DNA from: Pleomorphomonas sp. PLEO
GTDB taxonomy: Bacteria > Pseudomonadota > Alphaproteobacteria > Rhizobiales > Pleomorphomonadaceae
Assembly (NCBI RefSeq): GCF_041320595.1
Contig: NZ_CP166625.1
Span: 3,532,001-3,596,000, forward strand
DNA length: 64,000 bases
Direction: 5' to 3'
Positions within the stretch are counted from its first letter, which is position 1. The number at the start of each line of letters is the position of its first letter. The notes beneath the pieces were generated by a model, which did no database searches, had not been told where the DNA came from, and saw only the letters and a program-made list of their open reading frames with translations. The position numbers and the translations under genes are program-made. Shown here in pieces: positions 1 through 64,000 of this stretch.

Positions 1-45
1 CTACCGCTGCCGGTACGCCGCCGCTCAGTCTGCCGGTGGGAGGGT

Positions 46-774
46 TCAGATATCAAACTGAGCCGGCAGGATCACCAGATCGCGGACGATGACGTTGCGT
101 GGCCGCGTCAGCATGAACAGCACCGCCTCGGCAACTTCCTCGGGCTCGATGAGACCGCCGGCTGCCTTCAGGGCGGCAAGCCGCTCCGGCACCCAGTCTT
201 TGAGGAGGGCGGTGATCACCGGACCCGGCTGTACCGCGCCGACGCGCACGTCATGCTTGGCCACCTGGCGGCGAACGGTGTGCACGAAGGCCTGCACGGC
301 ATGCTTGGACGCGGTGTAGATCGGCTCGACCATCACCGGCACCACGCCGGCCACCGAGCTGGTCATCAGGATGTCGCCGTGCTTGCGCTCGATCATATAG
401 GGCAGAACGGCATGCACGGTGCGGAACGCCGCGTTGATGTTGAGGTTCAGCATGCGGTCCCAGGCGTCGGGATCGCCCGTGGCAGCGTCACCGCCAATAT
501 AAGCGCCAGCGTTGGCATGCAGAATGTCCAGTTTGCCGGCCTTTTCCAGGATCTGCGGCAACATGGTCGCGACGCTCTTGGGATTCAGGAGGTCGATTCG
601 AACCGGGAACGCCTTGGCGCCGATTTCGGCGCAGGCCTTGGCAAGACCTTCTTCGTCGCGATCGACGATGGCGACACGGGCGCCGGCGTCAGCCATGGCC
701 TTGGCGCACGCCAAGCCGATACCGGAGGCACCACCAGTGATGGCGGCAACCTGACCTTCAATACTCACAGCCAT
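46..774 (-). CDS. SDR-family NAD(P)-dependent oxidoreductase
   Basis: A 242-residue classical short-chain dehydrogenase. The N-terminal Rossmann motif TGGASGIG (about residues 13-20) is followed by an acidic residue in VDRD at the end of the second strand, which favours NAD(H). The catalytic YxxxK is in YTASK, with the partner Ser in TSSVAGV. It is the most downstream gene of a minus-strand group with an L-xylulose-5-P 3-epimerase and an L-xylulose kinase, so a role oxidising a sugar alcohol (pentitol) to a ketopentose is the best inference. The exact substrate cannot be read from sequence. Upstream GGAG-type ribosome site supports this ATG. Confidence 0.9.
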
Positions 775-843
775 TTCAGTCTCCTTTCGTCCATCTCCGA
801 CGGACGTTCACTTTGTTTGTTGGGCGTTTCCTCTGGTGTTTTT

Positions 844-1722
844 TCATGCCGCCTGCAGCAGGCCGCCGAGACGCATCTGCTCGATCATCCAGCGGCGGGC
901 CGTGGCGATCTCCACCACCGGTTCGTCGGATTTCTCGGTCCACATCTCCATCAGGAAGGGGCCGCGATAGCCGAGGTCGGCGAGTGTGGAAAAGCAGGCC
1001 TTGAAGTCGACGCAGCCGTCACCAAACGGCACGTCGCGAAACTGGCCCGGGAAGTCGCCGGTTACCTTGCGCGTGTCTTTCAAGTGGATGGCAACGATGC
1101 GGTCGATACCCGCCCTGAGCTCGGCGTCAACGTCATTGCCCCAGGCCGTGAGGTTGCCGAGGTCGGGATAGACGCAGAAGTAAGGCGAATGGATGAGTTG
1201 GTCGTATTCGCGCCAGCGGGTGATTGAGTTGATGAAGGCGGTGTCCATGATTTCGACCGCCAGCATCACCTGCGCCTTGGCGGCCTCGCCCACCGACCAC
1301 TGCAACCCCTCAATGAACCGCTCCTTGGTGCCGATGTCGGCTTCCTCGTAGTAGACGTCGTATCCCGCCACCTGGATGGTGCGGATGCCGAGATCGACGG
1401 AGAGGTCGATTGCCCGGCGCATGATGTCGCGCGCTTTGACACGCGTCGACGCCTCGCGGCTGCCGAACGGAAAGCGCCGATGGGCGGACAGGCAGACGCT
1501 CGGCACGGAAACTCCGAAGTCGCTTACGCTGGCACAGAAGGCAGCGCGCTCGGCTTTCGACCAGCTGAGACGCGTCATGCGCTCATCGGTTTCGTCGATC
1601 GACATTTCGACGAAGTCGAAGTCCAATGCCTTGGCAAGGGCTAGCCGCGCCGGCCAGTCGAGGTCCTTCGGCAGTGCCTTCTCGTAGATGCCCAGCGGGT
1701 TGGGCAGCGCCTCTCGGGTCAC
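844..1722 (-). CDS. ulaE: L-xylulose-5-phosphate 3-epimerase (L-ribulose-5-P forming)
   Basis: 292 residues, a TIM-barrel sugar-phosphate epimerase interconverting L-xylulose-5-P and L-ribulose-5-P. The sequence follows E. coli UlaE/SgbU almost block by block: GIYEKALP near the start, DFDFVEMSIDETDER, PSVCLSAHRRFPFGS, GYDVYYEEA, AVEIMDT, YPDLGNLTAWGNDV, AIHLKDT and a terminal LMEMW. Metal-binding Glu, Asp, His and Glu sit in the EIMD, YPD, HLKD and MEMW blocks. The start is taken as GTG at 1722, placed 5 bases after GGAGG. A longer frame upstream overlaps the kinase gene and adds non-homologous residues. It follows the kinase by 25 bases. Confidence 0.9.
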   Translation of the reverse strand: MTREALPNPLGIYEKALPKDLDWPARLALAKALDFDFVEMSIDETDERMTRLSWSKAERAAFCASVSDFGVSVPSVCLSAHRRFPFGSREASTRVKARDIMRRAIDLSVDLGIRTIQVAGYDVYYEEADIGTKERFIEGLQWSVGEAAKAQVMLAVEIMDTAFINSITRWREYDQLIHSPYFCVYPDLGNLTAWGNDVDAELRAGIDRIVAIHLKDTRKVTGDFPGQFRDVPFGDGCVDFKACFSTLADLGYRGPFLMEMWTEKSDEPVVEIATARRWMIEQMRLGGLLQAA

Positions 1723-1747
1723 ATCATCCTCCAGAACTTGATGGCTC

Positions 1748-3241
1748 TCAGCGTCCAGCCGGCAGGGTGGACAGCGTCTCGGCCAGACGGCGGAAGGCAG
1801 CGTATTTCTCGCGATAGGCAGGGAAGCTCTTGGCATCCGGCTCGATCAGCGCGCCGGACGGGCACATCGCCGCCATGGCTTCTTTGAAGCCTTTGTGGAC
1901 GCCGGAGCCGACGGCGGCGGCGATGGCCGCTCCGAGGCAGCCGGACTGCTCGACGTGCATCACCTCGACCGGCATCTCCGAGATGTCGGCGACCATCTGC
2001 ATCCAGGGCTTGGAGCGGGTTGGACCACCAGTGAGGCGCAAGGTCTTGTCACGACCGGACAGCTTGACGATCCGCTCGAGATGGACATGCTGCGAGAAGC
2101 AGATGCCCTCATAGACCGCCTGCAAAACCTGGCCGAGGCCATGGGCATTGGCGAGGCCGTGCAAGCCGGCCGAGAGGTCGTCGCCGAGGTTGGAGGCGAA
2201 CAGATAGGGCAGGAATTGAATGCCGGTTCCAGCCTTCGGCAACGACGAAATCATCAGGTCGGCCTGGCGATAACAGTCGGGCAAGCCGCCGAGGAACGTG
2301 CGGACGAACCACTCGAGATTGCCGGCCGACGTCGGGCTGCCCTCGTGGACGAAGTAGCGATCGGGCATGCAGTAGCGGCCCCAGATGTAGGGCCACGTGT
2401 CGCCTTCCGGTTTCAGGATGCGGTCGGTGGTCCAGGTAACGATGGTCCAGGTGCCCATCACCACATTGACGAAGCTGGGATCGGAGAGGCCGGCGCAGAC
2501 CGCCGCCGACACTACGTCGAAGAAGCCGCCGAACACCGGCGTAGCCGCCTTGAGGCCGGTTTCCTCTGCCGCCTTGCTGCTCAGGCCGGCCACGCATTCC
2601 TCAGATCCGACGACCGGCGGCAGGCAGCCCTCCATCTCGTCGATGCCGAACATCTTGAAAAGCGCAGGGTCGTAGGCGCCCTTCTCGACGTTGTAGAGGT
2701 TGCTGCCGGAGATGTTGGTGACCTCGGCGGCGAAAACGCCGGTCAGCTTATAGCGGATGAAGTCGTGGGCCATCAGCACGTGGCGCGTCCGACGGTAATT
2801 GTCCGGCTCGTTGGCCTTCATCCAGGCGAGCAGCGATACCGGATGGCCCGTCCACAGTTGCTGGTAGCCGTAAGGATAGCTCGCCGCGTCGAGCCCCTTG
2901 GCCTTCCAGTCCTTGACGATGGACAGCGAGCGGTTGTCCGAGGAGATAATGCCGTTGCGCACCGGCTCGCCATCGGCGTCGAGGGCGTAGAGCCCCTTGC
3001 CGTGGGCGGAGAAGCTGATACCGGCGATGTCATCGGCGGAAACGCCCGCTTCGGCGACGACGCGGCGAATGGTGCCAACGACGATCCGCCACATGGCATT
3101 CATATCGCGCTCGGACCAGCCGACATGGGCGGCGACGCCGTTGTCGACCTCGGATGCCACGGCCTTTTCGTGCCCTTCGGCGTCATAGAGACCGCTCTTG
3201 ATAACGGTTCCGCCGATGTCGATTCCGAGAAAATAAGTCAC
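1748..3241 (-). CDS. lyxK: FGGY-family L-xylulose kinase
   Basis: 497 residues, two-domain FGGY sugar kinase. Seen: phosphate-binding motif GIDIGGTVIKSGLYD at the N terminus, SAHGKGLY, LWTGHPVSLLAWMK, FGGFFDVVSAAVCAG, MGTWTIVTW, SPTSAGNLEWF and RLTGGPTRSKPWMQM. These blocks match the L-xylulose/3-keto-L-gulonate kinase (LyxK) branch better than ribulo- or xylulokinase. It would make the L-xylulose-5-P used by the epimerase just downstream. The start is set at GTG 3241, behind GAGG; residues upstream of it have no family match. Substrate choice within the FGGY family is inferred from motifs and context. Confidence 0.85.
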   Translation of the reverse strand: MTYFLGIDIGGTVIKSGLYDAEGHEKAVASEVDNGVAAHVGWSERDMNAMWRIVVGTIRRVVAEAGVSADDIAGISFSAHGKGLYALDADGEPVRNGIISSDNRSLSIVKDWKAKGLDAASYPYGYQQLWTGHPVSLLAWMKANEPDNYRRTRHVLMAHDFIRYKLTGVFAAEVTNISGSNLYNVEKGAYDPALFKMFGIDEMEGCLPPVVGSEECVAGLSSKAAEETGLKAATPVFGGFFDVVSAAVCAGLSDPSFVNVVMGTWTIVTWTTDRILKPEGDTWPYIWGRYCMPDRYFVHEGSPTSAGNLEWFVRTFLGGLPDCYRQADLMISSLPKAGTGIQFLPYLFASNLGDDLSAGLHGLANAHGLGQVLQAVYEGICFSQHVHLERIVKLSGRDKTLRLTGGPTRSKPWMQMVADISEMPVEVMHVEQSGCLGAAIAAAVGSGVHKGFKEAMAAMCPSGALIEPDAKSFPAYREKYAAFRRLAETLSTLPAGR

Positions 3242-3375
3242 AGCACTTGATCCTCTAGAGAAACGCGGCACAGGGTCCGGCTTGACACCGGGCAAAGAGG
3301 GTCCGGTCCGCCAGATCCATGGTCTGGCAGTCGGGAAGATTGTTCGGTTTGGGACGGTCGACGCCGTTTTGCATG

Positions 3376-3396
3376 GGACCGACCAATGGTCGGTCC
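3376..3396. other. Intercistronic hairpin between permease and kinase genes
   Basis: Perfect 9-bp inverted repeat GGACCGACC / GGTCGGTCC around a 3-base AAT spacer. It lies between the transporter permease and the kinase on the minus strand. There is no U-run in the minus direction, so attenuation or mRNA processing that separates transporter from enzyme expression is more likely than full termination. Confidence 0.55.
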
Positions 3397-3448
3397 TTGG
3401 TTTTGTCCGGGAGGCGCCTCGTTGACTCCGGGGCGCCTCGTTATGGTG

Positions 3449-4439
3449 TCAGCGTGTATTCCGCTTGCGGAGATAGCCGATGAGGACGGCGATCAGCAGA
3501 ATGACGCCTTTGACGACGCGCTGGCTGTACGGCGACAGGCCGATCATGTTCAGGCTGTTATTGAGCACACCGAGCAGTAAGGCGCCGATCAGGGTGCCGA
3601 CGATATGCCCACGACCACCGGTGATCGCCGTGCCGCCGAGCACGACGGCTGCGATGGCGTCGAGTTCCACGCCGATGGCCGAATTGGGCTGGCCGGACAG
3701 GAGACGCGAGGTCTGGATCATGCCAGCGATGGCAGCGGTAAAGCCGGAGATGGCGTAGACCATCAGCTTGATGCGAGCGGTACGGATACCCGACAGGATG
3801 GCCGCGTCTTCGTTGCCACCGACGGCGTAGATATAGCGGCCGATCGGCAGACGGTTCAGCACGAAGTAGGCCGCCGCGAAAACGATCAGCATGATCAGCG
3901 TCGGTATCGGTAGGCCGAGAATGTATTCGCGGCCGATGAAGCCAAACTCACGGTCGATCGGCAGCGGATAGCCATTGGTGTAGATCAGGCCGAGACCGCG
4001 CGGGATTTCCATCATCGCCAGCGTGACAATGATCGGGGGCAGGGCGAAGCGGGCGATGAAGAAGCCCGAGACCGAGCCGGTCAGTGTGCCGCCGAGCATA
4101 GCCACTAAAGCCGCCAGCCAGAAGGGGAAACCCATGTTGGCGATCATGCCGGCCATCAGCGTCGAGGCGAGCGCCACGATGGCGCCGACGGAGAGGTCGA
4201 TGCCGCCCGTCAGGATGACGAAGGTCATGCCAACGGCGATGATGCCGGTGGTAGAAACCTGACGCGTGATGTTCATCAGGTTGTCGACCGTGAAGAAGTT
4301 CTCGTTCATCGTCGCGGTCAGGATCATCAGGACGATCAGCGCGACGAAGGACACGAACTCAGGCCTGGCGACGGTGGCCTTGGCAAGGCCGACCAGTCCG
4401 CCGGGTTGTTCGCGCGACGTCGCGCCGGTGGCTGCAGCT

Positions 4440-4453
<14 letters not shown>
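3449..4453 (-). CDS. Ribose-class sugar ABC transporter permease
   Basis: 334-residue inner-membrane permease of the RbsC/AraH type (CUT2 family). About eight to ten hydrophobic segments are visible. The family signature TGIIAVGMTFVILTGGIDLS is at residues 72-91, and AAVVLGGTAITGGRG occurs in the cytoplasmic loop that contacts the ATPase. It forms the channel with the ATPase and binding protein encoded upstream. Its start overlaps the ATPase stop by 14 bases, indicating translational coupling. The sugar is not readable from the permease; context with ulaE/lyxK suggests a pentulose or pentitol. Confidence 0.9.
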
Positions 4454-5933
<1,480 letters not shown>

Positions 5934-5996
5934 GGCGGAACCCTCGGAGCGCGCCGTTCCACACGGCGATGCTGATCGGACTGTCCGGAAAGCAGA

Positions 5997-6040
5997 CCGC
6001 CGCGGGGAGGGGCGGTTGCCCCACGTCCTCCCCGCGGCGG
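5997..6040 (-). other. Strong hairpin after the binding-protein gene
   Basis: Perfect 14-bp inverted repeat (CCGCCGCGGGGAGG at 5997-6010 and its complement at 6027-6040) with a 16-base spacer. It sits between the binding-protein stop and the ATPase start. This is the usual place for an mRNA-stabilising or partly terminating stem that raises binding-protein output relative to membrane components. Confidence 0.7.
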
Positions 6041-6045
6041 ATCGA

Positions 6046-6963
6046 TCACCAGGCGAAGGTAGCCGCGTTGGACTTATCGACGAGTTGGACGTCGATGGGG
6101 ATCACGGCCGGAACATGGGCGCCCATGTACTTGGCCAGCGCGATGGCAAGGCCGATGCGCATCTGGTCGCGCGGGAACTGGGCGGCGGTGGCCTTGAAGG
6201 CCGAGCCGGCAGCAATCGCCTTGGTCGCCTCGGGGGCGCCGTCGACCGAGGTCAGGACGATGTCCTTGCCCGAGCCTTCGATGGCGGCGAGGGCGCCCAT
6301 CGCACCACCGTCGTTGACCGAGAAGACGCCCTTCAAGTTCGGGTGCGACTGGATCATGTTCTCAACGACGTCGACGGCAATGTCGCGTTCCTGACGACCA
6401 TTCTGAGTGTCGACCAGCTTGACGTCCGGCGCCTTGGCGAGGGCGTCCTTGCAGCCGCGCACACGCTCGAGGATCGGAACCACGGCGATGCCATCGAGAA
6501 TGGCGACTTCTCCCTTACCGCCAATATCTTTGACCATCGCGTCACAGGCCAGGACGCCCGCGTCATAGTTCTTGGAGCCGACGAAGGCGTCGACGCCAGC
6601 AGCCTGCGCGTCCACGGAAACAACCGTCACGCCCTTGGCCTTGGCGGCTTCGACGGCGCCACGGACGCCCTCGGAGTCGGTGGGGTTCACGACCAGGATA
6701 TTGACGCCCTTGGAGACCATGTCCTCGATGTCGCTGAGCTGCTTGGAAACGTCGTGACGAGCATCAGCGACGTAAACCTCTGTATTTGCACCGAGCAGTT
6801 TGGCGAAGGCCGTGACTTCCTCGTTCATCACGATGAAGTAAGGATTGTTCATTTCCTGGAAGGAAACACCAATCTTGGGAGCATCCTTGGAGAAAGCTGC
6901 ACCTGCCGACAGGACAAGCGTCGCCGTGGCGGCAAGTAACGCCGCTTTTGCGTGGATATTCAT
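6046..6963 (-). CDS. Periplasmic sugar-binding protein, RbsB class
   Basis: 305 residues. The signal peptide is clear: Lys near the start, a hydrophobic core AALLAATATLVLSAGAAF and cleavage near AFSKDA. The mature protein is a type I periplasmic binding fold with VSFQEMNNPYF, LVVNPTDSEG, VSVDAQAAG, VNDGGAMG and TSVDGAPEA, all characteristic of the ribose/galactose-binding family. It is first in a minus-strand transporter set (binding protein, ATPase, permease) followed by kinase, epimerase and dehydrogenase genes, and is probably transcribed from the region facing the AraC gene. Confidence 0.92.
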   Translation of the reverse strand: MNIHAKAALLAATATLVLSAGAAFSKDAPKIGVSFQEMNNPYFIVMNEEVTAFAKLLGANTEVYVADARHDVSKQLSDIEDMVSKGVNILVVNPTDSEGVRGAVEAAKAKGVTVVSVDAQAAGVDAFVGSKNYDAGVLACDAMVKDIGGKGEVAILDGIAVVPILERVRGCKDALAKAPDVKLVDTQNGRQERDIAVDVVENMIQSHPNLKGVFSVNDGGAMGALAAIEGSGKDIVLTSVDGAPEATKAIAAGSAFKATAAQFPRDQMRIGLAIALAKYMGAHVPAVIPIDVQLVDKSNAATFAW

Positions 6964-7221
6964 AACGTCTCCTCCGTAATTATTGCCTTTCGGCGGATTC
7001 CTTCTAGCTGACCTCCTGCGTTCGCCCGTAGACTTTTTTCCTGATTTGTCTTGTACTTTTTCTACCTCAACCTTGAATCGTCAGCGGAATTTGGCGGGCC
7101 GGTTAGCCATAGGTATGAGTGGCAACCAGATGCCGACGGTCGTCTTGACAATGGTGTCGTCTGGTTCAGATCATTGAGGCAGTTGAGCTGCGAACGGCCG
7201 GCGACGGAGGAGGAACGAACG
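6964..7221. promoter_or_regulatory. Divergent promoter region, transporter operon / AraC gene
   Basis: 258 non-coding bases between two divergent starts. Ribosome sites are visible on both sides (GGAGGAGG before the AraC ATG at 7222; GGAGGAGAC on the minus strand before 6963). The part at 7000-7070 is pyrimidine-rich. No convincing -10/-35 pair or palindrome was identified by eye. Confidence 0.6.
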
Positions 7222-8130
7222 ATGCCGGAGATGAAGCCATCGCTCGAGGTGAACGACAACAACCTCGGAAATTCCTTCCGCTTTCAACGCTGCGGGTGGC
7301 CTGGTGACAGCGACAAATGGCACTTTCATCCGGAATACGAGTTGCACCAGATCGTCAGGACCAGCGGCAAGCTGTTCATTGGCGACAATGTGCTGAATTT
7401 CCGGCCCGGCAGCCTGTTTTTGATAGGTCCCTACACGCCGCACAATTTTGTCAGCGACGCGCGGAGTGGCGCGGCGGTTCCCGAGCGCGACCTCATCTTG
7501 CAGTTCCGCAAAGAGTGGATCGAGGCCAGTGCCAACGTGCTGACCGAGTTGCGCCTGCTTCGACCGGCCTTCGACGAAGCGGTGTTCGGCGTCGAATACG
7601 GCGGCGAAACGCAGCGATCGGTCTACGGCCTGATGAACGGTATCGATACCCAGGAGCCTCTGGAGCGGCTCATCTCGTTCATGCGGATCATCGACGAACT
7701 GAAGCAATGCCGCCGCAAGACGGTGCTCGGAACGTCGCGCTATTTCATCGATATGCGAACCGTTTCGCTCCGGCGTTTCAACAAGGTGGTCGATTATATC
7801 CACGAGCATATCGAACAAGACGTCTCGATGGAGGCAGCGGCCGACCTGGTCGGTATGAGTTACAAGATGTTTTCGCGCTGGTTCATCGAGTGCACAGGCA
7901 TCGGCTTTCGCCGTTACGTCATCAAGACGAGAATCAATAAGTCCTGCGAGTATCTGTTTTCCACAGCGCGCTCCATACAGGAGATCTGTTATCTTGTGGG
8001 ATTCAACAATGTCTCCAATTACAATCGTCTGTTCCGGCAGGTAATTGGCGTCACGCCCAGCGAATTCCGCCGCAAGTCGCAAGAAGCGCAGGAGTACGAG
8101 TTCCCGCTCGAAGGCTTCGCCGCGGCTTGA
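7222..8130 (+). CDS. AraC-family transcriptional regulator (cupin + HTH)
   Basis: 302 residues. The N-terminal half is a cupin-like sugar sensor (WHFHPEYELHQIV, then GDNVLNFRPGSLFLIGPYTPHNF). The C-terminal ~100 residues carry the double helix-turn-helix: IEQDVSMEAAADLVGMS then FRRYVIKTRINKSCEYL and ICYLVGFNNVSNYNRLFRQ, ending in the AraC consensus GVTPSEFR. The start at 7222 is chosen over an upstream in-frame ATG because GGAGGAGG lies directly before it and homology begins there. Divergent from the transporter/kinase operon, which it most likely activates. Confidence 0.9.
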   Translation: MPEMKPSLEVNDNNLGNSFRFQRCGWPGDSDKWHFHPEYELHQIVRTSGKLFIGDNVLNFRPGSLFLIGPYTPHNFVSDARSGAAVPERDLILQFRKEWIEASANVLTELRLLRPAFDEAVFGVEYGGETQRSVYGLMNGIDTQEPLERLISFMRIIDELKQCRRKTVLGTSRYFIDMRTVSLRRFNKVVDYIHEHIEQDVSMEAAADLVGMSYKMFSRWFIECTGIGFRRYVIKTRINKSCEYLFSTARSIQEICYLVGFNNVSNYNRLFRQVIGVTPSEFRRKSQEAQEYEFPLEGFAAA

Positions 8131-8139
8131 GGCGAAGCG

Positions 8140-9702
8140 TCAACTTTCGGTGGCGGTTGGAAAATAGGATCTCATGTGCTCGTAGAGCCGTTTGAATGTC
8201 TCAAAGCTACGCTCGTAGACGGCGTTGGCTGTGGCGTCCGGCATCAGCACTCTTGCCTGTTGGCGGACACTCAGCCAGTCCCCCATCTGCTGGCGGTCGA
8301 TCATTCCTATGCCGTAAGCGGCGATCACCGCCGCGCCATAGGCCGCCTTGCCGCTGTTGGGCAACACCCGCACCGGCCGTCCGGTAACATTGGTGATGAT
8401 TTCGATCCAGAGATCGGATTTCGACACGTCGCCGACGACGGTCAATTGCTCTTCGAGCCCCTGAAAGGCGGCGCTGCCGTATTCGATGTTGTTCTTCAGC
8501 GCGTAGGCAACGCTTTCCAAAATGGCTCGATAGAGGTGAGACTTGGTGTGGTTAAGCGTCAAGCCGGTGATGGTGCCACGGGCGTCCACATCCCAAATCG
8601 GGCTTCGCTCGCCCATGAAATAGGGAAGTACCATCAGGCCGTTGGAGCCTGGTTGGATGGTTGAGGCGTGCTCATCCAGGAGGTCAAAGGCCGAAATGCG
8701 GCGCTTGCCTCCGCTGGTCAAAGACTCGACCAGCCGTTCATTGTCGGCAAAATTGTCTCGGAACCATTGGACCACCGAACCTGATGTCGCTGAACCACCG
8801 TAGGAATAAGTGAGTGTCTCGCTATCGATCACATATGGCATCGACACAAGCCCGGGAAAGCGATCGGCACTGGCGTGGATGAACCCCCAGCAGGTCGACG
8901 AACTCAGCATGGCGGCGTGCTGCCCCTCGCGCACCACCCCGGCCCGAAGCGTGGCAACCGCCGCGTCGACACCGCCGGCACAGACCGGCAATCCTTCGGA
9001 GAGACCCAGCATGCGCGCGCCGGCTTTGTGCAACCGCCCGACCACCTCCTGCGAGCCGACCAGCCGCTCCGGAAAGAAGTAGGGAGGGATGTCGAGAATA
9101 TCCGCCATCTCCTCAGACCAGGCACGTTTGCCGAGGTCGTAGACGCCGCCGATGTTGCAGGCTTGCGAATGGTCGACGGCAATTTCGCCTGTCAGGCGGT
9201 AAATGATATCGGCGTTGGGCGGCAGGAAATAATTGATGCGCGACCAGACTTCCGGCTCGTGATTTTTGATCCACAGGATCTTTGTAAAGCCGAAGTAGGA
9301 GTCTGCGCCGTTACCGGTAATGGCGTAGAGATCCTTCTCGCTGATCACCTGGCGAACGCGCTCGCTCTCGATCTTGGCGCGACGGTCGAGCCAGAGCAGG
9401 CAAGGGCGGATCGGCTGCATGCCGACATCCACCGGAATACCGGTTCCTCCGCCATTTGCCGATACTGCCATTCCCTGGACGCTTTGGCCACTGACGCCTG
9501 AGCGCAGCAAAGTCTCCCGCACCGCCTCTATGAAGGCTTGCAGCCATACTTCAGACGATTGCTCGGCCCATAGGCTGTGAAGACTGACGAAGCCATATTC
9601 TGCTCGCCCCTGTCCGAGGATACGGCCGTCCCGATCCACCAATACGGCTTTCACCGAGGAGGTACCCAGGTCCACGCCCAATACGCAATCGGCCCCGGTC
9701 AT
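8140..9702 (-). CDS. xylB: Xylulokinase-like FGGY carbohydrate kinase
   Basis: 520 residues of the FGGY kinase fold: GVDLGTSSVKAVLVD at the N terminus, LWLDRRA, GGVDAAVATLRAGVV, MLSSSTCWG, MGERSPIWD and the C-terminal ATP-binding segment TVVGDVSKSDLW with AAYGAAVIAAYG. The overall pattern resembles D-xylulokinase, which phosphorylates D-xylulose to D-xylulose-5-P. It lies convergently with the AraC gene (9 bases between the stops). It is a second FGGY kinase near LyxK, so the locus may feed two pentuloses. Exact substrate is inferred. Confidence 0.8.
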   Translation of the reverse strand: MTGADCVLGVDLGTSSVKAVLVDRDGRILGQGRAEYGFVSLHSLWAEQSSEVWLQAFIEAVRETLLRSGVSGQSVQGMAVSANGGGTGIPVDVGMQPIRPCLLWLDRRAKIESERVRQVISEKDLYAITGNGADSYFGFTKILWIKNHEPEVWSRINYFLPPNADIIYRLTGEIAVDHSQACNIGGVYDLGKRAWSEEMADILDIPPYFFPERLVGSQEVVGRLHKAGARMLGLSEGLPVCAGGVDAAVATLRAGVVREGQHAAMLSSSTCWGFIHASADRFPGLVSMPYVIDSETLTYSYGGSATSGSVVQWFRDNFADNERLVESLTSGGKRRISAFDLLDEHASTIQPGSNGLMVLPYFMGERSPIWDVDARGTITGLTLNHTKSHLYRAILESVAYALKNNIEYGSAAFQGLEEQLTVVGDVSKSDLWIEIITNVTGRPVRVLPNSGKAAYGAAVIAAYGIGMIDRQQMGDWLSVRQQARVLMPDATANAVYERSFETFKRLYEHMRSYFPTATES

Positions 9703-10042
9703 TGGTACCAGGCCTCCTCTTCCGTCTCATCCCTTGGCGGCAGGATTCTAGCGCCCGCCTGCTCCAGACCGATAATAATAGTCCATTCCCCTGCGATGGG
9801 GCAATCGAGCGGTTCAAAGTTTGGTAGATAGTTTAGGACGAATTTACCTATGCGAGCTTAAGTTGTGCACCAAGCCAACACCATGCGCGCTGGCATTCAC
9901 GTTGAGCAGCGTTGCACGCTCGCTACTTTATTTTGTACGCCTCATGAAATACACTAACTTGTGGTGTGGCTCTTTCGGCCTGCTCCCTAAGCTACCTTGA
10001 TCGTTACGACGCTCGTCGACCATCGCCAAGCTGGAGACTCCA
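9703..10042. promoter_or_regulatory. Intergenic region upstream of the YcaO-TfuA operon
   Basis: 340 bases between the divergent starts of the xylulokinase-like gene and the XRE regulator. The central part (about 9820-9970) is AT-richer than the flanks and must contain the promoters for both directions. No long inverted repeat or convincing open reading frame was seen in it. Confidence 0.5.
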
Positions 10043-10489
10043 ATGACCGTCAAGTCGCCTAACCCAATAGATATTCATGTTGGTTCGCGCGTGCGCATGC
10101 GCCGACTTCTTGTCGGCATGAGCCAGGGAAAGCTGGCGGAGCAATTGGGCGTTACTTTCCAGCAGGTTCAAAAATACGAAAAGGGAACCAGTCGCATCAG
10201 TGCGTCCCGTCTTCAGACGATCGCTAATGTCTTCGAGGTTCCCGTAGGCTTCTTTTTCGAGAACATTGCCGGCCATTCGCACATTGATGGCGACCCATTG
10301 TCGGACGCCGTCGACACTACCCTGCTGACGCAGGACGGCATGGCCCTCAATAAGGCTTTCGTTCGCATCAGGAGAGCGAGAGTCAGAAGATCCATCATCG
10401 ATTTGGTGAAAATGCTCGCCGACGATGGCCAGACATCCGTCACCGATTTCACGGTTGGCGCTGAGATTCAAAGCCTTCGTTCCAACTGA
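10043..10489 (+). CDS. XRE-family helix-turn-helix regulator
   Basis: 148 residues. An XRE/Cro-type helix-turn-helix occupies residues 14-70: VRMRRLLVGMSQGKLAEQLG, then TFQQVQKYEKGTSRISASRL and FEVPVGFFFE. This is the rhizobial short HTH protein layout with a variable C-terminal tail. It is the first gene of a co-directional group leading into the SARP-type regulator, the small protein, YcaO and TfuA. It probably regulates its own operon. No operator could be picked out. Confidence 0.88.
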   Translation: MTVKSPNPIDIHVGSRVRMRRLLVGMSQGKLAEQLGVTFQQVQKYEKGTSRISASRLQTIANVFEVPVGFFFENIAGHSHIDGDPLSDAVDTTLLTQDGMALNKAFVRIRRARVRRSIIDLVKMLADDGQTSVTDFTVGAEIQSLRSN

Positions 10490-10524
10490 ACTTCGGGAGG
10501 CTTTCGAACCAAACGAGGAACGAC

Positions 10525-12492
10525 GTGCCCTTTGGACTGAAGACCTTCGGCGAGACGCGATTGATCGGATCCGACGGCCAGCTGGTCGCCTTTCCGGATA
10601 AGGGATTGCTTGCAATCGCTTTCTTGGAGTTTCGGCCATCTGGAAGAGTATCTCGGACTGAATTGGCGTCTTTTCTTTGGGGGGAGGGCAACGACGGCGG
10701 CGCCAAGGCGCTCGGCAATCTCCGTCAGCTGCTGTCGAGGATCAGGATACGTCAGCGAGAGCTTAAAGCGAACATCCTCGATATCCGTTCCTCCGAGATT
10801 GCTCTTTGTCGGGACGCTATCGGTTTTGATTTTGAAGACATGCAGCGGGGGTACTCGGAGGGGCCTGTTGAGCGCCTGGAGATCTTCCTGAAGATCTTAT
10901 CGGGGCAGTTTCTCGCCGATATCGATACATCGTCAGAAACGGGCCAGCTCTGGCTTCTGGAGCGGCGCGATTTCTGGTTGGCCGAATTTGCCACTGCGTT
11001 GGAAGAGGCGGCGGCTGCCCTTTCGCGCCAGAACAGCGTGTCGATCAAGACCGCGGCCGCGCGGCTCATCGAGCTGGACCCTTACAGCGATGTCGCCCAT
11101 CAGGTTCTGATGCGGGTCTATGCCAAGGATCGGAGGCTATCCCAGGCCCGGCTCATTTATGACCGCTACAAGCAGCAGCTCTGGTCCGAACTCAATACTC
11201 GGCCGTCCGAGGACATGCTTGGCTTTGCCCGACTGCTGTTCAACGATGAGGGACGGGCGGCTGTTACCGCCATGGAGCCAACCCCAGAGTGGGCTCAAGC
11301 GCGCCATCCGGAGCCGGCTTCAGCATTGCGCCCCCAATTGCCGCGCTTGCTGTTGCTGCCGCCAAGGCGCTCCGAGGAAAAGCGGAATTGGGCGCCCATT
11401 TCCGGGCTGATCGAAGACGTCACCATCGGTCTCTGTCGTATTCCGACCATGGCGATTGTAGCCCCCCATACCGCCAGGCGGATCGCCGGGATGGCTGGAG
11501 AGGAGGCCGATCTTCTGAAGCAGTTCGATGTTTCCTACGTTTTGGAGACGCGACTTCAGGAGCGGGGCGGAGAAACCGCCCTCTATGCAACGCTTGTCCA
11601 TGTTGCGAGCGATGGGGTTGTTTGGTCCGAGAAATTTCCTGGCCACCCGGACGATTTTCCGGACACCTACAATCAGCTTGTTGCCCGGATCGTGCTGGAG
11701 ACGGCAGGTTCGATCGCCAGAAAAGAGTTGGCGAAGATCCGCACCATCTCAAAGCCAACTGCCTATCAGAACTTTCTGCTCGGACAACATAGCCTCTCGG
11801 TTGCCGATCTGCCCGGTATTCGTCGGGCCCGAAAATTCTTCCGCGCAGCTCTTCACGACGCATCGCAATATGCCTCGGCAATTGCCGGTCTGGCGCGAAC
11901 GGAACACCTTGAGTGGCTCCTGACGGCACGCGGCGATGAAGAGTTGCTAAGTTCGGCGGAGGCCCACGCCCGCGACGCCATCCGCATTGGGGCCGACGAT
12001 GCCGGCGGCTATCATCAGCTGGGCGTCGCCAAGCTCTACCAAGGGCAGTTTTTCGAAAGCATGGAAGCCTTTCTCGAGGCTGAAAGCCGGGCTCCGTCGC
12101 ATGCCGACCTGCTTGCCGACCATGCTGATACGCTCGTGCACGCCGCCGATCCGATCCTCGCTCTCGACAAGATCAAACGAGCGATCGAACTCAACCCGCT
12201 ATGCCCCGATCTTTATTGGTGGACGGCGGCTGGTGCTAATTACTTTCTAGAGGAATATGGTGAGGCCATCGCTTGTATCGGCCGGATGGCCGACCAAGCC
12301 AATGCCGGAAGGCTGGCCGCGGCGGCCTACGCCATGCTTGGCGACCAACGAAGCGCCAAGAGAGAGATGCGCCGGACACTCGCGATCTATCCTGATTTCA
12401 CCATCGACGATTGGCTGATGAAGGTGCCGATCCGCGAGAAATGGAAGACGGACATGTTTCGAGACGGCATGCGGAAAGCGGGCTTCAAATAA
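10525..12492 (+). CDS. SARP/BTAD-type transcriptional regulator with TPR C-terminus
   Basis: 655 residues. Residues 1-95 resemble the winged-helix DNA-binding unit of OmpR/SARP regulators (RVSRTELASFLWG, ALGNLRQLLSRIR). Residues 100-235 match the bacterial transcriptional activator domain (FLADIDTSSE, LIELDPYSDVAHQVLMRVYA, ARLIYDRYKQQL). Residues 265-400 resemble the periplasmic/cytosolic middle region of CadC-like and TPR regulators (LLLLPPRR). Residues 410-640 form several TPR-like repeats. The start is GTG 10525 behind AGGA. It lies 35 bases after the XRE gene and 27 before the small-protein gene, so it probably controls this peptide-modification operon. SARP-type regulators often govern natural-product loci; that role here is inference. 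Confidence 0.82.
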   Translation: MPFGLKTFGETRLIGSDGQLVAFPDKGLLAIAFLEFRPSGRVSRTELASFLWGEGNDGGAKALGNLRQLLSRIRIRQRELKANILDIRSSEIALCRDAIGFDFEDMQRGYSEGPVERLEIFLKILSGQFLADIDTSSETGQLWLLERRDFWLAEFATALEEAAAALSRQNSVSIKTAAARLIELDPYSDVAHQVLMRVYAKDRRLSQARLIYDRYKQQLWSELNTRPSEDMLGFARLLFNDEGRAAVTAMEPTPEWAQARHPEPASALRPQLPRLLLLPPRRSEEKRNWAPISGLIEDVTIGLCRIPTMAIVAPHTARRIAGMAGEEADLLKQFDVSYVLETRLQERGGETALYATLVHVASDGVVWSEKFPGHPDDFPDTYNQLVARIVLETAGSIARKELAKIRTISKPTAYQNFLLGQHSLSVADLPGIRRARKFFRAALHDASQYASAIAGLARTEHLEWLLTARGDEELLSSAEAHARDAIRIGADDAGGYHQLGVAKLYQGQFFESMEAFLEAESRAPSHADLLADHADTLVHAADPILALDKIKRAIELNPLCPDLYWWTAAGANYFLEEYGEAIACIGRMADQANAGRLAAAAYAMLGDQRSAKREMRRTLAIYPDFTIDDWLMKVPIREKWKTDMFRDGMRKAGFK

Positions 12493-12519
12493 GGAGCCCG
12501 TGGTTGAGGAGAGAAGAAC

Positions 12520-12780
12520 ATGGCTAAGTTGGCAGTTCTCGGTATCTCCGGCGAGTCCGGATATTGGTTGGTCGATTTTGAAAATGGCACGGTGTCAGCC
12601 CTGCCGGATTCCGCAAAGGAACCGTTCGATTTTTCCAAGACCGCCCGTGACAAGGGCGCGAAACTGGTCGCCGGTGTTGATCTTGCCGTGGCGCTCGACA
12701 GCGGCGATGAGGCCTTCGATGGCAAGGGCGAGGCTTTCTCGGGTCGCCTGAGTGCCTATTCTGGCCGTCTCAACGGGTAA
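12520..12780 (+). CDS. Small Cys-free protein, candidate YcaO/TfuA substrate
   Basis: 86 residues, no recognised family. A ribosome site GGAGAG lies 7 bases before the ATG. The N-terminal third (KLAVLGISGESGYWLVDF) looks like a short beta-hairpin. The middle is acidic and Asp/Lys-rich. The C-terminus FSGRLSAYSGRLNG repeats an aromatic-SGRL unit twice with different codons. There is no cysteine and there are several Ser and Gly residues at the end. Position directly before YcaO, with the YcaO GTG start lying inside its last codons, is where a precursor peptide or dedicated substrate would be expected. A small accessory or regulatory protein is the alternative. Confidence 0.72.
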   Translation: MAKLAVLGISGESGYWLVDFENGTVSALPDSAKEPFDFSKTARDKGAKLVAGVDLAVALDSGDEAFDGKGEAFSGRLSAYSGRLNG

Positions 12781-13999
12781 GGGCGCGTTCGGTCCGATAG
12801 AAGTGGCATCAAGCACACACACCTATTCGGACCGCATGTGCCGTCCGGAGGATACTTTGGTACGCGTGGCGTCGGCGCTCGCCGAGCACGGGGTCACGCG
12901 TCTTGCAAAGGTGACTGGGCTGGATTGCATCGGCATTCCGGTCTGGAATGCCATTCGCCCCAATGCCCGGGCGCTCTCGGTTCACCAAGGCAAAGGCATC
13001 TCGGATGTTGACGCCAAGGCGTCGGCCGTCATGGAAGCGCTTGAACGGGCGTGCGCCGAGCGGCCAAGTCTTCCCACGCGGATGACCTCGGCTGCAGAGC
13101 TGATCGCGAAAGGCAAATTCTGCGATGCTCTCGACGATCTCGTGGCGGCGGGTCACCACCCCAAGGATCGCGCCTGTCGCTTGGAGTGGGTCGAGGGGTA
13201 CGACCTGACGAGCGGCGAGGCGATCTGGGTTCCCTTGGAAGCGGTCCTTCTCGATTTTACCCGTTCCTCGCATTTTTGGCAGTCGTCCGACGGGCTAGCC
13301 TCCGGAAACACCGACCGGGAGGCGATCTTTCACGGCCTGCTCGAACGCATCGAGCGCGATGCCGATACCCTTTGGTCCCTTGAGCGTTTCGAGCGCCAAG
13401 CGGCAACATGCGTTTCAAGCGCCGATCTCAACGACGCCGTCGTGACCTTGCTGGTGGATCGCATAGAACGGGCCGGGTTCAGGCTGCAGCTTTTCGATAT
13501 GACCAGCGATCTCGGCGTGCCGACCTTCTCGGTTCTGCTCGCACCCGCCGACGCGTTATCGCGTCGATCCCTCCGATATATTGACATCACGATGGGGAGC
13601 GGCACGCATCCGGTTGCCTACCGCGCAGCGCTTCGGGCCATCACCGAAGCCGTTCAGTCGCGACTGACGCTGATTACCGGCACACGCGACGACGTCGAGG
13701 ACGATGTCTACGAGAGCCAAGCGTCCGAATTCCTTCTGCGTAAATTGCGACTTCGACCTCAGGCTCGCATCCCCCCCGACCTGTGCGTTCCGGGAGACGG
13801 AGTGGAGGCGATGCTGACGAGTGTTCTGGACAGACTCCGGGACCGCGGAATCGGTCGGATCATCGCAGTTCGGCTGAACCCCGGCGAAGACCGCTTTTCG
13901 GTGATAAAGGTGATCGTGTCCGGCTTGGAGCATCCCGATGGGCGCAGACAGCGTCGTTTTGGCGCAAGGGCTCTCTCGCGTCTTCTGGTGTTTCGATGA
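12752..13999 (+). CDS. YcaO-family cyclodehydratase/thioamidase
   Basis: Up to 415 residues. YcaO enzymes use ATP to phosphorylate a peptide amide and add a nucleophile. Seen: GLDCIGIPVWNAIRPNA, GKGISDVDAKASAVMEALERACAE (Glu-rich ATP/Mg site), IFHGLLERIERDADTLW and AYRAALRAITEAVQSR followed by ITGTRDDV. These are the conserved nucleotide-binding blocks. The C-terminus lacks the proline-rich PxPxP tail of azoline-forming YcaOs, and the next gene is tfuA, as in thioamide-forming pairs. GTG 12752 overlaps the small-protein gene by 29 bases; GTG 12801 is an alternative start that keeps all motifs. The substrate is unknown. Confidence 0.88.
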   Translation: MPILAVSTGKGAFGPIEVASSTHTYSDRMCRPEDTLVRVASALAEHGVTRLAKVTGLDCIGIPVWNAIRPNARALSVHQGKGISDVDAKASAVMEALERACAERPSLPTRMTSAAELIAKGKFCDALDDLVAAGHHPKDRACRLEWVEGYDLTSGEAIWVPLEAVLLDFTRSSHFWQSSDGLASGNTDREAIFHGLLERIERDADTLWSLERFERQAATCVSSADLNDAVVTLLVDRIERAGFRLQLFDMTSDLGVPTFSVLLAPADALSRRSLRYIDITMGSGTHPVAYRAALRAITEAVQSRLTLITGTRDDVEDDVYESQASEFLLRKLRLRPQARIPPDLCVPGDGVEAMLTSVLDRLRDRGIGRIIAVRLNPGEDRFSVIKVIVSGLEHPDGRRQRRFGARALSRLLVFR

Positions 14000-14700
14000 A
14001 GGTCATATTCATCGGTCCATCGCTTCACGGAGCGGAGGCGCGTGCTCCTGCCGGCGCGGCGCTTCGCCCACCCGCGGCCAAAGGTGACCTATACCGGGCT
14101 GTGGAGGAGGGTGCCGACGTCATCGGTCTCGTCGACGGTTATTTCGAAGCGACGGCGGCGGTTTGGCACAAGGAAATCCTCCATGCCTTGTCGTGTGGTG
14201 TGCGCATGTTTGGCGCGGCGAGCATCGGCGCGTTGAGGGCAGCCGAATGCGCCGCGTTCGGCATGACCGGAATTGGAGCTATTTACGAAGCCTATGCCAA
14301 CGGCCAACTGGAGGACGACTCCGAGGTTGCGCTGTTACACGCGCCAAAGGAGCTCGCCTATCTGCCGCTGTCGGAACCTCTGGTCAACGTGAGAGCCACG
14401 CTCAACCATCTGCTACTGGCCGATCTCATTGCCGAGCATCAATCCCAGGCGCTGATCACAACGGCTTCGTCGATCTTCTACAAGGAACGGACCTGGAGGA
14501 TGATCCTTGCCGCGGCGGCGCTGTCGCCCGACGAACGCATGCATATCAGTGGACTGGTGCGGACATTTCGCGTTGACCAGAAAATGATCGATGCGGTGGC
14601 GCTGTTGAAGGCGGTGGAGCTCGAAGCCGACGCCCGATCGAAGCAGTCCCCGGCTTGGGACTTCTCGCATACGTCCTATTTCCAGACGCTTGCTACCTAG
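13996..14700 (+). CDS. tfuA: TfuA-like YcaO partner protein
   Basis: 234 residues. TfuA-like core: VIFIGPSLHGAEAR at the N terminus, PPAAKGDLYRAVEEGADVIG, VDGYFEATAAVWHKEILHAL, the Gly/Ala-rich FGAASIGALRAAECAAFGM and GIGAIYEAYANG. In thioviridamide biosynthesis and in methanogen McrA modification, a TfuA protein works with YcaO to install thioamides, probably in sulfur delivery. The ATG overlaps the YcaO stop (ATGA at 13996-13999), so the two are translationally coupled. A longer in-frame extension upstream lies wholly inside YcaO and is not used. Confidence 0.9.
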   Translation: MKVIFIGPSLHGAEARAPAGAALRPPAAKGDLYRAVEEGADVIGLVDGYFEATAAVWHKEILHALSCGVRMFGAASIGALRAAECAAFGMTGIGAIYEAYANGQLEDDSEVALLHAPKELAYLPLSEPLVNVRATLNHLLLADLIAEHQSQALITTASSIFYKERTWRMILAAAALSPDERMHISGLVRTFRVDQKMIDAVALLKAVELEADARSKQSPAWDFSHTSYFQTLAT

Positions 14701-14740
14701 TGGTAGTCCGCCGTTTCCAATTTATAACGGCTCTGTCACG

Positions 14741-14773
14741 GCACACTTGGTTAGGTCCCCAGGTAACGTGTGC
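14741..14773 (+). other. Hairpin between tfuA and the downstream small gene
   Basis: GCACAC at 14741-14746 pairs with GTGTGC at 14768-14773, with an inner GTTA/TAAC extension after a 3-base bulge. A short TTTG follows. It could attenuate transcription between tfuA and the small downstream gene. Weak as a complete terminator. Confidence 0.4.
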
Positions 14774-14798
14774 TTTGTAGGCAATGAAGGGGATCGAG

Positions 14799-15029
14799 AT
14801 GCTGGATAGAACCATCGACAAGGCCATTGTGGCCGATTCGGAGGAGTTCGCGGCCCTCGCGCGGTTGATCATCTATGCGCGCCAAACGTCCAAGACGTTG
14901 AATGCCGAGTTCACGTCCTATTGCCTCGACCTCGCGCTGGCGGCGGTCATCGACGAGATGGAAAAAGCCGGTTTCGACACCTCCATCATGGCTCCGAACG
15001 CAGAAGCGGTGATCGGCGAACTTCACTGA
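14799..15029 (+). CDS. Small protein of unknown function downstream of tfuA
   Basis: 76 residues if translated from ATG 14799, which has AAGGGG 7 bases upstream; an in-frame ATG at 14784 lacks such spacing. The sequence is predicted largely helical (EEFAALARLIIYARQTSK, SYCLDLALAAVIDEMEKAGF) with one Cys. It is not recognised as any family. It lies about 100 bases after tfuA and right before a strong terminator, so it may be the last gene of the YcaO-TfuA transcription unit (partner, immunity or unrelated). Codon use matches its neighbours. Confidence 0.62.
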   Translation: MLDRTIDKAIVADSEEFAALARLIIYARQTSKTLNAEFTSYCLDLALAAVIDEMEKAGFDTSIMAPNAEAVIGELH

Positions 15030-15066
15030 CGAATCCGCTTCGGCAGAGTGCTGGAGCTGGCTGGCT

Positions 15067-15100
15067 TTGAGCGCTGGGAACCTGTGTTCCCGGCGCTCAA
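15067..15100 (+). terminator. Rho-independent-like terminator
   Basis: 15-base arms 15067-15081 and 15086-15100 (TTGAGCGCTGGGAAC against its complement with one T.G wobble), a 4-base CTGT loop, then GCGTGTTTTA. It closes the plus-strand YcaO-TfuA region and also separates it from the convergent ABC ATPase gene ending at 15145. Confidence 0.85.
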
Positions 15101-15144
15101 GCGTGTTTTAGGGCCCGAGGCGACGCCTTGGAATGACGTCGTCT

Positions 15145-16227
15145 TTACCCGCGAGGTGCGTCCAGGCTGAGCCTTTGGCCGCTCTTGGCATCGAACAGGT
15201 GACCTTGTCCTTCCTCGAAGGCGATTGAGAGCCGGTCTCCGACAGCAATCGGAATACGTCGGCGGACCAGGGCGACCAGTTTATTGCCGGCGGCATCGAC
15301 CACGATGTGCGTCTCCGACCCAGTCGGTTCGACCACGTCGACATGGGCTTCAACACCGCCGTTATCGGACACCTGGATGTGTTCCGGACGGATGCCGAAC
15401 TCCACCTCTCGCCCTGCAAATTCAGCCGGGTAGGGGCCGATGGCAACGACCGCGCCGGACGCAACCTTCAGACCGGCCTGATCGGCCTCGAGGATGCCGA
15501 CGACGAAGTTCATGGCCGGCGAACCGATGAAACCGGCGACGAAGCGGTTGACGGGCCGATCGTAGAGTTCGAGGGGCGTGCCGATCTGTTCGATATGGCC
15601 GGCGTTGAGCACCACGATTGTGTCAGCCATGGTCATGGCCTCGATCTGATCGTGGGTCACGTAAACGACGGTTGTGCCGAGCCGCTGGTGCAAGCTCTTG
15701 ATCTCGGCGCGCATGGCGACACGCAGCTTGGCATCGAGATTGCTGAGCGGCTCGTCGAACAGAAACACCTTGGGATTGCGGACGATAGCTCTGCCCATGG
15801 CAACGCGCTGGCGCTGTCCACCGGAAAGCTGTGCAGGCTTGCGATCGAGCAACGGCTCAAGGCCAAGGATGGCGGCCGCCTCGCTCACCTTCTTTCGAAT
15901 CGTTGCCTTGTCGGCCTTGGCGAGTTCCAGCGCGAAGCTCATGTTCTGAGCGACGGTCATTTGTGGGTAGAGCGCGTAGTTCTGGAACACCATGGCGATG
16001 TCCCTGTCCTTCGGCTCCAGATGATTGACCACCTTATCGTCGATGGCGATGGTGCCGGCGGAGATGTTCTCCAAGCCGGCTATCATGCGCAGAAGCGTCG
16101 ACTTTCCGCAGCCCGACGGGCCGACGAGCACGACGAATTCCCCGTGGCGGATGGCGATGTCAACGCCATGGATGACGGGGACCGCGCCGTAGTTCTTGCG
16201 CACATTGCTGATTGTGACACTGGCCAC
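15145..16227 (-). CDS. ugpC: Carbohydrate ABC transporter ATP-binding protein (UgpC/MsmK type)
   Basis: 360 residues, a CUT1 ATPase: Walker A GPSGCGKSTLL at residues 37-47, Q-loop MVFQNYALYPQMTVAQNM, signature LSGGQRQRVAMGRAI, Walker B VFLFDEPLSNLD, H-loop VTHDQ, then a C-terminal TOBE/OB region (about residues 235-355, with FGIRPEHI). It powers uptake through the two permeases of the same minus-strand operon. It is the last gene there, 21 bases after the glycoside-hydrolase gene. The symbol denotes the family name only; the sugar is unknown. Confidence 0.92.
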   Translation of the reverse strand: MASVTISNVRKNYGAVPVIHGVDIAIRHGEFVVLVGPSGCGKSTLLRMIAGLENISAGTIAIDDKVVNHLEPKDRDIAMVFQNYALYPQMTVAQNMSFALELAKADKATIRKKVSEAAAILGLEPLLDRKPAQLSGGQRQRVAMGRAIVRNPKVFLFDEPLSNLDAKLRVAMRAEIKSLHQRLGTTVVYVTHDQIEAMTMADTIVVLNAGHIEQIGTPLELYDRPVNRFVAGFIGSPAMNFVVGILEADQAGLKVASGAVVAIGPYPAEFAGREVEFGIRPEHIQVSDNGGVEAHVDVVEPTGSETHIVVDAAGNKLVALVRRRIPIAVGDRLSIAFEEGQGHLFDAKSGQRLSLDAPRG

Positions 16228-16248
16228 TTTGCTTCCTCCCCGATTTTA

Positions 16249-17763
16249 TCAACGACGCCTGCGAACGCGGATGGCAAGATGGGGTTTGCCGGGCAGTTCG
16301 ATGGCAAACGCCGCATCCGGACGCCGTGGGCGCACCTGCGCCCCGTGCCGGGTCGGATGATTGGCCGGCGCGTCGACGAGCTTGGCCGGGCTGATCGTCA
16401 TGTTCCACGTATCGATGACGTCCACATCGTAGTCGCCGGGTTCGGTCGGCAGCCCAGGCGCCCAGATCGCCGGCTGATGTTCGCCGAGGTAGATGTAGAC
16501 GACATCCCCATCGCTGGCACCGGAGACTCGACTCCACGGCCAGTTGTCGGAGGGTGCAAGCGGCGTGAGACCTTTCTTCACGTCCTGCTCGAGGAGATCG
16601 CGCAGGAACCCGATCCGTTTCCAGGCCTCGCCACGCAATACGCCGCCCTTGGCCCACCAGAGGATATCCTCAGGATGCATGAACGTTTCGCCATGGCCGG
16701 CATAGCCGCCGCGCAGAAGCGTGATCCAATAGCGATGAACCAGTTCCTCGGCCGAGATATTGCCCCAGGATAGAAGGATATTACCCTCATATTCAGGCTC
16801 GTCGTTGACGACCGGCTTGCCGTAGGCATCGCGCCATTCCTGGGTGCGCTTGACGTCCCAGTTCTGGATGCAGACGTGGCTGACCCAGGGTTTACGATGG
16901 TCGTAGTTGGCCTTGACGTCGCCGTTGTGGATCGACTTGAGATGCCGGTAGGGATCGTTTTCCTCGATGATCTGGAAATAGCGATCCCATTGGGCCATGG
17001 GCTTGGAGTTGAGCAGGAAATCGTACTCGTTAGCCAAGGACCACCAGACATTCCGGAAGGCCGCGAGGCGCGCCGTGAGATAGGCGACGAAGCGATAGTC
17101 CTGCGCCGCTGACATCTCACAATAACCCCAGCGGTCGTAGGGGTGGAATATGATGATATCCGCCTCGATTCCGAGAGCGCTAAGCGCGGCCACTTGAGTC
17201 TCGAAATGGCGGAACGCAGCGGGGTTCGGGCGGTCGAAATCGAGCTCGCCTTCGTCATCGCGTTCGAAGATGTCAAACAAGGGCTCGTTGACGTTGAACG
17301 GATAGTCTTTCGGGAACACAGCCATACGGATCTTGTTGAAACGGGCGCCGGCGAGCGATTTCAACGTCTCTGCCTGCAGTTCCAACGGCTGATGCGTCCA
17401 GGCGTAGCTCGTTGTTCCGAAAGGCAGATAAGGCGTTCCGTCGGCATAGGCAAAGTGGAACTGGTTGGCAACGTGGACCGGACCATGGCTGCCCGCTGCC
17501 GGTACCTTGACGCTGAAGGCGCCTGTCTGCCCATCGAGTTCGGCGACGTTGGAAATGGTCGTGTAAGTCCATTCGCCCTCATTGTCGGGCATGAAGCGGA
17601 CTTTGTAGACACCGGCGCCATCATAAAAGCCGGGTACGCGGACGACGCGGCTGTTTTGCTTGAAGAACGCTTCGAAGCCGGTGTCGAGATAGGGGTTGCC
17701 GGTTTCGGGGCCGGTAAAGCTGGCCTCAAAGAGATCCCACTTGGATACGCTCTGCTTGGACAT
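16249..17763 (-). CDS. DUF5060/DUF4038-type glycoside hydrolase, cytosolic
   Basis: 504 residues. The N-terminal ~90 residues form a beta-sandwich of the DUF5060 kind (GVYKVRFMPDNEGEWTY). A TIM-barrel follows (FGTTSYAWTH, FNKIRMAVFPKDY, DIIIFHPYDRWGY), with the candidate acid/base Glu in WWSLANEYDFL and a second acidic residue in NDEPEYEG. A beta-rich tail ends the protein. DUF4038-family enzymes include apiosidase-like and rhamnogalacturonan-acting hydrolases. No signal peptide is present, so it acts on an imported oligosaccharide in the cytoplasm. It is located between permease and ATPase genes, which ties it to that transporter. Confidence 0.82.
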   Translation of the reverse strand: MSKQSVSKWDLFEASFTGPETGNPYLDTGFEAFFKQNSRVVRVPGFYDGAGVYKVRFMPDNEGEWTYTTISNVAELDGQTGAFSVKVPAAGSHGPVHVANQFHFAYADGTPYLPFGTTSYAWTHQPLELQAETLKSLAGARFNKIRMAVFPKDYPFNVNEPLFDIFERDDEGELDFDRPNPAAFRHFETQVAALSALGIEADIIIFHPYDRWGYCEMSAAQDYRFVAYLTARLAAFRNVWWSLANEYDFLLNSKPMAQWDRYFQIIEENDPYRHLKSIHNGDVKANYDHRKPWVSHVCIQNWDVKRTQEWRDAYGKPVVNDEPEYEGNILLSWGNISAEELVHRYWITLLRGGYAGHGETFMHPEDILWWAKGGVLRGEAWKRIGFLRDLLEQDVKKGLTPLAPSDNWPWSRVSGASDGDVVYIYLGEHQPAIWAPGLPTEPGDYDVDVIDTWNMTISPAKLVDAPANHPTRHGAQVRPRRPDAAFAIELPGKPHLAIRVRRRR

Positions 17764-17787
17764 ATTCTGGTTATCCTGGTTGAGGCT

Positions 17788-18651
17788 TCAGCCCTTGACG
17801 GCGCCGGATGTCAGTCCGGAAACGAAATAACGCTGGAAGATCAAGTAGACGATGGTGGCCGGCAGCACGGTCATGACGATGGCGGCGTTGAGCTGGCCGT
17901 AATCGCGCGAGAACTGCCCTTGGAAAGCCGACAGGCCGAGCGGAAGCGTCCACATGTCCCGGTCTTGCAGGAGCACCAGCGCCATGGCGAATTCGTTCCA
18001 GGTGGCAACGAAGTCGAGGATGAACAGCGCCGCCAGCACCGGGAGCGTCACCGGCAGGAATATCCGCCGGAAGGTGGTGAAGTGAGAGGCGCCGTCGATG
18101 CGCGCCGCTTCGCTGAGTTCCTTCGGGATAGCCCGGAAGAAGCCGTAGAGGACGAACACCTGATAGGGGATGCCGAAGGCGAGATAGGGCAGGATGACGC
18201 CGGGGTAGGTGTCGATCAGTCCGATACCGTTCACCAGCGTGAAGATCGGTGCCAACATCACCTGGAAGGGGATCATTGTTCCAAACAGCACCAGCAGCAG
18301 GATCAACTTGCCGAAGCGCATGGGGATTTTGGCTAGGGCATAAGCGGCCATGGCCGACAGGAACAAGCCAAGCGGCACCTTGACGACGGTGATGATCGCC
18401 GAGTTGACGAAAGTGGTGCTGAAGCGGCCACGCGCCCAAGCCGAGGTGAAATTGGAAAACTGGGGATCGGTCGGCGGTGCGAAAGCGCTCGACGTCATCA
18501 CCTGCGCTGTCGACTTCAGCGATGTGAAGACGATGAAGACGAAGGGGGCGATCCAGATAGCGGCGACCAGCAAGAGCGAGATCCAGAGGCCGATCAGCAC
18601 CCAGTCGCGCGGCGGCCGGTCGGCCGCGGCAGTTTCAACGGAAACGCTCAT
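17788..18651 (-). CDS. Carbohydrate ABC transporter permease (MalG type)
   Basis: 287 residues with six predicted membrane segments and the EAA loop EAARIDGASHFTTFRRIFLP near residue 185, which docks to the ATPase. The N-terminus RDWVLIGLWISLLLVAAIW begins the first segment. It is the second CUT1 permease of the operon; its start overlaps the preceding permease stop by 4 bases. It pairs with the product of 18648-19547 to form the channel for an oligosaccharide. Confidence 0.92.
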   Translation of the reverse strand: MSVSVETAAADRPPRDWVLIGLWISLLLVAAIWIAPFVFIVFTSLKSTAQVMTSSAFAPPTDPQFSNFTSAWARGRFSTTFVNSAIITVVKVPLGLFLSAMAAYALAKIPMRFGKLILLLVLFGTMIPFQVMLAPIFTLVNGIGLIDTYPGVILPYLAFGIPYQVFVLYGFFRAIPKELSEAARIDGASHFTTFRRIFLPVTLPVLAALFILDFVATWNEFAMALVLLQDRDMWTLPLGLSAFQGQFSRDYGQLNAAIVMTVLPATIVYLIFQRYFVSGLTSGAVKG

Positions 18652-19547
18652 TCCGCGGCCTCCTCGCGCTTCTGACTCCAGCGCATGTAGGGAATGACGA
18701 CGGCGAGCGTCACACCGAGCAGCACGACCGAGATGGCACTGCCACGGCCGAAGTCGAAGATCTGCATCGACTGGGTGAAGGCCCAGAGCGCCAGCATTTG
18801 GGTCGATTGAGCGGGACCGCCGCCGGTGAGGCCGTAAACAATGTCGAAGGCCTTCAGGGACGAAATGATGGAGAGGACGAGCACGATGGTCAGAGTGGTG
18901 CGCAGCGCCGGCAGCGTCACGTAGCGGAACACCGCCCAGCGGCCGGCCCCATCAATGCGCGCCGCTTCGACCAGCGACTTGTCGACGCCCTGCAGGCCGG
19001 CAAGAAACAGCACCATCGAAAAACCGACCGACTGCCAGACATAGGCGCCAAAAGCCGAATAGAGGGCGATGTCGCGGTTGCCGAGCCAGTCCGGTACGAA
19101 GGCTTGCAGGCCAAGCGAGGTCAGGATCTGACCGAACAGGCCGAAGAAAGGATCGTACATCCAGCGCCACATGGTGGCGACGGCGATCGGGGCGATGATC
19201 ACCGGCAGGTAATAGATGGCGCGCAGGCTGTTACGGCCAAAGATCGGCTGGTTGAGGCCGAGCGCCAGAGCGAGGCCTATCATCGGCGGAATGGCGACTG
19301 ACAGCGTGGTCCAAATCAACGTGTTTCGAAATGCCACCCAGAACACAGGGTCCTTGGTGAAGACGTCGACATAGTTGGCCGCACCGACGTAGGTTTTGAC
19401 CGGATCGAGACCGTTCCACTTGAAGAAACTCAGCCAGATCACGTCGAGCATCGGAAATATGGCGAACACACAGTAGATAACGAGGGCCGGCCCCAGCAGC
19501 ATCGCAGCCTGGATACGGGTATCGGACAGATTGACGCGTTCGGCCAT
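18648..19547 (-). CDS. Carbohydrate ABC transporter permease (MalF/UgpA type)
   Basis: 299 residues, six membrane segments, with the EAA motif EAARIDGAGRWAVFRYVTLP at about residues 195-214. The N-terminal segment (AAMLLGPALVIYCVFAIFPM) and VNLSDTRI leader are typical of UgpA-like subunits. It is translationally coupled to the next permease (4-base overlap) and follows the binding-protein gene after a hairpin. Confidence 0.92.
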   Translation of the reverse strand: MAERVNLSDTRIQAAMLLGPALVIYCVFAIFPMLDVIWLSFFKWNGLDPVKTYVGAANYVDVFTKDPVFWVAFRNTLIWTTLSVAIPPMIGLALALGLNQPIFGRNSLRAIYYLPVIIAPIAVATMWRWMYDPFFGLFGQILTSLGLQAFVPDWLGNRDIALYSAFGAYVWQSVGFSMVLFLAGLQGVDKSLVEAARIDGAGRWAVFRYVTLPALRTTLTIVLVLSIISSLKAFDIVYGLTGGGPAQSTQMLALWAFTQSMQIFDFGRGSAISVVLLGVTLAVVIPYMRWSQKREEAAE

Positions 19548-19581
19548 TGAACGCCTCCTTGCCTTTGGCGGCGACAGGATA

Positions 19582-19607
19582 TGGCCGGCCTCTTGATAGG
19601 CCGGCCA
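19582..19607 (-). other. Hairpin after the first binding-protein gene
   Basis: Perfect 9-bp inverted repeat TGGCCGGCC / GGCCGGCCA with an 8-base loop, between the 19629-20873 binding-protein gene and the permease gene. Same position as the other post-binding-protein stems in this window. Confidence 0.68.
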
Positions 19608-19628
19608 CTCGGATTTCAGAGCGGCCAG

Positions 19629-20873
19629 TCAGCCCTTGTTGGAGATGAAGGTCTGCATCGCAGCGGCGGCATCGGCGGGCGTCATGTTGCCGGTGCCCAC
19701 TTCATTGATCACCCTGAAGTATTCTGTGGTCACATCGAGTGGGAATGCCTGGTCACCATTCAAATAAACCTTGTCATAGGTATTGAATAGGTCGATCCAT
19801 TTCTTCACCATTGGATGCACTTCTCCATATGCGACATTCTTATTCACAGAAGTCGTACTGGAAGCCCCGAGCAAACTCTGCTGGATGGGCGTGGAGAGCA
19901 GATAGTCGAGGAATTTCGCCGCGAGATCCGGGTTCTTGCTCTTAGAACTCACGTAATAATAGTTGGCAAAGCCGTAGAGGCGGCCGGTGCCCGTTGGGAA
20001 CGGAAACAGGTCGACTTCATCGAGCTTGCCGGCCTCGGAGAGCTGCTGCACAAGCCAGTCGCCTTCCAGCATCATGGCAGCGCGATTGGCCAGGAACAGG
20101 TTGAACGCTTGGGAATCGTTGATGCCCATGAAGGGCGACAGGATGTAATCTTTGCTCCACCTTTGAAGTTCGCTGAAAGACTGGGTGACGCAGGCCTCTT
20201 CCGTCCACTTCAGGGTCATCGCCGTCAGCGCATCATGCTTTTCGGCACCGCACTTGGCCTCAAGAATAACGTCCATCAGGCGCATGAGGTGCCAGTTGAC
20301 CGTGCCGCCGAAGGCGATCGCCGGGATGCCGGCTGCCTTCAGCTTCTCGGCGTCAGCCACCAGTTCGTCGTAGTTGGCAGGGAGCGAGGTGATGCCTGCC
20401 TTCGCGAACAATGCCTTGTTGTAATAGAGCGCTTCGCCGGAGAGGGACAAAGGCACGCCATGGCGGCCGCCCGGATACATTCGCGAGAAGGAGCCGGATG
20501 CCGACACCAACTCGTCGTCCCATTTGTATTCCGCGTAATACTTGTCGAGCGGCAGGCTGAGGCCAGCCTTCACATATTCACCCCCGAGGCCGAGACCGGC
20601 CCACATCATGTAGATATCCGGCCCCTTGTCGGTGCCGGCGGCGACGCGGATGGCGGTCTTGTGATCATCCGTGCCTCGGGTGACGACCGTCACCTCGGCG
20701 CCGGGGTTGGCCGCTTTAAAGCCGTCGACCGCTGCGTTGAAGGCTTTATTGGCGGCCTCGGAACTGAAATTCAGCGTCCAGAGCGTGATGTTTTCAGCCG
20801 CCGACAGGCTCGTTCCGGTCAGAAGCAGAGCGGCGGCGATGGCCGCGCGGGATACGCTAGCAATTTTATTCAT
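19629..20873 (-). CDS. Carbohydrate ABC transporter substrate-binding protein, copy 1
   Basis: 414 residues, CUT1 family 1 extracellular solute-binding protein. The signal peptide ends near LSAAENI. The mature start ITLWTLNFSSEAANKAF, AGTDKGPDIYMMWAGLGLGGEYV, VNWHLMRLMDVIL and MMLEGDWLVQQL are typical of maltose/multiple-sugar-binding folds. A paralogue of the same length lies just upstream (21012-22256), and the two agree at roughly three quarters of positions by eye. Both belong to one operon with a single permease pair. Confidence 0.92.
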   Translation of the reverse strand: MNKIASVSRAAIAAALLLTGTSLSAAENITLWTLNFSSEAANKAFNAAVDGFKAANPGAEVTVVTRGTDDHKTAIRVAAGTDKGPDIYMMWAGLGLGGEYVKAGLSLPLDKYYAEYKWDDELVSASGSFSRMYPGGRHGVPLSLSGEALYYNKALFAKAGITSLPANYDELVADAEKLKAAGIPAIAFGGTVNWHLMRLMDVILEAKCGAEKHDALTAMTLKWTEEACVTQSFSELQRWSKDYILSPFMGINDSQAFNLFLANRAAMMLEGDWLVQQLSEAGKLDEVDLFPFPTGTGRLYGFANYYYVSSKSKNPDLAAKFLDYLLSTPIQQSLLGASSTTSVNKNVAYGEVHPMVKKWIDLFNTYDKVYLNGDQAFPLDVTTEYFRVINEVGTGNMTPADAAAAMQTFISNKG

Positions 20874-20958
20874 GGCTTTCCTCCCGTCGATTCAAAAGCG
20901 GTTCGATCACTGACAGGCAGGCGAGGGCAGGTCGCCCTCACTTGGCGCGATGGAAAAA

Positions 20959-20992
20959 ATGCGGCCGGCCGGGGGGAGGCGGTCGGCCGCAT
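20959..20992 (-). other. Hairpin between the two tandem binding-protein genes
   Basis: 12-base arms 20959-20970 and 20981-20992 (ATGCGGCCG / CGGCCGCAT outer 9 pairs perfect, then one wobble and two GC pairs), 10-base loop. It separates the two paralogous binding-protein genes. Confidence 0.66.
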
Positions 20993-21011
20993 AGGGCTTC
21001 AGGAGGAGAGG

Positions 21012-22256
21012 TCAGCCCTTGTTGTGGATGAAGGTCTGCATGGCGGAGGCCGCATCGGTCGGCGCCATGTTGCCGCTGGCCACTTCATTGATGACGCGGA
21101 AATATTCCGTGGTCACGTCAAGCGGGAAGGCTTGGTCGCCGTTCATGTAAACTTTGTCATAGGTGTTGAAAATATCGAGCCATTTCTTGTCCATCGGACG
21201 CAGATCTTTATAGACAACGTGCTTATTGATGGACGAAGTGCTGAATTTTCCGAGCACGCTCTGCTGTACTTCAGTGGAGTTGAAGTAGTCGAGGAACTTC
21301 GCGGCGAGATCCGGACTCTTGCTCTTTGAGCTCACATAATGATATTCGGCAAACCCATAGAGCCGGTTGGTCCCCGTCGGAAACGGGAACAGGTCGTAAC
21401 CGTTGAGGTCGGTGGCCTCGGCAAGCTGCTGCACCAGCCAGTCGCCCTCCAACATCATCGCCGCCCGACCTGCGACGAACAGGTTGAACGATTGAGCCTG
21501 ATCGATCCCCATGAAGGGCGACAGGATGTAATTCTTCGCCCACTTGTCGAGCTCGGTGAAAGAGTCCTTCGCGCAGGCTTCCTTGGTCCAGTCGACCGCC
21601 ATGTTCATCAGTGCGTCATGCTTTTCAGCGCCGCACTTTGACTCGAGGATCACGTCCATCAGCCGCATGACGTGCCAGTTGACCGTGCCGCCGAAGGTGA
21701 TCGCAGGGATGCCGGCTGCCTTCAGCTTTTCCGCGTCGGCAACGAGTTCGTCATAGTTGGCAGGCGTGCCGGTAATGCCGGCCTTTTCGAACAGCGCCTT
21801 GTTATAGTAGAGCGCCTCGCCCTTGAAGGTGAATGGCACGCCGTGGCGGCCGCCCTCGTAGATACGCGAGAAAGAAGCCGCGGCGGGGACCAGTTCGTCG
21901 TCCCATTTATATTCCGCATAATACTTGTCGAGCGGCAGGCTGAGACCCGCCTTCACATATTCGCCGCCGAGGCCGAGGCCCGCCCACATGAAATAAATGT
22001 CCGGCCCCTTGTCGGTGCCGGCGGCAACGCGGATCGCGGTCTTGTGGTCGTCGGTGCCACGGGTGACGACAGTCACCTTAACGCCGGGATTGGCGGCTTC
22101 GAAGCCGGAGGTAATCTTGTTGAACGCTTCGTTCGACGCTTCCGAGCTGAAGTTCAATGTCCAAAGCGTCAATTCCTCGGCCGAGGACAGGCAAGTCCCG
22201 GCCAATAGCAGACCGCCGGCGAGCGCGGCGCGCGAGGCAGCAGAAGTTAATGTCAT
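21012..22256 (-). CDS. Carbohydrate ABC transporter substrate-binding protein, copy 2
   Basis: 414 residues from ATG 22256, which gives a proper signal peptide (AASRAALAGGLLLAGTCLSSAEEL). A start further upstream at 22322 would add 22 polar residues before the signal and is rejected. Shares long identical blocks with copy 1 (VVTRGTDDHKTAIRVAAGTD, SLPLDKYYAEYKWDDELV, AFPLDVTTEYFRVINEV). Differences are scattered, including around the sugar-facing segments, so specificity may have drifted. First gene of the minus-strand operon facing the ROK regulator. Confidence 0.92.
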   Translation of the reverse strand: MTLTSAASRAALAGGLLLAGTCLSSAEELTLWTLNFSSEASNEAFNKITSGFEAANPGVKVTVVTRGTDDHKTAIRVAAGTDKGPDIYFMWAGLGLGGEYVKAGLSLPLDKYYAEYKWDDELVPAAASFSRIYEGGRHGVPFTFKGEALYYNKALFEKAGITGTPANYDELVADAEKLKAAGIPAITFGGTVNWHVMRLMDVILESKCGAEKHDALMNMAVDWTKEACAKDSFTELDKWAKNYILSPFMGIDQAQSFNLFVAGRAAMMLEGDWLVQQLAEATDLNGYDLFPFPTGTNRLYGFAEYHYVSSKSKSPDLAAKFLDYFNSTEVQQSVLGKFSTSSINKHVVYKDLRPMDKKWLDIFNTYDKVYMNGDQAFPLDVTTEYFRVINEVASGNMAPTDAASAMQTFIHNKG

Positions 22257-22335
22257 GATTTTCCTCCCAGTCGTTTCTAGCGCGACTGAGCATGGAGTAT
22301 GGCCGCCTTTACCCTCTGTCAAGGATCATTATGTC

Positions 22336-22384
22336 ATTTTCGACGTAATTACCCGACGTTAAGGCGACTAGTTACGTCGAAAAT
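22336..22384. promoter_or_regulatory. Putative operator: 13-bp perfect inverted repeat
   Basis: ATTTTCGACGTAA at 22336-22348 and its exact complement TTACGTCGAAAAT at 22372-22384, spaced by 23 bases. The spacer holds a further related box CGACGTTAA. It lies between the binding-protein gene and the divergent ROK regulator gene, so ROK binding is the natural inference. Confidence 0.72.
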
Positions 22385-22478
22385 CTAGCATAAACGATTG
22401 AATTTAGCCGATTTCTGCCGAGAGATTGGATTCCTTGGGCTCTAGCTGCCCCTATTATGTCATTGACGGCGGAAAGGC

Positions 22479-22517
22479 GCGACACTACCGTTTTGTCGCA
22501 GGGGACGTTAAAGCGTC
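22479..22517. promoter_or_regulatory. Secondary palindromes next to the ROK gene
   Basis: GCGACA (22479-22484) and TGTCGC (22494-22499) form a perfect 6-bp inverted repeat. GACGTTAAAGCGTC at 22504-22517 is a near-palindrome that repeats GACGTTAAGGCGAC at 22354-22367. Likely an additional regulator site, or autoregulation of the ROK gene. Confidence 0.5.
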
Positions 22518-22553
22518 GACGGGTAGTATCTATTAAGTTCGTCGGAGACGAAA

Positions 22554-23750
22554 TTGGCCAACATGATCACTAGCGAACTCGAGGGCCTGCTTTATGGCCG
22601 CGAGTTGGACTCGCCGGTCGTAAAGGTCGTGAGAGCACTGAGTGGCCATGGAGCGGTGAGCACGTCGCAGATTGCGCGCAATACCGGCCTCGCCCGATCG
22701 ACCGTTTCCACCATTCTCGCGGACCTCAAGCGATCGAATCTGGTGGTCGAGATGGAGGCGCGGAACCCAGGCCCCGGCCGGCCGGCCATCGCTCATTCGC
22801 TCAATCCGGAGGCGGGCACCTGCGTCGGGGCCCTCCTGGATGTCGATGAGATCCGGGTGATTGTTGCCGACGTGGCGCATAACGTGGTCGCCGATCTGGC
22901 GATGCCGGTCGAGCGGGAGTATTCGCCCACCAAGGCTGCGCGCGTCGTCAAGCACGCTGTGGACACGCTCTACAAGGAACACAGCCTCGCATACGGCAGC
23001 CTGATCGGTATCGGCTTTGCAGTCTCGGCACCGCTGGCGCCCGACGGACGCGTCATGCGGTCCTCGGCTTTGCCGGGATGGCAGGGTACCGACTTCCGCG
23101 AAGCTTTTGAGCCGGCGTTGCAAAAACCCATTTTCGCCGACAGCGAAAGCAATTGCGCCGCGCTGGCTGAGATGATGTGGGGCGCAGCCAGTGGCTGCAG
23201 CGACTTCGTTCTGCTGAAACTCAACCAGGCCGTCAGTGGCGCCGTCGTGGTCGATGGCCGAGCGCTTGTCGGCGCCTCCGGGTCGGCCGGCGAGATGGGC
23301 CATATCGTCGTCGATCCGCACGGGCCACTGTGTCGATGCGGTAATCGCGGCTGCCTCGAACTTTATTGCGGAGCCGGCTTCGTCGCAAAGATGGCTGCCG
23401 ATTGGCTCGGCCGCTCCATACCTGTCGATGAGATTGTAGCACGTGCCGTTCAGGGCGAGACGGGCTTCCGCCGTCTCCTCGCCGATGCCGGCGAGGCGGC
23501 CGGCCGTGGCCTCAGCATGGTCGGCGCGATGATCAACCCGCCACTGTTCATTGTTTCCGGTATTCTGGCCGGTGCCGGCGAATTGCTGCTCGCGCCGCTA
23601 CGCGCCAGCTACGAGAAGCACTCCTTCGTCAAGCGCGATGACGTCGACGAAGCGCATTATCCGGTTTTCAGGGCAGGGAAGTTTCTCGATAACGACAACT
23701 GCCTCGGCGCGGCTGGACTTGTCCTTCGCCACAGCAGCCGCCTGAAATGA
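22554..23750 (+). CDS. ROK-family transcriptional regulator
   Basis: 398 residues. An N-terminal winged helix (residues 25-75: STSQIARNTGLARSTVSTIL) joins a ROK sugar-kinase-like domain with the zinc motif CRCGNRGCLE. The start is TTG 22554, 6 bases after GGAG; ATG 22563 is also possible. ROK repressors (NagC/XylR type) release DNA on binding a sugar. Divergent orientation and the inverted repeat in between indicate control of the ABC/glycoside-hydrolase operon. Confidence 0.9.
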   Translation: MANMITSELEGLLYGRELDSPVVKVVRALSGHGAVSTSQIARNTGLARSTVSTILADLKRSNLVVEMEARNPGPGRPAIAHSLNPEAGTCVGALLDVDEIRVIVADVAHNVVADLAMPVEREYSPTKAARVVKHAVDTLYKEHSLAYGSLIGIGFAVSAPLAPDGRVMRSSALPGWQGTDFREAFEPALQKPIFADSESNCAALAEMMWGAASGCSDFVLLKLNQAVSGAVVVDGRALVGASGSAGEMGHIVVDPHGPLCRCGNRGCLELYCGAGFVAKMAADWLGRSIPVDEIVARAVQGETGFRRLLADAGEAAGRGLSMVGAMINPPLFIVSGILAGAGELLLAPLRASYEKHSFVKRDDVDEAHYPVFRAGKFLDNDNCLGAAGLVLRHSSRLK

Positions 23751-23891
23751 CTTACGCTTTCCAGACTGGAAGGCGATGGGGCGGCTTGCACAAAGTTGCC
23801 GGGTGCTCGACAGTGAGATGATCTTTATTGTGAGCTGTTAAGCCCTATGGCCTATCCAGCGCAGTCTCATACCCATCTCGAAATGCCATCC

Positions 23892-24740
23892 ATGAACATT
23901 CTGTCCATTCAGTCTCATGTCGCCTACGGTCATGTTGGTAACGCGTCAGCCGCTTTTGCCATGCAGCGTCTCGGCCATGAAGTTTGGCCCATCCATACCG
24001 TCCAGTTCTCCAACCATACCGGCTACGGATCCTGGAAAGGACAGGTGTTCGACAGTTCGTTGATCGACGACTGCGTCGAAGGCATTTACGAGCGGGGAGT
24101 ACTGGGGAGTTGCGATGGCGTTCTGTCCGGCTATGTCGGAGCGCCGGCCATCGGGGACTCTATCCTCAAGGCCGTGAAGCGAGTGCGAGATGCCAATCCG
24201 GCAGCGGCGTATGCGTGCGACCCGGTGATCGGCGATGTTGGACGGGGCATTTTCGTGCGTCCCGGTGTGCCGGAATTCTTCCGCGACCAGGCGGTACCAG
24301 CGGCCGATCTCGTCACACCCAATCATTTCGAGATGGACTATTTGGTTGGGCGGCCTTCGACGTCGATGGATGAAGTCAGGGCATCGATCGCCGATCTGCA
24401 TGCGCTTGGCCCCAAGGTCGTGCTCGTCACATCGCTGATCGTCGATGGTACGCCGGATGACACGCTCGATATCGTCGCCTCCGATGGCGACAACCTGTGG
24501 CTTGCCCGCTCTCGGCGGCTGCCTCTATCGATCAACGGCGCCGGCGATGCCATCGCGGCGCTGTTCTACGTGCATTGGCTGACCACGCGCTCGGTGCCTG
24601 AGGCATTGTCGCGCTCAGTCTCTTCAGTGTTCGGCCTCCTGAAGCGAACCGTCGAGGTCGGTAGCCGGGAAATCGTGCTGATCGCCGCCCAAGACGAGAT
24701 CGTCCGGCCATCGACCATCATTTCGGCCGTTCAAATTTGA
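23892..24740 (+). CDS. pdxY: Pyridoxal kinase
   Basis: 282 residues from ATG 23892, giving the canonical N-terminus [20 protein letters not shown]. The ribokinase-like fold is seen in [49 protein letters not shown] and the anion-hole [12 protein letters not shown] with catalytic Asp. It phosphorylates pyridoxal in the B6 salvage pathway. In-frame residues upstream of 23892 have no family match. Convergent with phnF; no functional link to phosphonates is implied. Confidence 0.9.
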
Positions 24741-24758
24741 TCGACATGACCTCAGCGG

Positions 24759-25496
24759 TCAGGCGGTTACCCTGAGGCTGATCCGGTCGGCGGAGAAGCG
24801 CGTCCGCGAGCATTGCACCGGCCGACCATCCAGATCGGTATTGACGGCCCGCGTCTCCAGCACAATGGCGCCGGGCGACAAGTGCATCAGTTCGCGCTCG
24901 CGGGCATCGGCGTGGCGGGCCGACACTTCTGTGCTCAGCCGGAGATAGTCTGGCAGGTCACAGGCGGCGAAAGCTCGGGTGATCGAGCCAGTGGCGGCAA
25001 TATGGCGAGCGATGTCGGGAAAGCGATCGGCCGGAAAGAAGTGGTGCGAACAGGAGACGGGTCGGCCATCGACGTAGCCGGATTCCTCCACTTCAATAAC
25101 CGATTGCTCTGGAGCGATCTGCAATTGAGCAGCCACCTCGGCCGAAGCCTGAAGCTCGCCTGAGCGTAGCAGGCGGGTCGTCACCGAAGATGCCTGATCG
25201 CCGACACCAGCTGAGAAACGGGTTCGTTTCGAGATCGGCAACGTCAGCTGGCGACCACCTGTAATGATGGTGCCGTGTCCCTGAATGCTCTCGACGAGCC
25301 CTTCTTCCGCCAGAAAGGCGAGGGCGGCCCGTACGGTGTGCCGGTTGACCCCGAAGCGCTCGGCGAGATCGAAGGCTGGCGGTAATCGGCCAGTTTCCCG
25401 GAATTCACCGTCGGCAATCGATACGCGGATGCGATCGGCAATTTGCCGCCAGAGGGAGACGCCCGAATGTCGCTCGACCGGCTTTGGCTGGGCCAT
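24759..25496 (-). CDS. phnF: GntR/HutC-family regulator of the phn operon
   Basis: 245 residues. A GntR winged helix (SLWRQIADRIRVSIADGEF, then LPPAFDLAERFGVNRHTVRAAL) is followed by a UTRA ligand-binding domain (VSSHHFFPADRFP-type region, SCSHHFFPADRF here, and RAVNTDLDGRPVQCSRTRF). Divergent from phnG, with a perfect TTGTCTA/TAGACAA palindrome between. PhnF proteins repress or tune C-P lyase operons; direct phosphonate ligand is not known for this one. Confidence 0.9.
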   Translation of the reverse strand: MAQPKPVERHSGVSLWRQIADRIRVSIADGEFRETGRLPPAFDLAERFGVNRHTVRAALAFLAEEGLVESIQGHGTIITGGRQLTLPISKRTRFSAGVGDQASSVTTRLLRSGELQASAEVAAQLQIAPEQSVIEVEESGYVDGRPVSCSHHFFPADRFPDIARHIAATGSITRAFAACDLPDYLRLSTEVSARHADARERELMHLSPGAIVLETRAVNTDLDGRPVQCSRTRFSADRISLRVTA

Positions 25497-25544
25497 GTCA
25501 CCTCGCTGTCACGGAGTTCCGTTAAGACTCTCGTTATTGTGTAG

Positions 25545-25564
25545 TTGTCTAGATTAATAGACAA
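25545..25564. promoter_or_regulatory. Putative PhnF operator
   Basis: Perfect 7-bp inverted repeat TTGTCTA (25545-25551) / TAGACAA (25558-25564) with a 6-base AT-rich spacer, in the phnF-phnG divergent region. The size and half-site spacing suit a GntR/HutC dimer. Confidence 0.75.
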
Positions 25565-25624
25565 ATATGCAAGATGCAAGCCTGCCCTGCCAAAGCGGCA
25601 AGCGGGTGTTACCGGAGCGAGCCG

Positions 25625-26092
25625 ATGGATGCCGCTGCTGTTGTTGATGATCCTGAGATGGAACGCCGCCGGCGCCGCATGGGGCTTCTGGCTCGCGCCA
25701 ATGCCGCCGAACTTGAGGCTGCCTGGACGAAGCTCACCGTTCCGCCAGAAGTGACCGATCTGCGCGGTCCGGAGACCGGGCTCGTCATGTTGACCGGCCG
25801 TATCGGTGGCGATGGCGCCCGCTTCAACCTTGGCGAGGCGACGGTGAGCCGGTCGACGGTACGGCTGGCATCTGGTCATGTGGGTTTTGGCCAGTTGCTC
25901 GGCAGCGACCGGAATCGCGCCCGCCGCGCTGCCGTCTTCGACGCCCTTGCTGGCACGGAGAAGGGGCGTTTGGTGGTGGACCAGCTTTGCGCGGTCATTG
26001 AAACGCGTCTCGCCGACGAGCATGAGCAACAGGAAGCCGAGACGGCGTCAACGCGCGTCGATTTCTTCACGCTGGTGCGGGGAGAAGACTAA
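25625..26092 (+). CDS. phnG: C-P lyase subunit PhnG
   Basis: 155 residues from ATG 25625; residues upstream do not match. Family blocks: RRRRMGLLARANAAELEAAW, VMLTGRIGGDGARFNLGEAT, TVRLASGHVGFGQLLGSDR (typical vGHayvlGrd-like segment) and AVFDALA. Part of the PhnG2H2I2J2 core that converts phosphonate plus ATP to the ribosyl-phosphonate and then cleaves the C-P bond. Stop overlaps the phnH ATG by one base (TAATG). Confidence 0.92.
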   Translation: MDAAAVVDDPEMERRRRRMGLLARANAAELEAAWTKLTVPPEVTDLRGPETGLVMLTGRIGGDGARFNLGEATVSRSTVRLASGHVGFGQLLGSDRNRARRAAVFDALAGTEKGRLVVDQLCAVIETRLADEHEQQEAETASTRVDFFTLVRGED

Positions 26093-26700
26093 TGCCCCAC
26101 GACATTCCTTCACTTGAAGCCTCTCTGGACGGTGGATTCGGTCAACCGGTGTTCGAAGCGCAGGCGACCTTTCGCCTCGTGATGGACGCCATGGCCCGGC
26201 CAGGCAGCTGCCATCGCATTAAGGCCGACGTAACGGCTCCAGGTCTCGCCGGCCCAGCCCAGACGGCGCTGGCGCTCACACTTTGCGACGCCGACACGCC
26301 GGTCTGGTGCAGTGATGCATCGCCAGCGCTCGGCGCTTGGTTCGCCTTTCATACCGGAGCCTCCCTGACGGCAAATCCCGACCAAGCGGCGTTCGCGTTC
26401 ATTGGACTGAACGGCATCACGCCGGAGGACTTGCCTCTCGGGACCCAGGATTACCCCGACCGCTCAGCGACACTCGTCGTTGAGGTGGGATGCCTTGGCG
26501 AGGGCGAGCGCTTCGGCCTCACGGGTCCCGGCATCGACGGCCATTATGACATCGCCATCGAGGGATTGCCCGAAGGCTTTGCCGCCTTTCGCGCCGCCAA
26601 CCGAGCGCTCTTTCCGCGTGGCCTCGACGTGGTGCTGACGGCTGGTCGTGATCTCGTCGCCCTGCCACGCTCCACTCATTTCATCCCTTCGGAAGGCTGA
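26092..26700 (+). CDS. phnH: C-P lyase subunit PhnH
   Basis: 202 residues. Characteristic blocks: GFGQPVFEAQATFRLVMDAM and ARPGSCHRI near the N terminus, LTLCDADTPVWCS, PDRSATLVVEVG and the C-terminal PRGLDVVLTAGRDLVALPRST. PhnH is a structural dimer subunit of the C-P lyase core. Coupled to phnG; three bases separate it from phnI. Confidence 0.93.
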   Translation: MPHDIPSLEASLDGGFGQPVFEAQATFRLVMDAMARPGSCHRIKADVTAPGLAGPAQTALALTLCDADTPVWCSDASPALGAWFAFHTGASLTANPDQAAFAFIGLNGITPEDLPLGTQDYPDRSATLVVEVGCLGEGERFGLTGPGIDGHYDIAIEGLPEGFAAFRAANRALFPRGLDVVLTAGRDLVALPRSTHFIPSEG

Positions 26701-26703
26701 GCC

Positions 26704-27822
26704 ATGTATGTCGCCGTCAAAGGTGGCGAGGCCGCCATCGACAATGCCCACCGCCTCCTCGCCGACCGCCGTCGCGGTGACCGGAACCTGCCGGCTATCA
26801 CCGAGGCGCAGATCACCGAACAGCTGTCGCTTGCCGTCGACCGGGTGATGGCCGAGGCCTCGCTCTACGATCCGGGTCTCGCAGCACTGGCCATCCGGCA
26901 GGCGCGCGGCGACATGATCGAGGCGATCTTCATACTGCGCGCCTATCGGACAACGCTGCCGCGCTTCGGGATGAGCCGGCCACTCGATAGCCACGCAATG
27001 CGGGTCGAGCGGCGTATTTCCGCCACTTACAAGGATCTGCCGGGTGGCCAGCTTCTCGGCCCCACCTTCGACTATACCCATCGTCTGCTCGATCCCACAC
27101 TGTCGGGCGATCCCGACATTGCGGAGCCGGCTTGTCGCGATGGCGGCATCGGAGACCTGGCTCGCGTCTCCGACATTCTTGATGGTGAGAGCCTGATCGA
27201 AACGGAGATCGACGAAGGCACCGAGCCCGGCGATATCACCCGCACCCCGCAGGAGTTTCCCTTGTCACGCGCCGAACGGCTGCAGTCGCTCGCTCGTGGC
27301 GATGAAGGGTTCCTGCTGGCGCTCGCCTATTCCACCCAGCGCGGCTACGGGCGAAGCCATCCCTTTGTTGGCGAGATCCGGATCGGCATAGCGACCGTGG
27401 AGATCGACATTCCCGAACTGGGGTTTGCTGTGGCGATCGGCGAGGTGCGCGTCACCGAGTGCCAGATGGTCAATCAGTTCAAAGGATCGGCCGAACGGCC
27501 GCCGCAATTCACACGCGGCTACGGGCTGGTGTTCGGCCAGAGCGAGCGCAAGGCCATGGCCATGTCGCTTTGCGACCGGGCGCTCAGGGCCGCCGAATAT
27601 GGCGAGGAGATAACCGCCCCCGCCCAGGACGAGGAATTCGTCCTCTCCCATTGCGACAACGTCGAAGCGACTGGCTTCGTGGAGCACCTGAAGCTGCCGC
27701 ACTACGTCGACTTCCAGGCTGAACTGGGCCTTGTCCGCCGGTTGCGTACTGCCTGGCAGGAACGTGGCAATTTGGTCGAGGCTGACGAGGGTGACGAACC
27801 GATCGGGGAGGCCGCCCAATGA
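26704..27822 (+). CDS. phnI: C-P lyase subunit PhnI
   Basis: 372 residues. N-terminal MYVAVKGGEAAIDNAHRLLA and DRRRGDRNLPAITEAQI match PhnI, as do DMIEAIFILRAYRTTLPRFG, RRISATYKDLPGGQLLGPTFDYTHRLLD and CDNVEATGFVEHLKLPHYVD. PhnI catalyses nucleosidase-type transfer of phosphonate to ribose of ATP with PhnG/H/L. Stop overlaps phnJ ATG (ATGA). Confidence 0.94.
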   Translation: MYVAVKGGEAAIDNAHRLLADRRRGDRNLPAITEAQITEQLSLAVDRVMAEASLYDPGLAALAIRQARGDMIEAIFILRAYRTTLPRFGMSRPLDSHAMRVERRISATYKDLPGGQLLGPTFDYTHRLLDPTLSGDPDIAEPACRDGGIGDLARVSDILDGESLIETEIDEGTEPGDITRTPQEFPLSRAERLQSLARGDEGFLLALAYSTQRGYGRSHPFVGEIRIGIATVEIDIPELGFAVAIGEVRVTECQMVNQFKGSAERPPQFTRGYGLVFGQSERKAMAMSLCDRALRAAEYGEEITAPAQDEEFVLSHCDNVEATGFVEHLKLPHYVDFQAELGLVRRLRTAWQERGNLVEADEGDEPIGEAAQ

Positions 27823-28667
27823 ACGCCGTCACCTATAACTTCGCCTATCTCGACGAGCAGACCAAACGGATGATCCGCCGCGCCATCCTGAAGGCGATCG
27901 CCGTTCCCGGCTATCAGGTGCCGTTCGCCGCTCGTGAGATGCCGATGCCCTATGGCTGGGGTACGGGTGGCGTGCAGGTCACCGCCGCCGTCATCGGACC
28001 GGACGACGTGCTTAAGGTAATCGACCAGGGCGCCGACGACACCACCAACGCGGTTTCGATCCGAGCCTTCTTCCGCAAGGTGGCGGGCGTTACCACCACG
28101 ACGCATACCGCTGAGGCGACCGTCATTCAGACGCGCCATCGCATTCCGGAACATCCACTCAAGGAAGGCCAGATCCTCGTTTATCAAGTGCCGATCCCCG
28201 AGCCCTTGCGCTTCCTCGAGCCGCGCGAGACCGAGACGCGAGTGATGCACGGCCTTGAGGACTATGGCCTGATGCACGTCAAGCTCTACGAGGACATCGC
28301 CCATCACGGCCGGATCGCCACGGCCTACGCCTATCCGGTGAAAGTAGCCGGACGCTATGTGATGGACCCTTCGCCCATACCGAAATTCGACAATCCGAAG
28401 ATGACGATGAGCCCGGCGCTGCAGCTGTTCGGTGCTGGCCGCGAGAAACGCATCTACGCCGTGCCGCCCTATACTGAAGTGAAGAGCCTAGACTTCGAGG
28501 ATCACCCCTTCGAAGTGCAAACCTTCAGCGAGCCCTGCGCCCTGTGCGGTGCCCGCAACGTCTATCTCGACGAGGTGGTGCTCGATGATCGCGGCGGCCG
28601 CATGTTCGTCTGTTCGGATACCGACAACTGCGAGAGCCGCCGCACCGAGATCGGAGCCCAATCATGA
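27819..28667 (+). CDS. phnJ: C-P lyase radical SAM subunit PhnJ
   Basis: 282 residues. YNFAYLDEQTKRMIRRAILK and IPGYQVPF-like AVPGYQVPFAAREMPMPYG at the N terminus; the cysteine set for the 4Fe-4S cluster lies near the C terminus in SEPCALCGARNVYLDE and CSDTDNCESRR. PhnJ cleaves the C-P bond by SAM radical chemistry, giving the alkane and ribosyl cyclic phosphate. Stop overlaps phnK ATG by four bases. Confidence 0.95.
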   Translation: MNAVTYNFAYLDEQTKRMIRRAILKAIAVPGYQVPFAAREMPMPYGWGTGGVQVTAAVIGPDDVLKVIDQGADDTTNAVSIRAFFRKVAGVTTTTHTAEATVIQTRHRIPEHPLKEGQILVYQVPIPEPLRFLEPRETETRVMHGLEDYGLMHVKLYEDIAHHGRIATAYAYPVKVAGRYVMDPSPIPKFDNPKMTMSPALQLFGAGREKRIYAVPPYTEVKSLDFEDHPFEVQTFSEPCALCGARNVYLDEVVLDDRGGRMFVCSDTDNCESRRTEIGAQS

Positions 28668-29440
28668 CCGAAGCTCCCATTCTCGAAGTGCGCGATCTTG
28701 CCAAGCATTATGGTGCCCGCCTTGGCTGCGTGGACATCTCGTTCGATCTCTGGCCCGGCGAAGTGTTGGCAGTGGTCGGCGAGAGTGGCTCGGGCAAGAC
28801 GACCCTGCTCAATTGCTTGTCGACACGGCTTGAGGCCGACAGCGGCTCGGTGGTTTACGCCATGCGCGATGGCAGCCTGCGCGATCTGACAAGCATGCCG
28901 GAGGCCGAGCGCCGCTTCCTGATGCGCACCGACTGGGGATTTGTGCATCAGAACCCGTCCGAAGGTCTTCGTATGGGTGTTTCGGCCGGCGCCAACGTCG
29001 GCGAGCGACTGATGGCCATCGGCGACCGGCACTACGGCCGCATTCGCGGCACGGCGCTCGACTGGCTTTCGCGTGTCGAGATTGCCGCTGATCGCATTGA
29101 TGACGGCCCTCGTGCCTTTTCCGGCGGCATGCGTCAGCGCCTGCAGATCGCTCGTAATCTCGTCACCGCTCCACGCCTCGTGTTCATGGACGAGCCGACC
29201 GGTGGCCTCGATGTTTCGGTGCAGGCGCGCCTCCTCGACCTGATGCGTGGTCTCGTCCGCGATCTCGGCCTCTCGGTGATCATCGTGACCCACGACCTCG
29301 CCGTCGCCCGTCTGCTCAGCCACCGGATCATGGTGATGAAGGACGGTCGCGTCATCGAGGAGGGGTTGACCGATCGCGTGCTCGACGATCCGCGCCAGCC
29401 CTACACGCAACTCCTCGTCTCCTCCATTCCGCAAGCCTGA
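28664..29440 (+). CDS. phnK: C-P lyase-associated ABC ATPase PhnK
   Basis: 258 residues. Walker A GESGSGKTTLLNCLS, TDWGFVHQNPSEGLRMGVSA (PhnK-specific block), signature FSGGMRQRLQIARNL, Walker B LVFMDEPTGGLDVS and H-loop VTHDLAV. PhnK binds the PhnJ side of the C-P lyase core rather than a membrane transporter. Followed by phnL after 12 bases. Confidence 0.93.
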   Translation: MTEAPILEVRDLAKHYGARLGCVDISFDLWPGEVLAVVGESGSGKTTLLNCLSTRLEADSGSVVYAMRDGSLRDLTSMPEAERRFLMRTDWGFVHQNPSEGLRMGVSAGANVGERLMAIGDRHYGRIRGTALDWLSRVEIAADRIDDGPRAFSGGMRQRLQIARNLVTAPRLVFMDEPTGGLDVSVQARLLDLMRGLVRDLGLSVIIVTHDLAVARLLSHRIMVMKDGRVIEEGLTDRVLDDPRQPYTQLLVSSIPQA

Positions 29441-29452
29441 CCGGAGAACGCC

Positions 29453-30156
29453 ATGCTGCCGCTTCGTGTGCGCGACATCGCCAAGACATTCGTCATGCAT
29501 CTGCGCGGCGGTCTCCGTCTGCCAGTGTTTTCCAATGTCTCCTTCGAGGTGGGCTCCGGCGAGTGCCTGGTGCTCGGCGGCCCGTCGGGTGTCGGCAAGA
29601 GTTCCATCCTCAAGATGCTCTATGGCAACTACGGCGTCGACGCCGGCGAGATCCTCGTCGCTCACGCCGGCCATCCGGTCGACCTTGCGAAAGCTCTGCC
29701 GCGCGAAGTTCTCGACGTCCGCCGCCTCACCCTCGGTTACGTCAGCCAGTTCCTGCGTGCCATTCCGCGCGTGCCGGCGCTGGAAGTTGTGGCCGATCCG
29801 CTGATCGCCCGAGGCGCCGACCGGACCGAGGCGCTGGAACGTGCCGAAGTGGCGCTCGCTCGGCTCAATCTGCCGCGTGAGCTCTGGAGCCTGCCACCGG
29901 CCACCTTCTCGGGTGGCGAGCAGCAGCGCGTCAACATCGCCCGCGGTTTCATTTCCGATCATCCTATTCTGCTTCTCGACGAACCGACCGCCTCGCTGGA
30001 CGCTGCCAACCGTGCCGTCGTCGTCGATATGATCGAGGAAAAAAAGCGGCCGGCACGGCACTAGTCGGCATTTTCCATGACGAGGACGTGCGCGACCGCG
30101 TGGCAAGCCGCGTCGTCGATGTGTCTCGCTACTCGGAGCGGAGAACCGGACAATGA
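29453..30156 (+). CDS. phnL: C-P lyase-associated ABC ATPase PhnL, with frame break
   Basis: Frame 0 encodes 203 residues and stops at TAG 30062-30064. It has Walker [32 protein letters not shown], signature [15 protein letters not shown] and Walker [13 protein letters not shown]. The conserved PhnL C-terminus ([19 protein letters not shown]) is present in the -1 frame, entered exactly at A AAA AAG (30040-30046). The joined product is 234 residues, close to the family's ~226-235. Its stop TGA 30154-30156 overlaps the next ATG, as between other genes here. Either a one-base undercall of an A8 run, a real mutation, or recoding. PhnL is needed with PhnGHI for ribosyl transfer. Confidence 0.85.
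30040..30046 (+). other. A AAA AAG heptamer at the phnL frame break
   Basis: Zero-frame codons are GAA AAA AAG. A -1 slip on AAA AAG makes the next codon GCG and restores the conserved PhnL tail. This is the same heptamer as the E. coli dnaX frameshift site. A GAGG lies immediately upstream but too close to act as the usual stimulatory site; no convincing downstream stem was identified. Confidence 0.7.
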
Positions 30157-30767
30157 CACGCCTCTCGGAAACCCCTCTGATCCACTCCGCAGCCAGTGTC
30201 GAGGCGAGCCAGCTCGGCCGCTATACCGAAATCGCCGAAGGCTGCCGCATCAGCGAACTTGAGCTTGGCGACTACTCCTACATCGAACGCGACGGTATGG
30301 TCTGGTGCGCCACGATCGGCAAATTCGCCAATATCGCGGCTGCCGTTCGCATCAACGCCACCCGTCATCCGATGGATCGGGCGAGCCTCCATCACTTCAC
30401 CTACCGGGCCGGTGATTACTGGGACGACGCCAACCACGAACAGGACTTCTTCGCCCAGCGGCGCGACAATCGCGTTCGCATCGGCCACGACGTCTGGATC
30501 GGTCATGGCGCCACTATCTTGCCGGGCGTCTCCATCGGCAACGGCGCCGTCGTCGGCGCTGGCGCTGTGGTGAGCCGAAGCGTGCCCGCCTACACCATCG
30601 TGGCGGGTGTGCCGGCACGGCCCCTTAAACGACGTTTTTCCGAAGATATCGCCGATCGGTTGGAGACGCTTGCCTGGTGGGATTGGGAGCATGGGCAACT
30701 TCGAGAGGCGCTCGAAGATTTTCGCGAACTTGACGTTGAGTCTTTCTTGAATAAGTACGGTCATTAG
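30153..30767 (+). CDS. Hexapeptide-repeat acyltransferase of phn operons
   Basis: 204 residues with left-handed beta-helix hexapeptide repeats ([51 protein letters not shown]) ending [13 protein letters not shown], like chloramphenicol/xenobiotic acetyltransferases. It belongs to the phosphonate-associated hexapeptide transferase family found in alphaproteobacterial phn operons. E. coli uses the unrelated GNAT PhnO to N-acetylate aminoalkylphosphonates; this protein may do a similar job, but that is inference. ATG overlaps the phnL stop in the -1 frame. Confidence 0.85.
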
Positions 30768-30859
30768 CCGGTTTACTTTCCGCTTGTACACGAAAGTGAC
30801 ATCCAGCCGGCGTAAATTCAAGCTCACACAAAATATAATCTGGCAGGGCGTCTAGACCA

Positions 30860-31696
30860 ATGTTCGAAATTCGCAACTTGTCGCGCCACTTCGGCACCAA
30901 GGTCGCCGTCGATGACGTCAGTTTTTCGATCCCTGAGGGACAGATGGTCGGCATCATCGGTCGCTCCGGTGCCGGCAAATCAACGCTACTGCGAATGATC
31001 AATCGGCTCGCCGATCCTACCTCCGGTTCTATCCGCTATGGCGATGTGGAGATCGCCTCGCTGAAGGGTGAGGCGTTGCGTCGCTGGCGGCGCGACTGCG
31101 CCATGATCTTCCAGCAATTCAATTTGGTGCCGCGCCTCGACGTACTGACCAATGTGCTGCTGGGCCGCCTCAATCACCGTTCGACAGCTCTGTCGGTGAT
31201 GAATCTTTTCAGCCGCGACGAACGCATCATGGCCATCGCGGCATTGGAGAGGCTAGGCATCGAGCAGACTGTGCTGCAAGCCGCGGGCACGCTCAGTGGC
31301 GGCCAACAGCAACGTGTCGCCATCGCCCGTGCCCTCATGCAGGAACCCCGCGTTATCCTGGCCGACGAACCGATCGCTTCACTTGACCCGATGAATGCCA
31401 AGGTGGTGATGGACGCTCTGGCCGACATCAACCGCCGCGACGGCATCACCGTCATTACCAATCTTCACACCCTCGATACGGCGCGTGCCTACTGCCAGCG
31501 CATCGTCGGCATGGCCGAGGGGAGGGTGGTGTTCGATGGCCCGCCAGCTGAACTGACAGCCGAAGCGGTCCGCCGCATCTACGGTGCCGAGGATGATTTC
31601 GACGAACGCATGACATCGACTTCGCTCACCCCCCAGTGGGTGCCAGCGCCCGAAGCCATTTCCGGCCTCGTCATGCAAGCCGCCGCCGCCATGTAA
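30860..31696 (+). CDS. phnC: Phosphonate ABC transporter ATPase PhnC
   Basis: 278 residues. Walker [17 protein letters not shown]-loop [19 protein letters not shown] and [17 protein letters not shown] (PhnC-type block), signature [15 protein letters not shown], Walker [13 protein letters not shown] and [13 protein letters not shown]. Powers import through PhnE. A separate promoter is possible in the 92-base gap upstream, which holds a TATAAT at 30834-30839 but no clear -35. Confidence 0.92.
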
Positions 31697-31841
31697 GGCC
31701 GGCCAGCCTCAACGACCAGATTTCGAACGCGCGAGACCGACCGCCGGTTTCAGAGGGCGATCCCGCGCGCTCGCTTGCCCGCGCCATTGGCGCAGCATGA
31801 CCATCCGACCGGCGGAGCCGGCGGAACCAGGAGTGAGACGG

Positions 31842-32747
31842 ATGTTGAAGAAGATTCTGTTTGCCGCAACCGCCCTCGTCGCGCTCGCCGGCGCCGCTGC
31901 CGCCGAGGAGATCAAGGATTTCCGCATCGGCATTCTGGGCGGCGAGAATGAAGCCGACCGCCTGCGTAATTTCAAATGCCTGCAGGACAAGCTGCCGGCC
32001 GTGCTCGGCGTCGATAAGGTGTCGCTGTTCCCGGCCGCCGACTATGACGGCGTCATCCAGGGCCTGCTCGGTGGCACGCTCGACGAAGCTGAGCTTGGTG
32101 CCTCAGGCTATGCCAAGATCGCTCTGGCCAACCCGGATGTCGTCACGCCGGTGCTGACCACGGTCCAGACCGACGGTTCGACCGGCTACTACTCGATCAT
32201 GGTGGCCCGCAAGGACAGCGGCATCAAGACGCTCAAGGACCTCAAGGGCAAGAAGCTCGGCTTTGCCGATCCGGATTCCACCTCGGGTTACCTGGTGCCG
32301 ACTGTGACCTTGCCCGATGCCATCGGCGCCCCCATCAAGGACTACTTCGCTTCGACCGGCTTCGGCGGCGGCCACGAGAACCTCGTCCTCGAAGTGCTGA
32401 AGGGCACCTTCGATGCCGGCACCACCTTTGGCTCGGGCGTCGGCGAATTCAAGGACGGCTACACCTCCGGCAATCTGCGCAAGATGGTCGAGAAGGGCAT
32501 GCTCAACATGGACGACATCGTTGAGCTGTGGAAGTCGCCGCTCATCCCCAACGGTCCGATCGTCGTTCGCAATGCGCTGCCGGATGAGGTCAAGACCAAG
32601 TTCGTCGCTTTCATGAAGGACCTGCCGAAGAGCGACGCGGCCTGCTTCTCGGCCATTGAGGGCGGCGATTTCAAGAGCTTCACCGATGTGACGCCCGATT
32701 TCTACAAGACCATCGTCGCCGCCCGCAAGGCGGCGATCGGCGGCTGA
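31842..32747 (+). CDS. phnD: Phosphonate-binding periplasmic protein PhnD
   Basis: 301 residues from ATG 31842, which opens the signal peptide LKKILFAATALVALAGAAAA. Mature protein: FRIGILGGENEADRLRNF, DYDGVIQGLLGGTLDEAELG, GYYSIMVARKDSG, LKDLKGKKLGFADPDSTSGY and TGFGGGHENLVLEVL, the PhnD phosphonate site region. Delivers phosphonates to the PhnE permeases. Confidence 0.94.
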   Translation: MLKKILFAATALVALAGAAAAEEIKDFRIGILGGENEADRLRNFKCLQDKLPAVLGVDKVSLFPAADYDGVIQGLLGGTLDEAELGASGYAKIALANPDVVTPVLTTVQTDGSTGYYSIMVARKDSGIKTLKDLKGKKLGFADPDSTSGYLVPTVTLPDAIGAPIKDYFASTGFGGGHENLVLEVLKGTFDAGTTFGSGVGEFKDGYTSGNLRKMVEKGMLNMDDIVELWKSPLIPNGPIVVRNALPDEVKTKFVAFMKDLPKSDAACFSAIEGGDFKSFTDVTPDFYKTIVAARKAAIGG

Positions 32748-32765
32748 TCTCCCCTCGCTCGAACC

Positions 32766-32793
32766 GGACCGGCCGGAATCCTCCGGCCGGTCC
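32766..32793 (+). other. Hairpin after phnD
   Basis: Perfect 12-bp inverted repeat GGACCGGCCGGA / TCCGGCCGGTCC with a 4-base loop, between phnD and the first phnE. No U-run; fits differential expression of the binding protein. Confidence 0.72.
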
Positions 32794-32813
32794 CCTCCTA
32801 AGCCGGGTCAGCC

Positions 32814-33761
32814 ATGCCGACAAGACTCTCCGACCGTGCCGCCCTTATCGAACGCCACTGGCAGGCCCAGGCACAGGTGCGGCGCCTTTACACCGTCCTC
32901 GGCATCGGCGGTCTGATCGTCACGGTTGCGCTGTCGCTGTGGTTCGCCAACGAGGCCAACGCTGGCAAATTTTTCGACCGGCTGCCGCATTTTTTGGATT
33001 TCACGGGCGACTTGGTGCCGCGTGACTGGCTCGAGGTGGGGCGCGCCATGTTCGACCTGCCATCGCCGTACGACGATGGCAGTCTCAAGTACAACTATCC
33101 CGAGGGCCGCACCTATCTCACATCAGCTCTCTACATTCCCGAATACATCGACCAGATGGCAATCACGCTCAATATCGCGCTGCTGTCGACTATAATAGGC
33201 ACGCTCATCGGCGGCGTACTGTCGTTTTTCGCAGCCAGTAACATGATGCCGAGCCGATGGGCTCGTTGGCCGGTCCGCCGATTCATGGAAATCCTGCGCG
33301 CCTTTCCCGATGTCGTGGTCGCCGGCTTCTTCCTGTCTTTTCTCACCGTGGGGCCAATACCGGCCATCGCGGCGGTATCGATCCACAGCATCGGCGCGCT
33401 CGGCAAGCTATTCTTCGAGGTGGTGGAAAACGCCGACATGAAGCCCGATGAAGGCCTCAGAGCTGTGGGAGGCACATGGATCGAGCGCGTGCGTTTCGCC
33501 ATGCTGCCACAGGTGCTTCCCAACTTCGCCAGCTATTTCCTTCTGCGTCTCGAGATCAACGTGCGGATATCCACCATCATCGGGGCTGTCGGTGGCGGGG
33601 GCATCGGCGAGCTTCTGCGCCTTTCGATCAGCCAGAACCATGGCGCCAAGACCATAGCCATCGTCATCCTGCTGTTTGGTACCATCGTCGCCGTCGACCA
33701 GTTCTCTGCCTGGCTGCGCCGAAGCATGGTCGGCCGCGATGCCTTCCTGCCAGCTACCTGA
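32814..33761 (+). CDS. phnE: Phosphonate ABC transporter permease PhnE, first copy
   Basis: 315 residues. One N-terminal membrane segment (VLGIGGLIVTVALSLWF), a ~70-residue periplasmic stretch, then a five-segment permease core beginning YIDQMAITLNIALLSTIIGT. EAA-type loop: DEGLRAVGGTWIERVRFAMLPQVLPNF. VGGGGIGELLRLS and the C-terminal DQFSAWLRR are usual PhnE features. Forms a heteromeric channel with the second PhnE. Confidence 0.93.
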   Translation: MPTRLSDRAALIERHWQAQAQVRRLYTVLGIGGLIVTVALSLWFANEANAGKFFDRLPHFLDFTGDLVPRDWLEVGRAMFDLPSPYDDGSLKYNYPEGRTYLTSALYIPEYIDQMAITLNIALLSTIIGTLIGGVLSFFAASNMMPSRWARWPVRRFMEILRAFPDVVVAGFFLSFLTVGPIPAIAAVSIHSIGALGKLFFEVVENADMKPDEGLRAVGGTWIERVRFAMLPQVLPNFASYFLLRLEINVRISTIIGAVGGGGIGELLRLSISQNHGAKTIAIVILLFGTIVAVDQFSAWLRRSMVGRDAFLPAT

Positions 33762-33773
33762 GGAGGCCCTGCG

Positions 33774-35264
33774 ATGCTTGCCCTCACCGCCGATCAATAC
33801 GCCGCCATCGCCTCTCGCTACCCTCAAGCCGTACGTCCGCGCTTCTGGACGGTATGGCGGGTGCCGGCGCTGGCGGCCGCCACCGTGATCTATCTTGTGT
33901 TCTGCTGGTGGGTGTTCGGCATCGGCCAAGTGCTCGCGAATACCAACTGGCAGATTGCGGGCTCCTATCTCGTGCAATGGGTGACCTACGAATATCGCCC
34001 CACCATCTCCATCGATCGAGACGGCGCCATGGCCGTGACCTTTCCGCGTTTCGATCCGATCGGCCCCAATCCGAAACCGGACTGGATGACCGTCGATCGC
34101 ACCATGATGGAGCGCCGTATAGCCGCGCCCAAACCGGCCGGCGCAACGACAGGCGGCTTCATGGCCGGGGGCAGTTTCATGGCACCGGGCACCGCGCCCG
34201 CTACTCCCACCACGGAACCAACTAATCGCATTGAAGAGGTGGTAAAGCGCGCCGAGATACACTTCTCGGCCAATGCCCGTCTCGTTGTCACCCCAAACCA
34301 CATTGTGGTCGAAAGAAACGGTGAGACGCTGGTGGTGCCGCTCGGTACCGGCGACGCTGTGAGGGCGACCGGGCCGCTGCCGGCTTGGGCGGAGCAGAAG
34401 CGGGCCGGCGACCGCATCATCGTTGCCTTCGGCTTGTCCGGCTGGGCGCAGATCGACAGTGGTTCGGTGGTCGTACACCGGCGCTTCCCCGGCTGGGTCA
34501 ACTTCATCTTCGACACCAATTCAGCCTTCTTCGGCAAATCGGCCGGGGAGGTGATGCACCTGATCACCGCCGGGCAACGCCTCGATCCCACCCGCAGTAA
34601 CCTCGCTCTCGCGGTCAACGATTTCCTCTACAATCCGTCCTGGCAGCATCTCGATGTCTGGACCAAGCTGCTCGAAACCGTCGTCATGGCGTTCATTGGC
34701 ACGCTGTTCGCGGCGATCGTGGCGTTCCCTCTCAGTTTCGTCGCTGCCCGTAACATTACGCCCAACTGGTTGGCCAACCAGACGGCCAAGCGCTTCTTCG
34801 ACTTCCAGCGTTCGGTCGACATGCTGATCTGGGCGCTGTTCTTCACCCGCGCCTTTGGCCCCGGCCCGATCTCCGGCATGGCGGCCATCTTCTTTACCGA
34901 CACCGGCTCGCTCGGTAAGCTGTTCTCGGAGGCGCTGGAGAACATCGACGGCAAGCCGCGCGACGGGCTGACTTCAGTGGGTGCCCCGCCAATCGCGGTG
35001 CAGCGCTTCGGCGTACTGCCGCAGGTACTGCCCGTCTTTGTCAGCCAGACGCTGTATTTCTGGGAATCCAATACCCGTTCGGCCACCATCATCGGCGCCA
35101 TGGGCGCCGGCGGCATCGGCCTCAAACTGTGGGAGTCGATGCGCACCCACACAAACTGGCCGAACATTTTCTACATGGTGATCCTGATCATCGGCACCGT
35201 TTTCATCTTCGACACCATTTCCAATGCGCTGCGCAGCCGGCTGACCGGCCGCGTGCAGCCCTGA
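33774..35264 (+). CDS. phnE2: Phosphonate ABC transporter permease PhnE, long second copy
   Basis: 496 residues, much longer than E. coli PhnE (~260-280). After one membrane segment (about residues 29-50) comes a ~200-residue extracytoplasmic region with a low-complexity Ala/Pro/Thr/Gly linker (about 125-155) and a beta-rich part (RLVVTPNHIVVERNGETLVV). The permease core follows from residue ~300 (VWTKLLETVVMAFIGTLFAA), with EAA loop DGLTSVGAPPIAVQRFGVLP and MGAGGIGLKL. Long second permeases occur in alphaproteobacterial phn loci; the insert's function is unknown. Confidence 0.9.
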   Translation: MLALTADQYAAIASRYPQAVRPRFWTVWRVPALAAATVIYLVFCWWVFGIGQVLANTNWQIAGSYLVQWVTYEYRPTISIDRDGAMAVTFPRFDPIGPNPKPDWMTVDRTMMERRIAAPKPAGATTGGFMAGGSFMAPGTAPATPTTEPTNRIEEVVKRAEIHFSANARLVVTPNHIVVERNGETLVVPLGTGDAVRATGPLPAWAEQKRAGDRIIVAFGLSGWAQIDSGSVVVHRRFPGWVNFIFDTNSAFFGKSAGEVMHLITAGQRLDPTRSNLALAVNDFLYNPSWQHLDVWTKLLETVVMAFIGTLFAAIVAFPLSFVAARNITPNWLANQTAKRFFDFQRSVDMLIWALFFTRAFGPGPISGMAAIFFTDTGSLGKLFSEALENIDGKPRDGLTSVGAPPIAVQRFGVLPQVLPVFVSQTLYFWESNTRSATIIGAMGAGGIGLKLWESMRTHTNWPNIFYMVILIIGTVFIFDTISNALRSRLTGRVQP

Positions 35265-35281
35265 CGAGAAGAAGACCTGAT

Positions 35282-36427
35282 ATGATCGACGCTTGCGATT
35301 TGGAAATTTGCAATGCCAGCCTCGTGCTGGAGGATCGGGTCGTCACCGGCGGCGTGATCGTCCGCGATGGTCGCATCGCGGAGGTGACGGAAGGTTCGGC
35401 GCGGAACGGTATCGATCTCGGCGGCGACTACCTCATTCCCGGCCTTGTCGAACTGCACACCGATCATCTGGAGGTGCATTACGCGCCGAGGCCCGGCGTG
35501 CGCTGGGACACCATTGCCGCCATTCAGGCGCACGACGGTCAGGTGGCGACGGCTGGCATCACCACGGTGTTCGATTGCCTGCGCATGGGCTCCGACGAGG
35601 ACGGTGGCTTTGCGCCGGGTGAGATGCGGGCACTCGCCGATGCGTTGCATGAGGGGCGCGACCAGGGGCGCTTCCGTGCCGACCATCTCATCCACTTGCG
35701 CTGCGAAGTGTCGGCCCCCGATATGCTCGCCGACTACGAGGCTTTCCGCGACGATCCGCTGGTGCATCTCGCCTCGGTGATGGACCATGCGCCTGGGCAG
35801 CGGCAGTTCCAAACCATGGACCAATACACGCTCTACTATAAGACCAAGCGCGGCCTCTCCGACGAGGCCTTCGCCGCCTTCGTTGCTCGCCGGCAGGAGG
35901 CTTCGGCCCGCCATTCCGCCCCCAACCGGCAGGTTGTTGCCGCCGATTGCCAGGCACGTGGCATCGCGCTGGCCAGCCACGACGACGCAACGATCGACCA
36001 TGTCGCGGAATCGGCTGGCCATGGCGTCCGAATCGCCGAGTTTCCGACGACACTCGACGCAGCCCGCGCCTCGCACGCCGCCGGTATCGCCGTCCTCATG
36101 GGCGCGCCAAACATCGTGCGCGGCCGGTCGCATTCCGGCAATATCGCGGCCGGCGACCTCGCCGCCGCGGGCGTGCTCGACGTGCTCTCCTCCGACTACG
36201 TGCCGATCAGTTTGATCCACGCTCCGTTCATCCTGGCCGACCGGGCCGCGGGGATCGATCTCGCGCGCGCCATTGCCATGGTCACTGCCACACCGGCCCG
36301 GAGCGTCGGCCTTGTAGATCGTGGTCGTATCGCCACGGGCCTCCGTGCCGACTTGGTCCATGTACACCGTCGGGAAGGCATGCCAGTGGTTCGGGCCGTC
36401 TGGCGCGAGGGGCGGCGGGTAGCGTAA
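35282..36427 (+). CDS. phnM: RPnTP hydrolase PhnM
   Basis: 381 residues from ATG 35282; upstream in-frame residues lie within phnE2 and do not match. Amidohydrolase-fold metal ligands in VELHTDHLEVH, later HDDAT and SSDYVPISLI. PhnM removes pyrophosphate from ribosyl-phosphonate triphosphate to give the monophosphate used by PhnJ. Stop overlaps the phnN ATG (TAATG). Confidence 0.93.
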   Translation: MIDACDLEICNASLVLEDRVVTGGVIVRDGRIAEVTEGSARNGIDLGGDYLIPGLVELHTDHLEVHYAPRPGVRWDTIAAIQAHDGQVATAGITTVFDCLRMGSDEDGGFAPGEMRALADALHEGRDQGRFRADHLIHLRCEVSAPDMLADYEAFRDDPLVHLASVMDHAPGQRQFQTMDQYTLYYKTKRGLSDEAFAAFVARRQEASARHSAPNRQVVAADCQARGIALASHDDATIDHVAESAGHGVRIAEFPTTLDAARASHAAGIAVLMGAPNIVRGRSHSGNIAAGDLAAAGVLDVLSSDYVPISLIHAPFILADRAAGIDLARAIAMVTATPARSVGLVDRGRIATGLRADLVHVHRREGMPVVRAVWREGRRVA

Positions 36428-37008
36428 TGAACGGTCTCGAAACACCGCCGAGCGGCTGCATGATCGTTGTCGTCGGTCCATCAGGCGCCGGTAAGGACAG
36501 CCTGATGGCTCAGGCGGCCGATCGCCTGGCCGGACGATCGGATATCGCCTTTGTGCGGCGAATGGTGACGAGAGCCGGCGACGCTGGCGGCGAAGCGCAC
36601 CAACCCGTTAGCCACGACGAGTTCGAGGCCGCGGCGGCCGCCGGCGGCTTTGCCGTTTTCTGGCGTGCGCATGGTCATGGCTACGGTATTCCGGCTTCGA
36701 CCATCGGGGAAGTGCAGGCCGGTTGTTGTCTGGTGGCGAACGGGAGTCGCTCATCCCTTGGCGATTTCGCTGACGTCTATCCGTCGCTCGCAGTGATCCT
36801 TGTTACCGCCGACCACGATTGCCTGGTTGCCCGGCTCGTAGCGCGTGGCCGCGAAACGGAGGCGGAGATCAGAGCCCGCCTAGACCGGCCAGAACCATCG
36901 TTGCCAGCCGAGTTGGCGATTTATACCGTCGACAATAGCGGCGATCTCACCGAGGCCGGTCGGCGCTTTGCCAGACTGGTCGAGGCGATCGCCGATCGTC
37001 AGGCCTGA
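36427..37008 (+). CDS. phnN: Ribose 1,5-bisphosphokinase PhnN
   Basis: 193 residues. P-loop VVVGPSGAGKDSLMAQA, guanylate-kinase-like RRMVTRAGDAGGEAHQPVSH, FAVFWRAHGHGYGIP, VANGSRSSLGDFADVYP and RLVARGRETEAEIRARLDR. Converts ribose-1,5-bisphosphate to PRPP, the end of the C-P lyase route. ATG 36427 is used; ATG 36463 would also keep the P-loop. Confidence 0.92.
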   Translation: MNGLETPPSGCMIVVVGPSGAGKDSLMAQAADRLAGRSDIAFVRRMVTRAGDAGGEAHQPVSHDEFEAAAAAGGFAVFWRAHGHGYGIPASTIGEVQAGCCLVANGSRSSLGDFADVYPSLAVILVTADHDCLVARLVARGRETEAEIRARLDRPEPSLPAELAIYTVDNSGDLTEAGRRFARLVEAIADRQA

Positions 37009-37018
37009 AGGGACCATC

Positions 37019-37705
37019 ATGCCGCATCGTGCCCGCTACGCCCTTTACTATGCCCCGCCGATTGACCATCCGCTGACGCGTATTGCGTTGCGGTGGCTCG
37101 GTCGCGATGCCTTCGGCGGCCGGGTGCCGGCACGGACGCTGCCGCCGGCCTGGGAGCCGTTGGTCACCGATCCTCGCCGCTACGGCTTCCATGCCACGTT
37201 GAAGCCACCGATGCGCCTCAGGCCGGAATTCCACTCATGGGATCTGCAGTCCGCCGCCAGCGATTTTGCCAGCAAGCAGCCGCCGCTCGATATTGGACTC
37301 CTCAAGGTGGCGCGCATCGGCAGCTTTTTTGCCCTGGTTCCCGAGGAGCCTCCGGTCGCGCTACGGACGCTTGCCGACGCGGTGGTGGCCGAGTTCGACC
37401 GATTCCGTGCTCCGATGGGAGCTGAGGAATTTGCCCGCCGAAACGGGTCGAACCTCAATGCCGTCGAGGTCGAGAATCTCAAGGCGTGGGGCTATCCTTA
37501 CGTCTTCGAGCGGTTCCGCTTTCATATGTCACTGACCGGTCCGGTGCCGGAAGAGCTGCGAACCGCGGTGGGCGATCATCTTTCGGCACTGTTTGCCGAT
37601 AGCCTGCTGCAGCCGGTCATGCTCGATGCGCTGACTATCTTCATGGAAGAAGTCCCACAGGCCGACTTTGTAGCCTTATCCCGCGCCGAGTTTGGCGGCA
37701 CGTAG
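37019..37705 (+). CDS. DUF1045 phn-operon protein with 2H phosphoesterase motifs
   Basis: 228 residues from ATG 37019. N-terminal RYALYYAPPIDHPLTRIALR and WLGRDAFGG are typical of the DUF1045 phosphonate-operon family. Two H-x-(S/T) motifs are visible: HAT in YGFHATLKPP (about residue 60) and HMS in RFHMSLTGPV (about residue 165), the catalytic arrangement of 2H phosphoesterases. The locus lacks phnP, the cyclic ribose phosphate phosphodiesterase, so this protein is a candidate to open that cyclic ester. Family placement is from motifs; the activity is inferred. Confidence 0.85.
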   Translation: MPHRARYALYYAPPIDHPLTRIALRWLGRDAFGGRVPARTLPPAWEPLVTDPRRYGFHATLKPPMRLRPEFHSWDLQSAASDFASKQPPLDIGLLKVARIGSFFALVPEEPPVALRTLADAVVAEFDRFRAPMGAEEFARRNGSNLNAVEVENLKAWGYPYVFERFRFHMSLTGPVPEELRTAVGDHLSALFADSLLQPVMLDALTIFMEEVPQADFVALSRAEFGGT

Positions 37706-37871
37706 ACGCCATCATTCATTATAGGCTCGACAGAGAGGGATCGATCAGGTTGGGCAATCTTGCGACCTCCCTAGTCTCTATCTGCCAAAATTGAACGTAC
37801 GATTTGGTGGAAGGCCGGCCGAATCGTCAGTCGTGAGGATCGCTACGGCAAACCAGTCCGGACCTCGATTG

Positions 37872-38348
37872 CTAAACGAGCACACCACCGACAAGGCAGG
37901 TTGCGGCGATCACGGCGGCAGCGGCACGGATGGAATTCCAGAACGTCCAATCGCTCAGAAAATCCGCCCAAATTAAGTGTGCCTCTGGACTCTCCGGCGG
38001 CAACGAAGCCAGAACCTCGTTCATGGGAACATTAAGGGCGACCGTTACCCCAAACGTTCCAATGATATAGAATATCGCCCCGACGATCATGAGAAACGGG
38101 CGCGGATGTCCGATCCCCAAGACCGCGATAACCAAAACAATGCTGATGAGCGCAGTACCTAGGAATATCGCGAGAAAGACGGGATTCTGCACAGTCACGT
38201 TGATGGTCTGAATTGTCGCGATGCCGGACGTTGCTGGCTGTTGCGCAACAGCCGGCATGACGAAATTCGAGAAGGCGAAGAAGATTCCCCCCATGATCGC
38301 CGCGCCGAGTGCCGCAGTGAACAACAACAGATTAAGCCAACTGTTCAT
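37872..38348 (-). CDS. DUF1772 / anthrone oxygenase-like membrane protein
   Basis: 158 residues, four predicted membrane segments (LLLFTAALGAAIMGGIFFAF, FLAIFLGTALISIVLVIAVL, FLMIVGAIFYIIGTFGVTVA and the C-terminal AAAAVIAATCLVGGVLV). It keeps the DUF1772 features NVPMNE and WADFLSDWTFWNSIRAAAA. Members include fungal anthrone oxygenases; bacterial function is not established. Follows the NmrA-like gene by 3 bases on the minus strand, so the two form a pair under the divergent TetR gene. Confidence 0.82.
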   Translation of the reverse strand: MNSWLNLLLFTAALGAAIMGGIFFAFSNFVMPAVAQQPATSGIATIQTINVTVQNPVFLAIFLGTALISIVLVIAVLGIGHPRPFLMIVGAIFYIIGTFGVTVALNVPMNEVLASLPPESPEAHLIWADFLSDWTFWNSIRAAAAVIAATCLVGGVLV

Positions 38349-38351
38349 GGG

Positions 38352-39164
38352 TTAGCTCCAAGCTCCTCGGGTCGCTGCGGATTCGGCATAGTCGACAAAG
38401 TCGCGTGGCGGCCGCCCCAAGGCGCGCTCGACTCCGTCACTCAGCGATGAGTTGCGACCATCGAGCACAATTGTGAAGAGTTCTTCCAAAAGGTCCGCAA
38501 CATCGCCGGGGACTCCTCCGTCATTCAGCGCCTTGATAAAGGCCTCTGCAGTAACAGTTCTGAATCTTATCTCGCGATGGGCCGCCTTGCTGATGATTCC
38601 CACCACTTCCGAAAAGGTGAGAAGACGAGGCCCCGTCACCTCGTAGAGCTTGCCAATGTGGCGAGGGTCGCCGAGAGCCGCCGCGACAACGTCGGCGATA
38701 TCGTCGGCGTCGATAAAAGGCTCTCGGACCACGCTGACTGGCAAAGCAACTTCTCCGCCCAGTATCATTGGCGCGAGTTGGCCCTCGTCAAAATTCTGGT
38801 TGAACCAACTGGCTCGTACGATTGTCCAGTCGGCGCCAGATGCGATGAGCCGCCGCTCACTCTCTTCGGCCTCTGGTTCGCCGCGCCCGGAAAGCAGAAC
38901 GAGACGTCTGACGCCAAGCGATACCGCCAAGGCTACGAACGCCCCTACAGTGTCAGCTGCGCCCTTCGCGGCCAGATCGGGATAATATGTGATGTAGATG
39001 GAGGCGGCGCCTTCGATGGCGTTGGCCCAAGTGTCGCGATCCCTCCAATCAAATCCGGTCGAACGCGAGGCGAACCTCACCGGCAGTCCACGTTCGGTCA
39101 GGCGTTTGCCGACCCGGACCCCAGTTTTGCCTTTGCCTCCCACCAGTAGAATAGGCTTTTGCAT
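38352..39164 (-). CDS. NmrA-like NAD(P)-binding reductase
   Basis: 270 residues. Rossmann start ILLVGGKGKTGVRVGKRL, then VRFASRSTGFDW, LVLLSGRGEPEAEESERRL, WTIVRASWFNQNFDEGQL and ADDIADVVAAAL: the atypical extended SDR/NmrA family that includes QorB-like quinone reductases. Divergent from a TetR gene and paired with the DUF1772 gene. A role in handling quinones or xenobiotics is plausible but not shown. Confidence 0.85.
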   Translation of the reverse strand: MQKPILLVGGKGKTGVRVGKRLTERGLPVRFASRSTGFDWRDRDTWANAIEGAASIYITYYPDLAAKGAADTVGAFVALAVSLGVRRLVLLSGRGEPEAEESERRLIASGADWTIVRASWFNQNFDEGQLAPMILGGEVALPVSVVREPFIDADDIADVVAAALGDPRHIGKLYEVTGPRLLTFSEVVGIISKAAHREIRFRTVTAEAFIKALNDGGVPGDVADLLEELFTIVLDGRNSSLSDGVERALGRPPRDFVDYAESAATRGAWS

Positions 39165-39184
39165 GACCGTGCGCCTCCCTTAAT

Positions 39185-39260
39185 GTGAATGATTCTCACG
39201 TTGCGTAATGTGATAAATCCTCATATTATTCCGGTCAAGCCTAAATATGAGGGTTTATCA
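39185..39260. promoter_or_regulatory. Putative TetR operator cluster
   Basis: TGATAAATCCTCATATT (39211-39227) and AATATGAGGGTTTATCA (39244-39260) form a 17-bp inverted repeat with one mismatch. A related box TGTGAATGATTCTCAC starts at 39185, matching TGTGATAAATCCTCAT at 39209 in TGTGA-N6-CTCA. The sites cover both divergent promoters. Confidence 0.72.
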
Positions 39261-39263
39261 TAT

Positions 39264-39902
39264 ATGACTGATAGTCATCACAAGGAAGCGACCTCGCAGA
39301 CCGTTGCGCGTCGCACACCGCAGCAGGTGCGTAGTCGTGAACGCATGGAGCGTATTCTGGCAGCGGCCAAGACACTAATTGCGCGCGACGGTAGTGATGC
39401 GATGAAGATGGGAGAACTGGCCGAACAGGCGGGTGTCTCGATTGGCTCGCTCTATCAGTATTTTCCGGACAAAGGGGCCATCGTTCGTACTTTGGCCGAG
39501 CGGTACAACTTGGAAGGCCGCGCTTGCATCCGAGAAGCCCTAGAAGAGGTAAAGGATACCGATAGTCTTGCTCGCGCCTTTCGCAGCTTGATCGACATGT
39601 ATTACGGGTTGTTCCTCGCCGAACCCGTCATGCGCGATATCTGGTCAGGTACACAGGCAGATAAGGCGCTTCTGGATATCGACCTTGCCGACAGCCGTGA
39701 GAACGGCGCTGTTCTTGCGCGTGTGCTGCAACGCCTTCACCCGAATGCGGATTCCACCGAGCTTCTCACCACGGCCACCTTGCTCATGCACCTTGGCACC
39801 GCAACGATGCGGCTGGCTATCGGGGTGGAACGAAGCGAGGGCGATGGTCTGGTCGAGGCCTATGTTCGCATCGCTTTGCGAGACCTGCAGGCGATAACGT
39901 GA
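39264..39902 (+). CDS. TetR/AcrR-family regulator
   Basis: 212 residues from ATG 39264; the start further upstream would run through the operator. HTH at residues 20-65: RSRERMERILAAAKTLIARDG, MKMGELAEQAGVSIGSLYQYFPDKGAIV. The C-terminal ligand domain resembles TetR_C of fatty-acid/aromatic-responsive regulators. The divergent operator suggests it represses the NmrA-like/DUF1772 pair and itself. Confidence 0.88.
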   Translation: MTDSHHKEATSQTVARRTPQQVRSRERMERILAAAKTLIARDGSDAMKMGELAEQAGVSIGSLYQYFPDKGAIVRTLAERYNLEGRACIREALEEVKDTDSLARAFRSLIDMYYGLFLAEPVMRDIWSGTQADKALLDIDLADSRENGAVLARVLQRLHPNADSTELLTTATLLMHLGTATMRLAIGVERSEGDGLVEAYVRIALRDLQAIT

Positions 39903-40026
39903 GCCTGTCTGACGTTCGCAGCGGCATCCGCATAACACCAGAAATCGCGAAGGTCCGGGAGGCACGCTCTACGAGAGTAAGGCAATGCCGCCTGTCAGCT
40001 GCAAGCCCATAGGTTAACAAGGGTAG

Positions 40027-40120
40027 TGGCGGAGCCGGAGGGATTCGAACCCTCGGTACAAGTTTAAGCTCGTACGCCGGTTTAGCAAACCAGTGCCTTC
40101 AGCCTCTCGGCCACAGCTCC
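40027..40120 (-). tRNA. tRNA-Ser (GCT)
   Basis: Class II tRNA on the minus strand. Acceptor GGAGCTG at 40120-40114 pairs with CGGCTCC; D-arm GCCGAGAGGCTGAAGGC; anticodon loop TTGCTAA reading GCT; long variable arm; T-arm GAGGGTTCGAATCCCTC; discriminator G and an encoded CCA (40029-40027). Confidence 0.95.
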
Positions 40121-40246
40121 GTTGCGAGTTGTCTAGAGATTCTGAGGCACTGGGTCAAGCCCCAGCGACGTCGATCCTGTAGATGCCCCACGCGATATGT
40201 CCTGCTTCCCATGAGCGGCCGCAGCCCGCTTGGGGACAAGAAACAA

Positions 40247-40275
40247 GCGGCGGAAATCGCAAGGGTTTCCGCCGC
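40247..40275 (-). terminator. Terminator after the aldo/keto reductase gene
   Basis: Perfect 10-bp stem GCGGCGGAAA (40247-40256) / TTTCCGCCGC (40266-40275), 9-base loop. On the minus strand the stem is followed by TTGTTTCTTG. Confidence 0.75.
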
Positions 40276-40299
40276 AAGAAAGGATATTTCCGCCGCCGC

Positions 40300-41286
40300 T
40301 CACCAGCGCTGGTGGACGTGCGGGGCAACCAGCCTGGCGTAGATTTCGCGCGTCGCGGCCATCACGTCTGCCGGGATGGCTGGAAGATCGGAGGCAGCGG
40401 CATTGCCGCGCGCTTGTTCCGCGTTACGGGCGCCGGGGATCACGACGCTGACGGCGTCGGCCATCAGAATCCAGCGCAGCGCAAAGGCGGCCATGCTCTG
40501 GCCAACGGGTACCAGTTGGCGAATCTCCTCGACCGCCTGCAGGCCAACCTCGAAAGGCACGCCGCCGAAGGTCTCGCCGACATCGAAGGCTTCGCCATGA
40601 CGGTTGAACAGGCGATGGTCATCGGCGGCGAATTTCGTTTCCGCCGTGATCTTGCCCGAGAGCAGACCTGAAGCAAGCGGCACTCGCACGATCACGGCGA
40701 CGCCACGCTTCCTAGCTTCCTCGAAGAACAACCGATCCGGCCGCTGACGGAAAATGTTGTAAATGATCTGGATGGAAACAACGCCCGGATACTCGATCGC
40801 CTTCAACGCCTCTTCGACCTTTTCGACCGAAACGCCGTAATTGCGGATCTTGCCCTTGGCCTTGATCGCCTCGAGCCCCACGAACAGGGCAGGGGTGTAC
40901 AGTACTTCTGTCGGCGGGCAGTGGAGCTGAACGAGATCCAGCGTTTCGACGCCGAGATTGGCGAGGCTGCGGTCGATGAAGGCTTCGATGTTTTCCGGGG
41001 TATAGCCGGCGGCAACGTGTGGGTTGAGGCGGCGGCCAGCCTTTGTGGCGACATAGGGCCGTTTGCCTGTCCACTCCTTCAGTACCGAGGCAATGATTCG
41101 CTCGGATCGGCCATCGCCGTAGACATCGGCAGTGTCGATGAAGGTGACGCCCGCTTCGAGCGCCGCCTCAAGGGCGGCTCTGCCGTCAGCCTCGGTTACT
41201 TCCCCCCAAGCGCCGCCGATTTGCCAGGCGCCGAAGCCGATATCCGAGACCTCGACCGGCAGACGGCCGAATTTGCGATACAGCAT
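40300..41286 (-). CDS. Aldo/keto reductase
   Basis: 328 residues, (beta/alpha)8 NADPH-dependent reductase. Catalytic tetrad visible: Asp in FIDTADVYG, Tyr in the same block, Lys in VATKAGRR and His in DLVQLHCPP. NADP-binding SVVIPGARNAEQ is near the C terminus. The family reduces sugar aldehydes and ketones. Located just downstream of araA/araD on the same strand but separated from araA by a terminator, so probably its own unit. Confidence 0.9.
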   Translation of the reverse strand: MLYRKFGRLPVEVSDIGFGAWQIGGAWGEVTEADGRAALEAALEAGVTFIDTADVYGDGRSERIIASVLKEWTGKRPYVATKAGRRLNPHVAAGYTPENIEAFIDRSLANLGVETLDLVQLHCPPTEVLYTPALFVGLEAIKAKGKIRNYGVSVEKVEEALKAIEYPGVVSIQIIYNIFRQRPDRLFFEEARKRGVAVIVRVPLASGLLSGKITAETKFAADDHRLFNRHGEAFDVGETFGGVPFEVGLQAVEEIRQLVPVGQSMAAFALRWILMADAVSVVIPGARNAEQARGNAAASDLPAIPADVMAATREIYARLVAPHVHQRW

Positions 41287-41431
41287 GACTTTTCTCCCAG
41301 AATAATTGGCCTTTCGGCTTTGATTTCGAGACGAGATTAATGCCGTTCAGGCGCGTCGGCGCAAATGGATTCTGGCGATGGGCGATATCGCTGGCGGAGA
41401 TCACCGTTCGGTCTGGGAGACTCAAACAAAA

Positions 41432-41451
41432 GGGCCGGCTTTCGCCGGCCC
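41432..41451 (-). terminator. Rho-independent terminator after araA
   Basis: Perfect 8-bp GC stem GGGCCGGC / GCCGGCCC with a 4-base loop (GAAA on the minus strand), followed on the minus strand by TTTTGTTTGAG. Ends the araD-araA unit. Confidence 0.88.
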
Positions 41452-41479
41452 AGTTCCGCTTGCTTGGGAGGAGCGGGTA

Positions 41480-42886
41480 TCAGACCTCGACGTACTGGAT
41501 GCCGACGAGATCGCAATAGGCCTTCCACTTGGCGCGGGTATCGCCGAGATGCAGGACTTGATGGTGCGTGCCGCCGTTCTTCAGCCAGCCATTGAGGCAT
41601 TCCCTCACGCCGGTGGCCGGCTTGAAGAAGAAGTAAGGCATCTCGACGGTGGGCAACTCCTCCGTGTCGAGGATATCGCCCTGCGACACGACAAGGCGGT
41701 ACTTGTCGGCACCGAGCGAGACGAGGCTGACCAGCGTGGCCGGGCCGGGCTCGCCCTGGAACAGGACGGTCGGCGGATTATCGAGGCCACCGATGCCGAG
41801 CGGACGGTCGATCAGGCGCGGCTTCTTGTCCTTGCGGGCGATCTTCCAGTTACCTTCGCCCATGTGGCTCTGCAGAGCCGCGTCGAGCTCGAAGTCCATG
41901 GCATACATTTCGGTGAACTGGGGATCAGCCTGCAGCGCGCGGGCAGCGACCATCAGCGAGGCGCAGTTGGTGTCGCCCTCGGCGGCGTAACCATAGCCGT
42001 CGGCCATCAGATTGGAGGCGGCCATCATATGCGTCTGCTTGAAACGACCGTCCAAGCCAATCTCGTTGAAGTAAAGCGAGAAAGCGTCGTATTCGCCGGC
42101 TTCGAGCACCTTGGTAAGGGCGACCTGGATCTTGGCGGCTTCCTCGAGCTGCGGCTGGGTCAGCTTCGGGTCCATGTCGAAGTTGGCTTTGCAGTAGGCG
42201 ATGACGGCCTGGATCTCCTGGGTGTTGACCTTGTCCATCTCGGCGGCCACGGGGCCCATGCCGATGTGATCGACCTGCGGGCCGATGACGCGCATGAAGG
42301 TGTGCGGGTCGGTCAGGATGTCGCCCATGCCGGGCATGCGACCGAAGACGGCGACCTTGGTCTGCTTCATGACGGCGACGGCGTGGGCGGCCGAGGCGAA
42401 CACTTCGAAGGCTTTAACGAACTCGCCATCCTTCCAGTCGCCCGACCAGACCGAGAACTGCTTGCCGACGTGGATCAGCGAATTCGCGGTATCCTGGGCG
42501 CCGTGGACACCCTGGTTATAGGTGAGGTCGGCCATGTCCCACGCCTTGGTGACGCGCGGTTCCGGCTGGATGTTGGCCAGGAACAGCGGCGTCGACACGT
42601 CGCGGAAGGCGTTGACGAGGCGGAGGCCCGGGCCGTAGGTCAGGTTGACGATCATGATGCCGTCGACTTCTTCGGCAGCGAAGATCTTCAGCACTTGCTC
42701 GATGTCTTCACGGCAGCGGGCGGCCTTCGGGAACAACACCTCGGCGACACCGGTCAGGCGGGCCGAAACCTCGCGGGCAAAGCCCTCCTGGCGCTTGGTG
42801 ATACCGGGCAGCGTGTTGTCGTAGAGTTCCTGCATGATGCCGAGGAAACCGATCTTCGGCTTCCGCGTGATGTCCTTGAGCGACAT
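41480..42886 (-). CDS. araA: L-arabinose isomerase-family protein
   Basis: 468 residues. The C-terminal metal-site pattern of AraA is recognisable: DGYGYAAEGDTNCASLM (Glu), ELDAALQSHMGEGNWKIA (His) and NGGTHHQVLHLGD (His). The N-terminal part (GFLGIMQELYDNTLPGI) matches the L-fucose/L-arabinose isomerase superfamily. It would turn L-arabinose into L-ribulose. No araB (ribulokinase) is next to it. It lies 63 bases after araD on the same strand. Confidence 0.82.
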   Translation of the reverse strand: MSLKDITRKPKIGFLGIMQELYDNTLPGITKRQEGFAREVSARLTGVAEVLFPKAARCREDIEQVLKIFAAEEVDGIMIVNLTYGPGLRLVNAFRDVSTPLFLANIQPEPRVTKAWDMADLTYNQGVHGAQDTANSLIHVGKQFSVWSGDWKDGEFVKAFEVFASAAHAVAVMKQTKVAVFGRMPGMGDILTDPHTFMRVIGPQVDHIGMGPVAAEMDKVNTQEIQAVIAYCKANFDMDPKLTQPQLEEAAKIQVALTKVLEAGEYDAFSLYFNEIGLDGRFKQTHMMAASNLMADGYGYAAEGDTNCASLMVAARALQADPQFTEMYAMDFELDAALQSHMGEGNWKIARKDKKPRLIDRPLGIGGLDNPPTVLFQGEPGPATLVSLVSLGADKYRLVVSQGDILDTEELPTVEMPYFFFKPATGVRECLNGWLKNGGTHHQVLHLGDTRAKWKAYCDLVGIQYVEV

Positions 42887-42949
42887 TTCCTTGCCTCCTA
42901 GAAAATTGTTGTCCTTGCCGTAGTCCGCTGCCCGATATCCGAGAGGGGA

Positions 42950-43651
42950 TCAGGCTTTTTTCTGGCCGTACCACGCCCCAGGGCCGTGCTTGCGCTGATA
43001 GTGGTATTCAGAAACGTATTCCTCGACGGGAGCCGCATTGGGAGCCAGCATCACGGTTGTTGTGGCGATGCGGGCGATCTCCTCGAGAAACACGGCGTTG
43101 AGAACTGAATCAGCGGCATTTTTGCCCCAGGTGAAGGGACCATGTCCGGCCACCAGCACCATCGGCTTGGCGAGCGGATTCTCATTGCCGAGACGCCGAA
43201 CGATGGCTTCGCCGGTGTTGGCTTCGTAGTCCGAAGCAACTTCCTCGGCGGTGAGGGGAGCCGTCATCGGCACGGGGCCGTGGCAGTAGTCGGCATGCGT
43301 GGTGCCGAAGCAGGGGATTTCCTTGCGCGCTTGCGCCCAGGCAACGGCATAGGCAGAGTGCGTATGGGTGACGCCGCCGATGGTCGGGAAGGCGCGATAG
43401 AGAACCAGATGCGTCTTGGTGTCGGTGGAGGGATTGAGATCGCCCTCGAGCACCTTGCCATCGGCAAGGTTCACCACCACCAGCTTGTCCGGCGTTAGCT
43501 TGTCATAGGAGACGCCCGACGGCTTGATGACGATGTAGCCCTTTTCGCGATCGATACCCGAGACGTTACCCCAGGTGTGGACGACGATCTTGCGGCGGTC
43601 GAGCTCTAGGTTGGCCTCGCAGACCTGTTCGCGGAGTTCCTTGAGTTTCAT
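42950..43651 (-). CDS. araD: L-ribulose-5-phosphate 4-epimerase
   Basis: 233 residues, class II aldolase fold. Zinc ligands in THTHSAYAVAWAQ and the distal VLVAGHGPFTWGK; substrate loop HTWGNVSGIDREKGYIVIKP, CFGTTHADYCHGPVPMT and C-terminal SEYHYQRKHGPGAWYGQ. Interconverts L-ribulose-5-P and D-xylulose-5-P. Besides L-arabinose it could complete the ulaE/lyxK route encoded 40 kb away. The ulaF/sgbE name would be equally valid by sequence class. Confidence 0.92.
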   Translation of the reverse strand: MKLKELREQVCEANLELDRRKIVVHTWGNVSGIDREKGYIVIKPSGVSYDKLTPDKLVVVNLADGKVLEGDLNPSTDTKTHLVLYRAFPTIGGVTHTHSAYAVAWAQARKEIPCFGTTHADYCHGPVPMTAPLTAEEVASDYEANTGEAIVRRLGNENPLAKPMVLVAGHGPFTWGKNAADSVLNAVFLEEIARIATTTVMLAPNAAPVEEYVSEYHYQRKHGPGAWYGQKKA

Positions 43652-44210
43652 TGATGGCTGCCTTCAGCATGAGTCTGTCTTTTGGCCGCGCGTATTGAAG
43701 CGGCCAGCAGGCTAAATAACCCAACGACGGGCGTCGGTCTCGACATAAGCGCCGCGCTTTAGGCGATGCTCAGACATTTTCCGGGAGATCGCAGCGGCTT
43801 TGGGGTTCGGCCGATATTCGGCGAGAACGCCTCTCGGGCGCTGTCGGGCCTGAAATCAAGACCGATCATAGGCCGGTCGCCATTTGCCATCTGCCCCTCC
43901 CAGGGGAACTCTGTCTTGGTTGACGTATCCGTTCAGCTGCTATGCCTTTCGGATCGCCTTTTTTGTTTTCCATCGAACCTAGATCCGCCACACGAAGTCG
44001 GAAAACACGCCCGTTGGCGCATCAAGACCAAGCAGTGCGGTTTTGCCTAAGCTCTAGCTGCGATGCGGACGAATTTCGCTTATGACGCGAAATGGCCAGC
44101 CTCTTCCTCCGTGTCGGCAATTGAATCCAAGCCGCTGTTATTGCTCATTTTGATTGTGAGGATTATAGTGCGCCCCATCCGCTTCCCAAAGGGCTAATCC
44201 AGCTTTTTAC
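43652..44210. promoter_or_regulatory. Divergent region araD / AraC
   Basis: 559 bases without a convincing gene. A perfect 7-bp inverted repeat ATTTCGC (44073-44079) / GCGAAAT (44087-44093) lies about 120 bases before the AraC start. A T-rich tract occurs near 43955-43970. Weak reading frames here lack ribosome sites and family features. Confidence 0.5.
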
Positions 44211-45167
44211 ATGGACGATACTGCCACCCCCCTTTCCGCTCCGGCCCAAGTCGAAAGCGTCATTCGCCGTTTGTCTCTCTTGCAAACGGAAGGTGAGACG
44301 ACGGCTGACCCGTTTGTCGCCCCGCTCTTTCCCGGCTTCCATTTCGATACGCGCCTTGTCGCCGGTATTACGCCGATCGAACGCGGAGGCCCGCTGGACT
44401 TCCGTATCGAACGCCCGGATGGCATGCGCGGCTGGATTATCAACCTGACCGTCAAGGGGAGCGGCGAAGTTTTCGATGGCGAGAACCGCTTTACGGTCGA
44501 GCCGGGTGATCTTGTGCTTTTTCCTCCGGGGGCCATCCATGACTATGGACGCGCGCCAGGGGCGTCGGAGTGGTGGCACCGCTGGATCTATTTCCAGCCG
44601 CGCGCTTTCTGGAGCGGCTGGTTATCCTGGCGCGGCGTGCACGGAGCGTTCTTTGTGCAGCGGGTCGAGGACAAGTCGCTGGTGGCAACGCTGGAAACGC
44701 TGTTCGGCGAAGTGGCGAGCTGGTCGGCCAACACCGATCTGCTTTCCATGGAGCTCGCCATGAATCTCCTTGAAAGAGTCATCCTGCTCTGTGCGAAGAA
44801 TGACCGGGCGACAGCGCCGCCGGGGCACTTCGACCAGCGGCTGCTGATGGCCTGCAAGTTCGTCACCGATAACTTGCATCGCCCACTTTCCGTGGCCGAA
44901 ATCGCCCAGGCAGTGTGCCTTTCACCGTCGCGTCTTGCGCACCTGTTCACCCAGACGCTTGGCCGATCGATCCTGAAGTGGCGTGAGGAGCAGGTGATCC
45001 AGTTCGCCTGTCATCTGCTCTTGGTGACGCCAAGCCCGGTGAAGCAGATTGCCGCCCAGGTCGGCTATGAGGACCCGCTCTATTTCAGTCGCGTCTTCCG
45101 CCGTTATACCGGGTGCAGTCCAAAGGCCTTTCGAGCCGAACATGGACGTACGCAGGGGCTGCTTTAA
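44211..45167 (+). CDS. AraC-family regulator (arabinose type)
   Basis: 318 residues. N-terminal cupin-like sensor (FDGENRFTVEPGDLVLFPPGAIHDYG), then the HTH pair: LHRPLSVAEIAQAVCLSPSRLAHLFTQ and VKQIAAQVGYEDPLYFSRVFRRYTGCSPKAFR, the standard AraC signature. Divergent from araD-araA and upstream of galK-galT. It probably controls one or both and possibly the ytf transporter. Its ligand is not known. Confidence 0.9.
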   Translation: MDDTATPLSAPAQVESVIRRLSLLQTEGETTADPFVAPLFPGFHFDTRLVAGITPIERGGPLDFRIERPDGMRGWIINLTVKGSGEVFDGENRFTVEPGDLVLFPPGAIHDYGRAPGASEWWHRWIYFQPRAFWSGWLSWRGVHGAFFVQRVEDKSLVATLETLFGEVASWSANTDLLSMELAMNLLERVILLCAKNDRATAPPGHFDQRLLMACKFVTDNLHRPLSVAEIAQAVCLSPSRLAHLFTQTLGRSILKWREEQVIQFACHLLLVTPSPVKQIAAQVGYEDPLYFSRVFRRYTGCSPKAFRAEHGRTQGLL

Positions 45168-45406
45168 GTAAGAATCTATCCGTTCCGAGACTGGCTCTGC
45201 TCTCCTTGAGGGGGGCGGAAATCCGCTGTTATACGCAAAGGCGTGCAAGCACCGGGCGCTTGCCGGGTTGTTTTATGCTGTCTATAAGGGAGTGTCGCCT
45301 CGACGCGTGAGCCCGAAGCGGCGCGATTGCATTAGCGCATTCATCCATGCCGGCAGCCGTTTCCGAGGGGGTGCTGGCCATGACCCTCGGGAGGCGAAAA
45401 GCCAAC

Positions 45407-46564
45407 ATGTTTAGCGTCGACGAGCTCAAGGCGGGATTCAAGGATATCTACGGAAGCGAGCCGTTTCTCATCAGAGCGCCGGGACGCGTAAATCTGATCG
45501 GCGAGCACACCGACTATAACGACGGCTTCATCATGCCGGCGGCGCTCGAGTATGAAACTCGGGCTGCCGTAGCACCGCGCGCGGACAGAATCCTCCGTGT
45601 CCACTCGGCCAAAATTGGCGAGACTCGCGAGTTCGATCTGGACAATCCTGCTCCCCAGCCAAAGCGTGATTGGACCGATTATGTGTTCGGCGTGGCTGTC
45701 GCGCTGGCTGGCGCGGGCATGAGACTCAAAGGAGCCGACATTCTGGTCGCCTCATCTGTGCCCGTTGGCTCAGGTTTGTCCTCTTCAGCGGCGCTCGAGG
45801 TGTCGATCGGCTACAGCTTGCTCACCGTTGCCGGGCTGCCAATCGACAAAGTGGAACTCGCCAAACTCTGCCAGAAGGCCGAGAATGAGTTCGTCGGTAT
45901 GCGCTGCGGCATCATGGACCAGTTCATTTCCTGCAACGGCCAGCACGACCACGCGCTGATGATCGACTGCCGCAGTCTCGAAAAGCGGCCGGTGCCGATT
46001 GATCCGCGTGCCCGGATCGTCGTCGCCAATTCGATGGTTCATCATGAGCTGGCGTCCGGCGAGTATAACAAGCGCCGCGCCTCCTGCGAGGAAGCCGTTC
46101 ACCTTCTTGCGCCGGTGCTCGGCCCGATCAAGGCATTGCGCGACGTGACGCCGGCCGGACTGGAAGCCAACAAGGCTTTGCTTTCGGACGTCACCTATCG
46201 CCGTGCCCGGCATATCGTGACCGAGAACGAGCGGGTGGTCGAAGCCGCCGACGCGCTGGCCGCCGGTGATCTTGTCCGATGCGGCGCACTGATGAACCAG
46301 TCGCACAGCTCGATGCGCGATGATTACGAGATCTCGTGCGAGGAAGTCGATGTGCTGGTCGACATCGCCCAGAAACAGCCGGGCGTGTTCGGCTCCCGGA
46401 TGACCGGTGGCGGCTTCGGTGGCTGCACGGTCAGTCTCGTCGAAGCCGGCGCGGCTGATGCCTTCATGGAGAGCGTCAAGGTGGCCTATGAGAAGGCTAC
46501 CGGTCTCAAGTCGACTATTTTCGCTTGCTCGCCGCAGCAGGGCGTTGGTCCGCTTGCAGGCTGA
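45407..46564 (+). CDS. galK: Galactokinase
   Basis: 385 residues, GHMP kinase. Signature [19 protein letters not shown] at residues 22-40, ATP loop [27 protein letters not shown] and [16 protein letters not shown]. Phosphorylates galactose to galactose-1-P (Leloir pathway). ATG 45407 is used, with GGAGG 12 bases upstream; earlier in-frame starts add non-homologous residues. galT follows after 107 bases that include a short perfect stem (46613-46630). Confidence 0.94.
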
Positions 46565-46671
46565 TTCACAACGGCGGGGCGGGGACACGTCATTTTCTCC
46601 GCCTCATTTCCCGGAACGCCAAGGCGTTCCGACCGGTCGCCGACCGGCCCATCGGCCAGGACGGAACAATC

Positions 46672-47712
46672 ATGAACGCTTTCGCCGATCATCCCCATCG
46701 CCGGCTTAACCCGCTTACCGGGGAATGGGTGCTGGTATCGCCCCATCGGGCCAAGAGGCCGTGGCAGGGACAGGTGGAAAAGCTGCCGCCCGTTACCAGC
46801 GTCGCGCACGATCCCAAATGCAATCTTTGCACTGGCAATCTGCGCATGAACGGCGAGCGTAACCCCGACTACAAGCATACCTTCGTTTTCACCAACGACT
46901 TTGCAGCGCTGACTCCCGACGCGCCGTCGGATTACCGCGACGACGATGGGTTGATGATCGCCGAGGGCGAGTCCGGCCTTTGCCGAGTGCTGTGCTTCTC
47001 GCCGCGCCACGACCAAACGCTGTCGCGCATGTCGGTCGAAGAGATTACCTACATCGTCGATGCCTGGGTGGAGCAGTTCGTCGACCTCGGCTCGAAGCCA
47101 GACATCGGTTCGGTGCTGATCTTCGAGAACCGCGGTGAGGTGATGGGCTGCTCGCAGCCGCATCCGCATGGGCAGATCTGGTCGAGCCGGCACATGCCGA
47201 ACGAGACGGCCAAGGAAACCGACCGTCAGCTCGCCTATTTCAAGGAAAAGGGCAGGGCGATGCTTCTCGATTATGTCGAGAAGGAGCTGAAACTCGGCGA
47301 GCGCATCATCCACCAGAATGAGCATTTCGTGGTGCTGGTGCCCTATTGGGCAATCTGGCCGTTCGAAACCATGGTATTGCCCAAGCGTCGCATCGGCGGC
47401 TTCGACGAGTTTACGAACGGCGAGCGAGCCTCGCTGGCTGACGCTCTTTCCAACATCGCTATCCGTTACGACAACCTGTTCGAGACGTCCTTTCCCTATT
47501 CGATGGGCTTTCATCAGAAGCCAACCGACGGTGAGGCGCATGAGGAGTGGATGTTCCATGCGCATTTCTATCCGCCGCTGCTGCGCTCGGCGACGGTGAA
47601 GAAGTTCATGGTCGGCTTCGAGATGCTCGGCTCGCCGCAGCGCGACCTGACGCCGGAGACCGCCGCCCAGCGGCTGCGCGACTTGCCGACTGTGCACTAT
47701 CTCGATCGCTAA
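46672..47712 (+). CDS. galT: Galactose-1-phosphate uridylyltransferase
   Basis: 346 residues from ATG 46672. [20 protein letters not shown], zinc Cys pair in CNLCTGN, catalytic [14 protein letters not shown] with the uridylylated His, and [20 protein letters not shown] near the end. Transfers UMP between UDP-glucose and galactose-1-P. An in-frame extension upstream lies inside galK. No galE is in the window. Confidence 0.95.
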
Positions 47713-47731
47713 ATTACCTGTTCGCAAAATG

Positions 47732-47763
47732 AAACCGCCGTCGGATCGCTCCGGCGGCGGTTT
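47732..47763. terminator. Bidirectional terminator galT / yjfF
   Basis: Stem AAACCGCCG (47732-47740) / CGGCGGTTT (47755-47763) flanked by A-rich and T-rich sequence (TTTTGTTTTG after it), between two convergent genes. Confidence 0.88.
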
Positions 47764-47786
47764 TGTTTTGAACCTGGCGACAGCGT

Positions 47787-48791
47787 TCACGCACTGCTTG
47801 GCTGCGCGGCCGAAGCGTGGCGCATATTGCGCGAGCTACGCTCGGACATCCACATCAGGCCGCGCTGCAGGGCGATGAAGCCGAACAGCAGCAGACCGAT
47901 GACGATCTTCGTCCACCAGCTCGACAGAGTTCCATCGAAGACGATGTAGGTCTGTATCAGGCCCTGAATGCAGATGCCGAGGAAGGTGCCGGCGACAAAG
48001 CCGTAGCCACCGGTCAGCAACGTTCCGCCGATCACGACGGCCGCAATGGCGTCGAGTTCCACGCCAACGGCTGCAAGCGAATAGCCTGCCGAGGTGTAGA
48101 GCGAGAAGACGATGCCCGAAAGGCCGGCCAGGAAGCCCGAAAGGGCGTAGATGCCGATCGTCGTCTTGGCCACCGGCACGCCCATCAGCTGCGCCGAGGT
48201 AAGGTTGCCGCCGAGCGCATAAACGTAGGTGCCGAAGCGGGTGCGTTGGGCAACGATGATTCCGACGGCGAATACCACCAGCATGATGATGGCTATCAGG
48301 GTCAGCCGACCACCGCCGGGCATCAGGAAATAGATGTCCTGCAGTGTGGAATAGAACGGATGGTTGATGGGCACCGAATCCGTGGTCAGCAGGTAAGAGA
48401 TGCCGCGTGCGAGGAACATGCCGGCCAGCGTCACGATGAAGGGCGGCATATCGAGGAAGAAGATGACCCCACCCATCGCCGCTCCGAAGGCCGTGGTCAG
48501 AGCCAGCACCAAGACGAAGGCGACCAGCGGGTGAATTGAGGTGTCCCTCAGGATCACTGACAGGAACACGCCGGTAAAGGCGATTACCGAGCCGACGGAG
48601 AGATCGATACCACCCGATAGGATCACGAAGGTCATACCGACCGCCGTGATGCCGAGAAAGGCATTGTCGGTGAGCAGATTACCGGCGACGCGTGTGGACA
48701 GCATGTTCGGGAACACCGAGATGCAGATGATATAGGCCACCATGAAGACCACGAAGGTGGCCAACAGCGGCAGGTATTTGGAGTTTTTCAT
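47787..48791 (-). CDS. yjfF: Galactofuranose-type ABC transporter permease YjfF
   Basis: 334 residues, CUT2 permease with multiple membrane segments and the signature LGITAVGMTFVILSGGIDLS at residues 46-65. The loop ELDAIAAVVIGGTLLTGGYG is typical. Its order after YtfT, with a 4-base overlap, matches the E. coli ytfQRT-yjfF operon for galactofuranose uptake. Confidence 0.9.
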   Translation of the reverse strand: MKNSKYLPLLATFVVFMVAYIICISVFPNMLSTRVAGNLLTDNAFLGITAVGMTFVILSGGIDLSVGSVIAFTGVFLSVILRDTSIHPLVAFVLVLALTTAFGAAMGGVIFFLDMPPFIVTLAGMFLARGISYLLTTDSVPINHPFYSTLQDIYFLMPGGGRLTLIAIIMLVVFAVGIIVAQRTRFGTYVYALGGNLTSAQLMGVPVAKTTIGIYALSGFLAGLSGIVFSLYTSAGYSLAAVGVELDAIAAVVIGGTLLTGGYGFVAGTFLGICIQGLIQTYIVFDGTLSSWWTKIVIGLLLFGFIALQRGLMWMSERSSRNMRHASAAQPSSA

Positions 48792-49822
48792 CGCGCCGCG
48801 TGCTCCCTGCTCTCGGTCTTGACCGCCATGGCTTGTCGGTTGGCTCGGAAGTTAGCCATGATTGCCTGGCTGGCTGGCGACTGAACGATCAGGATGATCA
48901 GGATGATCGCCGCCTTGATGATGAGGTTGAATTCCGGCGGGAAACCCGCCAGCAGAATGCCAGTGTTGAGTGACTGGATGATCATGGCACCCATCAGCGA
49001 GCCGACGAGCGAGAAACGGCCGCCGAGCATCGACGTGCCACCGATAACTACCGCCAGGATGGCGTCCATTTCCAGCCAGAGGCCGGCGTTGTTGGCGTCG
49101 GCGCCCTTGATGTCGGCGGCGGCGATGATGCCGGCGGTGGCCGCGCATAATCCGGACACCGCGTAGACGGCGAGCAGGATAACTCGGGAATTGACGCCCG
49201 ACAGGGTCGAGGCGCGTCGGTTGATGCCGATTGCCTCGATCAGCAGGCCGAGGGCCGATCGTCGTACCACCAGGATCGCCAGGATCGCGATGACGATCCA
49301 GATGATCACCGGCATGGGCAGGTTCAGGAACGAGCCTGAGCCGACGAAGATCAGCTCCGGTTTGTCGTTAAACGTCAGAATGACGCCTTCGGTAATCAAC
49401 TGCGCGATGCCGCGCCCGGCCACCATCAGGATCAGCGTTGCAATGATCGGCTGAATGTCGAGCAGGGCAACCAGAGCGCCGTTCCAGATGCCGCAGACGA
49501 GACCGACGAACAGAGCCCCCGCGACCGTCGCCGGTAACGAGTAGCCAGAGGTGATCAACGACGCCGCGACGGCGCCGACGATAGCCATCACGGCACCCAC
49601 CGAAAGATCGATGCCCTTGGTGGCAATCACCAGCGTCATGCCGATGGCCAAAAGGGTCACCGGCGCGCCGCGATTGAGCACATCGATCAGCGATCCGTAG
49701 AGACGGCCATTCTGGATTTCAATGGAGAAGAAGCCCGGCGATATGATTCCGTTGAGTGCGAGAATCACAGCCAGAACAATTAGCTGAGGTATCCGTTCAC
49801 GGACGATGGTAGGAACGGCCAT
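48788..49822 (-). CDS. ytfT: Galactofuranose-type ABC transporter permease YtfT
   Basis: 344 residues. Starts AVPTIVRERIPQLIVLAVILAL; signature LLAIGMTLVIATKGIDLSVG; loop MDAILAVVIGGTSMLGGRFS. Partner of YjfF. Its start coincides with the last base of the ytfR stop, showing coupling. Confidence 0.9.
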   Translation of the reverse strand: MAVPTIVRERIPQLIVLAVILALNGIISPGFFSIEIQNGRLYGSLIDVLNRGAPVTLLAIGMTLVIATKGIDLSVGAVMAIVGAVAASLITSGYSLPATVAGALFVGLVCGIWNGALVALLDIQPIIATLILMVAGRGIAQLITEGVILTFNDKPELIFVGSGSFLNLPMPVIIWIVIAILAILVVRRSALGLLIEAIGINRRASTLSGVNSRVILLAVYAVSGLCAATAGIIAAADIKGADANNAGLWLEMDAILAVVIGGTSMLGGRFSLVGSLMGAMIIQSLNTGILLAGFPPEFNLIIKAAIILIILIVQSPASQAIMANFRANRQAMAVKTESREHAAR

Positions 49823-51342
49823 TACGCTGCCTCCCCGGAAGTGCCATGCGAAGCGATGGCCTTCATGATTTGATCGGTGGAAATCTCCTCACCGGTCAGC
49901 TCGCTGACCATCTTGCGGTCTCTCAGCACGACAATGCGAGAGGAGTAGCCGACAAGTTCACCGAGCTCGGATGAGATGACCAGAAGTGCCATGCCGCGCT
50001 CGCAGAGATCGATGATCAGGCGGATGATTTCGGCATGGGCACCGACGTCGATGCCTCGAGTGGGCTCATCAAGGATCAGGAAGCGCGGGTTGGTCGCGAG
50101 CCAGCGGGCCAGCAGCACCTTCTGCTGGTTGCCTCCGGACAGGAACTTGATCGGCTTCTCCCGGTCGGACGTGCGGATGTCCAGGGCGGCGATATAGCGG
50201 TCGGCAAGGGCCTCCTGCTCGGAGCGAGAGAGCGGCCGCGTCCAGCCGCGTTGGGCCTGCAGAGCGAAGATGATGTTCTCGCGCACCGACAGGTCACCGA
50301 CGATGCCATCGGTCTTGCGGTCCTCGGGGCAGAAGGCGAAGCCCTGAGCGATTGCCTTGCGCGGCGAAGACATGGTGACCGGCGTACCGGCGACACTGAT
50401 GGTGCCGCTGTCCGCGCGCTCGATACCGAACACCAACTGCGCCGTTTCGGTGCGGCCGGAGCCGAGCAGCCCGGCGATCCCCACCACCTCGCCGCGACGG
50501 ATGTCGAGGTCGATTGGATCGATGTTGCCGCGCTTGCCGAGGCCGCGCAACGAGACCAGCGGCTCGGACTGCGCTGTGTTGGGATCGATCGTGCGCTTTA
50601 TGTCAGCTTCGAGCTGACGGCCCAGCATCATCGATACCAGCTTCAAGCGGTCGAGGCCGGCGACGGACACCGTATCGATTAGCCGGCCGTTGCGCAGCAC
50701 CGTGATGGTGTCGGCGATTTCGTAGACCTGGTCGAGGAAATGGCTGATGAAAATGATGCCCATACCCCGCTCGCGGAGTTGGCGGATTACCGCGAACAGC
50801 ATCGCCACTTCATGGGAGTCGAGGCTGGCGGTCGGCTCGTCGAGTACCAGCACCTTGCCGGAGATATCGACGGCGCGGGCGATCGCGACGACCTGCTGGA
50901 TGGCAACGGAGAAATTGGCGAGCGGCGCCGTGACGTCGATATGAAGTCCGTAGGTATCGAGAATTGCCCGCGACCGTCGGTTCATCTCTCGGACATCGGT
51001 CAGTCCGAAGCGCTTGGGCTGACGTCCGAGAAAGAGGTTTTCTGCCACGGTGAGATTGGTCAGGAGGTTGACCTCCTGATAGACGGTGCCGATGCCAAGC
51101 TTCTGCGCATCGACGACGTCGCGCGGATGGATGGGCGTCCCATTGAGCAGGACTTCGCCCTCGTCTCTGCGGTAAGCGCCCGTAATGATTTTGATGAGCG
51201 TCGATTTGCCCGCGCCATTCTCGCCGAGAAGGGCGTGCACTTCGCCGGCCCGCAGGGTGAAGTCGACATTCTCGAGCGCGGAAACGCCGAGAAAGGCCTT
51301 GCTGACTCCGCGCACGGATAGCAGCGGCTGAGCGTTCGCCAT
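49822..51342 (-). CDS. ytfR: Galactofuranose-type ABC transporter ATPase YtfR
   Basis: 506 residues, tandem ABC cassettes. First: [42 protein letters not shown]. Second: GLLGSGRTETAQLVFG, FLSGGNQQKVLLARWL, FLILDEPTRGIDVGAHAEI. Good match in length and layout to YtfR. Preceded by the ytfQ gene and an intercistronic hairpin. Confidence 0.92.
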   Translation of the reverse strand: MANAQPLLSVRGVSKAFLGVSALENVDFTLRAGEVHALLGENGAGKSTLIKIITGAYRRDEGEVLLNGTPIHPRDVVDAQKLGIGTVYQEVNLLTNLTVAENLFLGRQPKRFGLTDVREMNRRSRAILDTYGLHIDVTAPLANFSVAIQQVVAIARAVDISGKVLVLDEPTASLDSHEVAMLFAVIRQLRERGMGIIFISHFLDQVYEIADTITVLRNGRLIDTVSVAGLDRLKLVSMMLGRQLEADIKRTIDPNTAQSEPLVSLRGLGKRGNIDPIDLDIRRGEVVGIAGLLGSGRTETAQLVFGIERADSGTISVAGTPVTMSSPRKAIAQGFAFCPEDRKTDGIVGDLSVRENIIFALQAQRGWTRPLSRSEQEALADRYIAALDIRTSDREKPIKFLSGGNQQKVLLARWLATNPRFLILDEPTRGIDVGAHAEIIRLIIDLCERGMALLVISSELGELVGYSSRIVVLRDRKMVSELTGEEISTDQIMKAIASHGTSGEAA

Positions 51343-51454
51343 GATAGCTGGTCCAACTATTGCCGATCAAAGAAACGGGCCGCCCTCCGATGCAGCGGCC
51401 TCACCCCGAGGGACAAGCCCGCCGGCAGCCGGAAAAGCGGCCCGGCAATAAAGG

Positions 51455-51488
51455 GGAACGCCGCCCTATCTAAAAGGGGCGGCGTTCC
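51455..51488 (-). other. Hairpin after ytfQ
   Basis: Perfect 12-bp inverted repeat GGAACGCCGCCC (51455-51466) / GGGCGGCGTTCC (51477-51488), 10-base loop, between ytfQ and ytfR. Same architecture as after the other binding-protein genes. Confidence 0.72.
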
Positions 51489-51497
51489 GGGTCGGTA

Positions 51498-52454
51498 TCA
51501 GTAACCGAGGCCCTTCTTTTCGTCGTAGACCTTCTGCGGGTCATCAGCCGGCGTGTAGAGCTTGGACTCGGTCTGGATCCACTTGGCAGGCTCCTTCTTG
51601 TCCTTGAGGTAGGCATCAAGGGCATCGAAGGCCGGACCGGCCATGTTGGGGGTCAGCTCGACTGTGGCATTGGCTTCGCCGGCGATGAACGCCTGGAAGA
51701 TATCCGGGACGGCGTCGACCGAGAGGACCAGGATGTCCTTGCCCGGCTTCAGGCCAGCTTCTTTGATCGCCTGGATGGCGCCAACGGCCATGTCGTCGTT
51801 GTGGGCGTAGAGGGCGCAGATGTTCTTGCCGCCGCCTTCAGCCTTGATGAAGCTCTCCATGACTTCCTTACCCTTTGTGCGGGTAAAGTCGCCGGTCTGG
51901 CTACGGATGATCTTCAGGTTGGCATGGCTGGCGATAGCGTCATCAAAGCCCTTCTTGCGGTTGATGGCCGGCGAAGAGCCGGTCGTGCCCTGCAGTTCGA
52001 CGATGTTGCAAGGCTTGTCGCCAACGTTCTTGACAAGCCATTCGCCGGCGACCTTGCCCTCGTAGACCGTGTCGGACGTGACGGCGGTGAGGTAAAGGTC
52101 CTTCGGAGCGTCGATCGTACGATCGAGCAGAATCACCGGAATTTTGGCTTCTTTGGCTTCCTTCAGAACCGCATCCCAGCCGGTGGCAACGACCGGAGCG
52201 ATGAAGATGGCATCGACGCCCTGAGCGATGAACGAGCGAACGGCCTTGATCTGGTTTTCCTGCTTCTGCTGCGCGTCAGCAAACTTCAGGTCGATGCCGC
52301 GTTTTTGAGCCTCAAGCTTGGTGACGCTCGTCTCGGCGGCGCGCCAGCCCGATTCCGAACCAATCTGCGAGAAGCCGACGGTCAGGGCAAAGGCGGACGA
52401 AACTGAAAGAGCCGTCGCAAAGGCGGTCGCGGCGAGCAAATTAAGAGTGCGCAT
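51498..52454 (-). CDS. ytfQ: Galactofuranose-type periplasmic binding protein YtfQ
   Basis: 318 residues from ATG 52454 (an upstream ATG adds four residues). Signal peptide LNLLAATAFATALSVSSAFA. The mature start LTVGFSQIGSESGWRAAETS is diagnostic of YtfQ, as are FADAQQKQENQIKAVRSFIA, VVATGWDAVLKEAKEA, VILLDRTI, YAHNDDMAVGAIQAIKEAG and ATVELTPNMAGPAF. In E. coli it binds galactofuranose; related proteins may take arabinose, so the ligand here could be either. Confidence 0.92.
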   Translation of the reverse strand: MRTLNLLAATAFATALSVSSAFALTVGFSQIGSESGWRAAETSVTKLEAQKRGIDLKFADAQQKQENQIKAVRSFIAQGVDAIFIAPVVATGWDAVLKEAKEAKIPVILLDRTIDAPKDLYLTAVTSDTVYEGKVAGEWLVKNVGDKPCNIVELQGTTGSSPAINRKKGFDDAIASHANLKIIRSQTGDFTRTKGKEVMESFIKAEGGGKNICALYAHNDDMAVGAIQAIKEAGLKPGKDILVLSVDAVPDIFQAFIAGEANATVELTPNMAGPAFDALDAYLKDKKEPAKWIQTESKLYTPADDPQKVYDEKKGLGY

Positions 52455-53019
52455 TCTCTCCTCCAAATTTTCTCCGGAAGCAACAGGAAGACCTGATCAC
52501 TCCCCGGATGCCGGCCTCCACACCGGCTAAGAGCAAGTTAACCCAGCAGGCGTTTTCGCAAAAGAGACAAATCAGTCTCCTTCATGGAATATTCTGCTGA
52601 TCCGTATGAATTTAAGACCTATACTAAGGTATAATATCCGTATCCAAGATGGGAATTTGCGGCGCTCTTCTGGCAAAAAGCCACCCAAAACGCATTTCGA
52701 TCCATTGATGATCGCCGTCGTCCGGTTTTTGACTTTTAGCGCCGAGCCCATTTCTTAAGTATGACAATTAATGAGGGCGCGCCCAATTCCCCTGAAATAT
52801 CTGGAGCATTCCTCCCGGATGCGGGCCGGTAGCTAGCACTCCATTCTCCTTACCCGTCCTTTTGCAGGTCGAAACTCATCGCATGCACGCTGCATACGCC
52901 GCCAATCTCGCAAACATTTAGTTTCGATGGATTTGGTTCCCGTCGCCGCGGTTGCGCGTTCGCCGGCCAAGGTTTCCGTCCATGTTCACGGCGGGGTGGA
53001 TCCTTAGCGATCCGCCCAG
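52455..53019. promoter_or_regulatory. ytfQ promoter region and lipB downstream gap
   Basis: 565 bases with no gene. The ytfQ side holds GAGAC/GTCTC (52564-52579), a palindrome TATACTAAGGTATA (52620-52633), and a direct repeat ATCCGTAT at 52600-52607 and 52636-52643, spaced 36 bases, in an AT-rich stretch. These look like regulator and promoter elements of the minus-strand transporter operon. The remaining part towards lipB shows no clear signal. Confidence 0.55.
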
Positions 53020-53730
53020 TCAGCCCCTCGATGTAGCGCAAGGTCCGAACACTTCGACAAAGCTCGCCTTGAGGGCGACGTCGGCATCCTCCATGGCAAT
53101 CGGCAACCCGAGGTCGACCAGACTGGTGACGCCGTGGCCCCGGATACCGCAAGGCACGATGCCGGAGAAATGGCTGAGGTTCGGCTCGACGTTAAGACTG
53201 ATGCCGTGGAAGGTAACCCAGCGACGGACGCGAATGCCGATGGCAGCAATCTTATCCTCCGCGCCGCTCCCCTTGTCGGGTCGGCGCACCCAGACGCCGA
53301 CACGATCTTCGCGCCGTTCGCCGCGAACGTTGAAGGTGGCCAGCGCGCCGATGATCCAGCGCTCCAACCCCGCCACAAAAGCCCTGATATCCTTGCCGCG
53401 AGCTTCAAGATCCAGCATGACGTATACGACCCGCTGGCCGGGTCCGTGATAGGTGTACTGCCCTCCGCGCCCGGTCCGGTAAACGGGAAAGCGATCGGGC
53501 TCAACGAGGTCTCGCTCATCGGCACTGGTTCCCGCGGTGTAAAGGGGAGGGTGCTCGACCAGCCAAACGAGCTCCGCTTTCTGCCCCGCCGAAATCGCGG
53601 CGACGCGGTCTTCCATGAAAGCAACCGCATGCTCGTAATCGGTGAGGCCCGGTTCGACACGCCACTCGACCGGTGGCGAACCGGGGATGGCATGCATGTC
53701 TGTCCTGATTTCGGATCTCTCGTTAACCAT
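53020..53730 (-). CDS. lipB: Octanoyltransferase (lipoate biosynthesis)
   Basis: 236 residues. [41 protein letters not shown] (family signature with RGG and HGPGQ), [26 protein letters not shown] with catalytic Lys, and [14 protein letters not shown] with the catalytic Cys. Moves octanoyl from ACP to lipoyl domains. Divergent from the FliN-like gene. Confidence 0.95.
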
Positions 53731-53848
53731 TCGGTAACCTTATGCCGCAAACACTCAACGGACGACGATGCGTTGGGTTTGCCGCTTCGTATTCCGGCTG
53801 GCGCCGGTTCGTCAAAGCACGCCGCCGACGACACGGAAGATAGGACCG

Positions 53849-54115
53849 ATGGCCATTCTGGAGAAGATCAAAGTCGAGATCTCTGTCGTGCTCGGCGGGC
53901 AGACCATGCCGATCCATCAGCTGTTGCGGATGGGACGTGGCGCGGTGATCGAGCTGGACCATTCGGCCGACGATGACGTCGATATCCTCGCCAACAACCT
54001 GCCGGTCGCAAAGGGGCAGGTGGTGTTGAAGGGGGACCGCGTGACCGTGTCCATCACCGAAGTCCTGGCTCGCCCCGCGTCCTACCGCCGTGTCGACGAT
54101 GTTGTGAAGATCTAA
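53849..54115 (+). CDS. FliN/SpoA-domain flagellar motor switch-like protein
   Basis: 88 residues from ATG 53849. Essentially one SpoA domain: KIKVEISVVLGGQTMPIHQL, LRMGRGAVIELDH, VDILANNLPVAKGQVVLKGD, RVTVSITEVL. This is the FliN C-ring fold (FliN ~ 100-150 residues). No other flagellar gene is in the window, so it is isolated here. It may be the motor FliN located apart from the main cluster or an extra SpoA protein. Confidence 0.85.
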   Translation: MAILEKIKVEISVVLGGQTMPIHQLLRMGRGAVIELDHSADDDVDILANNLPVAKGQVVLKGDRVTVSITEVLARPASYRRVDDVVKI

Positions 54116-54242
54116 GGAATTTTCCCGGATTCCAGCCGTTTTTCCGATGCTGGCAAAATTCTTCTTGCCTGCCTCTTGTGCCCCGGAGAATCTCTTGCTA
54201 GATACCCGGCGCCGGCCCGGAAGGGGTGGCACCTACCACGAT

Positions 54243-54327
54243 GCGGTCGTGGCGGAATTGGTAGACGCGCAGCGTTGAGGTCGCTGTGTCGCAAGACGTG
54301 GAAGTTCGAGTCTTCTCGACCGCACCA
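54243..54327 (+). tRNA. tRNA-Leu (GAG)
   Basis: Class II tRNA: acceptor GCGGTCG pairs with CGACCGC, D-loop with GG of AATTGGTAGAC, anticodon stem-loop CAGCG TTGAGGT CGCTG reading GAG, long variable arm, T-arm loop TTCGAGT, discriminator A and encoded CCA at 54325-54327. Confidence 0.95.
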
Positions 54328-54330
54328 TTC

Positions 54331-54364
54331 AAAAAAGCCAGGCTCGTAAGTGCCTGGTTTTTTT
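54331..54364 (+). terminator. Terminator after tRNA-Leu
   Basis: AAAAAAG then CCAGGC (54338-54343) pairing with GCCTGG (54352-54357), then a run of seven T. The A-run can extend the stem. Confidence 0.9.
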
Positions 54365-54979
54365 ATGCCTTCCGGAATCTGGACTAGCTGATCTCTTGTA
54401 AACGCTCCAGACGCGCCTTGACTGCCCAGACATGGCGATGAGCTCAGAAGAGCTGCATCCTACTATCTTTCAATAGATAGAAATAAAATCCTTAGCTTAC
54501 ATCCGCGATAAAGAGATCCGCGTAGGGCAGCACACCGAATCCAAGCGATTTATTCATTGCTCATCCACAGTCGCCCACCGAATTTTACTTTATAATTACT
54601 CATCAATAACCGGACTGTAAGTTAAAATCCTTCAAATTATCCGAATGATATATTTAACGGAATATAGGTTGCCTTGATTGAAATACGATCTACTTCTCTA
54701 CGAAATCCGAAATTATCGATTTCAGAACAAAGGGTTAGTCGACAGTCGACTTATCCTCCATCGATTTTCGCCAAGTAGTCTATATGCCAAAGCACCATAT
54801 TTATCTGTGGGTTATGGCCACGACGAGGGTCTCGGCCAAAAGTGCCTAGTCGGATCGTAAATCATTAATTAATTCGACGCGTCCATATAAATTATGCTTG
54901 TTGGGATTTTGATTTTTTGTATCTATCAATTCATGTGCAACGCGGTGCGGATCGCGAATGCATGGAGAGAGGTGAGAAA
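54365..54979. other. AT-rich non-coding stretch before the GGDEF-EAL gene
   Basis: 615 bases, clearly AT-richer than the rest of the window, especially 54470-54910. Contains a perfect short palindrome CTATCT-N6-AGATAG near 54463. No convincing gene and no copy of the tRNA-Leu 3' end was found. It holds the promoter of the downstream signalling gene. Confidence 0.5.
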
Positions 54980-56545
54980 ATGCGGCTTTTCAGGGTGGGA
55001 AGAGCAACCCGAGATGCAGCAGCTCTCATTTTCATCGGTGTTTTGCTTTTCGTTGGCTGCGAGTGGCTCAATCTTTATGAGAATCTCGCAGCACTTCTGC
55101 GAAAATACGAGTATCTTCAGGCTGATGAACTGCTTCTCGCGCTGCTAATTGTCGGTTTTCTGGGCTTCGCTTTCGGTTATCGCCGGCTTCACGATCTGAA
55201 GGTAGAGATGGCTCACCGCAGACGCGCCGAACGCGACGTATCCTGGATCGCAGCTCATGACCCCCTAACGCGTCTTCCCAACCGCATTGGTCTCAAGCAA
55301 GAGGTCGAACGCCTGCGAGCGAGCAACAACGTCGGCAAGCCCCACTTGGCCATGGTAATCGATATCCATGGATTTAAATATATTAACGACATATACGGAA
55401 ATGAGATTAGCGACGAAATACTGGTGGTCGTTGCAGACAGGCTACGTGAAATTTTTGTTGGCGGCTATCTGTTCAGACTAGGCGGCGACCAATTCTATGC
55501 CTCGCAAGAGGGTTCATTGACGAGGGATTGGGAAAAGCTCGCGCGCCGAACTATCAAGCAGATATCCACCCCAATTCTGATTGGTGACCGTAGCTACGAA
55601 GTCTCCGCCTATATCGGGATGGCTCGATATCCCGATGACGCCGCCAATATCAAATATCTTCTTCGATGCGCACTCTCCGCGGCTTCGTTTGCGAAAAGAG
55701 AGCATTCCAACGATCCTAAATGGTTTGATCCGGCTATCGATGAAGCGACAGCCAAATACGCTGATCTGGACAAACAGTTGCGTGCCGCGCTCAAGTCTGG
55801 CGAAGTGAACCCTTATTATCAGCCGATGATCGATTTGACGTCTGGTCGCATTGTCGGATTTGAAGCCCTGGCGCGCTGGCGCCGTCCCGATGGTACCTTC
55901 GTTCCCCCATCGGAGTTCATCGCCCTGGCTGAAGAGACCGGCATGATTGGCGAGCTCTCGGACGTGCTGTTCCGTCAGGCGTGTAGGGACGCCGCTAAAT
56001 GGCCTCGCGCCGTGAGGCTGTCATTTAACGTCTCGCCGGCCCAGTTCAGCAACCGAAGCTTCGGACGAAAAATGCTGGAAACACTTGCGGAAACGGGCCT
56101 TTCCCCCAGTCAGCTCGAGGTGGAGGTTACCGAGTCGATGTTCGTCAAAGACGTGCAGCTCGTAGCCGTTTTGCTCGACGAGCTCAGAGAGGCGGGGGTT
56201 CACATCGCCATTGACGACTTCGGGACCGGCTATTCCAGTCTATCGCAGCTGTCGCGTTTGAGATTTGACAAGCTGAAGATCGATCGGAGCTTCGTGTCGT
56301 CCTTCCTGGACGACGCGAGACAGGCCATGATCATACGAGCGATGATTGGCCTTGGTCGAGGACTAGGAATGAAGACCATTGCCGAGGGAATTGAAGAGGC
56401 ATCCCAGGCCGAGACGCTTCAATTGCTTGGTTGTCATCAGGGGCAGGGGTTCTTGTTCAGCCGCGCAGTCCCCGCCGAACAGGCAATGGGTCTGCTTCAA
56501 ACGACTTGGCCTGTGCGCTCGGAAGATAAAACAGCAATAAACTAG
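54980..56545 (+). CDS. Membrane GGDEF-EAL cyclic-di-GMP signalling protein
   Basis: 521 residues from ATG 54980, behind a long GA-rich ribosome site; an upstream in-frame start is not favoured. Two N-terminal membrane segments (AALIFIGVLLFVGCEWL, LLLALLIVGFLGFAFGY). The GGDEF domain (about 95-245) has HDPLTRLPNR but a degenerate active site, GGDQF. The EAL domain (270-510) keeps FEALARW, NVS, EVTES, DDFGTGYSS, KIDRSF and the late AEGIEE/QGQGF residues. Likely a c-di-GMP phosphodiesterase with a regulatory GGDEF. Lower GC at its 5' end. Confidence 0.92.
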   Translation: MRLFRVGRATRDAAALIFIGVLLFVGCEWLNLYENLAALLRKYEYLQADELLLALLIVGFLGFAFGYRRLHDLKVEMAHRRRAERDVSWIAAHDPLTRLPNRIGLKQEVERLRASNNVGKPHLAMVIDIHGFKYINDIYGNEISDEILVVVADRLREIFVGGYLFRLGGDQFYASQEGSLTRDWEKLARRTIKQISTPILIGDRSYEVSAYIGMARYPDDAANIKYLLRCALSAASFAKREHSNDPKWFDPAIDEATAKYADLDKQLRAALKSGEVNPYYQPMIDLTSGRIVGFEALARWRRPDGTFVPPSEFIALAEETGMIGELSDVLFRQACRDAAKWPRAVRLSFNVSPAQFSNRSFGRKMLETLAETGLSPSQLEVEVTESMFVKDVQLVAVLLDELREAGVHIAIDDFGTGYSSLSQLSRLRFDKLKIDRSFVSSFLDDARQAMIIRAMIGLGRGLGMKTIAEGIEEASQAETLQLLGCHQGQGFLFSRAVPAEQAMGLLQTTWPVRSEDKTAIN

Positions 56546-56809
56546 CAGCCTTCAGCCGATTTTGCCTCCCGGACCGCCGAGAGGCAGTATGGCGCGCTTG
56601 CCGCTTAGCGCCACAGGGTTCCTGAGGGCAAAGATGGAAAGCTCCCTTTTTGGCAGTAGCTGCCTTGAGGGATTTGGCTGCCGTGTCGTAGCCATCGGAA
56701 TTTCTTCCTTGCGCCCTCCGGTTTGTCGGCCTTAACTCCCGCGCGACGACGCAGGCTTTCGTCGTCGATTCAACCCGTTCGCCACCTCAAGATTCGCGGG
56801 AGACGCGCC

Positions 56810-58222
56810 ATGGCCGAAGTCGAGCCCAACGCGCCTGAAACGCTCGGCCTTGCCGGCCTGCCGCCACTCAGGGCCGAAGATGGCGAACTGGATCCTCTCT
56901 TCCTTGACGCGATCCACTCGGCGATCGAGGCAGCCGATGCACGGACCCTCGCAGCGCTGGCCGCCGATCTGCACGAGGCCGATGTCGGCGATATCATCGA
57001 GGCGTTGCCGGCCGATGAGCGAATGCCGTTCATTCAGCTGCTTGGCGAGCATTTCGACTTCGCCGCGCTTACTGAAGTCGATGACACCGTCCGTGCCCAG
57101 CTTATTGAGGAACTGTCGCCCGAGGCGGTGGCGGAGGGTGTCCGCGACCTCGATTCGGACGACGCAGTCTACATCCTCGAGGATCTCGACAACGAAGACC
57201 AAGAGGAGATCCTTGCCAAGCTACCGGCGGTCGACCGCATGGCGTTGCGTCGCAGCCTTGATTTCCCCGAGGAGACCGCCGGTCGGCGGATGCAGACCGA
57301 TTTTATCGCCGTTCCACCATTCTGGACCGCCGGGCAGACCATCGACTACTTGAGAGACCACAAAGACCTGCCGGACGAGTTTTACGAAGTTTTCGTCATT
57401 GACCCCGGTTTCCGCTTTCTAGGAGGCGTGGCGCTCAATCGCCTTCTGCGTGCGCCGCGTCCTACCCGGATGGCCGACATCATGAACGACGAGCGGCAGC
57501 GTGTGTTCGCAACGGACGACCAGGAGGACGTGGCGCGCATGTTCGAGCGCTATAACCTCGTCTCGGCGGCGGTGGTTGACGAAGCGGAACGGCTGGTGGG
57601 CGTTATCACCGTCGATGACGTGGTGGATGTGATCCAGGCTGAGGCGGAGGAGGATATCCGTGCGTTGGCGGGTGTCGGTGACGAAGAAATCTCGGACTCG
57701 GTATTTTATACGCTCCGCACACGATGGGTTTGGCTTTTGTTCAACATGCTGACGGCGTTCCTCGCCTCGTCGGTGATCAGCATGTTCTCCGGCTCGATCT
57801 CGAAAATGGTGGCGCTTGCGGTGCTTATGCCGATCGTCGCCTCGATGGGCGGCAACGCGGCGACGCAGACGATGACCGTGACGGTACGGGCTTTGGCCAC
57901 TCGCGATCTCGATGCACACAATGTTTGGCGGATTTTCGGTCGAGAATTAAGCGTTGGTTTACTCAACGGCGGCAGTTTCGCATTGATCGTCGGGGCGGCG
58001 GCCGCGCTTTGGTTCCAGGACTTGGCTCTGGGAGGGGTGATCGGCGTAGCGATGATCGTCAACCTGTTATCCGCGGCAATGGCCGGCATCCTGATACCTC
58101 TGGCATTCGAACGGTTCGATATCGATCCGGCGGTCGCTTCAGGGGTTTTCGTGACGATGGTGACCGATGTCGTGGGGTTTTTGGCGTTCCTCGGGCTCGC
58201 GTCATGGATTTTACTTGGGTGA
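56810..58222 (+). CDS. mgtE: Magnesium transporter MgtE
   Basis: 470 residues from ATG 56810, with GGGAG 7 bases upstream; a GTG start 87 bases earlier adds basic non-homologous residues. N-terminal MgtE superhelix (LAALAADLHEADVGDIIEAL), two CBS domains (about 155-275, GVITVDDVVDVIQAEAEEDI), then the five-segment membrane domain with PIVASMGGNAATQTMTVTVRAL (Mg selectivity region). Its end overlaps the start of the lysozyme gene by 19 bases. Confidence 0.94.
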   Translation: MAEVEPNAPETLGLAGLPPLRAEDGELDPLFLDAIHSAIEAADARTLAALAADLHEADVGDIIEALPADERMPFIQLLGEHFDFAALTEVDDTVRAQLIEELSPEAVAEGVRDLDSDDAVYILEDLDNEDQEEILAKLPAVDRMALRRSLDFPEETAGRRMQTDFIAVPPFWTAGQTIDYLRDHKDLPDEFYEVFVIDPGFRFLGGVALNRLLRAPRPTRMADIMNDERQRVFATDDQEDVARMFERYNLVSAAVVDEAERLVGVITVDDVVDVIQAEAEEDIRALAGVGDEEISDSVFYTLRTRWVWLLFNMLTAFLASSVISMFSGSISKMVALAVLMPIVASMGGNAATQTMTVTVRALATRDLDAHNVWRIFGRELSVGLLNGGSFALIVGAAAALWFQDLALGGVIGVAMIVNLLSAAMAGILIPLAFERFDIDPAVASGVFVTMVTDVVGFLAFLGLASWILLG

Positions 58223-59024
58223 AAAAGGCTTTTCGGACGAAGCGACGGCGCGGCGGCAAGCCGCCCGCCGGGGCCAGTCGCTGGGCCAGCCTTGCCGCTC
58301 GTCTCGTAAATCCGATCGCCCTCGGCTCACTCGCCTTCGGCCTGTCGGCGTGCGCGTTATTTGATTTCGGTCCGCCGGGTCCTGACGATTATCCGGTGAA
58401 GGGCATCGACGTCTCTTATTACCAGGACGATATCAACTGGCGCTCCGTGGTGGCCGACAACACCGCCTTTGCTTGGCTGAAGGCCACCGAGGGGGGGACT
58501 GGTACGACCCCAAGTTCGACGCCAACTGGTATGGCGCGGCCATGGCGGGCTTGCCGCGCGGCGCCTATCATTTTTGGTATTTTTGCCGTCCGGCGATGGA
58601 ACAGGTGAGCTGGTTCCTGCAGCACGTGCCTTACGATCCTTATGCATTGCCGCCGGTACTCGACATCGAGTGGGTCGATTCCAAGAACTGTCCCGGCCAT
58701 CCGCCGCGCGAAGTGATCATTTCGGAAGTGCGAATCTGGCTCGACGCTATCGAGCGCTACTACGGCAAGCGTCCGATCATCTACACGTCGATCAGCTTCT
58801 ACAACGATCGCCTAAGAGGGGCTTTCCCTGGCTATTTTGTTTGGATAGCCTCCTACAAGGGGCATCCGGTGGTCCGCGATCCCAGCTTGCGTTGGAATTT
58901 CTGGCAGCACACCGAAGCCGGACGGGTCGCTGGTATCCGCGGACGGGTCGATCGCAACGTCTTCAACGGTTCGATCCGCGAATGGCAAGCTTTCCTGCAA
59001 GGTCGGCTCCGCCCAGAAAGTTAG
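58204..59024 (+). pseudogene. GH25 lysozyme-like gene, frame broken at a G7 run
   Basis: Starts at ATG 58204 within mgtE. Frame 0 gives a basic N-terminus, a lipobox-like segment (GSLAFGLSACALF, possible lipoprotein), then KGIDVSYYQDDINWRSVVAD and AWLKATEGG. The frame is lost in seven G (58491-58497). The -1 frame continues the GH25 fold without a gap: DWYDPKFDANWYGAAMAGLP, GAYHFWYFC, PPVLDIEWVDS (catalytic Asp/Glu), YFVWIASYKG, to 59024. Joined product is 273 residues. Everything else is intact, so a one-base undercall of G8 or a very recent mutation is likely. GH25 enzymes cut peptidoglycan glycan chains. Confidence 0.85.
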
Positions 59025-59040
59025 AAGCACCGTGCTGAAA

Positions 59041-59060
59041 GCGGGGAATCGGTTTTCCGC
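59041..59060. other. Small hairpin downstream of the lysozyme gene
   Basis: GCGGGGAA / TTTTCCGC with two G.T wobbles and a 4-base loop, in the gap before the LprI-like gene. Could end lysozyme transcription. Confidence 0.4.
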
Positions 59061-59137
59061 AAAAGCGGTTTGATAACAAAGAAAGGGAGCTACGCTTTTG
59101 CGTTCGTCAGAACGTGCGTTGCTCCAGGGAGATGCAA

Positions 59138-59632
59138 ATGCGGCGGATTGTCATTCTTTGTTTAATTGCAGCCGCGTTTTTCGCCCGTCCTCTCCGCGCT
59201 GAGGAAAACAACCCGGCCAAACCGACCGATGCCGACCGCGACGTGATCACCGCCTGTATCGACAAGGCGGGAGAGGAGGGAGCGAGTGCGCTCCGTTGCG
59301 TCGGTGCCGTATCCGATCCTTGCCTTGCCGAGCCAGGCAACGACAACACAGTGATGATGGCCGCCTGCCTCGAACGCGAGTCCACGATTTGGGACGAGCG
59401 TCTCAATGCCGACTATCGGGCGCTGCTCGCGGGGCTTGAGAGCGAGGCAAAGGACAAACTCAAAGCCGGCCAGAAGGCCTGGCTGACTGTGCGCGATACC
59501 ACCTGCGACGTAGAGAGCGGGTTCTGGTTGGGCGGAACCGGCTTTGGCGGCGCGGTGGCGGGCTGCATGCTGAGAGAAACTGGCGCGCGGGATCTGTCAC
59601 TTGTCGCTCTGCGTGCTTATCTCGAGCAGTGA
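59138..59632 (+). CDS. LprI/DUF1311-type secreted protein
   Basis: 164 residues from ATG 59138 (AGGGA 7 bases upstream); signal peptide MRRIVILCLIAAAFFARPLRA. Mature part has the DUF1311/LprI N-terminal pattern: paired Cys (ACIDKA, LRCVG, AACLERE), STIWDERLNADYRALL, KAGQKAWLTVRDTTC. The M. tuberculosis LprI relative inhibits lysozyme; most members are uncharacterised. Its neighbour is a lysozyme-like gene, which is suggestive only. Confidence 0.85.
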   Translation: MRRIVILCLIAAAFFARPLRAEENNPAKPTDADRDVITACIDKAGEEGASALRCVGAVSDPCLAEPGNDNTVMMAACLERESTIWDERLNADYRALLAGLESEAKDKLKAGQKAWLTVRDTTCDVESGFWLGGTGFGGAVAGCMLRETGARDLSLVALRAYLEQ

Positions 59633-59765
59633 GTGAGCCGTTCACCCTGTCCATCCGGTTGGGTTGCCGTCTGCTCCCCTGATGAGATACGAATGGGTCC
59701 ATCAGGATTTGCGAGTCACGAGGCCCGACCCCTTTGTCGCGGCCGCCACCCACGAGAAGGTCCAC

Positions 59766-60389
59766 ATGATTTCCAAGGATCAGGAATACGTCCGCCTCGA
59801 CGACGAGGAAGAGGAGAAGGACGAAAAGGCCAAGGATGCGACCCAAGCACCGCAGGTCGATAAGTATCTCTTCAAGTCGCGCACGGTTCTGATCACCGGC
59901 CAGGTGACCCAGGAAATGGCCAAAGACGTGACGTCACGTCTGCTGGCACTGGCGGAGGCGAATGCGACCGATCCGATCACCGTCATCGTGTCGTCGCCTG
60001 GCGGCCACGTTGAATCCGGCGATATGATCCATGACATGATCGGCTTCGTGGCAGCCCCGGTGAACATCATAGGTACGGGCTGGGTGGCGAGTGCTGGTGC
60101 ACTGATCTACGTGTCGGTGCCCAAGGAGCGTCGCTTCTGCACGCCCAACACCCGGTTCCTTCTTCATCAGCCGTCCGGTGGTACCGGCGGTATGGCCACT
60201 GACATCGAGATCCAGGCGCGCGAGATCATCAAGATGCGCGATCGTCTCAATCGGATCTTCGCCGATGCCACCGGGCAGCCTGTCGAACGCATCGAGAAGG
60301 ATACCGATCGCGACTACTGGATGAGCGCCGAGGAAGGCATCGCCTATGGTCTTGTCGGCCGGGTCGTGCGGACTGCCACGGACATCTGA
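59766..60389 (+). CDS. ClpP-like serine protease subunit
   Basis: 207 residues from ATG 59766 (GAGAAGG upstream). An acidic, charged N-terminus ([13 protein letters not shown]) precedes the ClpP/crotonase fold: [13 protein letters not shown] (oxyanion Gly), catalytic Ser in [16 protein letters not shown], His in FLLHQPSGG, Asp in [13 protein letters not shown]. All three catalytic residues are visible. This is a divergent ClpP, not the main one; its partner ATPase is unknown. Confidence 0.88.
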
Positions 60390-60396
60390 AACCAGC

Positions 60397-60422
60397 ATGG
60401 GCGGCTCGGATGGGCCGCCCAT
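60397..60422 (+). terminator. Terminator after the ClpP-like gene
   Basis: Perfect 9-bp stem ATGGGCGGC (60397-60405) / GCCGCCCAT (60414-60422), 8-base loop, followed by CGTTTAG. Confidence 0.7.
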
Positions 60423-60509
60423 CGTTTAGCTTGTGGCGCCTGCGTCGTTGACGTTCAGGAAAGGGCGCTAAGCCGATCAACGGATTGACCTCCTCGCGTT
60501 CCTCGGATC

Positions 60510-60902
60510 ATGTCCATGCTGGGGAAGCTATGGCGCCGCCTGTCGGCGGGGAGGACGAGATTGATTGGCTTTAGAATGATTGCCCTTTCGATTGGCTTCA
60601 GCCTTTCGTCCGGGATGGCACTGGCTCAGTCAGCCAGCCCCTATGACATGACTTACGCGCTTCGCGACGGTAAGCCGACCCCGCTTTACACAGATATGAG
60701 CGAGAAGGCGGCGAAAAAGAGCACGCTTTCGGGCGATGCCAAGGGCATTGTGCTACGCTGGTGCCGTGACGAAATTCCTTTTGGTTCCTGGCAGTTCGGC
60801 AGTCGGAAGACTCAGCTTGCGCTGCTCGATGCGCGGTGGTGTGAAATCTCCTACAATGGCGTTGTCGGCAATGTGCCCGGCAAGGTTCTGACTCCTCAGT
60901 AG
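60510..60902 (+). CDS. Secreted SH3-like domain protein
   Basis: 130 residues. Hydrophobic signal segment FRMIALSIGFSLSSGMALAQ at about residues 21-40, then a bacterial SH3-like domain (DGKPTPLYTDMSEKAAK, LRWCRDEIPFGSWQFG, ARWCEISYNGVVGNVPGKVL). Such domains often bind cell-wall peptides. The exact role is unknown. Followed by the YdcF-like gene after 38 bases. Confidence 0.78.
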   Translation: MSMLGKLWRRLSAGRTRLIGFRMIALSIGFSLSSGMALAQSASPYDMTYALRDGKPTPLYTDMSEKAAKKSTLSGDAKGIVLRWCRDEIPFGSWQFGSRKTQLALLDARWCEISYNGVVGNVPGKVLTPQ

Positions 60903-60940
60903 CGGGACCGGATTCGCCTTGGAGAAGGAGGGCCGACAAG

Positions 60941-61741
60941 GTGTTCTATGTGCTCTCCAAGCTCGGCTTCCTGTTCCTACGCCCATCCAACGCGCTTCTT
61001 CTGGCGTTGTTGTTCGGTGTGGGATTACGAGTGTTTGGTTGGCGGCGGCGGGGCGCTGAGCTGATTGGCATTGCGCTCGGCATTCTTGTCATTTGCTCTT
61101 GGACTGGTGTTCCAACGATCCTGCTGAGACCGCTCGAACAGCGCTTTTCGGTGCCGGACGACCCCGATCGCCTGAATCCGGCCGGCATTCTGGTACTGGG
61201 CGGTGTGGTTGACAGCAGTCTGTCGACCGAACTCCATTCGGCCGAGCTCATTGATGGGGCCGAACGGCTGGTCGTTGCCGCTGAGCTTGCCCGGCGCTAT
61301 CCCAATGCCCGGATTTTGCTATCGGGCGGCTCAAACGGCGTATTTGCCAATAACGATGTCGCCGAATCGGCCGTTGCCAGGGATCTTCTGATCGAGTTTG
61401 GCGTACCGGCGGCCCGAATTTCCATCGAGGACCACTCTCGCAATACACACGAGAACGCCGTCTTCAGCTTTTCCGCCGCTGAGCCGGCACCGCAGGAACA
61501 ATGGCTGCTGGTGACCTCTGCCTTCCACATGCCGCGCGCCATCGGTACGTTCCGCGCCGCAGGTTGGAACGGCGTGGTGGCGTGGCCGGTCGACTATCGA
61601 AACGGTGCCACCACGGACTGGTTCGGTGGCAGAACAGCCGCCGAAGGACTGACCATGACCGATATGGCCGTCCGCGAATGGATCGGCCTCGTAGCCTATC
61701 GCTTTGCCGGGTACACGGACGCGTTGCTGCCACGGCCATGA
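60941..61741 (+). CDS. YdcF/ElyC-family (DUF218) membrane protein
   Basis: 266 residues, GTG start. Two N-terminal hydrophobic segments (NALLLALLFGVGLRVF, GIALGILVICSWTGV), then the DUF218 core: GILVLGGVVDSSL, RYPNARILLSGGSNGVF, ARDLLIEFGVPAARISIEDHSRNTHENA and LLVTSAFHMPRAIGTFRAAG. ElyC-type proteins affect envelope and peptidoglycan/polysaccharide synthesis. Function here inferred only at family level. Confidence 0.88.
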   Translation: MFYVLSKLGFLFLRPSNALLLALLFGVGLRVFGWRRRGAELIGIALGILVICSWTGVPTILLRPLEQRFSVPDDPDRLNPAGILVLGGVVDSSLSTELHSAELIDGAERLVVAAELARRYPNARILLSGGSNGVFANNDVAESAVARDLLIEFGVPAARISIEDHSRNTHENAVFSFSAAEPAPQEQWLLVTSAFHMPRAIGTFRAAGWNGVVAWPVDYRNGATTDWFGGRTAAEGLTMTDMAVREWIGLVAYRFAGYTDALLPRP

Positions 61742-61750
61742 GACGCCGCT

Positions 61751-62116
61751 TCAGTCCTCGTCGTCGTCCAATATAAAATCGTCGTCCAGCAGATCATCTT
61801 CCGGCTTCGGAGCCTCGTACACCGGCATCGGCTCTCCTTCAGCCCGCAGGCGGATGCGGTAAAGGCCGCGCACGCGGTCGGGATCGACAGGTTTGCCCTT
61901 CCTGATCATGATCACCTTGCCATCCTTGGCGAGGCGCGCCGCCTCGTCCTTGATCGGCTTCATCAGGCGGCGCCAAACCTTCTCGTCCTTGCCGGCGATG
62001 GCGCGAGCGACGGCGTCCGGGCTGATGGACTTGCCGGCAGGCGACTCGGCGGCCATTTGCAGCAGGACGTCACGGATTTGGCCGGCCTTGACGCGGCGCG
62101 GATCGACGTCGGTCAC
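61751..62116 (-). CDS. DUF3253 protein with acidic tail
   Basis: 121 residues. Winged-helix-like DUF3253 unit: IRDVLLQMAAE, ISPDAVARAIAG, WRRLMKPIKDEAARLAKDGK, MIRKGKPVDPDRVRGLYRIR. The last 20 residues are nearly all Asp/Glu/Leu. Function unknown. Its ATG overlaps the stop of the DUF599 gene (4 bases). Confidence 0.82.
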   Translation of the reverse strand: MTDVDPRRVKAGQIRDVLLQMAAESPAGKSISPDAVARAIAGKDEKVWRRLMKPIKDEAARLAKDGKVIMIRKGKPVDPDRVRGLYRIRLRAEGEPMPVYEAPKPEDDLLDDDFILDDDED

Positions 62117-62802
62117 TCGTATCTCCTCATGGCCTTGACGGCGTTGGAGGTAAACTGGCGGCGCGCGAGCACCACCGCGATGAAGGTCGAGCTAAGGATA
62201 AACGGCAGCGGTCCGAGGAAGCAGCCGAGATAGCCGATCGACATGAAGAAGGCGCGAAGGCCGCGATTGAAGTTGGTTCCGGCCACCACGATAATCGACG
62301 ACGCTCGTGCCACCGCCTTGTCCATTTCCGTGGTGTCCGCCTCGGACGGCGGCGGCAACGCGCCAAGCAGGATGGAGCCGAAGTTGAACATGCGATAGGC
62401 CCAGCCGAACTTGAAGAAGGCATAGGCATAGATGCCAAGCAGGCCCATCACCTTGTACTCGAAGGCAACGGGATTAGTGGCCGTGAGTTCTGAGAGCGCC
62501 GAAACGAGGCCGACAGCGTGATCGACCGAGTTCAGCAGCGTGAAGCCACCGCCGATGGCGAGAAGCGAAGTTGACGCGAAGAAGGCGGTGCCATTCTGCA
62601 GGCCGGCCACGATGGCCGTATCAACCATGCGGAGATCCCGCGTTGCGGCCTGCCTTACCCAGCCGTGCCGACCGATATTGATGAAATGGGTGAGCGAATG
62701 CTTGGACCAGGGGCTGTTTTCGGTAAGCCAAGCCTGTCCGAACCACATGGCGAGGAACCAGACGAAGGCAGCGATGTCGAAAGGCGTGAAGGCGGTCGTC
62801 AT
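62113..62802 (-). CDS. DUF599 integral membrane protein
   Basis: 229 residues, about four membrane segments (FDIAAFVWFLAMWFGQAWL, IVAGLQNGTAFFASTSLLAIGGGF, VMGLLGIYAYAFFKFGWAYRMFNF, GYLGCFLGPLPFILSSTFIAVVLA). Typical DUF599 spacing, including NFNRGLRAFFMS. Function unknown. Likely co-transcribed with the DUF3253 gene. Confidence 0.85.
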   Translation of the reverse strand: MTTAFTPFDIAAFVWFLAMWFGQAWLTENSPWSKHSLTHFINIGRHGWVRQAATRDLRMVDTAIVAGLQNGTAFFASTSLLAIGGGFTLLNSVDHAVGLVSALSELTATNPVAFEYKVMGLLGIYAYAFFKFGWAYRMFNFGSILLGALPPPSEADTTEMDKAVARASSIIVVAGTNFNRGLRAFFMSIGYLGCFLGPLPFILSSTFIAVVLARRQFTSNAVKAMRRYE

Positions 62803-62876
62803 GGCGGTTGTCCGGAGAAGCAGATCAAGTCGACGATATAGACTCGTAAAACAGGGTAAAAGCGGCCGGGTGACAA

Positions 62877-64000
62877 TCAGCCTTCCGTCACCTCGGCCTC
62901 TTCATATTCGGCCGAGAGCGTCAGCCACTCTTCCTCAAGTGTATCCAGGCCACGAAGGGCGTCGGCCCTTTCCTTGGAGAGCCTTGCGCCTTTGGCGGGA
63001 TCGCTTGTGAACAGGGCGGGATCGGCAAGCGCCGCGTCAATACGGGCGATCAGCTTTCGCAGCTTGTCCATGTCCGCTTCGATGCCCTGGATGCGTTTCC
63101 TGAGCGGGGCGAGCTGGACGCGCCGTTCAGCGGCGAGGCGACGACGATCGGCGTTGGTGACTTTTTGTTCGTCAGGCTTCGTCGATGTCCGGTCGGCGTC
63201 GCCGGACAGGATGAAGCGTTTGTAGTCGTCCATATCGCCATCGAAGGGCGTAATGGTACCTTTGTCCACCAGCCAGAGACGATCCATGGTCGCGTCGACC
63301 AGATGTCGGTCGTGGCTAACCAAAATAACCGCCCCCTCGAAGTCGTTGAGCGCCTGAATCAAACTCTCGCGGCTATCGATGTCGAGATGGTTGGTCGGCT
63401 CGTCGAGGATCAGGAGATTGGGTCCATGGAAGGTTGCGAGACCCAGAAGCAGGCGGGCTTTTTCACCACCCGAGAGTTCACGGGCCGGCGTGTCCATCTT
63501 ATTGGTGTCGAGACCCATCTGGGCAACACGTGAGCGCACGCGGGCATCGGGCGCGTCCGGCATCAGGCGGCGAACGTGCGCGACGGCCGTCTCATCAGGA
63601 TGGAGTTCATCGAGCTGATGCTGGGCGAAGAAGGCGATCTCCAGTTTACCAGCCTTGATGATATTGCCGGAGAAGGGCGTCAGGCGGTCGGCCAGGGCCT
63701 TGGCGAAAGTCGATTTGCCATTGCCGTTCTTGCCCAGAAGGGCAATGCGGTCGTCGTCGTCAATGCGTAACGTCAACCGCTTCAATACCGGTTTTTCCGG
63801 GTCGTAACCGAGATCGACCTTGTCGTAGGTGACGATGGGCGGCGCCAGCTTGGCCTTGGGATTTGGGAAGCTGATCTGCCGGACATTGTCCTCCACCACG
63901 GCGTCGACAATGTCGAGCCTCTCCAGCATCTTGATGCGCGACTGCGCCTGTGTTGCCTTGCTGGCCTTGTAGCGGAAGCGATCGACGAAGGCTTGCAAGT
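62877..64000 (-). CDS. ABC-F family ATPase (C-terminal part, cut by window end)
   Basis: The visible 373 residues cover the linker and the second ABC cassette of an ABC-F protein; the first cassette lies beyond the window. Linker QAFVDRFRYKASKATQAQSRIKML, Walker A LLGKNGNGKSTFAKALADRL, signature ELSGGEKARLLLGLAT, Walker B LLILDEPTNHLDIDSRESL, H-loop LVSHDRH. A coiled C-terminal extension follows (about residues 285-370). Resembles YheS/Uup-type ribosome-associated ATPases. Soluble, not a transporter. Confidence 0.9.
   Translation of the reverse strand, partial: LQAFVDRFRYKASKATQAQSRIKMLERLDIVDAVVEDNVRQISFPNPKAKLAPPIVTYDKVDLGYDPEKPVLKRLTLRIDDDDRIALLGKNGNGKSTFAKALADRLTPFSGNIIKAGKLEIAFFAQHQLDELHPDETAVAHVRRLMPDAPDARVRSRVAQMGLDTNKMDTPARELSGGEKARLLLGLATFHGPNLLILDEPTNHLDIDSRESLIQALNDFEGAVILVSHDRHLVDATMDRLWLVDKGTITPFDGDMDDYKRFILSGDADRTSTKPDEQKVTNADRRRLAAERRVQLAPLRKRIQGIEADMDKLRKLIARIDAALADPALFTSDPAKGARLSKERADALRGLDTLEEEWLTLSAEYEEAEVTEG

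Follow-up and report, generated by a model that had tools for sequence, protein, structure and literature searches.

A YcaO enzyme encoded beside a TfuA protein raises the question of what the pair acts on. The locus considered here lies in a window of 64,000 nucleotides from the genome of a soil bacterium, Pleomorphomonas sp. PLEO. A first-pass annotation had described five co-directional genes at this locus as an undescribed modification system that brings along its own substrate and regulation; they encode an XRE regulator, a SARP/BTAD-TPR regulator, an 86-residue protein, YcaO and TfuA. The genes form part of a conserved six-gene RiPP-type system, of which the enzyme pair is known and the precursor, a partner gene and a dispersible layout are new. 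The product of the six-gene unit is very probably a small peptide with a chemically altered backbone. Its features are as follows (positions in the window).

10043..10489, + strand: XRE-family regulator, 148 aa (Pfam HTH_3, 1.2e-13)
10525..12492, + strand: SARP-like BTAD regulator with a TPR-type C-terminal part, 655 aa (BTAD, 2e-6)
12520..12780, + strand: SMALL, putative RiPP precursor, 86 aa (leader about residues 1–60, tail 61–86)
12733..12774, + strand: two core-like units of SMALL, AFSGRLS and AYSGRLN, residues 72–85 (6-mer copy count 2)
12803..13999, + strand: YcaO enzyme, 398 aa from a revised GTG start (YcaO, 2.3e-64)
13996..14700, + strand: TfuA, 234 aa (TfuA, 3.2e-45), with an ATGA overlap with YcaO
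14799..15029, + strand: DS81, the sixth gene, 76 aa, predicted helical hairpin, kept behind TfuA in relatives
15066..15101, + strand: terminator-like hairpin of 16 pairs, from a consensus scan only

The five genes of the first description lie where it had placed them, and Pfam backs four of the families (at the E-values listed, and at 3.4e-64 for the YcaO open reading frame). The distances of 35, 27 and −4 bases are also correct; the −29 overlap between SMALL and YcaO is not supported, as a YcaO start at the GTG of position 12803 leaves a gap of +22. An in-frame GTG matching 12803 is present in 10 of 10 loci of the window's genus, which do not share the GTG at 12752, and five of these loci (L017–L021) carry an in-frame stop immediately 5′ of the common codon; GTG 12752 is therefore unlikely to be the YcaO start. 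All five members stood, but the set was incomplete, the sixth gene, DS81, having been overlooked. Its open reading frame was listed as 14784–15029, and a better start lies at 14799, where AAGGGG precedes the ATG. DS81 follows TfuA in all nine loci fetched from the genus, and in relatives as well.

All six genes are under purifying selection, with median dN over median dS at 0.010–0.145 among ten genus sequences, a ratio of medians taken on the profile-covered parts only (for SMALL, residues 1–68). The BTAD domain of the SARP regulator (PF03704) scores 28.6 bits against a cut-off of 22.1, and its TPR_2 match (0.00098) falls below the cut-off; residues 1–107 match no DNA-binding family in Pfam or NCBIfam, and a putative DNA-binding domain was assigned there by eye. 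The operon holds no protease, ThiS or exporter gene. It is preceded by a divergent gene for an FGGY sugar kinase and then one for an AraC-type regulator, both present in 9/9 genus loci, and followed by a convergent gene for a MalK-type ATPase, present in 6/9. Terminator-like hairpins as a class do not exceed the shuffled count (6 found, shuffled mean 5.2), nor do promoter-like sites (2 found, shuffled mean 1.8). A shared operator before the XRE gene, read by eye, is a weak lead, the repeated words stemming largely from ten near-identical genus sequences. A TACTTTTGGTTGCATTTT-like stretch recurs, again by eye, upstream of XRE in L031, L197, L202 and L141, and may be an operator or promoter.

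YcaO and TfuA are each encoded once in the window's genome. Over most of their length, YcaO aligns with MJ1094 (6pe3, 7.5e-36) and TfuA with a TfuA of solved structure (6xp8, 3.2e-35); the ATP-site motifs of YcaO appear to be kept in the MJ1094 alignment. McrA of methanogens is thioamidated by YcaO and TfuA, and uL16 of E. coli by YcaO without TfuA. The best NCBIfam models for the two proteins here are those of archaeal McrA thioamidation, although both scores lie below the cut-offs (TIGR03266 for YcaO, 226.4 against 365 bits; NF033432 for TfuA, 202.2 against 235.2 bits). These scores count for thioamidation of SMALL, and also for a rival reading in which the pair thioamidates a conserved cellular protein, in the manner of McrA, and SMALL serves the SARP protein as partner or co-regulator. 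Unlike the pair that modifies the glycine of McrA, the single YcaO and TfuA here adjoin a small precursor-like gene. Two traits of thioamidated-RiPP clusters are thus found in the sequence, namely adjacent YcaO and TfuA genes (with a 4-base overlap) and a precursor-like gene close by.

The SMALL family comprises 117 distinct sequences from 129 occurrences. Its members have a leader in common, of the form MAKVVVIGxxGExGLWxADLxAGTV, followed later by a GVDLAVA-like motif and then by divergence; a loose GVDLAVA-type pattern, counted with no chance control, occurs in 107 of the 117. Twelve distinct sequences contain 3–8 copies of a 6-mer (cores include DAASHH, AAHILY, ASGLFE, AFSGKL and AGGFLE), and each of the twelve beats all 200 of its own shuffles. 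Seven more have two copies, the window's SMALL among them, whose repeat is borderline when taken alone (shuffle p 0.05). Tandem core repeats in its relatives make SMALL resemble a RiPP precursor, and they are hard to explain in a regulator. In L142 the GVDxAVA motif repeats alongside each core, which suggests that it may be a recognition element. Within the genus, mean identity is 0.74 for residues 61–86 against 0.90 for residues 1–60 (seven distinct sequences). An AlphaFold2 model of SMALL, poor overall (mean pLDDT 62.2), predicts strands at 4–8, 15–19 and 24–27, a helix at 34–44 and a low-confidence tail. The window's SMALL matches no Pfam or NCBIfam family, and members of the SMALL and DS81 alignments give single weak matches only to these collections (best E 0.0088). 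It belongs to an unnamed Hyphomicrobiales family that, by sequence, resembles RiPP precursors. Resemblance of SMALL to the small ORFs of loci classed as SARP-other (L120, L124, L125, L131, L144, L160) is plausible by eye, but hhalign assigns it a probability of 5% (E 0.0079).

In a survey of the order that covered 397 genomes, SMALL (profile A1, E<=1e-3) was found in 32 genomes and TfuA in 62. TfuA is present in all 32 SMALL genomes, where about five would be expected were the two independent, kinship not being allowed for. Its absence from the other 335 genomes makes TfuA ill-suited to a universal cellular substrate. Within the window's genus, 11 of 14 genomes carry SMALL, and the remaining three (G004, G007, G012) lack both SMALL and TfuA. 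Across the class, a search of 385 genomes matched the window's own genome alone. Among the first SMALL matches, L014/L028 (G093, E 0.002) was dropped, none of the six genes being present there. A scan of GTDB contigs confirmed 131 relatives, and the best 80 were kept; the titles of these 80 read Rhizobium, Sinorhizobium, Ensifer, Agrobacterium, Neorhizobium, Pararhizobium, Pseudorhizobium, Hoeflea or just 'Rhizobiales bacterium'. Plasmid records gave 51 matches at E<=0.1, and many copies of SMALL carry no gene annotation in their records. Neither viral contigs searched with the window's SMALL nor phage records searched with that of L181 yielded a relative, and there is thus no sign of a phage gene.

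The 397 genomes contain 73 TfuA places, at which YcaO is adjacent in 72, SARP lies upstream in 44, SMALL is found in 29, DS81 downstream in 24 and XRE in 20, the complete ordered six-gene set being present at 17; six loci have less than 4.5 kb upstream because of contig ends, so these counts are lower bounds. Among the 80 loci drawn by SMALL, SARP lies upstream on the same strand in all 80, YcaO is found in 67, TfuA within the run in 53 and DS81 in 64, and the set is complete and ordered in 51. Recurrence of the ordered six genes in both samples (17/73 and 51/80) argues that the arrangement is not due to chance. SMALL is bound more tightly to SARP (80/80) than to YcaO (67/80), 13 loci having no adjacent YcaO, and this tightest pair is a further point for SMALL as a partner of the regulator. 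Individual loci vary. The R. rhizogenes plasmid pC5.7c (L034) carries a tandem pair of SMALL-YcaO-TfuA sets, with three core-like units in the second of its SMALL proteins, and two consecutive SMALL genes precede a single YcaO-TfuA pair in L036 and L211. Reading frames are broken in YcaO and TfuA of L038 (N. galegae) and L232 and in SARP of L020, through decay or sequencing error.

A tree of 91 YcaO rows (73 unbiased and 18 hand-picked from other loci), built by a quick method and with several long branches that leave deep placements unsure, splits 25 SARP-less loci from 66 that are mostly SARP-associated (support 99). All 47 rows with SMALL fall into one clade of 53 among these 66 (support 92, not starred). 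Leaving out the 18 hand-picked rows, this clade holds 35 rows, of which 29 have SMALL upstream of YcaO. Two of the six rows that lack it are at contig ends: L159, and L115, where the operon is cut and another locus of the same genome, L025, carries XRE-SARP-SMALL. L126 and L137 have a partial SARP match, and L150 and L155 have SARP with no recognised SMALL. The co-occurrence of the small protein with the enzyme pair thus holds in the window's own YcaO clade (29/35), whereas across the order SMALL is found at a minority of TfuA loci (29/73). The clade and the repeats of SMALL together support the earlier proposal of a modification system equipped with both regulators and a substrate.

Other branches of the tree hold further small ORFs. 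L113, L120 and L131 come from a related SARP-YcaO-TfuA branch in which another YcaO precedes SARP. Between SARP and the TfuA-adjacent YcaO they carry long ORFs for small proteins, full of short repeats that are of AGVQSQ type in L113 and L131 and QQ-rich in L120. In the SARP-less branch, L109 and L145 have short ORFs with TPxQVxGKISPKAV-type repeats upstream of YcaO, and these two may encode other precursors.

The strongest evidence comes from the many rhizobia in which the gene set is divided between loci. Sinorhizobium loci have no TfuA between YcaO and DS81, and TfuA is encoded elsewhere in 11 of 11 such genomes searched. In nine of the ten fetched (L250, L259, L260 and L262–L267; the exception is L261), the relocated TfuA follows a gene for an XRE regulator belonging to the same family; in the eleventh case of this type, L170, TfuA and the XRE gene of the operon itself are transcribed divergently. 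R. lusitanum P1-7, R. lusitanum Opo-234 and Rhizobium sp. P38BS-XIX (G418–G420) carry SARP-SMALL with a divergent TfuA and, separately, XRE-YcaO-DS81, so that one YcaO, one TfuA, one SMALL and one DS81 per genome are shared between two loci. In G410 some 18 kb of one contig separate SARP-SMALL from a run of XRE-YcaO-TfuA-DS81, and in G412 the two parts are found on separate contigs; each of these two genomes has another YcaO and TfuA. In G409 the genes occupy four places: SARP-SMALL, TfuA alone, YcaO alone (with partial YcaO pieces) and XRE-DS81. Four further genomes (G411, G413, G414, G415) carry the full six-gene run elsewhere, so that the orphan SARP-SMALL there is an extra copy.

All 13 genomes with an orphan SARP-SMALL pair nonetheless encode YcaO, all ten of those searched encode TfuA, and DS81 is present in 15 of 15 genomes searched for it. 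That the genes are retained although unlinked is better evidence of a single functional set than neighbourhood alone. The genes appear to work together, judging from the keeping of the set in relatives even where its members are scattered. Together with the core repeats and the patchy occurrence of TfuA, the retention tells against a co-regulator beside a housekeeping modification, which we regard as improbable. XRE of the same family heads most of the dispersed pieces in the split genomes. Two-tier regulation by XRE and SARP, as proposed at first, would agree with this position of XRE and with the gene content.

DS81 matches at E<=1e-10 occur in 21 of the 397 genomes, all of which have both SMALL and TfuA. 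Weaker matches occur in 13 more genomes; those in G303, G364 and G260 occupy the expected position, and the other ten are probably due to chance. AlphaFold2 predicts a helical hairpin (mean pLDDT 81.5), and a fold search found no PDB match at E<=0.001. Of the six genes, DS81 is under the strongest constraint within the genus (dN/dS 0.010 over 43 codons), and 82 of its 85 distinct sequences terminate in H, Q, C or N, as against 9% for YcaO and 7% for TfuA. Both the constraint and this terminal bias would suit a reading in which DS81 is the substrate, or a second one, with the modified or acceptor residue at its free C-terminus. Against this reading stand the predicted folded hairpin, the lack of core repeats, as judged by eye, among DS81 sequences, and the absence of DS81 from 8 of 29 SMALL-YcaO-TfuA loci; it is decidedly improbable. 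A carrier, a chaperone or an immunity protein are guesses at the role of DS81. DS81 proteins ending in C belong to one YcaO clade, whose SMALL cores tend (by eye) to have E where others have D.

The reading we prefer, and hold to be probable, is a YcaO-TfuA RiPP pathway of six genes with SMALL as the precursor. It builds on what the sequences display: gene content, the leader and core layout, the repeats of relatives, co-occurrence, co-retention of unlinked genes and purifying selection. The leader of SMALL would be folded, end in the GVDLAVA-like motif and present a short unstructured C-terminal core, which is AFSGRLS-AYSGRLN here and ranges from one unit to about eight in relatives. YcaO would use ATP to activate amides in the backbone of the core, and TfuA would donate sulfur, giving one or more thioamides. 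The product would be released by a protease encoded elsewhere, XRE and SARP would control the gene set, and DS81 would be a dedicated accessory protein. We infer that SMALL is the substrate of the adjacent pair, and likewise its release, its regulation and a role for its product.

The kind of modification, a thioamide on SMALL in the preferred reading, would follow from the enzyme pair. Passages of one source describe TfuA-type hydrolases as handing on sulfide from a ThiS-like thiocarboxylated carrier (PMC13063428), and parts of another treat TfuA as a hallmark of thioamidated clusters (PMC7136475). YcaO might instead form azolines, or make some other backbone change on SMALL. Many SMALL cores contain Ser, and the first tfuA, reported in 1996 from R. 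leguminosarum bv. trifolii T24 (now R. anhuiense), is linked in excerpts of the literature with trifolitoxin (PMC4603692), an azol(in)e-modified peptide (PMC9670871). The hallmark status of TfuA weighs against this, as do the lack of an E1- or ThiF-like partner in the operon and a YcaO nearest to the McrA-thioamidation model, and it is the least probable of the alternatives. R. anhuiense CCBAU 23252, given in a passage of PMC9670871 as having 99.08% ANI to T24, carries the full six-gene operon (L181) among three TfuA genes in its genome.

The YcaO-TfuA pair is not new in rhizobia. According to parts of a 2021 study that mined Rhizobium/Agrobacterium genomes with antiSMASH and RiPPER, Rhizobium holds more than 500 TfuA-related clusters (PMC8120280), and 'TfuA-related' regions are mentioned in passages of two rhizobial genome papers (PMC12993520, PMC7356062). 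The clusters of PMC8120280 share the enzyme pair with the operon described here, but the precursors named in the parts consulted are CCRG-2, berninamycin-like and Nif11-like. SARP/BTAD has 0 occurrences in its main text, while its sections 11–13 and further passages contain no SMALL-type precursor, DS81 or split operons; its supplements may hold some of these precursors. In the portions available of the open-licence literature, supplements excluded, no description of any of the three was found, nor, in the open-licence literature, a characterised product of rhizobial TfuA clusters. 'Undescribed' is hence too strong for the cluster type, and would apply to the precursor, DS81 and the split layout.

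Passages on the thiovarsolin pathway of Streptomyces (PMC6511847) offer another parallel, with YcaO-TfuA, no dedicated protease in the cluster and a precursor core repeated none to five times; at least two copies are present here in 19 of 117 SMALL sequences. That pathway differs in its APR cores and in its heme-oxygenase-like, ATP-grasp, MFS and amidinotransferase genes (PMC6511847), in place of which the present operon has other cores, XRE, SARP and DS81. No heme oxygenase, ATP-grasp ligase, amidinotransferase or MFS protein is found among the operon proteins and nine neighbours scanned.

A more speculative proposal, which we consider unlikely, is thioamide-peptide signalling. The SARP-TPR protein would be the receptor of the peptide encoded behind it, XRE would be the switch of a single regulon made up of the dispersed synthesis genes, and DS81 would serve as a carrier or gatekeeper. 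Were this so, the modified peptide would report to its producer and would not be an antibiotic. For the six-gene pathway itself, SMALL and DS81 constitute families without a Pfam or NCBIfam model, and the analysis supplies both a putative substrate and a sixth component; natural strains with unlinked genes make gene-by-gene testing possible in common laboratory rhizobia.

Follow-up and report, generated by a model that had tools for sequence, protein, structure and literature searches.

The stretch of DNA analyzed here (hereafter the window; 64,000 nucleotides of Pleomorphomonas sp. PLEO, contig NZ_CP166625.1) carries an 86-residue open reading frame (ORF) followed by genes for a YcaO and a TfuA protein. 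The question raised by this locus was whether the small ORF is a precursor gene for a ribosomally synthesized and post-translationally modified peptide (RiPP), as the initial annotation had proposed, and which modification such a precursor would receive. YcaO and TfuA are a pair known to introduce sulfur into the backbone of peptides, and TfuA has been described as a hydrolase that helps in the transfer of sulfide equivalents (PMC13063428). The usual order of the cassette was HTH, SARP/TPR regulator, precursor, YcaO, TfuA, and small helical protein, and in the window the features were located as follows.

10043..10489, + strand: XRE-type HTH protein, first gene of the cassette (HTH_3, E 1.2e-13)
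10525..12492, + strand: SARP-type regulator with BTAD and TPR regions (PF03704 BTAD, E 2e-6; TPR_2); start uncertain
12520..12780, + strand: candidate RiPP precursor gene, 86 aa; front half (residues 1 to ~60) conserved, tail variable
12736..12750, + strand: core-like repeat 1, FSGRL, residues 73-77 (TTC TCG GGT CGC CTG)
12757..12771, + strand: core-like repeat 2, YSGRL, residues 80-84 (TAT TCT GGC CGT CTC)
12803..13999, + strand: YcaO (PF02624, E 2.2e-64); likely GTG start at 12803
13996..14700, + strand: TfuA (PF07812, E 2.9e-45); start codon overlapping the stop codon of YcaO (ATGA)
14784..15029, + strand: small protein downstream of TfuA; start codon uncertain

The YcaO start was placed at 12803 because the GTG is conserved there; the mechanically called ORF begins at 12752.

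The small ORF was present as first described, with no Cys among its 86 residues and with FSGRL and YSGRL seven residues apart near the C-terminus. The reported difference in codon usage between the two copies also held, as each of the four shared residues is encoded by a different codon in the second copy. The front half, residues 1 to ~60, reads MAK.AVLG..GE.GYWLVDFENGTV...GVDLAVAL, and the tail, which contains three Ser and neither Cys nor Thr, reads EAFSGRLSAYSGRLNG. A ribosome-binding-like sequence, GAGGAG, lies just 5' of the ATG and is shared by all nine Pleomorphomonas copies. All nine also have in common a short CGGTCCG sequence in the gap that separates the precursor stop codon from YcaO (window 12781-12803). 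By itself, the repeat in the window was suggestive only, because a repeated 4-mer also arose in 10% of shuffles of the whole peptide and in 0.8% when the last 26 residues alone were shuffled; comparison with homologues is what made the case for it strong.

Close copies of the precursor were present in Pleomorphomonas, and the second repeat, YSGR[L/F], was invariant among them, with YSGR in 9/9 sequences. The first copy had decayed in three of the nine (to SSGRL, FSRHL, and SYGHL), and equal constraint on the two copies was therefore rejected. The ratio pN/pS was 0.11 for the front 60 residues, which are under strong purifying selection, versus 0.26 for the tail.

Beyond the genus, a precursor profile used with a permissive threshold matched 57 of the 397 genomes of the order, and the better of these matches shared the SARP-precursor-YcaO-TfuA context. 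Matches were found in 39 of 248 genomes of one family (f23), probably Rhizobiaceae to judge from named plasmid matches, whereas a class-level sample of 385 genomes yielded, at E 0.001, the window's own genome as its sole match. On these profile matches the precursor family spans the order of the window genome, which named members indicate to be Rhizobiales/Hyphomicrobiales. The first 60 residues were recognizable among homologues (MAKxVVIGLxGExGLW.ADLxAGTV...GVDLAV), while the tails differed. The alignment of homologues that the initial annotation had suggested thus revealed a leader that is conserved across the order and a tail that varies or carries repeats. The window precursor gave zero matches to Pfam or NCBIfam models, including the Nif11 and NHLP leader models, and 20 homologues compared with leader models gave scattered, chance matches of single members. 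A PADLOC scan returned no match relevant to the cassette and left the precursor uncovered, searching PDB chains with a profile of the family returned chance-like matches only (designed proteins, globins), and an AlphaFold prediction for the precursor (mean pLDDT 42) gave no useful structural information. Many genes of the family carry the label "hypothetical protein" or no annotation, and the precursor represents a new, previously unnamed family of a known RiPP kind.

Among 64 genomes scanned, YcaO and TfuA were encoded in all 58 precursor-bearing genomes checked. Six genomes had no precursor in the profile search; five of these lacked both enzymes, and the sixth, G003, had both, together with a divergent precursor that was recognized on inspection. 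In 37 of 39 f23 genomes, the distance from a precursor to the YcaO gene downstream of it was no more than ~1.1 kb. Precursors without a nearby YcaO, which the initial annotation had regarded as evidence against its reading, occurred at locus L091, in genomes G396 and G041, and as the second precursors of G399 and G405. That these lone precursors break the link with YcaO was rejected for G396, G041, G399, and G405, in which YcaO and TfuA are encoded at another place in the genome. In G041, SARP and precursor were on one contig and HTH, YcaO, TfuA, and the small protein on another; in G396, SARP and precursor were at one place and HTH, a SARP remnant, YcaO, and TfuA at another; and G439 had HTH, SARP, precursor, YcaO, and the small protein plus a separate HTH-TfuA pair. 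For Sinorhizobium meliloti Ak57 (CP090106), no TfuA was detected beside YcaO, and a TfuA gene was located on CP090105, a second large replicon of neighboring accession that probably belongs to the same strain. These split, complementary loci look like a single functional set that is separable, with SARP and precursor kept together. The HTH gene, conserved in most loci, accompanied YcaO and TfuA where loci were split. At L091 (8001-9205; Rhizobium tumorigenes plasmid NZ_CP117260.1), SARP and a precursor with the core-like ASGFLDG occurred without YcaO. A metallo-hydrolase of the MBL fold and other enzymes follow the precursor there, a possible alternative tailoring context. With the leader/tail division, the adjoining YcaO and TfuA, and this co-occurrence, the proposed identity of the ORF gained support, and it is very probably a precursor for the YcaO-TfuA pair.

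Homologue tails held one to ~7 copies of short, lineage-specific repeats, including FSGQFD (two copies), SGGF[L/F]E (four), FSGKL[E/D] (four), GGYMD (three), [A/N/S]GLHE (three), and [S/G]GLFERSE (six, with a degenerate seventh). Single-copy tails, such as SGHVDG and SGLFD, also exist. In genus g200, the second precursor of L123 and of L124 carried ~4-6 copies of RSDPSDRAFSF; L122, L123, and L124 each have a tandem pair of precursor genes ahead of YcaO. Many units fit [S/A/G]-G-x-hydrophobic-[D/E], and the strict motif [SAG]G.[FLMVYI][DE] was counted 58 times in 56 tails versus 2.6 expected, and zero times in leaders, a ratio that overstates significance because the motif was chosen after the tails had been inspected. 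The 58 do not include the repeats of the window, which end in S or N, and the independent repeat arrays do not rest on this motif. In most arrays the copies diverged mainly at synonymous codons, whereas the DNA copies in G003 were nearly identical, and thus recent, and the arrays of L074 and L124 showed much amino-acid divergence as well. The G003 array, from the window's own family, consists of four copies of ESLSAASSHNWGEPVRGGDMAVA with the leader end AVAS inside the repeat. This precursor (L127, 3583-4050, - strand) is 155 residues long with a unit of 24 residues, and its sequence suggests that a recognition element is repeated with each core. The second L074 precursor likewise repeats its leader end, in three longer repeats. 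At L074 (9001-14603; Rhizobium rhizogenes plasmid pC5.7c), two precursor-YcaO units stand side by side, and the TfuA match in the first spans residues 2-122 only.

The chemistry was approached through the enzymes. The nearest enzyme families and structures were those of YcaO/TfuA thioamidation of McrA glycine in methanogens (TIGR03266, NF033432; PMC5589413). The window YcaO scored 226.7 bits against TIGR03266 (cut-off 365) and 117.3 against the TOMM SagD model, and TfuA scored 190.9 bits against NF033432 (cut-off 235.2); as both fell below the NCBIfam equivalog cut-offs, the family assignment does not prove the exact reaction, and the substrate proposed here is a small precursor, not McrA. Among solved chains, YcaO was nearest to MJ1094 (6pe3, E 6.7e-36), with the cyclodehydratases LynD and TruD far weaker, and TfuA to 6xp8 (E 3.2e-35). 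Given the presence of TfuA and these nearest YcaO families, the modification is likely a thioamide. The motif Gly or its neighbor could carry it, a tentative placement, since some homologues (L019, L062, and the RSDPSDRAFSF and ESLSAASSHNW types) are without that Gly; for the same reason no residue can be named as universally modified. The absence of Cys had been taken to leave thioamide or oxazoline as options, which fits the window peptide and does not extend to the family, as Cys does occur in L033, L123, and the second precursor of L074.

We consider it probable that the locus directs the synthesis of short thioamidated peptides from a multi-core tail, in an organization like that of the thiovarsolins. 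The conserved front half of ~60 residues would serve as the leader recognized by the YcaO-TfuA pair, and the tail would be a modular core, with two aromatic-S-G-R-L copies here and one to ~7 other units in relatives. YcaO and TfuA would exchange one backbone oxygen for sulfur in every unit, perhaps at the Gly or the residue beside it. As the cassette has no conserved protease or exporter of its own, short, presumably active peptides may be released at putative cleavage sites by housekeeping peptidases, as proposed for thiovarsolin, and the upstream SARP/TPR regulator would control the operon.

In thiovarsolin biosynthesis, precursor, YcaO, and TfuA form the minimal sufficient set, and precursors of that family range from non-repeating to five repeats (PMC6511847). 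The Streptomyces system (VarA/VarY/VarT, PMC6511847) resembles the window family in its imperfect tandem core repeats and in having no dedicated protease. The two differ in that the thiovarsolin core is APR/GPR (PMC6511847), both absent from the window tail, and in that thiovarsolins are from Actinobacteria and involve a heme oxygenase and an amidinotransferase absent from the window cassette. The heme oxygenase VarO is needed for the dehydro forms of thiovarsolin, and a Pfam scan of the cassette and flanking genes found none. Unlike thiovarsolins, the window family has a conserved SARP/TPR regulator, HTH protein, and small helical protein, with a front half conserved across an order. Homologues of the small protein (~71-82 aa) were present at the equivalent position in many other genera; it matched no Pfam or NCBIfam family, and its identity within Pleomorphomonas (91-98%) exceeded that of TfuA (72-81%). 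Trifolitoxin and phazolicin, azole RiPPs of rhizobia, are likewise YcaO-type products from this group, and the name TfuA originates from work on the trifolitoxin strain T24 (PMC9670871); the window precursor differs by having no Cys, and azole partner genes were not seen. Nor does the window tail have the Cys/Ser/Thr-rich core of LAP/TOMM peptides, and no E1-like or Ocin-ThiF partner was found in the genes scanned.

The alternative that survived best concerns the role of the peptide. The repeat, modified by YcaO and TfuA, could be an intracellular ligand sensed by the SARP/TPR protein and not a secreted product, an explanation that overlaps the preferred one, sharing its chemistry and differing in role. 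The regulator lay directly upstream of the precursor in the window and in homologous loci, including those without YcaO; it has a TPR region at its C-terminus, and no exporter or protease recurred beside the cassette in annotated loci. This adjacency may, however, mean just transcriptional control of the operon, and we regard the ligand role as unlikely, although a secreted peptide and an internal SARP signal are both compatible with the data. The AlphaFold model of the regulator (mean pLDDT 46) was too poor for fold comparison. More speculative still, and doubtful, is a rhizobial system of peptide signaling in which thioamidated units, excised intracellularly, act as lineage-specific ligands of SARP/TPR proteins. 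If true, it would explain the constant adjacency of SARP and precursor, the missing conserved exporter, and the fast turnover of cores.

A second alternative accepts the ORF as a YcaO substrate and expects a different product, with YcaO forming an amidine or oxazolines at Ser. Azolines and macroamidines are also known products of YcaO enzymes (PMC6511847), and Ser is common among the cores. Against this, TfuA adjoins YcaO, the nearest solved YcaO is MJ1094 and not a cyclodehydratase, and the GGYMD and GLHE units contain no Ser, Thr, or Cys. Oxazoline was also ranked as less likely since Pfam detected neither an E1-like or Ocin-ThiF partner nor a dehydrogenase in the cassette and flanking genes scanned; overall, a non-thioamide product appeared improbable. 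That the ORF encodes an ordinary conserved protein, such as a partner of the regulator, with repeats due to chance or low-complexity slippage, was very hard to sustain, for although a repeated 4-mer is not rare by itself, the motif excess in tails, the independent repeat types of each lineage, the mainly synonymous divergence of copies, and the strict co-occurrence with YcaO and TfuA strongly disfavored it.

Thioamidated RiPPs known from TfuA-YcaO clusters are all from Actinobacteria, while most TfuA clusters are proteobacterial, according to a TfuA survey (PMC8120280), which puts the number of TfuA clusters in Rhizobium above 500 and distinguishes 797 precursor families across all phyla. The survey's main text describes no repeat-bearing precursor family from Rhizobiales, and the window family may already be among the survey's unnamed families. 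In the literature searched, limited to open-licence texts, no TfuA precursor with repeated cores from Rhizobiales was found. The family offers concrete precursors, with a recognizable leader and cores that can be read as repeats, and the precursor profile fills a gap left by annotators. Cultured hosts exist, such as Pleomorphomonas diazotrophica, Rhizobium, and Sinorhizobium, and the tandem copies provide a natural series of substrates for studying recognition and sulfur placement by YcaO and TfuA. The genes flanking the cassette in the window are sugar-transport, carbohydrate-kinase, and AraC genes, none of RiPP type. Farther away, the G+C fraction dips to 0.505 at window positions 54001-56000, overlapping a GGDEF/EAL-type ORF (54917-56545) that looks ordinary.
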